From NCBI GenBank assembly GCA_902558585.1, contig CACEEO010000007.1:1-42885 (forward strand): 42,885 nucleotides of DNA. Reading direction: 5' to 3'. This document shows positions 1 to 42,885 of the stretch, piece by piece. A program made the translations under genes and the position numbers. The stretch's first letter is position 1. Each line of letters opens with the position of its first letter. This DNA comes from an uncultured Pelagibacteraceae bacterium (GTDB lineage: Bacteria > Pseudomonadota > Alphaproteobacteria > Pelagibacterales > Pelagibacteraceae). Below the pieces are notes generated by a model. It saw only the letters and a list, made by a program, of their open reading frames with translations, searched no databases and was not told the DNA's origin.

Positions 1-205
1 TGGGAAGCATGTTTGTAACCATTCTGTCATCAACACTCCTCATAAACATATCTCCAATTGGAAAAATATAAGTAATTACAAGAAATAATAATAATGGTGC
101 TACAAGAAGAAACGCTTTTATTTTGTTCTTCTTTTCAGCTTTTTTTAAACTAACCTCTAGAGGTATACCATCGGTAGTTAAAATTTGTTTTTTTTCAGAG
201 CTCAT
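1..205 (-). CDS. ABC transporter permease, PotB-like (partial, N-terminus only)
   Basis: The first 68 codons of a permease run off the left edge of the window. The start is the ATG at 205. The translation has a hydrophilic, Lys-rich cytoplasmic stretch (about 30 residues) followed by a hydrophobic segment containing LLVAPLLLFLVITYIFPIG, typical of TM1 in PotB/PotH-type inner-membrane permeases, and then a short periplasmic sequence. It lies 67 bases downstream of the polyamine-type binding protein on the same strand and is presumably its membrane partner. A hairpin with a T run ends exactly at this start codon and there is no purine-rich Shine-Dalgarno site, so expression is probably kept well below that of the binding protein. 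Family assignment rests on context and TM1 only. Confidence 0.75.
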   Translation of the reverse strand, partial: MSSEKKQILTTDGIPLEVSLKKAEKKNKIKAFLLVAPLLLFLVITYIFPIGDMFMRSVDDRMVTNMLP

Positions 206-236
206 AAAAAAATAGGGCGGTTAAATTAACCGCCCT
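206..236 (-). terminator. Rho-independent-type hairpin between binding protein and permease
   Basis: An 11-bp perfect stem (AGGGCGGTTAA / TTAACCGCCCT, 214-224 and 226-236) is followed on the minus strand by A then seven T at 212-206, which abut the permease ATG at 205. The GC-rich stem plus T tract is a standard intrinsic terminator. Placed inside an operon it would act as a partial terminator or 3' mRNA stabiliser for the binding-protein transcript. Confidence 0.85.
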
Positions 237-272
237 AAATATATTATATAAATTCAGTGTTTAAAACTGAAA

Positions 273-1391
273 TTATAGTCCTGCTTTCATCGCTTCCCAC
301 TTCTCACTGATCTCAGTATTGTTATCAGCCCAGAAAAAAGGATCCACTAAGAAATATCTCTTAGTATTTTGAGGAGCAGTTGGCATTTGAGGCATCATTT
401 CTGTTTTACCATCTTTGTACCATGGTTCACCAGCCTTAATTACCTCAAGAGAAGATTTTCTCCATGGAGCATATGCAATGTACTTAGCACTACCAGCTAA
501 CATCTCAGTGTTAGTCATCATAGCTAAAGCTTTTTTAGCATTTGCTTCATCCGGTCCACCTTTAACAAGTGCGAAATATTCGTAGTCAAGACCTTGACCA
601 TCCCATACTTGTTTAATTGGAGCGTTCTCTCCAACTTCAGCGTTAAAGAATCTTCCGTTCCAACCAGTTGCCATTACAACTTCACCAGCAACTAATAGTT
701 CAGGTGGTTGAGCACCCGCAGACCAGAATACACATCCACCATTTGGATCTGTACATAGTTTTTTAATTTTATCCATAGCTCTGTCGATACCACCATCAGC
801 TTCAAGTTTTCTGTAAATTAACTCTCCGCCTTTACCCATTTTTACACCGTCAGCAGCTAGAGCGATTTCTAAATTAGTTAAAGCACTTTTATAGATCGCT
901 CTTTTACCTGGAAATTTTTTAGTGTTAAAGAAGTCTTTTATTGTTTTAGGTTCTTTACCACCAAATGCTCTTGTATCAAAAGCATAGTTCCAAGAATATA
1001 AAATGTTACCTACAGCACATTCACTAGGCATTCCTGTGAAGAAGTCTTCACTTGCAGGAGTTCCATCTGGTGCAGCTGGGAAGTCTTTGTCAAAATCAAA
1101 TTTAACAAATAAACCTTCATCACATCCGTTAATAGTATCGAATGCAAATAAATCTATAATATCCCATGTGATAGCACCTGCTTCTTTTTGTGCTTTGATT
1201 TCTGATAAACCACCAGAGTAGTCAACCCAGTTGATTTCTACTCCAAGTGCTTTAGCAGTAGGATCACCATACCCAAGCTTTTGAGACTCTGTATAAGCTC
1301 CACCCCATGATGCTACTGTAACAGCAAAGGCTGAAGAAGTTAGAGACACAACAAAAGAAAGAGCTAGTAATAATTTACTTATTTTTCTCAT
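273..1391 (-). CDS. Periplasmic polyamine-type (PotD/PotF-like) solute-binding protein
   Basis: Predicted periplasmic binding protein of 372 residues for an ABC importer of the spermidine/putrescine type. Residues 1-23 are a clean signal peptide (Lys/Arg start, hydrophobic core, S-A-F-A cleavage site). The mature protein opens VTVASWGGAYTESQ, characteristic of the PotD-like extracellular solute-binding family. The start is supported by a strong GGAGG site 5 bases upstream on the minus strand. It lies between the ATPase gene (1520-2605) and a permease (1-205), as in pot-type operons. The ligand is not readable from sequence. Because the upstream genes encode an ectoine-hydrolase-like enzyme and a racemase-family protein, an ectoine-like or other small zwitterionic ligand is as plausible as a polyamine (inference). 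Confidence 0.85.
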   Translation of the reverse strand: MRKISKLLLALSFVVSLTSSAFAVTVASWGGAYTESQKLGYGDPTAKALGVEINWVDYSGGLSEIKAQKEAGAITWDIIDLFAFDTINGCDEGLFVKFDFDKDFPAAPDGTPASEDFFTGMPSECAVGNILYSWNYAFDTRAFGGKEPKTIKDFFNTKKFPGKRAIYKSALTNLEIALAADGVKMGKGGELIYRKLEADGGIDRAMDKIKKLCTDPNGGCVFWSAGAQPPELLVAGEVVMATGWNGRFFNAEVGENAPIKQVWDGQGLDYEYFALVKGGPDEANAKKALAMMTNTEMLAGSAKYIAYAPWRKSSLEVIKAGEPWYKDGKTEMMPQMPTAPQNTKRYFLVDPFFWADNNTEISEKWEAMKAGL

Positions 1392-1483
1392 TATTCCTCC
1401 GTTTAAACGTTGATATAAATTAATTTATATAAGTAAAAGTACAACAAATAGGGATGATTAAGTCAACAGCTGATTTTGTCATT

Positions 1484-1508
1484 AATATATATATTAGATA
1501 TATATATT
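1484..1508. repeat. AT-only inverted repeat between ATPase and binding-protein genes
   Basis: AATATATATAT and ATATATATATT (1484-1494 and 1498-1508) form an 11-bp perfect inverted repeat with a 3-base loop, lying just after the ATPase stop codon on the minus strand. It contains no G or C in the stem, so it would be a weak structure. It could be a degenerate terminator or simply AT-rich spacer. The rest of the 128-base gap (1392-1519) holds the GGAGG ribosome-binding site of the binding-protein gene and nothing else I recognise. Confidence 0.35.
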
Positions 1509-1519
1509 TTTAAGTGAAA

Positions 1520-2605
1520 TTATTTTGGGTCTAATGCTCTAGCATCAACACTGTTCCATCCAATATTTATATCTTGACTGACTTTTAATTCTAAATTGGA
1601 CGTACTATTAGGAACTTTAAGGATAAACTCTGAACTTCCTAAAAGATTTAATCTAACCCTTGTATGATCTCCATGATAGATTACTTCTTCAATCTTTCCA
1701 CTAAACATATTATCCATCTTATCACTTGGATTAATTAATGCTCTTTCAGGTCTTAAGGAAACTGTAGTTTTTTCACCTTTGGACTTAACTGAAATAGGAT
1801 TGGCTAAAATTTCTGAATTTGATAATTTTACTTTGCATTTGTCTTTGGAGATATCAACCACTTCTCCATTAAAAGTATTATTTTCACCAATAAACTCTGC
1901 AACAAAAGAATTAACTGGCTTCTCATAAAGTTCAGCTGGATCTGAAAGTTGTTGAACTTTCCCATCATTAAATACTGCAATTCTATTTGACATTGTTAAT
2001 GCCTCACTTTGATCATGAGTTACATATACAACTGTTACACCAATGCTTTCATGGATGTGTTTAATTTCATATTGCATGCTTTCTCTTAAATTTTTATCCA
2101 ATGCCCCTAAAGGCTCATCCATTAAAACAACTGCTGGGTCAAATACTAATGCTCTTGCAACAGCAACCCTTTGTTGTTGACCACCTGAAAGCTGGGCTGG
2201 CATTCTAGTTTCGAAACCACTCAAAGAAACCATTGATAAAGCTTTATCTACTTTTTTATCTATTTCATCTTTTTCAACTTTTCTTACTCTTAATGGAAAA
2301 GCTAAATTTTCATAAACTGTCATATGTGGAAATAATGCGTAGTTTTGGAAAACCATACCAATACCTCTTTTATGTGGAGGAATATTAGAAATTATATTTC
2401 CATCTAACAAAATTTCACCATGAGTTGGTGTTTCAAAGCCAGCCAACATCATTAGACACGTTGTTTTACCTGAACCAGATGGACCAAGCATTGTTATAAA
2501 CTCACCTTCTGCAATATCTAATTGAAGATCTTTAACAACAAGAACTTTACCGTCATAACTTTTATCTACTTTGTCAAATTTTACAAATTCTGGATTTTTA
2601 GACAT
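1520..2605 (-). CDS. ABC transporter ATP-binding protein, PotA-like
   Basis: Cytoplasmic ATPase of 361 residues powering the polyamine-type importer encoded downstream. Walker A GPSGSGKT is at 41-48, the Q-loop lies within VFQNYALFPHMTV near 85-97, the ABC signature LSGGQ is at 139-143, Walker B VVLMDE at 159-164 and the H-loop His at 197. Residues from about 240 onward form the TOBE/MOP-like regulatory domain typical of PotA/UgpC/MalK-type ATPases, and the length is normal for the family. It is followed by the binding protein and a permease on the same strand and preceded at 45 bases by the M24 hydrolase gene, so a single operon running from 4566 leftward is likely. The domain assignment is secure; the substrate is not. 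Confidence 0.9.
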   Translation of the reverse strand: MSKNPEFVKFDKVDKSYDGKVLVVKDLQLDIAEGEFITMLGPSGSGKTTCLMMLAGFETPTHGEILLDGNIISNIPPHKRGIGMVFQNYALFPHMTVYENLAFPLRVRKVEKDEIDKKVDKALSMVSLSGFETRMPAQLSGGQQQRVAVARALVFDPAVVLMDEPLGALDKNLRESMQYEIKHIHESIGVTVVYVTHDQSEALTMSNRIAVFNDGKVQQLSDPAELYEKPVNSFVAEFIGENNTFNGEVVDISKDKCKVKLSNSEILANPISVKSKGEKTTVSLRPERALINPSDKMDNMFSGKIEEVIYHGDHTRVRLNLLGSSEFILKVPNSTSNLELKVSQDINIGWNSVDARALDPK

Positions 2606-2650
2606 AAAGGTGAATATAAATCATTTGTGTAAATAGATTTCAATAGCTAA

Positions 2651-3820
2651 TTAACTCTTAATATGAAGCTCTTTTGGAAAATTACAGAATAATTCGGATC
2701 CGTTCTCTGTAACTCTTATAGCTTCAGATGCTTCAACGCCCCAATCTCCAAACTGCATTACTGCTATCATATGAAAACAAACATTGGGCTCAAGAACTGT
2801 CATGTCTCCTTTATAAATATTAAGTGTATGCTCTCCCCAATCAGGAGGATAACCAATTCCAATTGAATAACCTGTTCTAGATTTTTTTTCTATTCCATAT
2901 TTATCTAAAATTTTCCAAAAAGCTTGTGCAACATCATCTGCTGTATTTCCGGGTTTGATTGCACTAATACCAGCATTCAAGGCTTCAATTGTTTTGTTCA
3001 TTGTGTCAATCTTTAATTGATTAGGTTTTCCAAGCAGAACTGTTCTAGCCATTGGAGCATGATATCTCTTATAAACTCCAGATAATTCAATAATTGTAGC
3101 TTCTCCTTCTACAAATCTTTCTTGTGTTGCTGTTAAATGTGAGGCCGAGGTTCCTTTCCCTGTTGGAAGTAAGGTTGCAATACTAGAGTATTCACCTCCA
3201 AATTCCTCAGTACCATAAAATAAACTTTTTTGAATTTCACCAACTGCATCACATTGTCTAACCCCTGGTTTAATTGCTTCCGTAGCTGTTTTCATTCCTT
3301 TTTCTGAAATTTTTGCTGCAGATTTCATATAACTTATTTCAGCGTCTGATTTGACTAATCTTGCCCAATTAACTAAACGATCACTATCTAAAATTTTTGC
3401 GTTTGGTAATCCCTGTTTAATTTTTTCATAACAGAATGCGGTAAAATAATGAGCATCCATTTCAACACCTATGTTTAGCTTATCCCACTTTCGCTCCTTA
3501 ATAATTTCAACTAAATAATCATATGGGTGTTTTGGCCATGTATGAATATAGTTTTCATCATAAACAATAATATTTTCATTTTTTAAGTAAGTTGTTATAT
3601 ACGCGCCACCAGCATCTTGTGCTCTTACAAAACATAAAGGTTCATCAGCATTTATATGGACAATAGCACATTGAGCATAATAAAAAGACCATGCATCATA
3701 GCCTGTTAAATAATTTAAGTTGTTAGTATCATGCGAAATTAAAAGTTCGATGCCTTTTTCCTGCATCATTTTTTTAACTTTTGTTAATCTTTGTTTGTAC
3801 TCTTCTTTAGTAAAAGACAT
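2651..3820 (-). CDS. M24-family hydrolase without metal ligands; ectoine hydrolase (DoeA/EutD)-like
   Basis: A 389-residue pita-bread (creatinase/aminopeptidase P fold) enzyme. The start is taken as the ATG at 3820, overlapping the upstream TGA by one base; an in-frame TTG one codon earlier is less likely. The usual M24 metal motif is replaced: residues 245-260 read ELSGVYKRYHAPMART, where the two metal Asp positions are Glu and Pro, and the normal GHGIG region is RTGYSIGIGYPPDWGEH (315-331). This loss of metal ligands is known for creatinase and for ectoine hydrolase DoeA/EutD, and the NYLTGYDAWSFYYAQ (36-50) and YPPDWGEH segments resemble ectoine hydrolase as I know that family. It probably opens a cyclic amidine or amide substrate. 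The upstream racemase-family gene resembles EutA, another ectoine-utilisation partner. No DoeB deacetylase lies nearby, so ectoine as substrate is unproven. Confidence 0.7.
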   Translation of the reverse strand: MSFTKEEYKQRLTKVKKMMQEKGIELLISHDTNNLNYLTGYDAWSFYYAQCAIVHINADEPLCFVRAQDAGGAYITTYLKNENIIVYDENYIHTWPKHPYDYLVEIIKERKWDKLNIGVEMDAHYFTAFCYEKIKQGLPNAKILDSDRLVNWARLVKSDAEISYMKSAAKISEKGMKTATEAIKPGVRQCDAVGEIQKSLFYGTEEFGGEYSSIATLLPTGKGTSASHLTATQERFVEGEATIIELSGVYKRYHAPMARTVLLGKPNQLKIDTMNKTIEALNAGISAIKPGNTADDVAQAFWKILDKYGIEKKSRTGYSIGIGYPPDWGEHTLNIYKGDMTVLEPNVCFHMIAVMQFGDWGVEASEAIRVTENGSELFCNFPKELHIKS

Positions 3821-4566
3821 CAATTTACTTGGAATAATTTTCCAAACCCTTCAACTGAATTATTTTTTTTAATTTTTATAAGAGTATCCCAAATTAAAGC
3901 CTGATTACTAGATAAAACAATGGTATTTAATTTTTTTTCTAATTTATCAATAATTTCTAGAACTGGTAAAGCTGTGCATGACACAAATAAAGCATCAGCT
4001 CCATTCAAATCTATTTTTGATAATACTTCATATAAATAGTCTTGATCAACTTTTCCAATGTCATAATCATCTTGAATATCAAAATAAGAATTAGATGTAA
4101 CTTCAAAACCTTCGCTTTTAAAATAATCTAAAACATCGTCATTTAATTTTTTGCTATATGGAGTAAATATTGAAACTTTATTGATATTTAGTTTCTTTAA
4201 AGCTTGTATAGCTGCAGTGCTAGGGGTTGAAACTTCAGCCATAGGTTTTGCAATTTTAACTTTTTGTTCTATTGTTTCATGTCCTGCTGCAATAGTTCCT
4301 GAAGTACATCCGTAAACAACACAATCCAAATCTTGATCAGGTAAGATATCTTTTGTTACATCAGTTACTTTATTAGACATTTTGATGAGATTTTCTTTCG
4401 TGAGAGGGTTGTAGCATTCTATCCGGTTGACAAAAAAATCAATCTTTTTGTCTTTAATTACATTGATAAAATCTTTCTCAATCATAAAGTCACTTGCCAG
4501 AGCAATAAGACCAACTCTTGGATTAGATCTTCCAATAAACTTAGGATCTATTTTTGTTGAATTCAT
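3820..4566 (-). CDS. Asp/Glu racemase-superfamily protein, maleate isomerase/EutA-like
   Basis: A 248-residue protein with the two-cysteine layout of the Asp/Glu racemase, maleate isomerase and arylmalonate decarboxylase superfamily: Cys87 in VVYGCTSGTIAAG and Cys197 in ALFVSCTALPVLEI. Spacing and flanking residues fit the maleate isomerase/EutA branch better than true glutamate racemase. EutA-type proteins occur in ectoine-utilisation gene sets next to ectoine hydrolase, which matches the downstream neighbour here (stop and start share one base, so the two are translationally coupled). The reaction is unknown: isomerisation, racemisation or decarboxylation of a small dicarboxylate-like acid are all possible. 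It appears to be the first gene of the leftward operon, divergent from the EamA gene at 4624. Confidence 0.7.
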   Translation of the reverse strand: MNSTKIDPKFIGRSNPRVGLIALASDFMIEKDFINVIKDKKIDFFVNRIECYNPLTKENLIKMSNKVTDVTKDILPDQDLDCVVYGCTSGTIAAGHETIEQKVKIAKPMAEVSTPSTAAIQALKKLNINKVSIFTPYSKKLNDDVLDYFKSEGFEVTSNSYFDIQDDYDIGKVDQDYLYEVLSKIDLNGADALFVSCTALPVLEIIDKLEKKLNTIVLSSNQALIWDTLIKIKKNNSVEGFGKLFQVN

Positions 4567-4623
4567 ATTTTAAAAAGTGAATATATCATAAGTTCTTTAA
4601 TAATCATTAATATTAAAATAGGC

Positions 4624-5496
4624 ATGAATATAAAAGATACTTTTGTAGCGTCACTTGTGCCTATTTTTTTAGGCTTCGGTTTTGTAATTGCTAAGCCAGC
4701 ATTTGAATCCTTCCCACCTATTCTTTTAATGGGTATAAGATTTACTTTTGCTGCATTATTATTGATTTGGTGGTTTCCAGTTCCAAAAGGATATTTAAAA
4801 AGAATATTTGCTGCATCATTAGTAGCGAATACTTTACAATATAGTATTACGTATTCTGGCTTAAATTTAATTGATGCATCTGCAGCTGTTCTATTAGTTC
4901 AAACGGAAGTTCCGTTTGGCATTATTTTTGCCTACTTCTTGCTTAAAGAAAAACCAACAATTAGAGCGGTAATTGGAATTGCCATTGCCTTTATTGGTGT
5001 TTATATTTTAACCGGATCTCCTAACTTAGATGGAAAATTTGTTGGAATTGGTCTTACTATTTTAGGATCTGCTATTTGGGCTCTTGGACAAGTTATGGTT
5101 AAGCCTTTAAGCAAAGAAATTAATCCTTTGGCTTTAGTTGCTTGGTTAGCATTATTCTCTGGACCAATTTTAGTATTGCTATCAGCAATAATTGATGGAA
5201 ATACAATTAAATATCTAACAAATGCAAAATTTGATCATTGGATTATTGCAATTTATATTGGTTTCATCATGCAACCAATTACTTATGGTTGTTTCTATTA
5301 CGTTTTAAAAAACAACCCACTTTACAAAGTTCTTCCTATTGTTACTATGGGTATCCCTCCAACAGGTTTACTGGCTGCTATATTTCTTTTAGGTGAAAAA
5401 CCAACTCCAGAATTGTTTATAGGTGGAGCAATAATAATAGTGGGTGTAATTTTAATTGTATTTACAAAAAATAAAAAAGAAGAGGAAATAAAATGA
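4624..5496 (+). CDS. EamA/DMT-family membrane transporter
   Basis: A 290-residue integral membrane protein with two EamA repeats (about 5-130 and 145-280), roughly ten hydrophobic segments and the usual short loops. Family members export metabolites or import small solutes; the substrate cannot be read from sequence. The C-terminus is a Lys/Glu-rich tail (KNKKEEEIK). The next gene, a 3-hydroxyisobutyrate-dehydrogenase-like enzyme, starts inside the last codons (ATGA overlap at 5493-5496), and an aldehyde dehydrogenase follows, so the transporter probably serves the substrate or product of those two enzymes. The 57-base gap to the divergent racemase-family gene must hold the promoters of both. 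Confidence 0.85.
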   Translation: MNIKDTFVASLVPIFLGFGFVIAKPAFESFPPILLMGIRFTFAALLLIWWFPVPKGYLKRIFAASLVANTLQYSITYSGLNLIDASAAVLLVQTEVPFGIIFAYFLLKEKPTIRAVIGIAIAFIGVYILTGSPNLDGKFVGIGLTILGSAIWALGQVMVKPLSKEINPLALVAWLALFSGPILVLLSAIIDGNTIKYLTNAKFDHWIIAIYIGFIMQPITYGCFYYVLKNNPLYKVLPIVTMGIPPTGLLAAIFLLGEKPTPELFIGGAIIIVGVILIVFTKNKKEEEIK

Positions 5497-6434
5497 AAAT
5501 AGGTTTTATCGGATTAGGAAATGTAGGCGGTAAACTTGCTGGAAGTTTATTAAGAAATAATTTTGATGTTACTGTTATAGATATAGATGAAGGTTTAACA
5601 AATTCATTTAAAAAGCTTGGAGCTAAAATATCAAAGTCTCCTAAAGAATTATCAGAAAATGCTGATTTAATTATTACTTCTCTTCCTTCACCTGAAGTTT
5701 CTGCAGAAGTTATGGAAAGAGAAGATGGAATTTTAAATGGTTTATCAGAGAATAAAATCTGGTTAGAAATGAGCACAACAGATGAAAACGAAGTTAAGAG
5801 ACTTGGTGAAAAAGTAATATCAAAAAAAGCAATCCCACTTGATGGTCCTGTCAGTGGAGGATGTCATAGAGCAGCGACAGGTAATATTGCAATATTTGTA
5901 GGTGGAGAAAGAAAAGCTTTTGAAAAAATATTACCTGCCTTAACTATAATGGGTAGAAAAGTTTTACATACTGGAGAGTTAGGGAGCGCGTCAGTTCTTA
6001 AAGTCATAACAAATTATCTGGCATCAGTTCATTTGGTAGCTTTAGGTGAAGCATGGACTGTTGCGAAAAAATCAAATTTAGATCTAACTAAAGCATTTAA
6101 AGGTATAGCTGTTTCATCTGGAAATTCATTTGTTCATGAAACAGAAAGCCAAGTTATTTTAAATGGCTCTTATAATATTAATTTCACAATGGATCTTGTT
6201 TTAAAAGATACTGGTTTATTTGATAATCTGGCTAAGAAATTAGATGCTTCTTTAGAGATTTCTCCAAAGATAGTTGAGATATTTAAAGATGGTCAAAAAA
6301 AATATGGTTCGAGAGCATGGTCCTCGATGATTGTAAAAAGAATGGAAGATTTAAATAAAATTGATTTTAGGGCTGAAGGTTTTCCTGATGAGCTTGTAGA
6401 TAATGAACCAGAAGAAAAAGGCTATGAAATTTAA
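5493..6434 (+). CDS. NAD(P)-dependent beta-hydroxyacid dehydrogenase (3-hydroxyisobutyrate dehydrogenase family)
   Basis: A 313-residue cytoplasmic oxidoreductase. The Rossmann motif GLGNVG is at 7-12, the substrate-binding motif DGPVSGG at 117-123, and the catalytic Lys is K170 in SVLKVITNYLA. These are the hallmarks of the 3-hydroxyisobutyrate/tartronate-semialdehyde/6-phosphogluconate dehydrogenase family, which oxidises a beta-hydroxy acid to a semialdehyde or beta-keto acid. The aldehyde dehydrogenase that follows 21 bases later could oxidise the semialdehyde product. The substrate is not determined: 3-hydroxyisobutyrate, 3-hydroxypropionate and glycerate-type acids are all possible. ATGA overlap with the upstream EamA gene. 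Confidence 0.85.
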   Translation: MKIGFIGLGNVGGKLAGSLLRNNFDVTVIDIDEGLTNSFKKLGAKISKSPKELSENADLIITSLPSPEVSAEVMEREDGILNGLSENKIWLEMSTTDENEVKRLGEKVISKKAIPLDGPVSGGCHRAATGNIAIFVGGERKAFEKILPALTIMGRKVLHTGELGSASVLKVITNYLASVHLVALGEAWTVAKKSNLDLTKAFKGIAVSSGNSFVHETESQVILNGSYNINFTMDLVLKDTGLFDNLAKKLDASLEISPKIVEIFKDGQKKYGSRAWSSMIVKRMEDLNKIDFRAEGFPDELVDNEPEEKGYEI

Positions 6435-6455
6435 TTTATATGCTAAGATTATAAA

Positions 6456-7889
6456 ATGTTAGATAAAAGAAAATTTTACATAAATGGTAAATGGGTTGAT
6501 CCAGTAGAAAAAAATGACTTTGAGGTAATCAATCCTTGCAATGAAGATCCTTGTGCAATTATTTCATTAGGTTCAAAAAAAGATACAGATAACGCAGTTA
6601 AGGCAGCAAAAACTGCATTTGAAACTTGGAAAGAAACGAGCAAAGAAGAAAGAGTGGATTTGCTGGAAAAATTATTAGTAGTTTATAAAAAAAGATTTGG
6701 GGAAATGGCAGAGGCTATTTCACTCGAAATGGGTGCACCAATGGATTGGGCAACAGATGTTCAAACTGGATCTGGGCAAGCACACTTAGAAGATTTTATT
6801 TTAAGACTAAAAGACTTTAAATTTGATGAACAATTTGATCAAAAATCAAATAACCATATTTATTATGAGCCAATAGGAGTTTGCGGGCTAATTACTCCTT
6901 GGAATTGGCCAATAAACCAAATAGCTCTCAAGGTAGTCCCTGCCTTTGCAACAGGATGCACAATGATACTAAAGCCATCAGAAATAGCACCAATTTCAGG
7001 AATGCTATTTGCAGAAATGATTGATAAAGTTGGTTTTCCAAAAGGAGTATTTAATCTGGTAAATGGAGATGGTGCAGGAGTTGGAACTCAAATATCAAGT
7101 CATCCTGATATTGATATGGTTTCTTTTACAGGTTCAACACGTGCTGGACGACTAATTTCTAAAAATGCAGCCGAAACAATAAAAAGAGTTTGCTTAGAAC
7201 TTGGTGGCAAAGGTGGAAATATAGTTTTTGCCGATAGTTATAAAAATGCAGTTAGAGATGGCATAAGAAATGTAATGAGTAATTCTGGTCAGTCATGTGA
7301 TGCACCAACAAGAATGTTAGTTGAAAAATCTATTTATAAAAGAGCTGTGGATGAGGCAGTAGATGAAGCCAATAAGATAAAAGTAGATCAAGCATCAAAA
7401 AAAGGAGATCATATTGGTCCGGTTATTTCTAAAACACAGTATGATAAAATTATAAATTTAATCGAAAGCGGAATATCAGAAGGAGCAACATTATCTGCGG
7501 GTGGGCCAGAGTTGCCTAATGGATTAAATAAAGGCTATTTTATTAAACCAACTATTTTCACAAATGTAACAAATGAAATGAGAATTGCAAAAGAGGAAAT
7601 TTTTGGTCCAGTGCTTTCCATAATACCTTTTGAAAGTGAAGATGAGGCAGTAAATATTGTAAATGATACATCTTATGGTTTAGGAAATTATTTACAAACT
7701 GAAGATAGAGAGAAAGCTCATAGAGTTGCAAAAAAACTAAGGTCAGGATGTGTTTATATCAATGGAAATGCAGCTGACGCAGGCACACCATTTGGGGGAT
7801 ACAGACAATCAGGAAATGGAAGAGAAGGTGGAGTTTGGGGGCTTGAAGAATATTTAGAAGTAAAAACTGTTACAGGCTGGAAAGATTAA
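6456..7889 (+). CDS. NAD(P)-dependent aldehyde dehydrogenase
   Basis: A 477-residue aldehyde dehydrogenase of full family length. It has the PWNWP motif (148-152, with N150), the general base Glu248 in LELGGKGGN, catalytic Cys281 in NSGQSCDAPTRM, and the EEIFGPVLSI motif in the C-terminal half. It is the last gene of a three-gene cassette (EamA transporter, beta-hydroxyacid dehydrogenase, ALDH). Its context suggests oxidation of a semialdehyde produced by the upstream enzyme. The motif around Cys281 is not the CMALS type of methylmalonate-semialdehyde dehydrogenase, so a CoA-acylating valine-pathway role is less likely. Its 3' end overlaps the convergent gene at 7870 by 20 bases. Confidence 0.9.
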   Translation: MLDKRKFYINGKWVDPVEKNDFEVINPCNEDPCAIISLGSKKDTDNAVKAAKTAFETWKETSKEERVDLLEKLLVVYKKRFGEMAEAISLEMGAPMDWATDVQTGSGQAHLEDFILRLKDFKFDEQFDQKSNNHIYYEPIGVCGLITPWNWPINQIALKVVPAFATGCTMILKPSEIAPISGMLFAEMIDKVGFPKGVFNLVNGDGAGVGTQISSHPDIDMVSFTGSTRAGRLISKNAAETIKRVCLELGGKGGNIVFADSYKNAVRDGIRNVMSNSGQSCDAPTRMLVEKSIYKRAVDEAVDEANKIKVDQASKKGDHIGPVISKTQYDKIINLIESGISEGATLSAGGPELPNGLNKGYFIKPTIFTNVTNEMRIAKEEIFGPVLSIIPFESEDEAVNIVNDTSYGLGNYLQTEDREKAHRVAKKLRSGCVYINGNAADAGTPFGGYRQSGNGREGGVWGLEEYLEVKTVTGWKD

Positions 7890-8589
7890 TACTTTTAAAT
7901 TCTAGCATATCTTCGAAAGTACACATTTCAGGTCTTGTGAAAGTAATTTTTGGAAATTTTTTACTAAAGTCAAACGATAATTGTTTATTAAATTCAATTA
8001 AATTTTTTATTTCAATTTGATTAAGTTCTCTCAAGATATATGCCAAAGTAATATGAAAAGTATATCTTTGATGGTTTTCAAATTTAATTTTTAATAAGCT
8101 GCTTATTTCATCTCTACAATTTCTTAATATTTTTTCATCATTTTCAGAAAATGGTTCTAAAATAATACTATAACCACCAAAAAACATTTTTAGTTTAAAA
8201 TTCAATTCCTCTGGAAAATTATAGTTTTCAATTCTTTTATTTAATTCAACAGCTATATCTTTGTAATGCATATCGGGATCTACATCTGATGGCCAATAAT
8301 TGGTGTTTTTAGTATTTAAATTACAACAATCAAATAATGTCATATGAAAACTGGATGGAGGTAAATAGAAATAAGTTTTTTCAGGATTAAAATTTTCTAT
8401 ATTTTTTTGGAAACTAATTATTTGATCAGATAAATCGGTATTAAGAGGAATATTACAAATTATTGTGCAGCCTGGAAATGGTAAAGGATTTCCTCTGTCA
8501 TCAAATTTATTTTCTGCACCTTTTAAAGTATATCCTTCAAGTTTTCCTGCTAAAAATTTCTCTTGATTATTAACTATATTTAAATCCAT
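7870..8589 (-). CDS. DUF1868 / 2H-phosphoesterase-like protein
   Basis: A 239-residue protein with the two H-x-T motifs of the 2H phosphoesterase (LigT/cyclic phosphodiesterase) fold: H82-M-T84 in SSFHMTLFDCC and FHITLAY about 100 residues later. The N-terminal stretch NKFDDRGNPLPFPGCTIIC matches the pattern I associate with DUF1868. Enzymes of this fold open 2',3'-cyclic phosphates or related cyclic phosphodiesters, and the DUF1868 substrate is not established as far as I know. It follows the glycerophosphodiester phosphodiesterase gene after 9 bases at the end of the ugp-type operon, suggesting action on a phosphodiester or cyclic phosphate derived from lipid head groups (inference). Its 3' end overlaps the convergent ALDH. 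Confidence 0.75.
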   Translation of the reverse strand: MDLNIVNNQEKFLAGKLEGYTLKGAENKFDDRGNPLPFPGCTIICNIPLNTDLSDQIISFQKNIENFNPEKTYFYLPPSSFHMTLFDCCNLNTKNTNYWPSDVDPDMHYKDIAVELNKRIENYNFPEELNFKLKMFFGGYSIILEPFSENDEKILRNCRDEISSLLKIKFENHQRYTFHITLAYILRELNQIEIKNLIEFNKQLSFDFSKKFPKITFTRPEMCTFEDMLEFKSINLSSL

Positions 8590-8598
8590 TAAAATAAA

Positions 8599-9519
8599 CT
8601 AAAACCATTTTATATTTTCTTTCTCACAAAGTTCTTTCAACCTTAATGGATAATCTGTCATAATACCATCTACGCCGTACTCAACCATCTTTAACATTTC
8701 GTACTCTTTGTTTACTGTCCATACATTTACTGGCAATTCTTCTTGATGAGAAATATCGACAAGTTTTTTTGTAATGTCTTTTCGGTATGGATGCCAAGCT
8801 TTTCCACCTTGTGACTTTATAATTTTTGGCAATTCATGATCTTCATAATAAGGCAAAAAACTCAACCATGGAGATCTGTTGTAAATAGTTTGATTAATAT
8901 TAATACCTGTCAAATGTTGAGTTAAGTAAGCTCTTGGAATTTCAGGATATTGATTTTTAATTACTGATAAAGTTCTCCAATCAAATGATGAAACGATTAT
9001 TTTATCTTTTAAAGATGATTCATTTATATCGTTCATAATTAATTTTACTGTATCTTCTGGTTCTGGTGTCAAATTTTCTTCCTCTGGTGTAGATTTTATT
9101 TCTAAATTTATTAATAATTTTTCAGATTTATTTTTTGAAGACATTTCTAATAATTCAGAAAGTTTTGGTATTCTTTGGTTTTCTAATTTTTTTTGATTAA
9201 TAAATCTTCTTCCGTATCTGGATAGTTTATTTACTGAACCTACATCAAACTTTGAAAGTTCTTCATAAGTTAAATCAAATATTTTTAAATTTTCATCCTC
9301 TATCCAATTCCCCTCATTATCTTTTGTTCTGCTTGGATCTAATCTAAAATCATGAGCAATAACTGGTACAAGATCCTTAGAAATTAATATATCTGTTTCG
9401 TATGCATTAATATTATTTTCAAATAAATATTTGAAACTCTCTAAAGTATTTTCAGGAAGATCTCCCCTAGCTCCTCGGTGTCCATAAATTTTTATATGAT
9501 TTGGTTTGCTTAAAATCAA
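8599..9519 (-). CDS. ugpQ: Glycerophosphodiester phosphodiesterase (UgpQ-like)
   Basis: A 306-residue GDPD-family TIM-barrel enzyme that hydrolyses glycerophosphodiesters to glycerol-3-phosphate and an alcohol such as choline or ethanolamine. YGHRGARGDLPENT contains catalytic His14 and the metal-binding Glu-Asn pair at 23-24; an ETD motif and an AHD motif (second catalytic His) follow. There is no signal peptide, so it acts in the cytoplasm on imported substrate, as UgpQ does. The reading frame begins with TTG (9519-9517) two bases after the ugpC stop codon; no ATG lies near, and TTG is required to keep the conserved N-terminal strand. It is coupled to the ugp-type importer and followed by a 2H-phosphoesterase-like gene. 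Confidence 0.9.
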   Translation of the reverse strand: MILSKPNHIKIYGHRGARGDLPENTLESFKYLFENNINAYETDILISKDLVPVIAHDFRLDPSRTKDNEGNWIEDENLKIFDLTYEELSKFDVGSVNKLSRYGRRFINQKKLENQRIPKLSELLEMSSKNKSEKLLINLEIKSTPEEENLTPEPEDTVKLIMNDINESSLKDKIIVSSFDWRTLSVIKNQYPEIPRAYLTQHLTGININQTIYNRSPWLSFLPYYEDHELPKIIKSQGGKAWHPYRKDITKKLVDISHQEELPVNVWTVNKEYEMLKMVEYGVDGIMTDYPLRLKELCEKENIKWF

Positions 9520-9521
9520 AT

Positions 9522-10574
9522 TTAATTAACTCTTTTACCAGTGCTTTTATCAAAAATATAATATTTTTTGTTCTCAATATTTAGACTTAGATTAGAACCT
9601 TTTTCTATAGTTTGATTTCCTGGGCACCTGTAACAAAAGTCTTTTATATTTTTCAATTGACCATAAACAAGATTATCCGAACCAAGCTGTTCCACTAGGT
9701 CTACTTTTAAATTAATTAAACCATTTTCAGATTGTACTAAATGCTCTGGTCTTATTCCTAAAGTAACTTCTCCTTCATGCTCAGTATTAACGTCTTTAAT
9801 CTCAAAACCTTCTGCAGATAATGTTTTATTTTTTAAATTACCATCTAAAAAATTCATTTGTGGTGAACCAATAAAACCCGCAACAAATAAAGATTTTGGA
9901 TTATCATATATCTCTATAGGAGTACCAAGCTGTTCAATAATTCCATTATTAATTACTGCCAACCTATCAGCAAGTGTCATGGCCTCAACTTGATCATGCG
10001 TAACAAATATACTTGTTACTCCAACTTTCTGCTGAAGTTTTTTAATTTCAAGTCTCATCTGAATTCTTAATTTTGCATCTAAGTTTGAAAGAGGCTCGTC
10101 AAATAAGAATATTTTTGGATTTCTTACAATTGCTCTGCCCATTGCAACTCTTTGCCTTTGACCTCCGGATAACATTGAAGGTTTTCTCTGTAAATAATCT
10201 GAAATTTGTAACAGCTTAGCTGCATCATTTACTTTTTGCTCAATTGTTTCTTTGTCAATTCCTCTATTTTTTAGACCATAAGCTAAATTATTATAAACAT
10301 TCATGTGTGGGTATAATGCATAGTTCTGAAACACCATTGCTACATCTCTTTCAGATGGATCAACTTCATTCATTAATTTTCCATCAAGATTAATATCACC
10401 CTCTGTAATATCCTCTAAACCTGCAACCATCCTTAATAAAGTTGATTTTCCACAACCACTAGGTCCTACAAAAACCATAAATTCTCCTTCATCAATACTT
10501 AATGAAGTTTCATGAACAGCCTTAGTTCCATTTGGGTAAATCTTAGTCACATTTTTTAAATCTAAAAAACTCAT
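9522..10574 (-). CDS. ugpC: ABC transporter ATP-binding protein UgpC
   Basis: A 350-residue MalK/UgpC-type ATPase. Walker A GPSGCGKS is at 37-44, the ABC signature LSGGQ at 135-139, Walker B FLFDEP at 156-161 and THDQVEAM forms the H-loop region. A C-terminal TOBE regulatory domain from about 235 contains the GIRPEHL motif typical of UgpC/MalK. It energises import of glycerol-3-phosphate or glycerophosphodiesters together with the upstream ugpA/ugpE permeases and ugpB binding protein. Its start codon directly follows the ugpE stop, and the UgpQ-like gene follows after 2 bases. Confidence 0.9.
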   Translation of the reverse strand: MSFLDLKNVTKIYPNGTKAVHETSLSIDEGEFMVFVGPSGCGKSTLLRMVAGLEDITEGDINLDGKLMNEVDPSERDVAMVFQNYALYPHMNVYNNLAYGLKNRGIDKETIEQKVNDAAKLLQISDYLQRKPSMLSGGQRQRVAMGRAIVRNPKIFLFDEPLSNLDAKLRIQMRLEIKKLQQKVGVTSIFVTHDQVEAMTLADRLAVINNGIIEQLGTPIEIYDNPKSLFVAGFIGSPQMNFLDGNLKNKTLSAEGFEIKDVNTEHEGEVTLGIRPEHLVQSENGLINLKVDLVEQLGSDNLVYGQLKNIKDFCYRCPGNQTIEKGSNLSLNIENKKYYIFDKSTGKRVN

Positions 10575-11426
10575 TTATTTCTCCGTTTGAATTAATCCTT
10601 TTATGAACCATTTCTGTAAAAATACTACCACTAAAACTGGTGGGATCATTGACAAAATGATATATGCAAATCTTTCTGCCGTTCTTGGCAGAGCAACTCC
10701 TTCGTAGCTTTCTGTGTAAATAATTTTCATTCCCATTACAACAGTCCAATATTCTTCTGCAGTTGTCATTATTAGCGGCCATAAATATTGGCTATATCCA
10801 TATACAAACATAAAGATAAACATTGCTGCTATCATAGTTTTAGATAATGGAACCAAGAAATCTATGAAAAAACTCCAAGCATTTGCTCCATCTAATTTTG
10901 CTGACTCCAATAGTTCATCTGGAATTGTTTTGTAAAATTGTCTGAAGAAAAAAGTTGCTGTTGCTGAGGCAACTAATGGAAGAATAAGGCCTGTATATGA
11001 ATTTGTTAAACCTAAATCAGATACAATTTTATAGCTTGGAAAAATTCTTACTTCTAAAGGAACAAGTAGGGTAATAAAAATTAACCAAAAAATTGGTACA
11101 GCTAATTTAAATCTATAATAAACCAAAGCATATGCTGACATTGCAGAAATAACTACTTTAAGTGTTGCAATTCCTAATGCCATTATAAAACTATTAATAA
11201 ACATTTTAGCAGCAGTCACTTCTTCTGACCAACCACCTTTTTCATTTAAAACTTCGTTATAGTTTCTTGCTAGCTGATCACCTATATGAAACTTCATACC
11301 TTCTGTCAGTATAGTTACAGAATCATGTGAAGAACTTGCAAAAGATATCCAAATAGGAACTACCATTAACAAGACTCCTATTATTAAAATAATATGAGCA
11401 ATTATTTGAAGTGGTTTAATTTTCAT
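10575..11426 (-). CDS. ugpE: ABC transporter permease UgpE (second of two tandem copies)
   Basis: A 283-residue inner-membrane permease with six predicted TM helices. The EAA loop, ELLESAKLDGANAWSFFIDF, is the ATPase-docking motif. It is clearly paralogous to the upstream gene (11423-12244): over most of the length they align without gaps, with a near-identical block FFRQFYKT-(I/V)-PDELLESAKLDGAN. This copy carries an extra stretch of about 7-8 residues near the end (within TESYEGVALPRTAE). UgpE pairs with UgpA to form the channel. The start overlaps the upstream stop (ATGA, 11423-11426). Having both copies in one operon is unusual for a ugp system. Confidence 0.88.
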   Translation of the reverse strand: MKIKPLQIIAHIILIIGVLLMVVPIWISFASSSHDSVTILTEGMKFHIGDQLARNYNEVLNEKGGWSEEVTAAKMFINSFIMALGIATLKVVISAMSAYALVYYRFKLAVPIFWLIFITLLVPLEVRIFPSYKIVSDLGLTNSYTGLILPLVASATATFFFRQFYKTIPDELLESAKLDGANAWSFFIDFLVPLSKTMIAAMFIFMFVYGYSQYLWPLIMTTAEEYWTVVMGMKIIYTESYEGVALPRTAERFAYIILSMIPPVLVVVFLQKWFIKGLIQTEK

Positions 11427-12244
11427 TTATCTTGAAAAACTCCCTTAATAAAATGTTTCTGTAACACAATTATAATTAAAATTGGTGGAACCATAGACAT
11501 CATCACGAAAGCAAAACGATGAACAATAGAACCTGACATCATTTTTAGTCCCATAACCACAGTCCAATATTGTTCTGAAGTTGTTACCAATAGAGGCCAT
11601 AAGTACTGGTTGTAACCAAAAACAAACATAAAAATTAACATGGCTACAATCATTGTTTTTGACAAAGGAATTAAAAAATCAACAAAAAATCTCCAAGTAT
11701 TTGCTCCATCAAGTTTTGCAGATTCAAGTAATTCATCTGGAACAGTTTTATAAAATTGTCGGAAGAATAAGGTTGCTATAGCTGAGGCTGAAATAGGAAC
11801 TATTAATCCAAAGTAAGAATTCACTAAATTAAGTTCAGCCATTACTGAATAAGTAGGAAAAATTCTTAACTCTAATGGAACTAAAATTGTAATGAATATT
11901 ATCCAAAACAATAATGTTGCATGTTTTATTCTATAATAAACCAAAGCATATGCGGCCATTAAAGATGTAACGACAGATAATATTGCAACTCCTGTAGCCA
12001 TTATAAAACTATTAAAAAACATTTTTAATGCTGTTATCTCTTTAAAAAAACCACCTTGATATAATAAAACCCTTAAGTAATTTTCATAAAAGCTATCTCC
12101 TAAAAATATTTGAAGACCATTCATATTAATCATTGAACTTGTGTGCGTTGAGCTAGCAAAGATCATCCATACAGGAACTACCATGATTAGTATTCCAATG
12201 AGTAAAATTAAATGTGAAAAACTTGATGTGATAAATCTAGTCAT
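11423..12244 (-). CDS. ABC transporter permease, UgpE-like paralogue (first of two tandem copies)
   Basis: A 273-residue permease of the same carbohydrate ABC transporter type as the next gene, with about six hydrophobic helices and the EAA loop ELLESAKLDGANTWRFFVDF. By eye well over half of its residues match the downstream UgpE copy, so it arose by tandem duplication. Its TAA/ATG junction overlaps the ugpA stop by one base and its own stop overlaps the next start, so all three permease genes are translationally coupled. Possible roles are an alternative partner for UgpA with different ligand preference, or a dosage duplicate. Which copy is the original cannot be told here. Confidence 0.85.
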   Translation of the reverse strand: MTRFITSSFSHLILLIGILIMVVPVWMIFASSTHTSSMINMNGLQIFLGDSFYENYLRVLLYQGGFFKEITALKMFFNSFIMATGVAILSVVTSLMAAYALVYYRIKHATLLFWIIFITILVPLELRIFPTYSVMAELNLVNSYFGLIVPISASAIATLFFRQFYKTVPDELLESAKLDGANTWRFFVDFLIPLSKTMIVAMLIFMFVFGYNQYLWPLLVTTSEQYWTVVMGLKMMSGSIVHRFAFVMMSMVPPILIIIVLQKHFIKGVFQDK

Positions 12245-13122
12245 TAATTATAATGTATTTTCCCTTCGATATATCTAAATTGAAAAATTGTAATTACTAA
12301 TACAATCAACATCATCATAATTGATTGAGCTCCTGCACTTCCTAAATCTAGTCCTCTAAATCCATCCATGTAGGCTTTATAAACTAGAGTTCTTGTTTCG
12401 CCTGAAGGAGCACCTATTGTTGTGGTATCGATAATTCCAAATGTATCAAAGAAAGCATAGGTTATATTAATAATTATTAAAAAGAATGTAGTTGGCATTA
12501 ACAATGGAAATGTAATTGTCCAAAATCTTCTAAAACTGTTTTTACAGTCAATCATTGATGCTTCAATTACAGATTTTTGTATAGCTTGAAGACCTGCCAA
12601 GAAGAAAATGAAATTAGCACTGATTTGCTTCCAAGAACCAGCTATTATTACGTAAATATAAGAGTCAAAAACACTTTCGTACCAGTTAAATCCCCAAAGT
12701 TCGTGAAATAAATGATAAAGAAGTCCAAATCTTTCACTAAAAAAGTAATTTGCCATTACACCAACAACCGCAGGCGCGATTGCATAAGGCCAAATTAAAA
12801 GTGTTTTGTAAGTACTTTTACCATGCATTACATTATTAGCCTGAACGGCAAGCAATAATCCAATGGAGCCTGTAATTAATGTAATTACAAAACTATAAAT
12901 AATAGTAAATTTGAAAGCTATGAAATAAGCTGGATCATCAAAAATAAATAAAAAATTATCAAACCATACAAACGTCGCTCCAAATCCAAAAGCATCTTGC
13001 ATTGTAAATGCATCTCTAAAAGTTTGTATGATTGGCCAATATAAAAAAATTAATAAAATTCCTAACTGTGGTGCTAAGAATAAATATTGTGAATAACTAG
13101 ATTTAAATTGGACTTTTTTCAT
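12244..13122 (-). CDS. ugpA: ABC transporter permease UgpA
   Basis: A 292-residue permease of the sugar/glycerol-phosphate ABC family. A cytoplasmic N-terminus is followed by YLFLAPQLGILLIFLYWPI (TM1), several further helices, and an EAA-type loop in the segment VIEASMIDCKNSFRRFWTITFP. In standard ugp operons (ugpB-A-E-C) UgpA forms the heterodimeric channel with UgpE. It lies 58 bases after ugpB, separated from it by a strong hairpin. The start (ATG at 13122) has only a weak purine-rich leader, so translation may be modest relative to ugpB. Confidence 0.88.
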   Translation of the reverse strand: MKKVQFKSSYSQYLFLAPQLGILLIFLYWPIIQTFRDAFTMQDAFGFGATFVWFDNFLFIFDDPAYFIAFKFTIIYSFVITLITGSIGLLLAVQANNVMHGKSTYKTLLIWPYAIAPAVVGVMANYFFSERFGLLYHLFHELWGFNWYESVFDSYIYVIIAGSWKQISANFIFFLAGLQAIQKSVIEASMIDCKNSFRRFWTITFPLLMPTTFFLIIINITYAFFDTFGIIDTTTIGAPSGETRTLVYKAYMDGFRGLDLGSAGAQSIMMMLIVLVITIFQFRYIEGKIHYN

Positions 13123-13140
13123 TTAAGTAAAATAAAAAAT

Positions 13141-13166
13141 AAGGAGGGTAAATCAATACCCTCCTT
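13141..13166 (-). terminator. Hairpin between ugpB and ugpA
   Basis: AAGGAGGGTA (13141-13150) and TACCCTCCTT (13157-13166) form a 10-bp perfect stem with a 6-base loop, followed on the minus strand by ATTTTTTATTTT. It sits 14 bases after the ugpB stop and 18 bases before the ugpA start. It is a typical intrinsic terminator shape, here inside an operon, probably giving partial termination so that ugpB mRNA exceeds permease mRNA. Confidence 0.85.
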
Positions 13167-13180
13167 ATTTAAATTATTAA

Positions 13181-14488
13181 TTATAAAGTTTTAGCAAATT
13201 GTTTTAACAATTTAGCTGCACCTTTATCCATGTTCTTCAATCCTTTTTCGATTGATATTTTGCCGTTTAACATTGGCTCAACATTTTCGTAAATTACTTC
13301 ACGAATTTGTGGCCAGTTACCAGCTCTATATCCACCAGGAATAGTCGAACCTTCTAAGCTTAATTGTTCACCAACTGCTTTATGATATGGAGAAGCTCTA
13401 TAAAAGTTTATAGTTTCAGCTAACGCTATACCACCTTTAGTTACTGCAGAGTAACCAGTCATATTGTGATAATACAGATCCATCTCTGGAGAACCCATAA
13501 ATTCTATAAATTTAGCAAGTCCTTTGTACTCTTCTTCTGTATGACCATTTAATATCCAGTTAGCAGCACCACCGATAAACGTTGGATACTCTTTACCACC
13601 TGTTACAGAATCCCAGTAAGGAATATGATTTACTGTAAAGTTAGGTACAACACCTTTCATTCCACCGAAAGATGCAGCTGAACCAAACCAAAACGCAGCT
13701 TCACCAGCTATAAATGGAGCTTGGTTATCTCCCCATGCTCTTCCTTTATAACCATAAAAGCCTTTTTCATACCATTCCTTAACTTTTTTCCAATGCATTA
13801 CAAATGCATCTGTTTCAGCAAATAAAGTTTTTGTTGGAACAGCATCGTAACCATTGTTTCCATCAGTCATAAGTAGATTATGTCTTGAAAAGAAATTTTC
13901 TGTCCAGATCCAAGGAAAGTGACTTTGAACTAAAGGAATATATCCAGCAGCTTTAATTTTTGGTGCCATAGCCTCAAACTCTTCATAAGTTTTTGGAACT
14001 GACTCAATTCCTACTTTTTTCAATATGTCCATGTTTGCATACATTAAACAAGTTGAACTATTAAAAGGAACACCAATCATTTTTCCATCAGAGTCAGCAT
14101 AGAAATTTTTAATTCCTGGAATATAATTGTCTGCATCGACTTTAATTCCATATTTCTCTGCCATTTCTTCAAAACCAATGACAACACCATTTTTAACTTG
14201 CGCTACCATTATCGCAGCACCAGCATCATAAACCTGTGAATAGTGTGGTTGGTCTCCTGCTCTAAATGCAGCAATAGTTGCCGCCATGTTATCTTCATAA
14301 CTTCCTTTACCTGTAGGAATGACCGTATATTGATCTTGTGAAGCGTTAAATCTATTTGCAATTTCAATAATTACATCACCAAGAAAACCACTGTTTCCAT
14401 ACCACCAATGAATTTCTGTCTTTGAGTAGCTGTGCGATGTAAAAGAGAATGTAAATAGAATTGTTAAAATACTAAGTATTTTTTTCAT
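13181..14488 (-). CDS. ugpB: Periplasmic glycerol-3-phosphate/glycerophosphodiester-binding protein UgpB
   Basis: A 435-residue extracellular solute-binding protein with a signal peptide at 1-22 (Lys-Lys start, hydrophobic core, then SYSK). The mature protein begins KTEIHWWYGNSGFLG and continues with the cluster-B fold characteristic of UgpB/MalE, with motifs such as GVPFNSSTCLMYANMDILKK and KGYGYKGRAWGDNQAPF-like segments. The length is close to E. coli UgpB. The start has an upstream GAGAGGG site. It is the first gene of the leftward ugp operon. The presence of a GDPD enzyme in the same operon favours glycerophosphodiesters such as glycerophosphocholine as ligands alongside G3P (inference). 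I saw no clear tandem Pho box in the 122 bases upstream. Confidence 0.88.
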   Translation of the reverse strand: MKKILSILTILFTFSFTSHSYSKTEIHWWYGNSGFLGDVIIEIANRFNASQDQYTVIPTGKGSYEDNMAATIAAFRAGDQPHYSQVYDAGAAIMVAQVKNGVVIGFEEMAEKYGIKVDADNYIPGIKNFYADSDGKMIGVPFNSSTCLMYANMDILKKVGIESVPKTYEEFEAMAPKIKAAGYIPLVQSHFPWIWTENFFSRHNLLMTDGNNGYDAVPTKTLFAETDAFVMHWKKVKEWYEKGFYGYKGRAWGDNQAPFIAGEAAFWFGSAASFGGMKGVVPNFTVNHIPYWDSVTGGKEYPTFIGGAANWILNGHTEEEYKGLAKFIEFMGSPEMDLYYHNMTGYSAVTKGGIALAETINFYRASPYHKAVGEQLSLEGSTIPGGYRAGNWPQIREVIYENVEPMLNGKISIEKGLKNMDKGAAKLLKQFAKTL

Positions 14489-14610
14489 TTTTTCCCTCTC
14501 TTTTTAATTTATGTATTTACAATGAAGTAAATTATAAATGTTAAGATAACGTTAAATTAAAATTACTTAAATATTAAAATATATTATTTTTCTAAATCAG
14601 GTTGTATCTG

Positions 14611-15738
14611 TTAATAACTTTTAAGAAATTTTAATCTTCCAATTATTTCATCTCTATCCATGTAATATCCTTGGAGATGTCTATGACCAGAATTAGGATC
14701 AAACTCTGTTCTTCCATGAAGCAATCTTCTATTGTTAAATGAAAAAATATCACCTGGCTCTAGTCTAAAATTGATTTGAAATTTAGCATCATGCAATAAA
14801 TTTCCAAATCGATGATGAGCTTTATAAACTGAATCCATTATATCTGGATGACAATCAAGAGCATCTAGTGTTGCAATACTATAACGAATATCATTGTAAT
14901 CTCCGTCTTTAGTGAGTGATATTGCTGTACCGTAAACACTTCTTACTGCTTCTTGAGTGTAGTCTTTATCTCTAAATTTAAGTGGAGTATTTACCAATAT
15001 ATCAAAAGTATCTTTTTCATTATTTTTTAAATAATCTGCCACAGCAAATGCATCTACAGCTGATGAGTCGCCACCCTTTGCTGAATTTATTAAACAGTGC
15101 AAAAATTGATAACCAGGTGGATTTTCAAACCAAGGCAAATCCATATGATTTCTTAAAGCGTGCGCTGTATATGCAGAATTATTTGGTTTTGGAATATTAA
15201 TTACTTCAAAAGGTGTTTTAAAAAAAGTTTCTCGAGTATGACTTATGCGGTTTAAAACTTTTAATGCAGAATTTTTTTCTACTGGAGCATTTTTAACAAT
15301 GGCTATTCCAGTGTAATGTAAAAGCTCTAACCATTTAATCAAACCATCATCAGAGTTTATAATTTCATCATGATCAATATGAATAGATTTTAAGTTATTT
15401 TCTAAAGAACTATCCCAAAGTTTATAAGGTGAGACATACTTTTGCTTATTTTTTAAAGTATAGCAGTTTTCTCTTAACCATTTAGGATCGTAATAACTTG
15501 TGTGATCTCCTTCACTCCATTCAATTTCTAATTTTCCATCTGAACTTATAGAATATTTTGTGGGATTAATGTTTTGTGAGACTTCAAGAATATTAAACAT
15601 TCTATGTCTCGAGTATTTATCATGAGCAGTTGGACAATTATCTCTTAGCCAAAGGTAATTAAACTTACTCTCTTCACCATCATTCCAAACAACTTTTAAA
15701 TACGTTGAATTTTTTTCTAGTTTAGAAATTGAGCTCAC
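14611..15738 (-). CDS. Gamma-butyrobetaine hydroxylase-like Fe(II)/2OG dioxygenase (BBOX/TmpA family)
   Basis: A 375-residue two-domain oxygenase: an N-terminal DUF971-like domain (about 1-105, YLWLRDNCP near 28-36) and a TauD-type catalytic domain. Fe ligands are H198 and D200 (NHMDLPW) and H341 (LLHGRTEF), with a 2OG-binding Arg at 353 or nearby. Human and many bacterial BBOX enzymes bind zinc through a CxCxxC cluster after LRDN; only the first Cys (C35) remains here. It probably hydroxylates gamma-butyrobetaine to L-carnitine. The carnitine dehydrogenase, BKACE, thioesterase and betaine-type transporter nearby support this. TmpA, which hydroxylates the trimethylammonio phosphonate, belongs to the same family and is the main alternative. 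The start is GTG at 15738, the only candidate before an upstream stop. Confidence 0.8.
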   Translation of the reverse strand: MSSISKLEKNSTYLKVVWNDGEESKFNYLWLRDNCPTAHDKYSRHRMFNILEVSQNINPTKYSISSDGKLEIEWSEGDHTSYYDPKWLRENCYTLKNKQKYVSPYKLWDSSLENNLKSIHIDHDEIINSDDGLIKWLELLHYTGIAIVKNAPVEKNSALKVLNRISHTRETFFKTPFEVINIPKPNNSAYTAHALRNHMDLPWFENPPGYQFLHCLINSAKGGDSSAVDAFAVADYLKNNEKDTFDILVNTPLKFRDKDYTQEAVRSVYGTAISLTKDGDYNDIRYSIATLDALDCHPDIMDSVYKAHHRFGNLLHDAKFQINFRLEPGDIFSFNNRRLLHGRTEFDPNSGHRHLQGYYMDRDEIIGRLKFLKSY

Positions 15739-15869
15739 ACTTAATTTTTATATAAAAGAGTAATCAAATCAACTCAATTAATAGTTGTATTAATAATTCA
15801 AAGCTTGTTTTTTATCTACATTCATTATTAAATCTCAGTATTAAAACTTAACCTTAAGGAGATAATTTA
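15739..15869. promoter_or_regulatory. Divergent control region between BBOX-like and proX genes, with inverted repeat
   Basis: The 131-base AT-rich gap must contain promoters for both directions. It holds a perfect 7-bp inverted repeat with a 4-base spacer, ATTAATA-GTTG-TATTAAT (15777-15794), which could be an operator for a regulator shared by the two transcripts. In DNA this AT-rich it could also be chance. The proX ribosome-binding site AAGGAG lies at 15856-15861. No riboswitch-like structure was recognised. Confidence 0.35.
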
Positions 15870-16886
15870 ATGAAGTTTTTAAAGAAATTAACAATCTCAA
15901 TTTTCCTTCTGTCATCTTTGATTGTAAGTAATGCAAACGCTGGTGATTGTAAGGCAAGATTGGGAGATTTTGACTGGAGTAGTGCTAACATTCATACAGC
16001 AATTACTACTTTTATTCTTGAAAAAGGATACGGGTGTGAAGTTTCTGTAACTAAGGGAAGTACTACCCCAATAATGGCTGCTCATTACGACGGTCAATTA
16101 GATGTTATTACTGAAGTTTGGTATGACAACATTATTGCTAATTACGAGCCACATGAAAAGGCTGGTACTATTATTAATATTGGAGTTAACACACCAGACT
16201 CTCAACAAGCATTCTATGTAGATAAAACAACAGCTGATAAATACAATTTGAAATCAGTTGATGATATGAAAGATCCAAAAATTGCAGCTTTATTTAAAGA
16301 TCCAGAAGATCCTTCAAAAGGAAGAATGACAAGCTGTATATCTGGTTGGACTTGTTATACTGTAAACTTGGTTAAGCAAATAGAATATGGTTTAGACAAA
16401 TACTATACTAACTTTGACCCAGGTTCAGGTGGAGCATTAGATGCTGCTATTGCAGGAGCTTTTGCCAAGAAAAAACCAATCTTTACATATTACTGGGCAC
16501 CAACTGGTTTAATGGGTAAAGTTGACCTTGTTAGACTTACAGAACCAAAATTTGATTCTGATTGTTGGAACTCTATGTCCGCAGTTGTTGAGGATATTAA
16601 AGCAAACGGACCAGATGCTTACAAGAAAAGCTGTGCATGTGAATATAGAGATATGGCTTTGACAAAATCTGTTTTAACTGATTGGGCGAAAGCTAATCCT
16701 AAAGAAACTGATTTCTTAAAGAAATATACTATTCCAACAGCTACAGTTAACAAAATGTTAGCTTTTTACGAAGATGAGTCAGATGGTGATATGGAACTTA
16801 CCGCGATGCACTTCTTAAAAAACGAAAGCATGTGGAAAGATTGGGTGCCTGCAGACGTTGCTAAAAAAGTTAGCGCTGCTCTATAA
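15870..16886 (+). CDS. Betaine/carnitine-type ABC transporter substrate-binding protein (ProX/OpuAC/CaiX-like)
   Basis: A 338-residue periplasmic binding protein with a signal peptide at 1-24 (SNANA cleavage region). The mature sequence has the OpuAC pattern: RLGDFDWSSANIHTAI, then KGSTTPIMAAHYDGQLDVITEVWYDN, then FKDPEDPSKGRM. It has several tryptophans and tyrosines able to form the aromatic cage that binds quaternary ammonium groups. Multiple cysteines (in GDCKAR, ISGWTCYT, SDCWNS and KSCACEYR) suggest disulfides. It is followed by the cognate permease and ATPase genes. Given the carnitine enzymes on both sides, gamma-butyrobetaine, carnitine or glycine betaine are the likely ligands (inference). 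A strong AAGGAG site supports the start. Confidence 0.88.
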   Translation: MKFLKKLTISIFLLSSLIVSNANAGDCKARLGDFDWSSANIHTAITTFILEKGYGCEVSVTKGSTTPIMAAHYDGQLDVITEVWYDNIIANYEPHEKAGTIINIGVNTPDSQQAFYVDKTTADKYNLKSVDDMKDPKIAALFKDPEDPSKGRMTSCISGWTCYTVNLVKQIEYGLDKYYTNFDPGSGGALDAAIAGAFAKKKPIFTYYWAPTGLMGKVDLVRLTEPKFDSDCWNSMSAVVEDIKANGPDAYKKSCACEYRDMALTKSVLTDWAKANPKETDFLKKYTIPTATVNKMLAFYEDESDGDMELTAMHFLKNESMWKDWVPADVAKKVSAAL

Positions 16887-16908
16887 TCCAATATCTTAAA
16901 TATTTTAT

Positions 16909-16932
16909 GAAAGAGCCCTTCGGGGCTCTTTC
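16909..16932 (+). terminator. Hairpin with TTCG loop after the betaine-type binding protein
   Basis: GAAAGAGCCC (16909-16918) and GGGCTCTTTC (16923-16932) form a 10-bp perfect stem closed by a TTCG tetraloop, followed by TTTAAC. It sits 22 bases after the binding-protein stop and 17 bases before the permease start. The shape is that of an intrinsic terminator or mRNA-stabilising hairpin, with a rather short T run, consistent with partial read-through into the permease and ATPase genes. Confidence 0.85.
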
Positions 16933-16949
16933 TTTAACTAAATTAAATT

Positions 16950-17981
16950 ATGGAAGCATTAAAGAAAAATAAAAAAATAATTTTTAATATTGGTTTATTG
17001 GTTGTTTTTGTATGGTTATTAATAACTAGCTATTCACAGTCAAAAAGAAAACCAGATAATATTGGAGAATTATTAAACGATTTTTCTTGGTTAGGAGGTA
17101 AATGGCCAAAGTGGTTAGATTTACCATTAATGAATTGGATCAACGTTGGTTTTAAAGCACTTAATGAAAAATATGGATACATATTTGAGGCTATTAACAA
17201 TGTTCTTCTTTATATGTTAATGCTTGTAAAAAACTTTTTAATTCAAGCTCCATGGCCATTGGTTATACTTGGCGTGGTGGTTCTAACTTATTTTGCAAGT
17301 GGTAGAAAAGTTGGAACAACGGTATTTGTAGGATTTTGTACTTTTTTTATAGGTTTTCTTCACCCAATATTTTGGCAAAAAGCAATTGAAACAACCGCGA
17401 TAATGTTAATTGGAATATTTCTTTGTGTTGTTGCAGGCATTCCATTAGGGATAGCAATGGCAAGAAGTGTAAGAACAAGAAATGTAATTTTGCCAGTTTT
17501 AGATTTAATGCAAACTATTCCAAGTTTCTGTTACTTAATTCCGGGTATTATGTTATTTGGCTTAGGTGCTGTTCCGGCAATTATAGCCACATTTATTTAT
17601 GCAGTTCCTCCTTTAGTTAGACTAACAGATTTAGGAATTAGGCTTGTTGATACTGAGGTTATTGAAGCTGCAGATGCATTTGGTGCAAGTAAAAAACAAA
17701 AGCTTTGGGGCGTACAAATGCCATTAGCTTTGCCAAATATTATGCAAGGAATTAATCAGTGTACAATGATGGCATTAGCAATGGTTGTAATTGCATCGAT
17801 GATAGGTACTAGAGGTTTAGGAGATGAAGTTTTACTTGGACTTCAACAATTAAATGTAGGAAGAGCTGCTGAAGCAGGGATCGCAATTGTACTTTTGGCG
17901 ATAGTTCTTGATAGGATAACTCAATCTTATGGAGAAACACTACAAGAGAGAACAGCACCAAATACAAAGAAAGGTAAATAA
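16950..17981 (+). CDS. Betaine/carnitine-type ABC transporter permease (ProW/OpuAB-like)
   Basis: A 343-residue inner-membrane permease. It has an N-terminal TM, a long hydrophilic/amphipathic segment (about 30-85), then several TM helices with the EAA-type docking loop EVIEAADAFGASKKQKLWGVQMPLAL cut by the conserved Gly. The PLGIAMARSVRTRN segment is typical of ProW/OpuAB proteins. As in ProW a single permease forms a homodimer. The last base of its stop codon is the first base of the ATPase start (17981), so the two are coupled. Upstream is the matching binding protein. Confidence 0.9.
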   Translation: MEALKKNKKIIFNIGLLVVFVWLLITSYSQSKRKPDNIGELLNDFSWLGGKWPKWLDLPLMNWINVGFKALNEKYGYIFEAINNVLLYMLMLVKNFLIQAPWPLVILGVVVLTYFASGRKVGTTVFVGFCTFFIGFLHPIFWQKAIETTAIMLIGIFLCVVAGIPLGIAMARSVRTRNVILPVLDLMQTIPSFCYLIPGIMLFGLGAVPAIIATFIYAVPPLVRLTDLGIRLVDTEVIEAADAFGASKKQKLWGVQMPLALPNIMQGINQCTMMALAMVVIASMIGTRGLGDEVLLGLQQLNVGRAAEAGIAIVLLAIVLDRITQSYGETLQERTAPNTKKGK

Positions 17982-19006
17982 TGTCTAAAATTGAGATTAA
18001 TAATGTTTATAAAATCTTTGGGAACAATCCTCAATCTATAATGCCAATGGTAAAAGATGGAGCGAACAAAGAAGAAGTTTTAGAACAAACTGGTCATACA
18101 GTTGGTCTTGATAATGTGTCATTAAAAATAGAAGAAGGTGAAACTTTTGTTTGTATGGGTTTGTCAGGATCTGGAAAATCAACTCTAATTAGGCATTTAA
18201 ATAGATTAATCGATCCCACTGACGGAGAAATTTTAGTAGAAGGAACAAATGTAATGTCATTAAATAAAGAACAACTAATTGAATTTAGAAGACATAAAAT
18301 GAGTATGGTATTTCAGAGATTTGGTTTGTTCCCACATAAAACTGTTTTACAGAACGTCGGCTATGGATTGGAAATGCAAGGTAAAGCAGAAGAGGAAAGA
18401 CATAGTGTAGCGATGGAAAAAATTGATGCTGTTGGTTTAACAGGATTTGAAAATCAATTTCCAAATCAATTATCTGGGGGAATGCAACAAAGGGTTGGTT
18501 TAGCAAGAGCACTTGCTACTGATAGTGATATCATGTTAATGGATGAAGCTTTTAGTGCTTTAGATCCTTTAATTAGAAGTGATATGCAAAAACAACTGCT
18601 AGATCTTCAATCAGAATTAAAAAAAACAATCGTATTTATTACTCATGATTTAGATGAGTCTTTAAGACTTGGTGATCACATTGGAATATTAAATGCTGGT
18701 AAACTTGTTCAAGTTGGAACACCAGTAGACATTATAATGAATCCGGCTGATGATTATGTTAAGGCATTTGTTAAAGATGTTAATAGAGCAAAAGTAATTA
18801 AAGCTAAAATTATAATGAAGAGTGTTAATGAATCTAACGATATAGATAAATCTAATTTAATAAAAGTTAATGAAGATCAATTTATAGAGGAATTTTTACC
18901 TCAAATTGTATGCTCGAATTCAAATTGTGAAGTAGTTGACAAAAGTGGAAACGTTAAAGGTTACATATCTAATAAAGAATTACAGACATCATTAACAAAA
19001 TCATAA
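17981..19006 (+). CDS. Betaine/carnitine-type ABC transporter ATP-binding protein (ProV/OpuAA-like)
   Basis: A 341-residue ATPase. The N-terminal region KIFGNNPQSIMPMVKDG is characteristic of ProV. Walker A GLSGSGKS is at 60-67, signature LSGGM at 164-168, and Walker B LMDEA followed by FSALDPLIR at 186-199 is the ProV-specific variant with DEA. The C-terminus (about 280-341) is shorter than the two-CBS-domain tail of E. coli ProV and looks like at most one CBS-like unit ending in VVDKSGNVKGYISNKEL. Ionic-strength sensing through CBS domains may therefore be reduced. The SDR gene follows after 3 bases. Confidence 0.9.
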   Translation: MSKIEINNVYKIFGNNPQSIMPMVKDGANKEEVLEQTGHTVGLDNVSLKIEEGETFVCMGLSGSGKSTLIRHLNRLIDPTDGEILVEGTNVMSLNKEQLIEFRRHKMSMVFQRFGLFPHKTVLQNVGYGLEMQGKAEEERHSVAMEKIDAVGLTGFENQFPNQLSGGMQQRVGLARALATDSDIMLMDEAFSALDPLIRSDMQKQLLDLQSELKKTIVFITHDLDESLRLGDHIGILNAGKLVQVGTPVDIIMNPADDYVKAFVKDVNRAKVIKAKIIMKSVNESNDIDKSNLIKVNEDQFIEEFLPQIVCSNSNCEVVDKSGNVKGYISNKELQTSLTKS

Positions 19007-19009
19007 TTA

Positions 19010-19798
19010 ATGGTTTACAAATCATTAAAAAATAAAAAAATTATAATTTCTGCAGGTGCATCTGGAATAGGTTTAGCAACAGCTAAGGTTTGTCTTTCAC
19101 GTGGAGCATACGTTTATCTTTGCGATATTGATAATAAATCTCTAAATAAATTAAACAAACATCCTCTTATAAATAAGAGGCTTTTTAAATATAATTGTGA
19201 TGCTTCTGACGAAAGCCAAGTACTGGATTTATTTAAAAAAATAAATAAAAAAACGAAAAAAATTGATGCTTTAATAAATAATGTTGGAGTCGCTGGACCA
19301 ACTGGATCGCTAGAAAAACTAAAGTCTAAAGATTGGGAAAGAACTATTCAGATAGATGTTAATAGTCATTTTTATTTTACTAAGAAGGCTATACCTTTAA
19401 TTAAAAAGTCTAGAAATGGATCAATAATAAATATTTCGTCAACTGCTGGAATACTTGGTTTTCCTTTAAGATCGCCTTACGCAGCAAGTAAATGGGCAAT
19501 TATTGGAATTACTAAAACTCTCGCAATGGAACTTGGAAAATACAATATAAGAGTTAATGCAGTATGCCCTGGTTCAATTAAAGGCGAAAGAATGAAAAGA
19601 GTGATCAGAGATAAAGCAAAATTTACAAAAGTTTCGTCAAAAAAAATTGAGAAAGATTTTATTTCAATGAGTTCTATGAAAAAGTGGATTCTTGAAGAAG
19701 ATATAGGGAAGATGTGCGCATTTTTGATTTCAGACGATTCCAGTAAGGTTTCAGGACAAGTAATATCTGTAGATGGTCACACAGAAAGAAATGATTAA
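19010..19798 (+). CDS. Short-chain dehydrogenase/reductase (SDR); candidate D-carnitine dehydrogenase
   Basis: A 262-residue classical SDR. The cofactor loop is SAGASGIG (14-21) with Asp39, pointing to NAD(H); the catalytic residues are Ser143/144 in NISSTAGILG, Tyr157 and Lys161 in YAASK. Its position 3 bases downstream of the ProV-like gene makes it part of the transporter operon. SDR-type D-carnitine dehydrogenases exist in rhizobial carnitine gene sets, so oxidation of the D-isomer or another hydroxylated quaternary amine is a reasonable guess, but nothing in the sequence fixes the substrate. It ends one base before the convergent carnitine dehydrogenase gene, with no terminator between. 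Confidence 0.8.
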   Translation: MVYKSLKNKKIIISAGASGIGLATAKVCLSRGAYVYLCDIDNKSLNKLNKHPLINKRLFKYNCDASDESQVLDLFKKINKKTKKIDALINNVGVAGPTGSLEKLKSKDWERTIQIDVNSHFYFTKKAIPLIKKSRNGSIINISSTAGILGFPLRSPYAASKWAIIGITKTLAMELGKYNIRVNAVCPGSIKGERMKRVIRDKAKFTKVSSKKIEKDFISMSSMKKWILEEDIGKMCAFLISDDSSKVSGQVISVDGHTERND

Positions 19799-19799
19799 T

Positions 19800-20741
19800 T
19801 TACCTAAGTTTTTTTTCGTATTTCTTTCTTAACTTTTGAATATCAACCAAATACTGGTCTCTTATATTAGATATCATTGCAACTGATTTACCTTTAGCCT
19901 GTTTTGCTGTTCCTGAAATCAATCTAGAAGATAATTTTTTTGATAGCTTAGGAGCCTTTAATTTAGTCCATGGTAATTTTAAAGCAGGTCCAAATTGTTC
20001 CAACATATGTTTCATTCCCGTTTTTCCTCCAGCAAGATGAAAGGTTAAAAATGTACCCATCAAAGACCATCTTAATCCTGGGCCATCTTCAATTGCTCTA
20101 TCTAATTCTTCAGTAGTTGCATATCCTTCATTAATAATATGTAGCCCTTCTCTCCATAAAGCTTCTTGTAATCTGTCAGACAAATATCCAGGTAATTCAT
20201 TTTTAACCATAATTGGATTCATAGAAATTGATTTGTAAAATTTTTTAGCTAAATTTAAATTTTTTTTTGAAGTTCTCTTACCTGGAACAATTTCTACAGC
20301 AGGCAATAAATATACAGGATTGAATGGATGTCCAATTATTCCCCTATCTGGATTTTTACATTTTGAATAAATTCTAGTTGGCAACAAACCCGATGAGCTT
20401 GAAGCAATTATTGAATTAGATTTTGCATATTTTCCAATAGTACTAATCAATTTAGTTTTTAAAGAATAATTTTCAGTTGCACACTCCTGAATAAAATCTG
20501 CGTCTTTTAATGTTTGTTCTATTGAGGTAAAAAAATGAAAATTTTTTAGATTTAATTTTTTTTTATTAAATAGTTTTTTTACAAATGGCCAAGTTCTTTT
20601 TATTTCAGATAATAAATTTTTTTTTAACTTAATATCTTTATCAAATGCGTAAACAATTTTGTTATGAGTCAAACAACGTATGATCCACCCTGCCCCAATT
20701 ACCCCAGTTCCAATTATTGCAACTTTTTTAATATTTTGCAT
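19800..20741 (-). CDS. lcdH: L-carnitine 3-dehydrogenase
   Basis: A 313-residue member of the 3-hydroxyacyl-CoA dehydrogenase superfamily that oxidises L-carnitine to 3-dehydrocarnitine with NAD. The Rossmann motif GTGVIG is at 11-16, the SSSSGLLPTRI segment at 114-124, and the catalytic His138 lies in GHPFNPVYLLPAVE with Glu150. GPGLRWSLMG and TFHLAGGKTGMKHMLEQFGPAL in the C-terminal helical domain are the pattern I associate with carnitine 3-dehydrogenase rather than fatty-acid enzymes. Alphaproteobacterial versions are often fused to a thioesterase; this one ends without it, and a separate thioesterase gene lies at 21676. It is coupled to the upstream BKACE gene (shared base at 20741). Confidence 0.88.
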   Translation of the reverse strand: MQNIKKVAIIGTGVIGAGWIIRCLTHNKIVYAFDKDIKLKKNLLSEIKRTWPFVKKLFNKKKLNLKNFHFFTSIEQTLKDADFIQECATENYSLKTKLISTIGKYAKSNSIIASSSSGLLPTRIYSKCKNPDRGIIGHPFNPVYLLPAVEIVPGKRTSKKNLNLAKKFYKSISMNPIMVKNELPGYLSDRLQEALWREGLHIINEGYATTEELDRAIEDGPGLRWSLMGTFLTFHLAGGKTGMKHMLEQFGPALKLPWTKLKAPKLSKKLSSRLISGTAKQAKGKSVAMISNIRDQYLVDIQKLRKKYEKKLR

Positions 20742-21628
20742 TACTTGTGTTTAACAAGTTTTAACTTCTCTCTTGTTTCTGCAGGTGTCATTGTTGATAC
20801 ACCTAGATCTTCAACAATTCTAATTGCCTTTTCAACTAATTGGGCATTTGTTGCCAGTTTTCCTTTAGATAAATACAAATTATCTTCTAAACCTACTCTA
20901 GGATTGCCTCCCATAATTACTGTTTGTGCTACAAATGGCATCTCATTTTTTGAAATTGCAAAGCCTGACCACACACCTTCTTTTGGCATAATATCTTTCA
21001 TAGCTTGCATTGCTAATGGAGTAGCTGGTGCTCCCCAAGGAATTCCTAAACACATTTGAAACATAGGCGGATCATCCAACAATCCTTCTTTATATAGTTG
21101 AGCACCAAACCACATATTGCCTAAATCAAACGCCTCGATTTCAGGTTTTACTTTTATTTCTTTCAATCTTTTTGCAGCTTTTCTTAAATCGTTTGGAGTA
21201 TTAACGGTTATAACTGAACTATCACCAAAGTTTAAAGTTCCGCAATCTAAAGTGCAAATCTCTGGTAAAAATTGCTCAGCATTTGCAATTCTTTCCATAA
21301 CATTTGCCATATCAGTCATTGGTCCAAACTCCAATGGGTCTTTGCCTTGACCAATATCTAAATCTCCACCCATACCAGTTGTTAGATTCAAAATCACATC
21401 TGTATCACTTGAACGAACTCTATCTACAACCTCTTTATATAACTCTAATCTTCTACTTGGAGTTCCATCTTCCTCCCTCACATGAATATGAGCAATAGCA
21501 GCTCCAGCTTTTGCGGCTTCAATTGATGCTTTAGCAATTTGTTCTGGTGTTTTTGGTAAATCTGGATGCTTACCAGCGGTATCTCCTGACCCCGTCACAG
21601 CACATGATATGAATACCTTGTTGTTCAT
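20741..21628 (-). CDS. cdhC: BKACE (DUF849) enzyme, dehydrocarnitine:acetyl-CoA cleavage
   Basis: A 295-residue beta-keto acid cleavage enzyme. Zn ligands H47 and H49 lie in AHIHVREEDG, the third ligand is E248 with R244 in MGGNPRVGLEDNLYL, and ITCAVTGSGD-like and NLTTGMGGD motifs are present. The family condenses a beta-keto acid with acetyl-CoA to give acetoacetate plus a new CoA ester. Next to carnitine dehydrogenase the expected substrate is 3-dehydrocarnitine, giving betainyl-CoA plus acetoacetate, as for CdhC. It heads a two-gene leftward operon with carnitine dehydrogenase and is divergent from the thioesterase that would finish the pathway. Confidence 0.88.
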   Translation of the reverse strand: MNNKVFISCAVTGSGDTAGKHPDLPKTPEQIAKASIEAAKAGAAIAHIHVREEDGTPSRRLELYKEVVDRVRSSDTDVILNLTTGMGGDLDIGQGKDPLEFGPMTDMANVMERIANAEQFLPEICTLDCGTLNFGDSSVITVNTPNDLRKAAKRLKEIKVKPEIEAFDLGNMWFGAQLYKEGLLDDPPMFQMCLGIPWGAPATPLAMQAMKDIMPKEGVWSGFAISKNEMPFVAQTVIMGGNPRVGLEDNLYLSKGKLATNAQLVEKAIRIVEDLGVSTMTPAETREKLKLVKHK

Positions 21629-21675
21629 TTTAAGTAAGATTTATACTATTATAAAAAGGACGAGGGAATAAAAAA
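21629..21675. promoter_or_regulatory. Divergent promoter region between cdhC and thioesterase operons
   Basis: A 47-base gap serves two head-to-head operons of the same pathway. A perfect TATAAT lies on the minus strand at 21653-21648, and TATACT on the plus strand at 21642-21647, so the two -10 candidates are adjacent or overlapping. The plus-strand gene has a GGACGAGGG ribosome-binding site. Leaders would be short (about 10-25 bases). The -35 regions are not convincing. Confidence 0.4.
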
Positions 21676-22143
21676 ATGTCTTTTCACATAACAAACCAAA
21701 CAATCAAAAAAGAATGGACTGATTATAATAATCATATGAACATGGCCTACTATGTCTTAGTTTTTGATCAGACTTGGGAGATAATTCTAGAAAAATTTAA
21801 GATGGGTGAAAAATCTGCAAAGGATACCCAAAGAAGTACCATGGTTGTTGAAACTCGAACTACATATGATGGTGAAGTTAAAGAGGGAGACGAAGTTGAA
21901 ATTGTTTTAACCTTTTTTGATCATGATAGAAAGAGATTACATTTTAAGATGGAAATGATTGAAAAATCATCAAAAAAATTATCAGCAACTATTGAAATGT
22001 TAGCGCTTTATATTGATCTTAGTAAAAGAAAAGTTACAGAATTTGAAGATGAAAAAATTAAAATTATGGACGACTTTATAAATAAAAATAAAAATGAATT
22101 TAATTCTGATAATTTATCTATTACTGGAAAACTTAAAAAATGA
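21676..22143 (+). CDS. cdhB: Hotdog-fold thioesterase, probable betainyl-CoA thioesterase
   Basis: A 155-residue 4-hydroxybenzoyl-CoA-thioesterase-type protein. The family motif DYNNHMNMAYYVLVFDQ lies at 16-31, with the short hotdog-fold length. Placed head-to-head with dehydrocarnitine cleavage enzyme and carnitine dehydrogenase, it is the expected CdhB, hydrolysing betainyl-CoA to glycine betaine and CoA. In some alphaproteobacteria this domain is fused to carnitine dehydrogenase; here it is a free-standing gene. Its stop overlaps the next start (ATGA at 22140-22143), tying it to the TauD-like, HD and choline dehydrogenase genes. The function is inferred mainly from context. Confidence 0.8.
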   Translation: MSFHITNQTIKKEWTDYNNHMNMAYYVLVFDQTWEIILEKFKMGEKSAKDTQRSTMVVETRTTYDGEVKEGDEVEIVLTFFDHDRKRLHFKMEMIEKSSKKLSATIEMLALYIDLSKRKVTEFEDEKIKIMDDFINKNKNEFNSDNLSITGKLKK

Positions 22144-22970
22144 TTGATGTAAAATTATTATCAGGAGCATTAGGTGCTGAAATAAGTGGAATTGACTTGA
22201 CTGACGTTTCAGATGAAAATTTTAAAAAAATAAATAACTTATTATTAGAACACAAAGTTATTTTTTTTCGAAATCAACCTTTGACATCAGAACAACATGT
22301 TGCTCTAGCTTCAAAATTTGGACCATTAGAAACACATGCTTATGTAAGAGGTTTAAGTGAATTCCCTGAAATAATAAGAATAATAAAAAAGCCTGAAGAA
22401 AAAACACAATGGGGTGAAGGTTGGCATTCAGATGTTAGCTATAACGAAAAACCAACTAAAGCTGTAATTTTAAAATCAATTAAAATTCCACCAGTTGGAG
22501 GAGATACTGTTTTCTCAAACATGGAACTTGCGTGGGAGACGCTAGAAGAAGAGATAAAAAATAAAATCAAAAATAAAAAAGCAGTTCATTCTTCACTTGG
22601 AGGTGGGTTTTTCCTTGATAAATATAAAGCAATGCAAAGTAATGGAAATATGGATGAATACTCAAACACTCATCCAATTTTAAGAACTCATCCGGAAACA
22701 GGTAAAAAAATTCTTTTTGTAAATTGGACTTACACAAAAGAAATTATTGGTATGGACAAAGAAGAAAGTAAAGAGATTTTAAATTATTTATTTGAACATC
22801 AGGCAAGATTAGATCTTACTTGTAGATTTAAATGGACCGAAAATGCAGTGGCTATTTGGGATAATAGAAGTGTTCAGCATTATGCTATTGCTGATTTTTA
22901 TCCAAATAAAGGGCTTGGTTTTGAAAGAGTAATGGATCGTATAGCTGTTGAAGGGGATAATCCGCAATAA
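22140..22970 (+). CDS. TauD/TfdA-family Fe(II)/2OG dioxygenase
   Basis: A 276-residue oxygenase of normal TauD length. Fe ligands are H96 and D98 in GWHSDVSY and H247 in SVQHYAIADF; R263 in FERVMDRI is the 2OG-binding arginine. The arrangement is like E. coli TauD. It lies between the probable betainyl-CoA thioesterase (4-base overlap) and an HD-domain oxygenase (3-base gap). Hydroxylases paired with HD oxygenases (PhnY/PhnZ, TmpA/TmpB) hydroxylate a phosphonate before oxidative C-P cleavage, so this enzyme may prepare the substrate of its neighbour. It is, however, a plain TauD-type protein, not PhnY-like (phytanoyl family) or BBOX-like TmpA. Taurine or other sulfonates and quaternary amines remain possible. 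Confidence 0.82.
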   Translation: MIDVKLLSGALGAEISGIDLTDVSDENFKKINNLLLEHKVIFFRNQPLTSEQHVALASKFGPLETHAYVRGLSEFPEIIRIIKKPEEKTQWGEGWHSDVSYNEKPTKAVILKSIKIPPVGGDTVFSNMELAWETLEEEIKNKIKNKKAVHSSLGGGFFLDKYKAMQSNGNMDEYSNTHPILRTHPETGKKILFVNWTYTKEIIGMDKEESKEILNYLFEHQARLDLTCRFKWTENAVAIWDNRSVQHYAIADFYPNKGLGFERVMDRIAVEGDNPQ

Positions 22971-22973
22971 TTA

Positions 22974-23510
22974 ATGAAGATAATTTATAAAATCATTTCA
23001 AATTTTATAAATAATAAATCTTTATACATTGGTGAGAAAGTAACTATGTCAGAACATATGATTCAGTCAGCCATGCTTGCTGAAAAAGCTAAATGTAATG
23101 ATGATTTAATTTGTGCATGTTTGCTTCATGACTATGGTCATTTTCTTTTAGAAGATCCTGAAGAATTAGTTAAAAATAAATTAGACGGAGAGCACGAAAA
23201 TATTGGATATCAGTATTTAAAAAAATTTTTTGGACAAAAAATTGTTGAGCCAATTAAATACCATGTTTTGGCTAAACGTTATTTAGCTAGAGACAAAAAA
23301 TATTTTGAATTTTTATCAGATGCGTCAAAAATAAGCCTCAAGTTACAAGGCGGAGTTTTAAATGACAAAGAAAGTAAAAAGTTTGAAAATAAATCTTACT
23401 TTAAGCCATCAATTCTACTCCGAAAGTTTGACGAAGCCGCTAAAAGAACTGACATAAAAATGAAATCTATTCATGACTATGAAAAGTTGTTAAGTTCAAA
23501 ACTTATATGA
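22974..23510 (+). CDS. HD-domain mixed-valent diiron oxygenase-like protein (PhnZ/TmpB family)
   Basis: A 178-residue HD-domain protein, usually misannotated as phosphohydrolase. Visible ligands for a two-iron site are H28, H52-D53, H74, H97 and D153. It also has Y18 and E21 (YIGE, just before H28), the Tyr/Glu lid pair typical of PhnZ-type oxygenases, and K101 in YHVLAKRYL. The spacing follows PhnZ closely as I recall it, and LKLQGG near 122-127 is also a signature of that group. PhnZ cleaves the C-P bond of hydroxylated 2-aminoethylphosphonate; TmpB cleaves the trimethylammonio analogue to glycine betaine and phosphate. The preceding gene encodes a 2OG hydroxylase, and the next starts inside its last codons (23507), encoding choline dehydrogenase. 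No phosphonate transporter lies in the window, so the substrate is open. Confidence 0.8.
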   Translation: MKIIYKIISNFINNKSLYIGEKVTMSEHMIQSAMLAEKAKCNDDLICACLLHDYGHFLLEDPEELVKNKLDGEHENIGYQYLKKFFGQKIVEPIKYHVLAKRYLARDKKYFEFLSDASKISLKLQGGVLNDKESKKFENKSYFKPSILLRKFDEAAKRTDIKMKSIHDYEKLLSSKLI

Positions 23511-25090
23511 ATTTTGATTATTTAATAATTGGCGCTGGAAGCGCGGGCTGTGTGCTTGCAAACCGATTGACAGAAAATGATCAAAACAATGTAGCCATAT
23601 TTGAAGCTGGAAAACCCAGTGATATTTGGAAAGTTAATATGCCACTCGCAATTTTATATACGATGCATGATCCAAAATATAACTACAAATATTATTCAGA
23701 ACCAGAACCTCATCTACATAACAGAAGATTATTTTGTCCAAGAGGAAAAATGATTGGTGGATGTTCTGCTCATAATGGAATGGTATTTGTGAGAGGAAAT
23801 CCAAATGATTATCAAAGATGGGCATCTTTTGGATTGGAAGATTGGTCTTATGACAAAGTTCTTCCCTATTTCAAAAAAATTGAAACATGGTCGGAAGGAG
23901 AAAATGAATATCGAGGTGGTAGTGGAATATTGCCAGTGAACCAATCTAAAAATAAAAATCCTTTATTTAAAGCCTTTGTGGACTCTGCTGGTGAGGCTGG
24001 TTACAAAATAAACAATGATATGAATGGTAAAGAACAAGAAGGTTTTGGAATGTACGATGTTACTATTCATAAGGGAGAAAGAGCAAGTGTATCTAAGTAT
24101 TATTTAAATCCTGCTAAAAAAAGAAAGAATTTAAAAGTATTTACAGAAGCTTTTGTTGAGAGAATCATTTTTGATGGAAAAAAAGCAATTGGAATTGAAG
24201 TAAAAATTAAAAATAAAGTCGAAAAAATTTATGCAAATAAAGAAGTAATTTTAAGTGGAGGTGCAATTAATTCACCACAATTACTAATGCTTTCTGGAAT
24301 TGGTCCAAGCCAACACTTAAAAGACAAAGGAATTAGCGTTGTTCACAACTTAGATGGTGTTGGAAAAAACTTACAGGATCACTTGGAAACTTATGTTCAG
24401 CAAGAATGCAAAACTAAAGACACTTTATACTCATACGTTAATAAGTTAAATATGGTTAGAATTGGAATTCAATGGTTTTTGAATAGAAGTGGTCCTTGTT
24501 CTACTTCTTTCTTGGAAGCTGGAGGATTTTGTAAATCATCTCCAGAAAGAGAGTACCCAAATATTCAATTTCATTTTTTTCCTGCCTTTGTAATCGATCA
24601 TGGATTAGTTGATCCAGATAGGCATGGTTACCAGTTACATGCAAGTCCAAACCATCCAAAAAGTAGAGGTCATATAACTTTAAACAGCTCAAACCCTTAT
24701 GATTATCCAAAAATTCAATTTAATTATCTAGAACATGAGGATGATTTAAAACAAACAATAGAGTGTATTCATGTAGCTAGAAAAATTTTAGGACAAGATT
24801 CATTAAAACCATATGCAGGAAAAGAAATTGGACCAGGAGAACATTCTAAAACCAATGAAGTATTTGAGGAATATATTCGTTCAAAAGCAGAGACAGCATA
24901 TCACCCATCTTGTACTTTAAAAATGGGAGTAGATAATATGGCTGTAGTTGACCAAAAACTAAAAGTTCATGGTATAGAAAACTTAAGAGTAGTTGATGCT
25001 TCTGTAATGCCAGAAATTACTAGTGGAAATCTAAATGCTCCAACTTTAATGATTGCAGAAAGAGCATCAGAATTTATTTTAAATTCTTAG
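23507..25090 (+). CDS. betA: Choline dehydrogenase (GMC oxidoreductase)
   Basis: A 527-residue FAD-dependent GMC oxidoreductase. The FAD-binding GAGSAG is at 9-14, followed by the GMC signature region FCPRGKMIGGCSAHNGMVFVRG and GGAINSPQLLMLSGIGP. The active-site His466 lies in AETAYHPSC and Asn510 in SGNLNAPT. Long stretches such as LQDHLETYVQQECK and EIGPGEHSKTNEVFEEYIRS follow BetA closely. The enzyme oxidises choline to betaine aldehyde and possibly on to glycine betaine. No betaine-aldehyde dehydrogenase gene is adjacent. It overlaps the HD-oxygenase gene by 4 bases and ends the thioesterase-TauD-HD-betA operon, so it belongs to a unit producing glycine betaine. Confidence 0.88.
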   Translation: MNFDYLIIGAGSAGCVLANRLTENDQNNVAIFEAGKPSDIWKVNMPLAILYTMHDPKYNYKYYSEPEPHLHNRRLFCPRGKMIGGCSAHNGMVFVRGNPNDYQRWASFGLEDWSYDKVLPYFKKIETWSEGENEYRGGSGILPVNQSKNKNPLFKAFVDSAGEAGYKINNDMNGKEQEGFGMYDVTIHKGERASVSKYYLNPAKKRKNLKVFTEAFVERIIFDGKKAIGIEVKIKNKVEKIYANKEVILSGGAINSPQLLMLSGIGPSQHLKDKGISVVHNLDGVGKNLQDHLETYVQQECKTKDTLYSYVNKLNMVRIGIQWFLNRSGPCSTSFLEAGGFCKSSPEREYPNIQFHFFPAFVIDHGLVDPDRHGYQLHASPNHPKSRGHITLNSSNPYDYPKIQFNYLEHEDDLKQTIECIHVARKILGQDSLKPYAGKEIGPGEHSKTNEVFEEYIRSKAETAYHPSCTLKMGVDNMAVVDQKLKVHGIENLRVVDASVMPEITSGNLNAPTLMIAERASEFILNS

Positions 25091-25141
25091 TATTAAAATT
25101 TATTGAAATTAACTTTTATTTAAATTAATCATTTACATAAA

Positions 25142-26251
25142 ATGAAAAAGACTATTGTTCAAAGTTGGAATGAATGGGATCCATTAAAACATGTAATTGT
25201 TGGAAGGGCAGATAATTGCTGTATTCCTGCACCTGAACCAGCTGTTGATTGTAAAATTCCACCTGACTCTGTGATGAAAGGTAAACACGGAAGACGAACA
25301 CAAGATTCTATAGATAGAGCGAATGAACTTTTAGATAAATTTGTTAAAACACTTGAGGGAAGAGGTATAAGAGTTGATAGACCTACTCCACTAAAATTTG
25401 ATGAAAAAATTGCCACTCCTGATTGGGAAGTAGAACATATGTTTGGGTGTATGCCATCTAGAGATGTTATAATTACAGTTGGAAAAGAAATGCTTGAAGC
25501 TACAATGAGTTTTAGATGTAGATGGTTTGAGTATTTAGCCTATAGACCATTGTTACAAAAGTACTTTGTTGAAGATCCCGGCATGAGACACGAAACTGCG
25601 CCTAAGCCTAGATTGACTGATGATGATTATCATATGAATTATTTATCGGAAGATGTGAGTATAGAGCAAAGATTACAGTGGGCAGAAAAAAAATATTTTG
25701 TTACAACTGAAGAGGAACCACTTTTTGATGCTGCAGATATTTTAAGATTTGGAAAAGATTTAATTGTTCAACATGGATTTACAACTAATCTAAAAGGAAT
25801 TGACTGGTTAAAAAGACATTTTCCAGATCATAGAATTCATACAGTAAATTTTCCAGGAGATCCCTACCCGATTCATATAGATGCAACTTTTACACCTATA
25901 AAACCTGGGTTAATTTTAAATAATCCAGTTAGAAAGCTTCCAAAAGAACAAAGGAAACTTTTTGAAGACAATGGTTGGGAAATTGTTTATGCAGCTCAGC
26001 CTGCCCATAATTCACCTCCAGACCTGAGTTATTACTCTGTATGGCTATCAATGAATGTTTTGGTACTAGACCCAAAAACAGTATGTGTAGAAAAGACAGA
26101 AGTTTATCAAGCTGAACAATTAGATAAGCTTGGAATGGAAGTAATTCCAATAGATTTTAGAGAAGTCTATGCTTTTGGTGGTAGTTTACATTGCAGCACA
26201 ACTGATGTTTTCAGAGAAGGTAATCTTCAGAACTATTTTCCAAAACAATAA
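25142..26251 (+). CDS. Glycine amidinotransferase (AGAT)-like enzyme
   Basis: A 369-residue amidinotransferase of the pentein superfamily. The catalytic triad is readable: Asp196 in PLFDAADILRFGKD, His245 in PIHIDATF and Cys351 in SLHCSTTDV, with spacing close to human AGAT. The WNEWDPLKHVIVGRADN N-terminus is also AGAT-like. Such enzymes move an amidino group from arginine to an amine acceptor (glycine in AGAT, inosamine phosphates or others in antibiotic pathways), forming a guanidino compound. The acceptor here is unknown. There are 51 bases after betA without a clear terminator, and two EamA transporters plus a 2OG oxygenase follow in tight order, suggesting a cassette that makes, modifies and moves a guanidino compound. 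Confidence 0.85.
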   Translation: MKKTIVQSWNEWDPLKHVIVGRADNCCIPAPEPAVDCKIPPDSVMKGKHGRRTQDSIDRANELLDKFVKTLEGRGIRVDRPTPLKFDEKIATPDWEVEHMFGCMPSRDVIITVGKEMLEATMSFRCRWFEYLAYRPLLQKYFVEDPGMRHETAPKPRLTDDDYHMNYLSEDVSIEQRLQWAEKKYFVTTEEEPLFDAADILRFGKDLIVQHGFTTNLKGIDWLKRHFPDHRIHTVNFPGDPYPIHIDATFTPIKPGLILNNPVRKLPKEQRKLFEDNGWEIVYAAQPAHNSPPDLSYYSVWLSMNVLVLDPKTVCVEKTEVYQAEQLDKLGMEVIPIDFREVYAFGGSLHCSTTDVFREGNLQNYFPKQ

Positions 26252-26270
26252 ATTCGTTGTAAACTAATTA

Positions 26271-27221
26271 ATGTCCACCCCTAATAATAATCCTAAAGGG
26301 ATAGTATTCATATTAATAGCCATGATGGTTTTTTCTGTCCAGGATGGAATCATGAAGTATATTTATAATTTTGTTTCACTTTATGAAATTTACTTAATTA
26401 GAACAATAATAAGTTTTGTGCTTATTTTAATGTTTTTAATAATTACAAAACAACCAATAGTATTTAAAACCCAATATCCTCTTTTAACTATTACGCGTGT
26501 AATACTTTTTTTCTTTGGCTTTAGTTCTTTTTATGTTTCTTTGACCGTGTTACCGCTTGGTACTGCTACTGCTTTATTTTTTGTTACTCCCTTTTTAATT
26601 ACAATATTCGCTCATTTTTTTTTAAAAGAAGAAATAGGAATAAGAAGGTGGTCTGCTATAGTCGTTGGATTTATTGGTGTTTATATAACATTAAATCCTG
26701 ATTTTAGTAATTTTAACTATTTAAGTTTGCTGCCTATTTTATGTGCGTTTTGTTACTCATTATCTATGATAATAATAAAAAAAACATCTGATAAGGATGG
26801 TGTTTATACACAAACATTTACATTTTATATTGGTGCAATAATTATTAGCATAATTTTTTATTTTATTATCGGTGATGGTCAATATAACGTCTCAGATCAT
26901 CCAGCTTCACAATTTATATTTAGGGAATGGTTTATTGATTTTAATTCTAATATTCTATTAATGACTGCAACAGGGGTGACTGCCACGCTTGCTTTTCTTT
27001 TTTTATTTAAAGCTTACAGTATAGCTTCTCCTGCTGTTGTTTCGCCTTTCGAATATTCAATATTATTTTGGTCACCGCTTGTAGGATGGTTATATTTTGA
27101 TGAAATACCTTCATTAAATACAGTGATTGGAATTTTAATTATAGTATCAAGCGGTATTTATATTTTTATTCGTGAAAAGGAACAAAATCAATCTATTGCT
27201 ACAGAAAAACCACTTAGATAA
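26271..27221 (+). CDS. EamA/DMT-family transporter (first of tandem pair)
   Basis: A 316-residue membrane protein with ten hydrophobic segments in two EamA repeats. It is clearly paralogous to the next gene: shared features include the N-terminal KGI-I-AM pattern, FFLKE-IGIRRWSAIV-GFIGV, the TSDKD-V-TQ motif, SQFIFREWF and the C-terminal ATE-P-R ending. The loop with FIFREWF between TM segments is unusual for the superfamily. The two copies lie back to back (TAAATG), so they may form a heterodimer or act on related substrates. They follow the amidinotransferase gene after 19 bases, hinting at transport of arginine, the acceptor, or the guanidino product. Confidence 0.85.
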   Translation: MSTPNNNPKGIVFILIAMMVFSVQDGIMKYIYNFVSLYEIYLIRTIISFVLILMFLIITKQPIVFKTQYPLLTITRVILFFFGFSSFYVSLTVLPLGTATALFFVTPFLITIFAHFFLKEEIGIRRWSAIVVGFIGVYITLNPDFSNFNYLSLLPILCAFCYSLSMIIIKKTSDKDGVYTQTFTFYIGAIIISIIFYFIIGDGQYNVSDHPASQFIFREWFIDFNSNILLMTATGVTATLAFLFLFKAYSIASPAVVSPFEYSILFWSPLVGWLYFDEIPSLNTVIGILIIVSSGIYIFIREKEQNQSIATEKPLR

Positions 27222-28175
27222 ATGGCAAAAGATAATAATTCTAAAGGTATTATTTTAATAATCGTCGCGATGACTTTATTTGCAATGCAAGATTCTTTAA
27301 TAAAATATATTTTTGAAAAAGCCTCTCTTTATGAAATTTTTTTTGGAAGGTATTTTGTTGCAGCTGTTTTACTTTTTAGTTACATAAAATTTAAAAAACA
27401 AAAAGTTTCATTAAAAACTTTTTATCCTATTTTAACAATTGTTAGAGTTGTTCTTCACTTTTTGGCATTTTCAGCTTTCTTTATTTCTCTTACATACATG
27501 CCCTTAGCAACGGCAAATGCCCTATTCTTCTCTTGTCCTTTTTTTGTATCTATTTTTGCTAAATTTTTTTTGAAAGAGTTTATTGGAATAAGAAGATGGT
27601 CTGCAATTGTATTTGGTTTCATAGGAGTTTTTATTGTACTTGACCCAAACTTTTCTGATTTTGAATACAAAAGTTTGCTCCCAGTAGTATGTGCATTCTT
27701 TTATGCTGCATCCATGACAATAACAAAATACACATCAGATAAAGATGATGTTAATACTCAATTATTTTATTTTTACTTAATAGCCCTAATTTTATGTGGT
27801 CTTATTTATTTGTTTATGGGAAATGGACAATTGAATAACCCCAACTTTGATCCAACTACACAGTTTATTTTTAGAGAGTGGTTTTCAAATATTGAATATA
27901 CATGGAAATTTATCTTATTTTTTGGTTTTGTCGCCTCGATTGCTTTCCTCTGCATATTTTCAGCTTACATTGTTGCTTCACCTTCTGTGGTTTCTCTGTT
28001 TGAATATTCTCTAATTATAATGTCTATGATACCTGGATATTTTTTATTTAATGAAATTCCATCAGGTAGAACTTTTTTTGGTGTTGCGTGTATAATAGCT
28101 GCTGGAATTTATATTTACTTAAGAGAAAAAGCTAGGGATCATTATATTGCAACAGAAACTCCAGTGAGAAGATGA
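27222..28175 (+). CDS. EamA/DMT-family transporter (second of tandem pair)
   Basis: A 317-residue transporter, the tandem paralogue of the preceding gene, starting at the base after its stop codon. By eye about half of the residues are shared, including GIRRWSAIVFGFIGVFIVLDPNFSDF-type blocks, the TSDKDDVNTQ loop, TQFIFREWFS and the C-terminal tail ending ATETPVRR. About ten hydrophobic helices. Its last codons overlap the start of the IPNS-like oxygenase (ATGA, 28172-28175). Ligand unknown. Confidence 0.85.
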   Translation: MAKDNNSKGIILIIVAMTLFAMQDSLIKYIFEKASLYEIFFGRYFVAAVLLFSYIKFKKQKVSLKTFYPILTIVRVVLHFLAFSAFFISLTYMPLATANALFFSCPFFVSIFAKFFLKEFIGIRRWSAIVFGFIGVFIVLDPNFSDFEYKSLLPVVCAFFYAASMTITKYTSDKDDVNTQLFYFYLIALILCGLIYLFMGNGQLNNPNFDPTTQFIFREWFSNIEYTWKFILFFGFVASIAFLCIFSAYIVASPSVVSLFEYSLIIMSMIPGYFLFNEIPSGRTFFGVACIIAAGIYIYLREKARDHYIATETPVRR

Positions 28176-29140
28176 CCAAAAGTTATATACCTACAATTAA
28201 TATATCATCACTTATAAAAAATAACTTTGAAACTCAAAGTGCATTTAAGACAATTAAAGAAATTGAAAAAGCTTGTGTTAATGTAGGATTTTTTCAAATT
28301 ACAGGTCATGGAATTAATTTAAAAGAAATTTACAAAACCTGTGAAGTTGGTAATAAATTTTTTAATTTACCAAATAGCAAAAAGAGAAAATTATCACCCA
28401 AAAAATGGAATAAAAAAAATAAAAATCTATACAGAGGATATTTTCCTAACGATGTAAATGGAAAAGAAGGTTTAGACATAGGTGATTTAAAAGTAACTAA
28501 AAAATATTCCTCAAATCTAAACAATCAATACATAGAGTTTCTTAATTTAGGTAAATGTTTAAATAAAAGCTCAATTAATATTTTAAACAAATATTTTGAT
28601 AATATTTATAGATTGAGTGAAACTTTGTTTAAAAGTGTAATAAAACTTAATAAAAAAAATCCTGATATTTCTAGTTTAGCTTTTTCAAGATTAAAAACAT
28701 TAAGTACATTAAGATTTAATTATTACCCAAACCAAACAGAACCAGTTGAAATATCAAAACAAGATGGAGTTGCTCTTGGTTGTGAAACACATGTAGATAG
28801 TGGAATATTTACAGTTCTCTATCAAGATAGAAAAGGTGGATTGCAAGTACAAAATAGGAAAAATAAAAAATGGTATGATGTACCATTCAACAAAAAAGCT
28901 TTAGTAGTAAATACGGGAAGAGCTTTAGAATATTTAAGCAAAGGTAAATTTAAAGCAACTAATCACAGAGTTTTGTGGAATAAAAGTAAGAGACTATCTG
29001 TTCCTTTTTTCTTTGAACCTTCCTATGATTTCAAAATGAACCAATCATTTTTAAATGGAAGTAAATTTAAAAATAATGGTCAAATTTATGAGAAATTTCT
29101 CAACAAATCTTTAAAGAAATTTATTGAATATCAACGTTAG
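28172..29140 (+). CDS. Isopenicillin-N-synthase-type Fe(II)/2OG oxygenase
   Basis: A 322-residue member of the IPNS-like dioxygenase family: an N-terminal DIOX_N region (IPTINISSLIK, then VGFFQITGHGI at 38-48) and a double-stranded beta-helix domain. Fe ligands are H207 and D209 in CETHVDSG and H265 in ATNHRVLW; R274-x-S276 is the 2OG-binding RxS motif. All residues for an active 2OG oxygenase are therefore present. It is coupled to the EamA pair and lies downstream of the amidinotransferase. In plants and bacteria this family hydroxylates or desaturates amino acids, and bacterial members include the arginine-consuming ethylene-forming enzyme. Action on arginine or a guanidino product is a reasonable hypothesis, not shown. 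It is very Lys/Asn-rich, even for this genome. Confidence 0.82.
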   Translation: MTKSYIPTINISSLIKNNFETQSAFKTIKEIEKACVNVGFFQITGHGINLKEIYKTCEVGNKFFNLPNSKKRKLSPKKWNKKNKNLYRGYFPNDVNGKEGLDIGDLKVTKKYSSNLNNQYIEFLNLGKCLNKSSINILNKYFDNIYRLSETLFKSVIKLNKKNPDISSLAFSRLKTLSTLRFNYYPNQTEPVEISKQDGVALGCETHVDSGIFTVLYQDRKGGLQVQNRKNKKWYDVPFNKKALVVNTGRALEYLSKGKFKATNHRVLWNKSKRLSVPFFFEPSYDFKMNQSFLNGSKFKNNGQIYEKFLNKSLKKFIEYQR

Positions 29141-29245
29141 TAATTATAAAGTTTAGACATAAAGCGATACATAACTCGTCGATAAATTCATAGATTTACG
29201 AAAGTGGGATCGGTCGTCTTTAAATTAACTTTTAAAGGAGGCTTT

Positions 29246-30415
29246 ATGAAATTTGGTTATTTTTGTAATACCACAAACTGGACACACAAACCTTATCATC
29301 AATTGTTAGATGAAACTAAAGAAATCACAGAATACTGTGATCAAAACAAATGGAATTCAATTTGGTTTACAGAACATCACTTCAATCACGAGGGAATGGA
29401 GTCATGTACAAATCCATTAATGATGGGTGCAGATGCAGCTGCAAGAACAAAAAATATTAGAATAGGTCAGGCTGCAAACGTTATTACTTTCCATAACCCA
29501 ATAAGATTAGCAGAAGATATTGCAACTTTAGATCAACTTTCAAAAGGGAGAGTTGAAGTAGGTGTAGCAAGAGGAATTTATGGTAGAGAAGCAATAAATT
29601 TAAACAAAGAGGCTGATTTAAAAGATCAGGCTAAAAATTTCAGATTATTTGCTGAGACTTTAGAAGTATTGAAGAAAGCATGGAGTGAAAAATTTTTCAG
29701 CCACCAAGGAGAATTTTATACTTATCCATCACCAAATTATGTTTGGCAGCATGATATGAGTCCTCCTACTGAGGAATTTATGAATATGGAAGACAGTACT
29801 ATGAAAAAAATTAGCGTTGTTCCACAGCCATACCAACAGCCACACCCTCCAATTCATCAAGTTGTTGATGGAATTAGATCAATTGAGTGGGCTGCTGAAA
29901 ATAATATTAATGTTATCATGTGGATACCAACTGTAAAAGCTTTGAAACCAAAGTTCGAAGCTTATAAAAATAAAAGATCAGAAGTAACAAAGAAAAATAT
30001 ACCCCTTGGCGAAGGGGTATCTCTTGTAAGAGACATGTTCGTTGCGGATACTATGGAAGAAGCAAAAGAGAAAGCTGGTGAACATATGGTAAATTATATG
30101 AGATGGGTTTGTCATTGGAGAGGTTTAGGAAATCATATGGATCCTGGTGAAGAGCTACCTGAAACAAAAGGTAAATTGGATTTATTAAATTATGAATTTT
30201 TACATAAAAGAAACATGTTATTTGGAACACCAGAATATGTGATTGATAAAATTCATGAATTAAAATCTGAACTCAATTTACAAAATTTGCAAGTTTGGTC
30301 TAATTTTCCAGGTGTGAAGCATAAAGATTGTATGAAAAGTATAAAACTTTTCACAGAAAAAGTTATGCCTCACTTCCAAGATGATTTTGATACTGAAGTA
30401 AAAAAAGTTTCGTGA
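29246..30415 (+). CDS. Luciferase-like (LLM class) flavin-dependent oxidoreductase
   Basis: A 389-residue TIM-barrel flavin enzyme of the bacterial luciferase family. The start is the ATG at 29246, preceded by a near-perfect AAAGGAGG site 6 bases upstream; an in-frame GTG at 29204 would add 14 unconserved residues. Family features include MKFGYFCNT, WFTEHHFNHEG, IRIGQAANVITFHNPIRLAEDIATLDQLSKGRVEVGVARG and QNLQVWSNFPGV. Such enzymes use FMNH2 from a partner reductase to oxygenate diverse substrates. It heads a tight operon with a TPP enzyme, a DUF1185 protein, an alpha/beta hydrolase and an aldehyde dehydrogenase, suggesting oxidative catabolism of one unknown compound. The 105-base gap upstream presumably contains its promoter, though no good -35/-10 was seen. 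Confidence 0.85.
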   Translation: MKFGYFCNTTNWTHKPYHQLLDETKEITEYCDQNKWNSIWFTEHHFNHEGMESCTNPLMMGADAAARTKNIRIGQAANVITFHNPIRLAEDIATLDQLSKGRVEVGVARGIYGREAINLNKEADLKDQAKNFRLFAETLEVLKKAWSEKFFSHQGEFYTYPSPNYVWQHDMSPPTEEFMNMEDSTMKKISVVPQPYQQPHPPIHQVVDGIRSIEWAAENNINVIMWIPTVKALKPKFEAYKNKRSEVTKKNIPLGEGVSLVRDMFVADTMEEAKEKAGEHMVNYMRWVCHWRGLGNHMDPGEELPETKGKLDLLNYEFLHKRNMLFGTPEYVIDKIHELKSELNLQNLQVWSNFPGVKHKDCMKSIKLFTEKVMPHFQDDFDTEVKKVS

Positions 30416-32115
30416 ATAAAAAACGAAAAAGAATTAGCGGCGGACAAGCTGCTGTTCAATCATTAAAAAAAGAAAGAGTAAAACATGTTTTTGGACTTAT
30501 TGGTTCAGCAACAATGGAAATGTTTGACGCTCTTTATCATGAAAAAAGCATAAAATTTATTGGTGTCAGAGATGAAAGAACTGGCACACACATGGCAGAT
30601 GGTTATGCCAGAGCCTCGAATAAACCTGGAATAATTATTGCAGGCCAAAACGGACCTGGTGCTACTAATTTAGTTACAGGGGTTGCTCAAGCAAAAGCAG
30701 CCTTTTCTCCAGTTGTTGCAATTGCAGGTTCGTATTCAACTAAAGATAAAATGGAAGATGCATTCCAAGGTTTAGATCAACAGTCTTTGTTTGCACCTAT
30801 TACAAAAAAAACTTGGACTATAAAAAATTCAAAAATAATTCCAAAAATTATGAGTGATGCTTTTAGTTTGGCAATGAAACCTAGAAAAGGACCTGTTTGT
30901 GTAAATTTACCAAGAAATATATTAGCAGATTCAAACAATTATAATATCAATACTAAAAAACCATCTTTCACAAATGACAGCAAACAAAAAGGAAATAAAG
31001 AAAATATCAAAAAGGCTGCAAAATTAATCGGATCTTCAAAATGTTCAGTAATTATTGTTGGTGCAGGAATTAAGTATAATTCTAAATACAAAGAGGTAAT
31101 AAAATTGGCTGAACTATGCAACTTACCTATTGTTACAGCAGCGGGTCATGGAGATGCAATTCCTTTTGGTCATAAATTAAATGCGGGACAAATGGGTCCT
31201 AGAGGAAATCCTGTTGCATCAAGATTAGTTAAAAATGCAGATGTCATTTTAGCAATTGGAACGCGTTTAGGATTTAATTCAACTTTTTACTCCTATGAAA
31301 ATATAAATAAAGAGGCAAAAATAATTCAAATTGAACTGGAAAAAACAATGCTTGGAAAATATTTTCCTGTAAAAGTAAAGATACACGCAGATGCTGCGAC
31401 TGCAACTAAGCAGCTTTACGAAGAGATTAAAAAAGAGAAAATTAAATTAAATGTTAAAGATTGGACCAACTCTTATTTAAAACAGAGAAAAGAATATTTG
31501 ATAAATAGAAATAAAGAAAATTTGGGTTCAAATTTTCCTATACAGCCAAAAGGGCTATTTAAACAATTAAGAAAAGTGCTACCAAGAAACTCAGCAATTA
31601 CTTTAGATGCTGGAACGTTATGTTTACAGGCTACAGATGCTTTAGAATATTATGATCCTCCTTCATTATTTACTCCGTTGGATTTTGGTTTAGTTGGTTT
31701 TTCTTTTGCATGTGGTCTTGGAGTCAAAGTTGCAAAGCCTAAAAAAACAGTTGTTAGTCTTATGGGTGATGGGGGTTTTGGCATGACAATATCTGAATTG
31801 AGCACTGCTGTTGAATATGGAATTAATACAACAACTATTGTGATGAACAATCAAAGTTGGGGTGCTGAAAAAGCTTATCAAAAAGATTTTTTTGGAAAAA
31901 GATATTTAGGTGCGGATATTACCAGTCCATCATTTGATAAGGTTGCGGAACTTTATGGTGCAAAAGGTTTTAAAGTTAAAAAAATTTCTGAGATTAATGA
32001 GGCTTTAAGAGCAGCGATAAAATCAAACAAACCATCAGTGATAGATGTTGATGTAGATCCAAAAGCATTATACAGTTTTAGGAGAGATAGTTTCAAACAT
32101 AGAGTAAAAAAATGA
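30412..32115 (+). CDS. Thiamine-pyrophosphate enzyme, acetolactate synthase/sulfoacetaldehyde acetyltransferase superfamily
   Basis: A 567-residue three-domain TPP enzyme. The N-terminal pyrimidine-binding domain has the activating Glu55 in VRDERTGTHMADGYARA, there is a central nucleotide-like domain, and the C-terminal diphosphate domain has GDG at 452-454 and NN at 479-480. The segment WGAEKAYQKDFFGKRYLG (483-500) resembles sulfoacetaldehyde acetyltransferase (Xsc) more than acetolactate synthase, but the N-terminal half lacks the usual Xsc active-site sequence. It may cleave a 2-oxo or alpha-hydroxy aldehyde intermediate. The start is GTG at 30412, overlapping the LLM stop by 4 bases (GTGA). 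The DUF1185 gene overlaps its end by 4 bases. The substrate is unknown. Confidence 0.82.
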   Translation: MNKKRKRISGGQAAVQSLKKERVKHVFGLIGSATMEMFDALYHEKSIKFIGVRDERTGTHMADGYARASNKPGIIIAGQNGPGATNLVTGVAQAKAAFSPVVAIAGSYSTKDKMEDAFQGLDQQSLFAPITKKTWTIKNSKIIPKIMSDAFSLAMKPRKGPVCVNLPRNILADSNNYNINTKKPSFTNDSKQKGNKENIKKAAKLIGSSKCSVIIVGAGIKYNSKYKEVIKLAELCNLPIVTAAGHGDAIPFGHKLNAGQMGPRGNPVASRLVKNADVILAIGTRLGFNSTFYSYENINKEAKIIQIELEKTMLGKYFPVKVKIHADAATATKQLYEEIKKEKIKLNVKDWTNSYLKQRKEYLINRNKENLGSNFPIQPKGLFKQLRKVLPRNSAITLDAGTLCLQATDALEYYDPPSLFTPLDFGLVGFSFACGLGVKVAKPKKTVVSLMGDGGFGMTISELSTAVEYGINTTTIVMNNQSWGAEKAYQKDFFGKRYLGADITSPSFDKVAELYGAKGFKVKKISEINEALRAAIKSNKPSVIDVDVDPKALYSFRRDSFKHRVKK

Positions 32116-32699
32116 AATTAGAATTAAGAAAATTTACAAAATTTGTAGACAAAACTTTTATTGAAGGTGGCAAAGAAGCGAAGGTGCCTGTTTTATTAGT
32201 ATCAGTAGCAGCTGTGTTTAAAAATCCATGGCATGGACAAGGTTTTGTTGAAGATCTAAGACCAGCTATTTTAGATCTTGCACCTAAATTAGGTGATTTA
32301 CTTGTTCCAGAATTGATAAAAGAAATTGGATCAGCTGAAAAAATATTAGCATATGGCAAGGCAGGTGTAGTTGGACTTAACGGCGAAATTGAACATGCTT
32401 CAGCTTTTATTCATACTTTAAGATTTGGTAATAAATTTAGAGATGCAGTTGGTGGAACTTCCTATTTAAGTTTTACCAATACAAGGGGACCTGCTGGATC
32501 AAAGATTGCAATTCCAATGATGCATAAAACAGATTCTGGATTGAGACCATATTACCTAACTCATGAATTTACTATTCATGATGCTCCCTTCGACGATGAG
32601 GTGGTTATTGCAATTGGTGGAGCATCAAGTGGTAGAGCGCATGCAAGAACTGGTGACAGATATCAAGATATGAAAGAAATGGGCATTGAGCCAAAATAA
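32112..32699 (+). CDS. DUF1185 (amino-acid-synthesis family) protein
   Basis: A 195-residue soluble protein matching the DUF1185 pattern: an opening stretch MKLELRKFTKFVDKTFIEGGK, then AVFKNPWHGQGFVEDL, AYGKAGVVGLNGEIEHASAF and a C-terminal DDEVVIAIGGASSGRAHARTGDR. The family is labelled amino acid synthesis protein without a known reaction. DUF1185 genes often lie next to luciferase-like monooxygenase genes, as here, implying a shared pathway (from general knowledge). It overlaps the TPP-enzyme gene by 4 bases (ATGA) and precedes the alpha/beta hydrolase by a few bases. The conserved His, Glu and Asp residues could form an active site, but I cannot assign one. Confidence 0.8.
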   Translation: MKLELRKFTKFVDKTFIEGGKEAKVPVLLVSVAAVFKNPWHGQGFVEDLRPAILDLAPKLGDLLVPELIKEIGSAEKILAYGKAGVVGLNGEIEHASAFIHTLRFGNKFRDAVGGTSYLSFTNTRGPAGSKIAIPMMHKTDSGLRPYYLTHEFTIHDAPFDDEVVIAIGGASSGRAHARTGDRYQDMKEMGIEPK

Positions 32700-32705
32700 T
32701 TCTTG

Positions 32706-33494
32706 ATGACAACAGGAACTACTGCCTCAGGAACCTATTACTTATTCAATAAAAAAAATCAAGAAGTCCCAATAGTATTTGTACATGGTGTTGGTCTTTC
32801 TCATGAAATTTGGCAGCCTCAGCTTGAATTTTTTAATTATCATTCAACTATTGCTTACGACATTTTAGGTCATGGAAAATCGTCATTAGAAGAAGGACAA
32901 ATAAGTTTTGATGATTTTTCTGAACAACTAATTGAGCTAATGGACCATCTTAATATTAAAAAAATTCATCTTGTAGGTTTCTCTATAGGGTCGTTAATTG
33001 CACGAAATTTCGCAACGAAACATAATGAACGATTACATACATTAACTCTTTTGTGTTCTATTTATAAAAGAACTGAGGAACAACAAAAAATAGTTAATCA
33101 AAGGTTTGAACAAGCAAAACAAGAATTAAAACTCTCAAAACAAGCCCTGAAAAGATGGTTTACTGATAAATATCTAGAAAATAATCCAGAAATATATGAA
33201 AAAATAAGTTCAATTTTGTCTGCTAATAATATGAATAATTTTTTAAAGGTTTACGAGCTATTCGTTAATCATAAAAATGATGAAGATTTTAATAAAATTA
33301 AAGTTAGCACGCTGGTTATGACAGGTGAATACGACATTGGCTCAACAGTAAAAATGTCTCAAGAATTGAATGCTTTAATCTCTAAAAGTCAATTAAAGAT
33401 CATTAAAGATGGAAAACATCTTTGTGGTATTGAGTGTGCTGATGATGTAAATTTAACAATCAAAAATTTTATTAAATCTTATGACTATACTTAA
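32706..33494 (+). CDS. Alpha/beta-fold hydrolase
   Basis: A 262-residue alpha/beta hydrolase, start taken as the ATG at 32706 (a TTG one codon earlier is possible). The oxyanion-hole motif VFVHGVGLSHEIW is at 24-36, nucleophile Ser93 in VGFSIGSLIA, acid Asp210 in TGEYDIGST and His238 in GKHLCGIE. The arrangement resembles 3-oxoadipate enol-lactonase and related ester or lactone hydrolases. After a flavin monooxygenase, a Baeyer-Villiger-type ester or lactone would be a natural substrate (inference). The aldehyde dehydrogenase gene begins inside its last codons (33481). Confidence 0.85.
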   Translation: MTTGTTASGTYYLFNKKNQEVPIVFVHGVGLSHEIWQPQLEFFNYHSTIAYDILGHGKSSLEEGQISFDDFSEQLIELMDHLNIKKIHLVGFSIGSLIARNFATKHNERLHTLTLLCSIYKRTEEQQKIVNQRFEQAKQELKLSKQALKRWFTDKYLENNPEIYEKISSILSANNMNNFLKVYELFVNHKNDEDFNKIKVSTLVMTGEYDIGSTVKMSQELNALISKSQLKIIKDGKHLCGIECADDVNLTIKNFIKSYDYT

Positions 33495-34962
33495 ACAATA
33501 CAAAATGTTTATTAATGGCGAGTGGGTTGACTCTGAAAGCAAAAAAACATTTGAAACTCTAAATCCAGAACATAATGAACCTTGGGCAATTGTTCCAGAA
33601 GCAAATGCTAAAGATGTTGATAATGCAGTTAAAGCTGCGCAAAAAGCATTCGAGGGTGAATGGCCCAAGCTACTTCCTAGAGAAAGAGCTAAATATTTAA
33701 GAGCTATTGGAGATCAATTGAGAGAGAATGCAGAAATGCTAGGAGAAATAGAAACAATTGATACTGGAAAACTCTATAGAGAAACAAAAAAGCAAGCAGT
33801 TTATATAGCAGAATATTACGACTATTATGCTGGCTTGGCAGATAAAGTTGAAGGCACAGTTTTGCCAATAGATAAACCAAATGTTCAAGCAATAACAACT
33901 AGAATACCTATAGGTGTTATAGCTGCAATAATTCCTTGGAATTCACAAATGTTTTTAACTGCGACTAAAGTAGCACCAGCACTTGCAATGGGTAATACAG
34001 TTGTAATTAAATCTTCTGAACTTGCCCCTGCTGTTTTGTTTGAATTTGCAAAATTAATTGAAAAAACTGGGATCCCTAAAGGTGTAGTGAATGTAATTAC
34101 AGGATTTGGAGATCCTTGTGGTAAAAGTTTAACTACTCACAATTTAATTGAAAAAGTTGCTTTTACTGGTGGTCCTGAAACAGCGCGACATATAATTAGA
34201 AACTCTGCGGAAAATTTATCTGAAGTAAGTTTAGAGCTAGGTGGAAAAAGTCCAGTTGCAGTGTTTGATGATGCAGAACAAGAAAATGCAATAAATGGAA
34301 TTACAGCTGGAATATTTGGTGCAAGTGGACAAAGTTGTATAGCAGGATCAAGACTTTATTTGCAAAAAGGAATTTATGATGAATTTTTAGATAAACTTTC
34401 AAAACGTGCATCACAAATAAAAATTGGAGCACCAATGGATCCAGAAACGGAGATGGGTCCCTTAAGTAATTTTAAACAATTAGAGGTAATAGAAAAAAAT
34501 ATTAAAGACACAATTGATCAAGGTGGAAAAATTAAGTGTGGAGGTGAAAGACACTCCTTTTCAAATAAAGGATATTACTTTCCTCCTACAATTATAGAAT
34601 GTGATAATCACAATCTGCCTGTAGCAGAAAATGAATTATTTGGACCTGTATTATCAGTAATGAAATTTGATACAGAAGAGGAAGTAATTTCGAAAATGAA
34701 CGATAATCAATATGGATTATCTTCTGGTGTTTATACAAGTAATTTATCCAGAGGGATGAGAGTCTCAAAAGCAATTAGGGCAGGAATAACATTTGTAAAT
34801 ACTTATAGATTAATTTCACCTTCAGCTCCTTTTGGGGGTATCAAGGATAGTGGATATGGAAAAGAAGCAGGAATTGACTCAATTAAAGACTACACACGAG
34901 TAAAAACAACATGGTTCTACACATCAGACGAACCTTCTCTAGATCCTTTCTCAATAAGATAA
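33481..34962 (+). CDS. NAD(P)-dependent aldehyde dehydrogenase
   Basis: A 493-residue aldehyde dehydrogenase. PWNSQ lies at 152-156 (N154), the general base is E252 in LELGGKSPV, catalytic Cys286 is in ASGQSCIAGSRL, and ENELFGPVLSV and the C-terminal FGGIKDSGYGKEAG motif are present. The sequence resembles betaine-aldehyde or other semialdehyde dehydrogenases, without a residue set that fixes the substrate. It overlaps the alpha/beta hydrolase gene by 14 bases and closes the LLM-TPP-DUF1185-hydrolase-ALDH operon. It could also supply the betaine-aldehyde dehydrogenase step missing near betA, but its operon context argues for the flavin-enzyme pathway. Confidence 0.88.
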   Translation: MTILKQYKMFINGEWVDSESKKTFETLNPEHNEPWAIVPEANAKDVDNAVKAAQKAFEGEWPKLLPRERAKYLRAIGDQLRENAEMLGEIETIDTGKLYRETKKQAVYIAEYYDYYAGLADKVEGTVLPIDKPNVQAITTRIPIGVIAAIIPWNSQMFLTATKVAPALAMGNTVVIKSSELAPAVLFEFAKLIEKTGIPKGVVNVITGFGDPCGKSLTTHNLIEKVAFTGGPETARHIIRNSAENLSEVSLELGGKSPVAVFDDAEQENAINGITAGIFGASGQSCIAGSRLYLQKGIYDEFLDKLSKRASQIKIGAPMDPETEMGPLSNFKQLEVIEKNIKDTIDQGGKIKCGGERHSFSNKGYYFPPTIIECDNHNLPVAENELFGPVLSVMKFDTEEEVISKMNDNQYGLSSGVYTSNLSRGMRVSKAIRAGITFVNTYRLISPSAPFGGIKDSGYGKEAGIDSIKDYTRVKTTWFYTSDEPSLDPFSIR

Positions 34963-34997
34963 TCCATATCAATTAACTCATCTAAAATAGGATAATT

Positions 34998-35027
34998 TTG
35001 TCATTGAATATTGATTGTATTCATAAT
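34998..35027 (+). promoter_or_regulatory. Candidate sigma-70 promoter for the branched-chain-type binding protein
   Basis: TTGTCA (34998-35003) and CATAAT (35022-35027) match the -35 and -10 consensus at five of six bases each, with an 18-base spacer, about 43 bases before the start codon at 35070. It lies in the 107-base gap after the ALDH gene, so the binding protein probably has its own transcript. Confidence 0.5.
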
Positions 35028-35069
35028 TAAATTAGTTTTTATAAATTGTTAACAATAAAGAGGAAGATA

Positions 35070-36251
35070 ATGAGAAAACTATTTATCGCTGCATTTATGT
35101 TTGTTTCTATTTTTGGAACAAAGGTAATGGCAGATATTAAAATGGGGATCATCTTAGGATTCACTGGTCCTATTGAATCTCTAACTCCAGCTATGGCTGC
35201 ATCTGCAGAGCTTGCATTTAAAGAAGCTTCTGACTCAGGTTCGCTATTAGGTGGGAAAAAAATTGAAGTAATGAGAGCAGACTCAACTTGTGTAGACTCA
35301 GCAGCAGCGACAGCAGCAGCTGAAGGTTTAATATCAGGTGGTGTGGCTGCAATCATGGGAGCAGACTGTTCAGGTGTAACTGGTGCAATTGCAACAAACG
35401 TTGCTGTACCAAATGGTGTAGTAATGATTTCACCTTCTGCAACTTCTCCAGGATTAACAACTCTAGATGATAAAGGGTACTTCTTTAGAACTGCTCCATC
35501 AGATGCTAGAGGTGGTCAAATTTTAGCTGATATAACTAAAGATAGAAAAGTAAAAAGTGTTGCAATCACTTATACTAACAATGACTATGGCAAAGGTTTA
35601 GCTGATGTATATAAAGCGGCAGTTGAAGCTCATGGTATTAAAGTTACAACTGTAACTGCTCACGAAGATGGAAAAGCAGATTACTCATCTGAAGTAGCAA
35701 CTCTTGCTTCTGCTGGTGGTGATGCTGTAGCTGTTATTGGTTATCTTGACCAAGGAGGAAAAGGAATCATTCAAGCTTCTTTAGACTCTGGTGCATTTGA
35801 TAAATTTGTTTTATCAGATGGTATGATCGGTCAATCTTTAGTTGATGCTTTTGGTAAAGATTTAAGCAAATCATTTGGATCAATGCCAGGTTCTACTGGC
35901 AAAGGTGCAGGTATATTTGCTGAAGTTGCAAAAGCTGGTGGTGTAGAGGCATCTGGCCCATACACAGCTGAGTCTTACGATGCAGCTGCTTTAATCGTTC
36001 TTGCAATGCAAGCAGGTAACTCTGCTGACAGAGCATCTATTGCAAAAAATGTAATGGATGTTGCTAATGCTCCTGGAAAAAAGATTTACCCAGGTGAACT
36101 TAAGAAAGGTTTAGATTTACTAGCGAAAGGTAAAAAGATAAATTACGAAGGTGCTACTGGAGTAACTTTTACTAGTGTTGGTGAAGCTGAAGGTTCTTTC
36201 TTAGAACAAGAAATTAAAGGCGGAAAATTCAAAACTAAAAAACAAAGATAA
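35070..36251 (+). CDS. Branched-chain amino acid-type (LivK-like) ABC transporter substrate-binding protein
   Basis: A 393-residue periplasmic type-I binding protein. The start is the ATG at 35070, preceded by GAGGAAG; a TTG at 35046 is unlikely. The signal peptide ends near residue 21 (KVMA), and the mature protein opens DIKMGIILGFTGPIESLTP as in LivK/urea/amide-binding proteins. SATSPGLT and ITYTNNDYGKGLADV are family motifs. The matching permease and ATPase genes (37530-41404) are on the opposite strand, converging on it, with an MFS gene between. Codon choice looks more GC-rich than its neighbours, consistent with high expression. The ligand is unknown: amino acids, glutarate or the substrate of the flavin-enzyme operon are candidates. 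Confidence 0.87.
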   Translation: MRKLFIAAFMFVSIFGTKVMADIKMGIILGFTGPIESLTPAMAASAELAFKEASDSGSLLGGKKIEVMRADSTCVDSAAATAAAEGLISGGVAAIMGADCSGVTGAIATNVAVPNGVVMISPSATSPGLTTLDDKGYFFRTAPSDARGGQILADITKDRKVKSVAITYTNNDYGKGLADVYKAAVEAHGIKVTTVTAHEDGKADYSSEVATLASAGGDAVAVIGYLDQGGKGIIQASLDSGAFDKFVLSDGMIGQSLVDAFGKDLSKSFGSMPGSTGKGAGIFAEVAKAGGVEASGPYTAESYDAAALIVLAMQAGNSADRASIAKNVMDVANAPGKKIYPGELKKGLDLLAKGKKINYEGATGVTFTSVGEAEGSFLEQEIKGGKFKTKKQR

Positions 36252-36266
36252 TTTTTTATCTTAATT

Positions 36267-36303
36267 AAAAAAACCCCAGTAATTTAATTACTGGGGTTTT
36301 TTT
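36267..36303. terminator. Bidirectional terminator between convergent binding-protein and MFS genes
   Basis: AAACCCCAGTAATT (36271-36284) and AATTACTGGGGTTT (36286-36299) form a 14-bp perfect stem with a one-base centre, flanked by an A run on the left and a T run on the right, so it works in both directions. The left-going MFS gene ends within it: its stop codon is at 36284-36286, so one arm also encodes the last residues of the protein. Confidence 0.9.
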
Positions 36304-37453
36304 TTAAATCAGCTCTTATAGTAGAAAGAGTTATTATAATTAAAAAAATTAGACAAATTAAATTCATAGTTTTCCAACTAGTAAGGCTAAGAAATACTCC
36401 GGCAGACAAACTAGCTACTGCTTGAATAGAATAAACTATTAAATCGTTATATCCTTGAGCTCTAAATTTTTCTTCTTCTCTGTAGCACAAAACAAGTAAG
36501 CTAGTTCCTGATATAAATAAAAAATTCCACCCTAGACCCAAAAAAATAAGAGCAATCAAGTAATTAGTAAAATTTTGTTCAAATAAACTAGTAATAATTG
36601 TAACTAAAAACAATAATACTCCCATATACATAATTTTGCTATGTCCAAACCTTCTAATCAAATTTCCAGTAACCAGCGAAGGTAAAAACATTGCTGCTAT
36701 GTGAAGCTGAATAACAAAACCTGTTTTAGACAAACTTATTTTCTCCATCAAATGCATACTTATAGGAGTGGCTGTCATTAAAAAAGTCATTACGGCATAG
36801 GCAAAAGCAGAAGCTACAAGTGCCTGTAGAAATCTTGGTTGAGAAATAAGTTCAAAAAAACTTCTTCCAGTTTTATATTGATTAATTGATGTTTTTTTTG
36901 GTTCGTGAAAAAAAAATAAAAATATTGTTGATAAAATAGATAATATAGCAAGCGCAAAATAAGAACCGGCATACATATGATCCGAAATAAATCCTTTAAA
37001 AATATTTGCAATATTTGGACCAATAAATGCTGAGCCTATTCCTGCTAATAATATTATAGAAATTGCTTTAGGTGCATAATCCTTGTTCACAACTTCGACT
37101 GCCGCAAAACGATATTGATGACTGAAAGCTATACCTCCACCAATTAAAAAACATCCCAAATTATATAAGAGAAAGCTTTCAGTTATTATTGAGTATGCTG
37201 TTAAAAGAGACGCTAGACTTGTTCCTATTGATGCATAAATAAATCCAAATTTTCGACCGATTATACTCATTATCTTCGCAGCAAATAAAGCAAACAATGC
37301 AATTCCAACAACTGATAAAGCCATTGGAAGAGTTGCTAAAGATTTTGTTGGACTAAATTCAGAACCAATTATACCGCTTAAAAATACTGTAACAGGAGCA
37401 GCCGTGAAAGCAAAAATCTGGCTTAATATAAGTAACAAGAGATTTTTATTCAT
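36284..37453 (-). CDS. Major facilitator superfamily transporter
   Basis: A 389-residue integral membrane protein with about twelve hydrophobic helices. An MFS-type loop motif is present between TM2 and TM3 (AAKIMSIIGRKFGFIYAS) and a long polar central loop around residues 190-205 separates the two halves. It resembles drug/metabolite exporters, substrate unknown. The start codon shares one base with the stop of a 23-residue membrane peptide, so translation is coupled to it. The last codons lie in the bidirectional terminator. It is the last gene of the leftward Liv/ProC-like/GlaH group. Confidence 0.82.
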   Translation of the reverse strand: MNKNLLLLILSQIFAFTAAPVTVFLSGIIGSEFSPTKSLATLPMALSVVGIALFALFAAKIMSIIGRKFGFIYASIGTSLASLLTAYSIITESFLLYNLGCFLIGGGIAFSHQYRFAAVEVVNKDYAPKAISIILLAGIGSAFIGPNIANIFKGFISDHMYAGSYFALAILSILSTIFLFFFHEPKKTSINQYKTGRSFFELISQPRFLQALVASAFAYAVMTFLMTATPISMHLMEKISLSKTGFVIQLHIAAMFLPSLVTGNLIRRFGHSKIMYMGVLLFLVTIITSLFEQNFTNYLIALIFLGLGWNFLFISGTSLLVLCYREEEKFRAQGYNDLIVYSIQAVASLSAGVFLSLTSWKTMNLICLIFLIIITLSTIRADLKKNPSN

Positions 37454-37524
37454 TAAAAGAATAAATACTTGTCAGCCATATACAATGCCCAAGCGGCAGC
37501 GGCACCTAATATAATATATTTCAT
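37453..37524 (-). CDS. Small 23-residue hydrophobic peptide
   Basis: Between livM and the MFS gene lies a short open frame of 23 codons from ATG at 37524 to TAA at 37453-37455. It begins MKYIILGAAAAWALYM and ends with a DKYLFF tail, a shape that fits a single membrane helix with a charged C-terminal end. It starts 5 bases after the livM stop and its stop overlaps the MFS start (TAATG), so it fills the gap exactly and is coupled on the downstream side. No clear ribosome-binding site is seen; reinitiation after livM would be needed. It may be a small transporter-associated membrane protein or only a coupling leader. Confidence 0.5.
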   Translation of the reverse strand: MKYIILGAAAAWALYMADKYLFF

Positions 37525-37529
37525 TTGGT

Positions 37530-38900
37530 TTACTTTATTTCTATTTTTTCAGGAAGTATACCTTTAGGTCGATACCTCATTATGAATAATAATCCTAATC
37601 CCATCATTAAAAATCTGAAATAAGGAACACTTTCTATTAAATGAGCTTTAAGTGCATTTGTTTCAGGAATTCCAGCAGTGAAAAAATTTATTAAAAATAA
37701 TGATATTGGTGCAGCTTCAATCCATAAGAACCAAACAACAAATCCTCCTAAAATTGCTCCAAAATTATTTCCACTTCCTCCAACAATTACCATCACCCAA
37801 ATCAAAAAAGTATATCTCATAGGTCTATAGCTTCCTGGGGTAAATAAACCATCTTGAGTAACTAACATTGCACCAGCAATTCCAACAATAGCTGAACCTA
37901 GAATAAAAATTAATAAATGTTGTTTAACAACATTTTTACCCATTGCATTTGCAGCTTCCTCATTATCTCTTATTGCCCTCATCATTCTTCCCCATGGAGA
38001 ATAAAGTGCTTTTTGAGTTAAAATTAAAAGAATAATTACAACTACCAGGAATAATCCAGAGTAACATAATTTTACAAATACTGATGATCCTTCGATCACA
38101 AGTTGATTTAAAGCAGCTTGTCGATCAGCTAAATTCTCAATTAAACTTAATTTTCCTGAATTAAACTTTTCAACTAATTTGATAAACCAATCTGTCGTTT
38201 GAAGATCTACCTCATACGGTGCAGGTCTTTTTAATCCAATAACGTTTTTAACACCTCTAGTGAGCCAGTCTTCGTGTTTAATAATTGCAATAACAATTTC
38301 AGAAATAAGAAGAGTGGCAATTGCTAAATAATCAGCTCTAAGACCAAGGGCAACTTTTCCAACTATAAAAGCTAAACCGCCAGCAAAAAGAGCTCCTACT
38401 ATCCAAGAAAATATAATTGGTAATCCAAATCCTCCTAGGAAACCAGTTTTAGCTGGATCAACTGCTTCGATAGCCTCTATACCTGGTTCTGCAGAAAACC
38501 TAATAAGCAAAATACCTGAAATTATGATTGCAGCTATGCTGTATGTTCTTATTTTTGATTTTTCAAATCTTTTTAAAATGAAACGTATAACCAATACCAT
38601 TACTACTATTAGCCATAATGACATTAAAATATCAAAACCTCCTGCCCTCCAAGCTTCTTGAACAGGATCTACAGATATCAATACCGCAGCTAAACCACCT
38701 AAAGCTGTATAACCCATAATTCCAAAATTAATTAAGCCAGCATATCCCCATTGAATATTTGCACCCATTGTCATAACTGCAGAAATCAAACAAAGATTAA
38801 ATATTGATAATGCTATGTTCCAAGACTGAAATATCCCAACCATCAGAATGAGCACCATCATGATACTGTAAGCTGCAATTACATTTAGGTTTTTTCTCAC
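37530..38900 (-). CDS. livM: Branched-chain amino acid-type ABC transporter permease LivM
   Basis: A 456-residue permease, longer than typical LivM. The core is recognisable: NIQWGYAGLINFGIMGYTALGG near 48-70, LRADYLAIATLLISEIVIAIIKHEDWLTRG around 188-217, and MVIVGGSGNNFGAILGGFVVWFLWIEAAP toward the C-terminus. The added length comes from extra hydrophobic sequence at about 95-135 and a long soluble loop at about 220-275 (DLQTTDWFIKLVEKFN region). The start is GTG at 38900, overlapping the livH stop by 4 bases (GTGA). It forms the channel with LivH. Confidence 0.9.
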   Translation of the reverse strand: MRKNLNVIAAYSIMMVLILMVGIFQSWNIALSIFNLCLISAVMTMGANIQWGYAGLINFGIMGYTALGGLAAVLISVDPVQEAWRAGGFDILMSLWLIVVMVLVIRFILKRFEKSKIRTYSIAAIIISGILLIRFSAEPGIEAIEAVDPAKTGFLGGFGLPIIFSWIVGALFAGGLAFIVGKVALGLRADYLAIATLLISEIVIAIIKHEDWLTRGVKNVIGLKRPAPYEVDLQTTDWFIKLVEKFNSGKLSLIENLADRQAALNQLVIEGSSVFVKLCYSGLFLVVVIILLILTQKALYSPWGRMMRAIRDNEEAANAMGKNVVKQHLLIFILGSAIVGIAGAMLVTQDGLFTPGSYRPMRYTFLIWVMVIVGGSGNNFGAILGGFVVWFLWIEAAPISLFLINFFTAGIPETNALKAHLIESVPYFRFLMMGLGLLFIMRYRPKGILPEKIEIK

Positions 38901-39907
38901 AATACTTTCCCCTTAAATATTCCTGACGGCCGATATATTAAAACTATTACAAGTATGGAGAATGATACAGCAAATTTATAATCTGTAGACAGAAGTTGAA
39001 CTAAACTATCTGGCTCCATACTTTCTGGCAAAACATACATAAAAAATTTCTTGTAGGCATAAGTTAATAAAATTTCTGAAAAAGCAATTACATATCCACC
39101 TAAAAAAGCTCCAAACGGATTTCCAATTCCTCCAACTATTGCAGCAGCGAAAATAGGAAGCATATTATTAAAGTATGTAAATGGTTTAAAACTTTTATCT
39201 AAGCCATATAAAGCACCACCTATTGTAGCTAAAATTCCAGCAATAACCCACGTAACTAAAACTATTTTTTTTGGATCAATACCTGATAGCAAAGCAAGAT
39301 CCTCATTATCAGAATAAGCTTTCATGCTTTTGCCAGTTTTTGTTTTGTTTAAAAACCAAAATAATAAAGATACCAAAACTATTGTAACAAATATTGTTAA
39401 CACCTGAGTTGATTTTAGTGCAAGACCCTCGTTTAATCCTGTCATCTCCTTAAACTCACGAGCTTTAATAATGAATTTTTCACCATCAAAAAATCTTCTG
39501 TCACTAGGTCCGATTATGATTCTTACCACGGCTTGTGTTACAAACATTACTCCAATACTTACCATTGCAAACTGAACTGGGGGACTTTTTTGGTTTCTAT
39601 AGTATTTGAAAACGAACTTATCAATTAAAAGCATATAAAGAATCATGAAAATAATTCCAAATGGAATAGCTAATAAAGCTGTAGGCAAAACACCTAGAGA
39701 GACTCCTAAAGATTGAAAGTACCATGTAAATAAGATTGTCATCATGGTCCCAAAAGACATCATGTCGCCAGTTGCAAAGTTTGCAAATCGTAAAATTCCA
39801 TAGATTAGTGTTACAAATATTGCACCTAGTGCTAACTGAGAACCATAAGTTAATGCGGGAATAAAAATATAATTTAATAAAAGAATTATCGCATTTACAA
39901 AATCCAT
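38897..39907 (-). CDS. livH: Branched-chain amino acid-type ABC transporter permease LivH
   Basis: A 336-residue inner-membrane permease. GSQLALGAIFVTLIYGILRFANFATGDMMSFGTM near 22-55 is the characteristic LivH region, and the C-terminal half has FNNMLPIFAAAIVGGIGNPFGAFLGG, the conserved permease/ATPase coupling segment. It has about eight hydrophobic helices. It lies one base after livF and overlaps livM, within the order livG-livF-livH-livM transcribed leftward. The matching binding protein is probably the convergent gene at 35070. Confidence 0.9.
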   Translation of the reverse strand: MDFVNAIILLLNYIFIPALTYGSQLALGAIFVTLIYGILRFANFATGDMMSFGTMMTILFTWYFQSLGVSLGVLPTALLAIPFGIIFMILYMLLIDKFVFKYYRNQKSPPVQFAMVSIGVMFVTQAVVRIIIGPSDRRFFDGEKFIIKAREFKEMTGLNEGLALKSTQVLTIFVTIVLVSLLFWFLNKTKTGKSMKAYSDNEDLALLSGIDPKKIVLVTWVIAGILATIGGALYGLDKSFKPFTYFNNMLPIFAAAIVGGIGNPFGAFLGGYVIAFSEILLTYAYKKFFMYVLPESMEPDSLVQLLSTDYKFAVSFSILVIVLIYRPSGIFKGKVL

Positions 39908-39908
39908 A

Positions 39909-40616
39909 TTAACCTCCCAAAAAAGAGCTTCTTACTCTTGGATCGTCTAATAATTCTTTTCCAGTTCCTGAATAACGATTTTCTCCAGTAACCAGAACGT
40001 AGCCCCTATCTGAAATGCTTAATGCTTGTTTTGCATTTTGTTCTACCATTAAGATAGCAACATTTGTTCTTTTAACTTTAACAATATGATCAAATAATTC
40101 ATCCATAACGATTGGAGATACTCCAGCTGTTGGCTCATCTAACATTAATACAGTAGGCTTAATCATTAATGCTCGACCTAGAGCCACTTGTTGTCTTTGA
40201 CCTCCGGAAAGTTCACCAACCATCTGATTTCTTTTCTCTCTTAAAATTGGAAATAATTCGTAAATTTCCTCAATTATATTTTCGATTTCATCCTCGATAA
40301 GAAATGCACCCATTTCTAAATTTTCTTCAACAGTCATCCCTGCAAAGACATTTTTAGTCTGTGGCACAAAAGAAATACCTTGTTTAACTCTGTCTTGAGG
40401 AGATAATTTTGAAATATCTTTGCCATCAATCTTTACTGATCCAGATTTTAGATTCAACAAACCCAACATTGCTTTCATAGCAGTTGATTTACCAGCACCA
40501 TTAGGGCCCAAAATAGAAACTATTTCACCTTTATTAACATTTACTGAACACGAAATAATAATGTCAGGACCATTACCATAACCACCTGTCATTTCTATTC
40601 CTTCAAAATATGCCAT
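39909..40616 (-). CDS. livF: Branched-chain amino acid-type ABC transporter ATP-binding protein LivF
   Basis: A 235-residue ATPase of normal LivF length. Walker A GPNGAGKS is at 37-44, the Q-loop lies in SFVPQTKNVFAGMTV, the signature is LSGGQRQQVALGRAL, Walker B with D-loop is MLDEPTAGVSP, and MVEQNAKQAL contains the H-loop position, where Liv-type proteins carry VEQN. It pairs with LivG. Start and livG stop share the base at 40616. Confidence 0.9.
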   Translation of the reverse strand: MAYFEGIEMTGGYGNGPDIIISCSVNVNKGEIVSILGPNGAGKSTAMKAMLGLLNLKSGSVKIDGKDISKLSPQDRVKQGISFVPQTKNVFAGMTVEENLEMGAFLIEDEIENIIEEIYELFPILREKRNQMVGELSGGQRQQVALGRALMIKPTVLMLDEPTAGVSPIVMDELFDHIVKVKRTNVAILMVEQNAKQALSISDRGYVLVTGENRYSGTGKELLDDPRVRSSFLGG

Positions 40617-41404
40617 TAATTTGTATCCTTTAGTTTTGATCCCCTACCAAGATAACTTTCAATAACTTTTTCATCCTTTTTCGCTTCGTCAACACTTCCC
40701 TCAAATAAAACTGATCCCTCAGCCATTACAATCACTGGATCACACAATCTTCCAATAAAATCCATATCATGCTCTATCATGCAAAAAGTGTAACCTTTTT
40801 CTTTATTTAACTTTTCTATTGCAGTTCCAAGATCTTTTAACAAAGTTCTATTAACTCCAGCACCTACTTCATCTAATAATACTAATTTTGCATCAACCAT
40901 CATCGTTCTTCCGAGTTCTAACAATTTCTTTTGTCCACCTGAAAGATTTCCAGCAAGCTCGTTAGATAAATGTCCTAGATTTAAAAATTCAACAACTTCT
41001 TTTGCTTTCTCTTTAACCACAGCTTCTTCTTGTGCAACCAAACTTGGTTTAAATAATGCAGTCATTATTTTTTCCCCAGATTGATTTCCTGGAACCATCA
41101 TTAAATTTTCTAAAACAGATAAATTTGAAAACTCATGTGCAATTTGAAATGTTCTTAACAAACCTTTAGAAAATAATTCATAAGATGGAACATCAGTAAT
41201 ATTTTCATCATCAAAAACAACATTTCCACCCGACGATTTTAAGTTTCCAGCTATTAAATTGAATAAAGTGGTTTTACCAGATCCATTTGGACCAATGATA
41301 CCAGTGATTGTTCCTCTTTTGACTTTTATTGAACAATCTGAAACTGCCGCTAATCCACCAAAATATTTACTTAAATTATTAATCTCTAAAATATTTTCAG
41401 ACAT
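40616..41404 (-). CDS. livG: Branched-chain amino acid-type ABC transporter ATP-binding protein LivG
   Basis: A 262-residue ATPase. Walker A GPNGSGKT is at 38-45, LLRTFQIAHEFSNLSVLENLM forms the Q-loop region, the signature is NLSGGQKKLLELGR, Walker B LVLLDEVGAGVN shows the LivG variant without the Pro after DE, and MIEHDMDFIGRLCD carries the H-loop His. It is the first Liv gene in the leftward unit and follows the ProC-like gene after 5 bases. Confidence 0.9.
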   Translation of the reverse strand: MSENILEINNLSKYFGGLAAVSDCSIKVKRGTITGIIGPNGSGKTTLFNLIAGNLKSSGGNVVFDDENITDVPSYELFSKGLLRTFQIAHEFSNLSVLENLMMVPGNQSGEKIMTALFKPSLVAQEEAVVKEKAKEVVEFLNLGHLSNELAGNLSGGQKKLLELGRTMMVDAKLVLLDEVGAGVNRTLLKDLGTAIEKLNKEKGYTFCMIEHDMDFIGRLCDPVIVMAEGSVLFEGSVDEAKKDEKVIESYLGRGSKLKDTN

Positions 41405-41409
41405 TTAAT

Positions 41410-42177
41410 TTATTTGTTTAGTCTTCTGTGAATACTATTTAAAGTTTTTTCTAGAGATTTATAAAAACCTGCTTTAGTTAATTCTTTCACACCTTGTTCA
41501 TTTAATCCTTTTGGTGTTTGAGATTCTTTCACTAAATTTTTCAAATTTTCTTTTGAATTTATTACAGCATCTTGAGATAAAGCCAAAAACAAAGAAGTAA
41601 TATATTTTTGAGCATTATTTCTTTTTACTCCTCTTTTTACCAACCAATCAGTCATCACTCTTAATACTTCATAAAAAGGTGCCATCATTCCTGAAGTTGA
41701 CCAAAAATTAATAGAAGATTTTTCATTTTTAATTTCTACAGTTGTTCCTAAATTATTGAAAAATGCTTTCACTTTTGGGTTAGGAGGACAAATAGGCACC
41801 GGACCTTTCTTTAACGAAATTGGGGGAAGAGGTATTGCTCTCACAATTTTTGCTCTTACTTTAATTGCTTTCTTTAATTGAGATAAAGTAATTGTCGAAA
41901 TAAAACTAACAACAGTTTGATTTGATTTAAATTTTAAATCTTTAATGATTTTTTCACCGACATTAGGTGTAACAGATAAAAATACCCAATTAGACTGATC
42001 TACAATTTGCTGATTGTCCTTAGCAATAACTATTTTTTTATACTTTCTTTTTAGCCCATGAGCTATTTTTTTATTTCTTGGTGAAATAATTATTCTCTTA
42101 TAAAAAATTTTTGATTTAGATATTCCAGCAATAACTGAAGCAGCAATTTTTCCCGTACCAATAAAACCTAAATTCAT
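41410..42177 (-). CDS. Pyrroline-5-carboxylate reductase-like (ProC family) oxidoreductase
   Basis: A 255-residue NAD(P)-dependent enzyme with Rossmann motif GFIGTGKIA at the N-terminus, then VFLSVTPN and a dimerisation domain with ESQTPKGLNEQGVKEL, corresponding to the TPGGxT region of ProC. The VRAIPLPPISLKKGPVPICPP stretch parallels RxMPNTP of ProC but differs, so it may act on another cyclic imine or imino acid. The context, between glutarate hydroxylase and an amino-acid-type importer, suggests a lysine- or ornithine-derived compound such as piperideine carboxylate (inference). It starts 32 bases after the glaH stop. Confidence 0.72.
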   Translation of the reverse strand: MNLGFIGTGKIAASVIAGISKSKIFYKRIIISPRNKKIAHGLKRKYKKIVIAKDNQQIVDQSNWVFLSVTPNVGEKIIKDLKFKSNQTVVSFISTITLSQLKKAIKVRAKIVRAIPLPPISLKKGPVPICPPNPKVKAFFNNLGTTVEIKNEKSSINFWSTSGMMAPFYEVLRVMTDWLVKRGVKRNNAQKYITSLFLALSQDAVINSKENLKNLVKESQTPKGLNEQGVKELTKAGFYKSLEKTLNSIHRRLNK

Positions 42178-42209
42178 AATTTCGGATACTTTATATTGAT
42201 TATATTGAA

Positions 42210-42885
42210 TTAATTAACAAAAAAAGAACCTCTAATTCTTAGTAATTCTCTGCTTAATTCCTTGTTTTCTTTGAAGGGTTTTCTTCCATGAAGCCAGAAA
42301 TAATTATTTGCAATCACAGAGAATCCAACGGGTAATTTTGTAACTATTTTATTTTTACTTTCCTCTAATCCATCAGATAATCTTTGTAAAAAATTTCCTT
42401 GGTCCATATTTTGTGGTTCTGGAAATTGATCTATATAAGATATTGTTGGTCTTCCTTCGTTATCAGACGAAAAGACTGGGTGCTCTACCTTGTAATCAAT
42501 ATTTTTACTTTTTGGTGACCCCCAAACAAAATTTTGCCTCCCTACTGGATCATTGTATAAATCATCACAATGCTCCCAGTCATCAAGATGTAACATAGCT
42601 GTTTCTCCACCTTCAACATTTTGCTCATCAATTTTTGTCATGATTAACCAATCGGTTACATCTTTAACATATGTCCCATCTGTATGAAGATCCATATTTC
42701 TATAAGCTTTTCTTAAGTAAGAGTCGCTAGTATCTTCATGTTTTACATGAAAACGAGCATAGTATTTTCCTGCCATCGCATCATGATTTGGTACACCAAT
42801 TAAATGAGCTATTGCAGTCGATAACTTAACTAAAAATGTATCATTAATTTTTGCAGTTATATTTTTTGGTCCAATAATAAAGCAA
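42210..42885 (-). CDS. glaH: Glutarate 2-hydroxylase GlaH/CsiD (partial, 5' end outside window)
   Basis: The frame stays open to the right edge, so this is a partial gene; at least 225 C-terminal codons are seen, of about 310-325 expected. An internal Met at 42776 is not the start, because conserved sequence (FLVKLSTAIAHLIGVPNHDA) continues upstream. Fe ligands are in LHTDGTYV (H, D) and FWLHGRKPF (distal H); VTDWLIMTKIDEQNVEGGE and YIDQFPEPQN are CsiD/GlaH hallmarks. GlaH hydroxylates glutarate to L-2-hydroxyglutarate with 2OG in lysine and cadaverine breakdown. The partner LhgO (2-hydroxyglutarate oxidase) is not visible and could lie beyond the edge or elsewhere. The neighbouring ProC-like gene and Liv transporter may serve the same catabolism. 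Confidence 0.88.
   Translation of the reverse strand, partial: CFIIGPKNITAKINDTFLVKLSTAIAHLIGVPNHDAMAGKYYARFHVKHEDTSDSYLRKAYRNMDLHTDGTYVKDVTDWLIMTKIDEQNVEGGETAMLHLDDWEHCDDLYNDPVGRQNFVWGSPKSKNIDYKVEHPVFSSDNEGRPTISYIDQFPEPQNMDQGNFLQRLSDGLEESKNKIVTKLPVGFSVIANNYFWLHGRKPFKENKELSRELLRIRGSFFVN

Follow-up and report, generated by a model that had tools for sequence, protein, structure and literature searches.

A TauD-type hydroxylase and an HD-domain protein of the PhnZ/TmpB type, encoded by adjoining genes in a Pelagibacteraceae (SAR11) genome, may together convert 2-(trimethylammonio)ethylphosphonate (TMAEP) to glycine betaine and phosphate, a function that is proposed tentatively from sequence and is given slightly less than an even chance. 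Two pairs of this general kind are known: TmpA/TmpB of Leisingera, which converts TMAEP to glycine betaine, and PhnY/PhnZ, which converts 2-AEP to glycine. Judged from residue identities, the new element is the partner of the HD protein, which is of the TauD type and retains the anion residues of TauD but has altered amine residues.

Organization of the Gene Cluster

The window, that is, the whole stretch of 42,885 nucleotides that was analyzed, carries four genes on the forward strand as one tight run. The first encodes a 155-residue thioesterase (21676..22143; Pfam 4HBT_2, 81.4 bits), described as betainyl-CoA-thioesterase-like on the basis of the 4HBT_2 domain and a partial match to PRK07531, carnitine 3-dehydrogenase, in its C-terminal region. 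This ORF overlaps by 4 bases that of the TauD-type 2-oxoglutarate/Fe(II) hydroxylase (22140..22970), the predicted first enzyme, which is followed after a gap of 3 bases by the HD-domain oxygenase predicted to cleave the C-P bond (22974..23510). The HD ORF in turn overlaps by 4 bases that of a BetA-like GMC choline dehydrogenase (23507..25090), which scored above the choline dehydrogenase subfamily cut-off (PRK02106, 748 versus 605 bits) and below the BetA equivalog cut-off (679 versus 732). The observed gene order, including the 3-base gap and the overlap with betA, is that given in the original prediction.

The glycine-betaine context that had also been predicted is borne out by neighboring genes of betaine, carnitine, and choline metabolism. 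On the reverse strand lie genes for a BKACE beta-keto acid cleavage enzyme (20741..21628; PF05853, 308 bits), assigned to dehydrocarnitine cleavage by context, and an L-carnitine dehydrogenase-like protein (19800..20741; PRK07066, 349 bits against a cut-off of 414). Three forward-strand ORFs, named by reading, would encode a ProXWV-like betaine-type ABC transporter (15870..19006), a candidate importer. A reverse-strand gene separate from that of the TauD-type protein encodes a 2-oxoglutarate oxygenase of the γ-butyrobetaine hydroxylase (GBBH)/TmpA superfamily (14611..15738), with scores of 318 bits for GBBH and 267 bits for TmpA, both below the respective cut-offs of 415 and 400. No PhnD-type protein over the cut-off was found in nine searched genomes bearing the TauD-HD-BetA triple, a result compatible with uptake through a betaine-type system. 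In many SAR11 loci the pair lies among carnitine genes, but the carnitine pathway was rejected as an essential partner system because six loci that keep TauD-HD-BetA (L028, L031, L035, L042, L043, and L045) had neither carnitine genes nor, in particular, a BKACE gene in the ∼10 kb examined upstream.

The TauD-type Hydroxylase

The hydroxylase had been predicted to be of a plain TauD type unlike TmpA, and this description held: the only Pfam domain assigned was PF02668 (201 bits), and no match to the TmpA model (NF049936, cut-off 400) was obtained at E 0.001. By contrast, TmpA is GBBH-like, and PhnY belongs to another type of 2-oxoglutarate oxygenase. The score for the taurine dioxygenase model PRK09553 was 231.1 bits, short of the cut-off of 313. 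The predicted structure had a pLDDT of 82, falling below 50 in the loop at residues 90–97 that holds Trp-91, and the best 50 Foldseek matches were PlaO1, AAD-1/RdpA, and TauD-type chains (E 3e-29 to 3e-24).

The protein shares with Escherichia coli TauD the fold, the iron triad, and His-70, Val-102, and Arg-270 (E. coli numbering), which we take to be the anion (sulfonate) contacts. It differs at Tyr-73, Asp-94, Asn-95, and Phe-206, presumably the taurine-amine contacts, which are replaced by Val, Trp, Gly, and Tyr, respectively. This combination of kept anion residues and altered amine residues was observed in 67/67 aligned TauD-type rows, near-copies included.

Occurrence of the Gene Pair

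The TauD-HD order was kept in all 47 related SAR11 loci (L003–L049), which are not independent since many are closely related to one another; two further loci (L050 and L051), with matches of 17–19 residues at a contig end, had been dropped from the original 49. BetA came next in 46 of the loci, the exception (L015) ending at a contig edge. Among 197 Pelagibacteraceae genomes, 16 held both genes (adjacent in 13), 7 the HD gene only, 10 the TauD gene only, and 164 neither (Fisher p 7e-12 for co-occurrence, with kinship not corrected); three HD matches near 40% identity and all short weak matches were dropped from these counts. The pair recurs, and total lack of co-occurrence, named beforehand as the contrary outcome, was not seen. 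The pair is not obligate, which weakens the original interpretation. Viral contigs gave 14 pattern matches, among which no relative was confirmed.

In 77 near-complete Pelagibacteraceae genomes, TauD occurred without this HD clade in nine and the reverse was found in three. These counts speak against a strict two-step route, and for this reason the TauD-type enzyme may have a substrate of its own, perhaps a sulfonate. Two of the nine (G415 and G546) carry an HD gene of the 40%-identity type instead, and in eight of them TauD still adjoins BetA. TauD lies immediately 5′ of BetA with no HD gene between them in ten genomes (G415, G437, G485, G507, G510, G532, G546, G550, G560, and G570), of which G437 and G510 have an HD gene of this clade elsewhere. 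Conversely, two genomes that are 97–99% complete (G449 and G503) hold the HD gene with neither TauD nor TmpA over the cut-off, and the same TauD-less order was seen in G643. On a tree of 59 TauD rows and two outgroup rows, taken from 85 distinct sequences after removal of near-copies and short rows, HD adjacency changes 6 to 8 times.

In family f174, TauD was present in 26 genomes, HD in 20, and both in 9 (about the chance level if the sample comprised ∼53 f174 genomes, an estimated figure). Neither HD nor BetA adjoined TauD in any of the 14 loci examined of these 26, and TauD lay near an alkylsulfatase-family gene. The TauD active-site letters were unchanged in four aligned f174 sequences. 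From one set of TauD matches, rows of <330 bits or with a stop had been dropped.

These exceptions count against the serial route. The possibility that the two enzymes work in parallel rather than in series is one that we regard as real but unlikely. The TauD-type enzyme would then cleave a quaternary-amine sulfonate or sulfate ester, such as N,N,N-trimethyltaurine or choline sulfate, to betaine aldehyde for oxidation by BetA, and the substrate of the HD protein would be 1-hydroxy-TMAEP supplied by import or from another source. Hydroxylation of a sulfonate by TauD works without a second enzyme, and such a division of labor would agree with the ten genomes in which TauD directly precedes BetA, with the HD genes that occur without TauD, and with the alkylsulfatase-family gene of f174. 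It is opposed by the way in which the two genes adjoin closely and strongly co-occur in the Pelagibacteraceae. The literature lends it no support, trimethyltaurine/taurobetaine not being mentioned among the matches listed. A 2-oxoglutarate dioxygenase acting on choline-O-sulfate was likewise not found, as judged by titles among the matches listed.

Sequence Signature and Phylogeny of the HD Protein

The HD protein carries the TmpB signature T24-[MI]25-H28-M29-[FY]57. The signature was present in 14/14 TmpB equivalogs, each with a TmpA relative adjacent, a count that is partly circular because proteins bearing the signature went into the building of the TmpB model. Of 56 close SAR11 sequences, 55 also had it (39/40 and 16/16 in two sets). 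None of the 30 loci of the class that scored highest for Phn-HD had it, nor did any of the three HD genes of SAR11 with the 40%-identity type; some class HD loci (e.g. L262, L265, L268, and L272) duplicate genes already among L052–L081. Six sub-cut-off loci have a TmpA-like neighbor but lack the full signature.

Two diverged SAR11 relatives (G422 and G462) have the HD gene divergently adjacent to a gene for a protein with TmpA-model scores of 532 and 542 bits, respectively (cut-off 400), and no TauD ortholog was found in either genome at E 1e-60. Adjacency to TmpA among the SAR11 relatives was seen in these diverged loci only (L099 and L101), and both HD proteins fall outside the BetA-linked subclade, the support for which was 100/100. 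The presence of TmpA instead of TauD beside HD in these genomes is a natural partner swap. Since the signature is shared with TmpB and these two relatives adjoin TmpA, the HD step is probably TmpB-like, converting 1-hydroxy-TMAEP to glycine betaine and phosphate, and the same two features favor a quaternary-amine phosphonate over 2-AEP as the substrate.

Phylogenetic placement is less definite. The SAR11 HD clade lies outside the TmpB clade, and a single clade was not rejected (p-AU 0.20). In a tree of 88 rows (106 HD rows minus near-copies), in which the bootstrap had not settled, and in a later tree of 72 chosen rows, a sister grouping with TmpB or with PhnZ was neither shown nor rejected, long branches being flagged in both.

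A role as PhnZ, in which 2-AEP hydroxylated by the TauD-type enzyme would be split into glycine and phosphate, appears improbable. The window pair shares with PhnY/PhnZ the arrangement of a hydroxylase with an HD oxygenase and a common HD family and fold, and in the accessible part of one survey the Pelagibacterales account for 45% of marine phnZ, which is treated there as indicating 2-AEP use (PMC9381506). However, PhnZ has N-Q-H-S-Y at the signature positions, from which the window HD protein differs at 24, 25, 29, and 57. The TmpA neighbors of the two relatives and the betaine gene context also argue against PhnZ, as does a separate SAR11 HD lineage that adjoins PhnX-like and PhnCDE-like genes (named by reading).

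Fold and Conserved Residues of the HD Protein

Among curated models, Phn-HD (TIGR03276) matched the HD protein best; it covered residues 15–174 of 178 with 167.5 bits and fell below its cut-off of 214.6, as did the TmpB (NF049941, 153.1 bits) and PhnZ1 (137.8 bits) models below theirs of 300. Matches in the PDB were to TmpB (E 1.1e-30) and PhnZ (E 2.1e-27). The predicted structure (pLDDT 92) retrieved ten PhnZ/TmpB chains in Foldseek at E 2e-11 to 7e-10, with PhnZ structures first.

The protein has Tyr-18, Glu-21, His-28, His-52, Asp-53, His-74, His-97, and Asp-153, which are invariant or nearly so among relatives. The Tyr-18/Glu-21 lid and the iron ligands, together with Lys-101, Ser-118, Gln-125, and Arg-150, which we take to be substrate-contact positions, were invariant in 40 SAR11 sequences, and in 30 class Phn-HD loci the same residues were invariant or missing once (Glu-21 and Asp-153). 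This pattern contains the H...HD...H...H...D ligand set and YxxE lid that, in the part of the source consulted, define the HD-domain mixed-valent di-iron oxygenases (PMC8177086). Because the model strongly matches PhnZ and TmpB structures alone, and because the lid, the iron ligands, and the Lys/Ser/Gln/Arg positions are retained, the HD protein is assigned on sequence and modeled structure to the PhnZ/TmpB kind and not to the HD hydrolases, in line with the original prediction of a di-iron oxygenase. Clustering with phosphohydrolases, the outcome named there as contrary, was not seen.

It seems quite unlikely that the pair oxidizes a quaternary amine other than a phosphonate, for example a derivative of carnitine or choline, through MIOX-like C-C cleavage. 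Carnitine genes do flank the pair in many loci, and MIOX extends HD-oxygenase chemistry to C-C bonds, according to the same portion of PMC8177086. Nevertheless, the residues shared with Phn-HD proteins (Lys-101, Ser-118, Gln-125, and Arg-150) are kept, MIOX was a weak structural match (TM 0.53), and the six TauD-HD-BetA loci described above have no carnitine genes nearby. An ordinary metal-dependent phosphohydrolase, compatible with the Pfam assignment of an HD domain only, is most improbable given the YxxE lid and a Foldseek result in which E <0.001 was reached by PhnZ/TmpB structures only, the next match, where HD hydrolases begin, being at E 0.49.

Taken with TmpA/TmpB, the window pair has an HD protein with the same fold, lid, metal ligands, and T-M..H-M..F signature, a betaine context, and the two TmpA-adjoining relatives; it differs in the class of its hydroxylase and in an HD protein that scores below the TmpB cut-off and forms a clade of its own.

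Proposed Pathway and Implications

The analysis shows the order of the genes, the families to which they belong, the conservation of residues, and the recurrence of the pair. In the serial scheme, for which we infer the substrate, the iron, both reactions, and the cooperation of the two enzymes, the TauD-type enzyme would hydroxylate C1 of TMAEP, gripping the phosphonate through His-66, Val-99, and Arg-267 (window numbering), with Val-69, Trp-91, Gly-92, and Tyr-198 standing in for the taurine-amine contacts. The HD enzyme, which is predicted to hold a mixed-valent di-iron site, would then bind (R)-1-hydroxy-TMAEP and O2 and cleave the C-P bond, and the glycine betaine formed would join a pool also fed by the neighboring choline and carnitine genes.

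A broader proposal, which we consider rather speculative and less likely than not by a wide measure, is that a single hydroxylase of the TauD type gives access to choline analogues of both kinds, those with sulfur and those with phosphorus. Trimethyltaurine would be converted to betaine aldehyde by this enzyme alone, and TMAEP to a hydroxyphosphonate from which an optional add-on HD protein would give glycine betaine and phosphate. One enzyme would then let SAR11 draw on two hidden pools of head groups, and much of the marine “phnZ” would be a marker of quaternary-amine phosphonates and not of 2-AEP.

SAR11 together with tmpB was not found in a literature search that covered a minority of subscription journals. 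In the accessible part of another marine survey, a 2-AEP-specific phnZ subclade was present at very few sites (PMC8316502), and the conflict between this survey and PMC9381506 might be due in part to a SAR11 lineage of the TMAEP type, as far as the accessible parts of the two go. If the serial pathway from TMAEP is correct, abundant ocean bacteria would be able to form glycine betaine by oxidative cleavage of a C-P bond, using for the hydroxylation step a class of enzyme not mentioned in that role in the reviews consulted, and TMAEP would be a source of phosphorus for these bacteria that may have been overlooked.

Organization of the Locus

Four same-strand genes, overlapping or almost touching, lie between a carnitine-degradation block and more amine genes. 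They encode a thioesterase (21676-22143), a TauD-type 2-oxoglutarate oxygenase (22140-22970), an HD protein (22974-23510), and a BetA-like dehydrogenase (23507-25090). Re-reading of the window sequence confirmed the gene spacing and HD residues listed in the original prediction. The source draft genome is 71% complete, and its near relatives are Pelagibacteraceae (SAR11).

The gene after betA (25142-26251), named by reading as amidinotransferase-like, gave a weak arginine deiminase match in Pfam. Many relatives have instead an opposite-strand ORF of ~330 residues, which in locus L016 (12117-13103) belongs to the arginase family. The window also contains a further 2-oxoglutarate oxygenase gene of DIOX_N/2OG-FeII type (28172-29140) and, by reading only, a CsiD-like ORF at the contig end (42210-42776).

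The HD Protein Resembles PhnZ and TmpB

The HD protein scored 167.5, 153.1, and 137.8 bits against TIGR03276 and the TmpB and PhnZ1 models, respectively, each below the curated cut-off. Its sole PDB sequence matches at E 0.1 were TmpB (1.1e-30) and PhnZ entries (~2e-27). A structure search with its AlphaFold model (pLDDT 92) matched ten PhnZ/TmpB chains at E values of 2e-11 to 7e-10, with no other match below 0.001; HD hydrolases appeared from 0.49 upward, and MIOX gave a TM of 0.53. Because significant sequence and structure matches were confined to PhnZ/TmpB, the protein, judged by sequence and predicted fold, is not an ordinary HD hydrolase, in agreement with the original prediction.

Comparison of positions near the metal ligands revealed that T24, M25, M29, and F57 of the window protein are shared with TmpB, the corresponding PhnZ residues being N, Q, S, and Y. 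The resulting signature, T-[MI]-H28-M-[FY], was present in 39 of 40 distinct SAR11 HD sequences from loci L003-L051, in 16 of 16 further distinct ones, in both that adjoin TmpA, and in one of two other diverged sequences. All 14 alphaproteobacterial TmpB equivalogs carried it, a count to be read with the caveat that the TmpB model is itself weighted toward these residues; each adjoins a TmpA relative 49-56% identical to that of L099. The signature occurred in 5 of the 16 loci next below the TmpB cut-off (L257-L272) and in none of 30 class-level Phn-HD loci (L052-L081), which were the best-scoring for TIGR03276 rather than a random sample. Six sub-cut-off loci (L260, L261, L262, L264, L265, and L270) lack the full signature yet adjoin a TmpA-like protein (33-50% identical); L262 and L265 are the same genes as L072 and L052 of the class set.

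The signature was also absent (0/3) from a second SAR11 Phn-HD lineage, ~40% identical to the window protein. This lineage sits with PhnX-like and PhnCDE-like genes, read by eye (L105:2546-10952; L226), in contrast to the window gene, which lies in a betaine context; PhnD exceeds its Pfam cut-off in L105.

A TmpB-like HD step is probable and forms the better supported half of the proposed pathway. The window pair can be classed as a novel variation on TmpA/TmpB that falls outside the family by curated cut-off; in the HD tree the SAR11 and TmpB proteins formed separate clades, with a single joint clade not rejected (p-AU 0.20).

The TauD-type Partner

Among the 50 Foldseek matches listed, the oxygenase was 28-37% identical to TauD-type, AAD-1/RdpA, and PlaO1 chains; against the taurine dioxygenase model it scored 231 bits, under the cut-off of 313. 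The iron triad and H70, V102, and R270 (E. coli TauD numbering), the latter three being anion contacts in that enzyme, were kept in all 67 aligned rows (window and near-copies counted), and Y73, D94, N95, and F206 were replaced by V, W, G, and Y throughout. Two G422 paralogs (~36-39% identical), kept out of the 67 rows, differ. From sequence, the site would fit an anion-plus-large-cation substrate, with phosphonate and sulfonate not told apart. The main rival explanation is that TauD serves a sulfonate or sulfate ester substrate of its own. The standalone TauD genes aligned from genome family f174 (L197, L198, L199, and L201) have the same active-site letters as the window protein.

At these four loci an EamA transporter gene precedes the TauD ortholog, and upstream of them lies a divergent alkylsulfatase-family gene (L197:4913-8412 by Pfam; the others by reading). 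G453 (L112, L176) has a broken TauD gene next to HD, with two consecutive TauD pieces and one stop in the matched frame.

Association of TauD and HD across SAR11

TauD preceded HD in all 47 loci L003-L049, and BetA followed in 46, L015 being cut by the contig end. Across 197 Pelagibacteraceae genomes, HD was counted at ≥55% identity (23 genomes, one with an internal stop; three 40% matches and all short weak matches excluded); the threshold for TauD was E 1e-60 (26 genomes, in three of them as a fragment). Both were found in 16 genomes, HD only in 7, TauD only in 10, and neither in 164 (Fisher p 7e-12, kinship ignored). The pair recurs but is not obligate. TauD lay directly before HD in 13 of the 16; it was nearby on the other strand in G484 and apart from HD in G437 and G510.

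For 77 near-complete genomes the corresponding counts were 4, 3, 9, and 61 (p 0.014). TauD still lay beside BetA in eight of the nine TauD-only genomes; two of the nine, G415 and G546, encode an HD protein of the 40% type. Family f174 had TauD in 26, HD in 20, and both in 9. HD adjacency required eight changes on the TauD tree, six of them forced by supported branches. Judging from the counts and these changes, HD is best seen as an optional gene inserted between TauD and BetA.

HD Relatives Partnered by TmpA

In G422 and G462, HD relatives 57 and 55% identical to the window protein divergently adjoin proteins that exceed the TmpA cut-off of 400, scoring 532 and 542 bits. No TauD ortholog was found at E 1e-60 in these genomes (93 and 63% complete, respectively). 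On the HD tree both proteins fell outside the BetA-linked SAR11 subclade (support 100/100). The arrangement is most simply explained if an HD lineage partnered by TmpA became linked to TauD and BetA. G453, G472, G496, and G502 encode TmpA over cut-off elsewhere in the genome, besides HD-BetA.

Of 26 SAR11 genomes searched, 16 encode a TmpA-like oxygenase that scores 329-352 bits, below the cut-off of 400. In seven of these (G437, G386, G430, G448, G405, G484, and G499) it directly adjoins a different HD protein, in which YxxE lid and K/S/Q/R residues are missing, so that the genomes hold a second 2-oxoglutarate oxygenase/HD pair (L103:9824-11475). The window's genome has the two genes on different contigs (G000:C27:334-1383; G000:C3:13886-14044).

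Proposed Pathway

PhnY/PhnZ and TmpA/TmpB are named as oxidative routes in the portions of PMC8177086 and PMC10574752 covered here, with GmPhnY/GmPhnZ and PhoF added in the latter; none described there has a TauD-type first enzyme. The word TauD is absent from PMC10574752, and a TauD-type/HD pair was not described in the titles and abstract starts searched, which included few subscription journals.

Given a TmpB-like HD step, it is reasonably likely that TauD supplies the HD substrate; the two propositions taken jointly are more tentative. Of 17 selected genomes, PhnD-type proteins exceeded the cut-off in two, G415 and, by a slim margin, G546; both lack the TauD-HD-BetA triple. An ABC system just upstream in the window, judged to be of betaine type by reading, is a candidate that could import a choline-like phosphonate.
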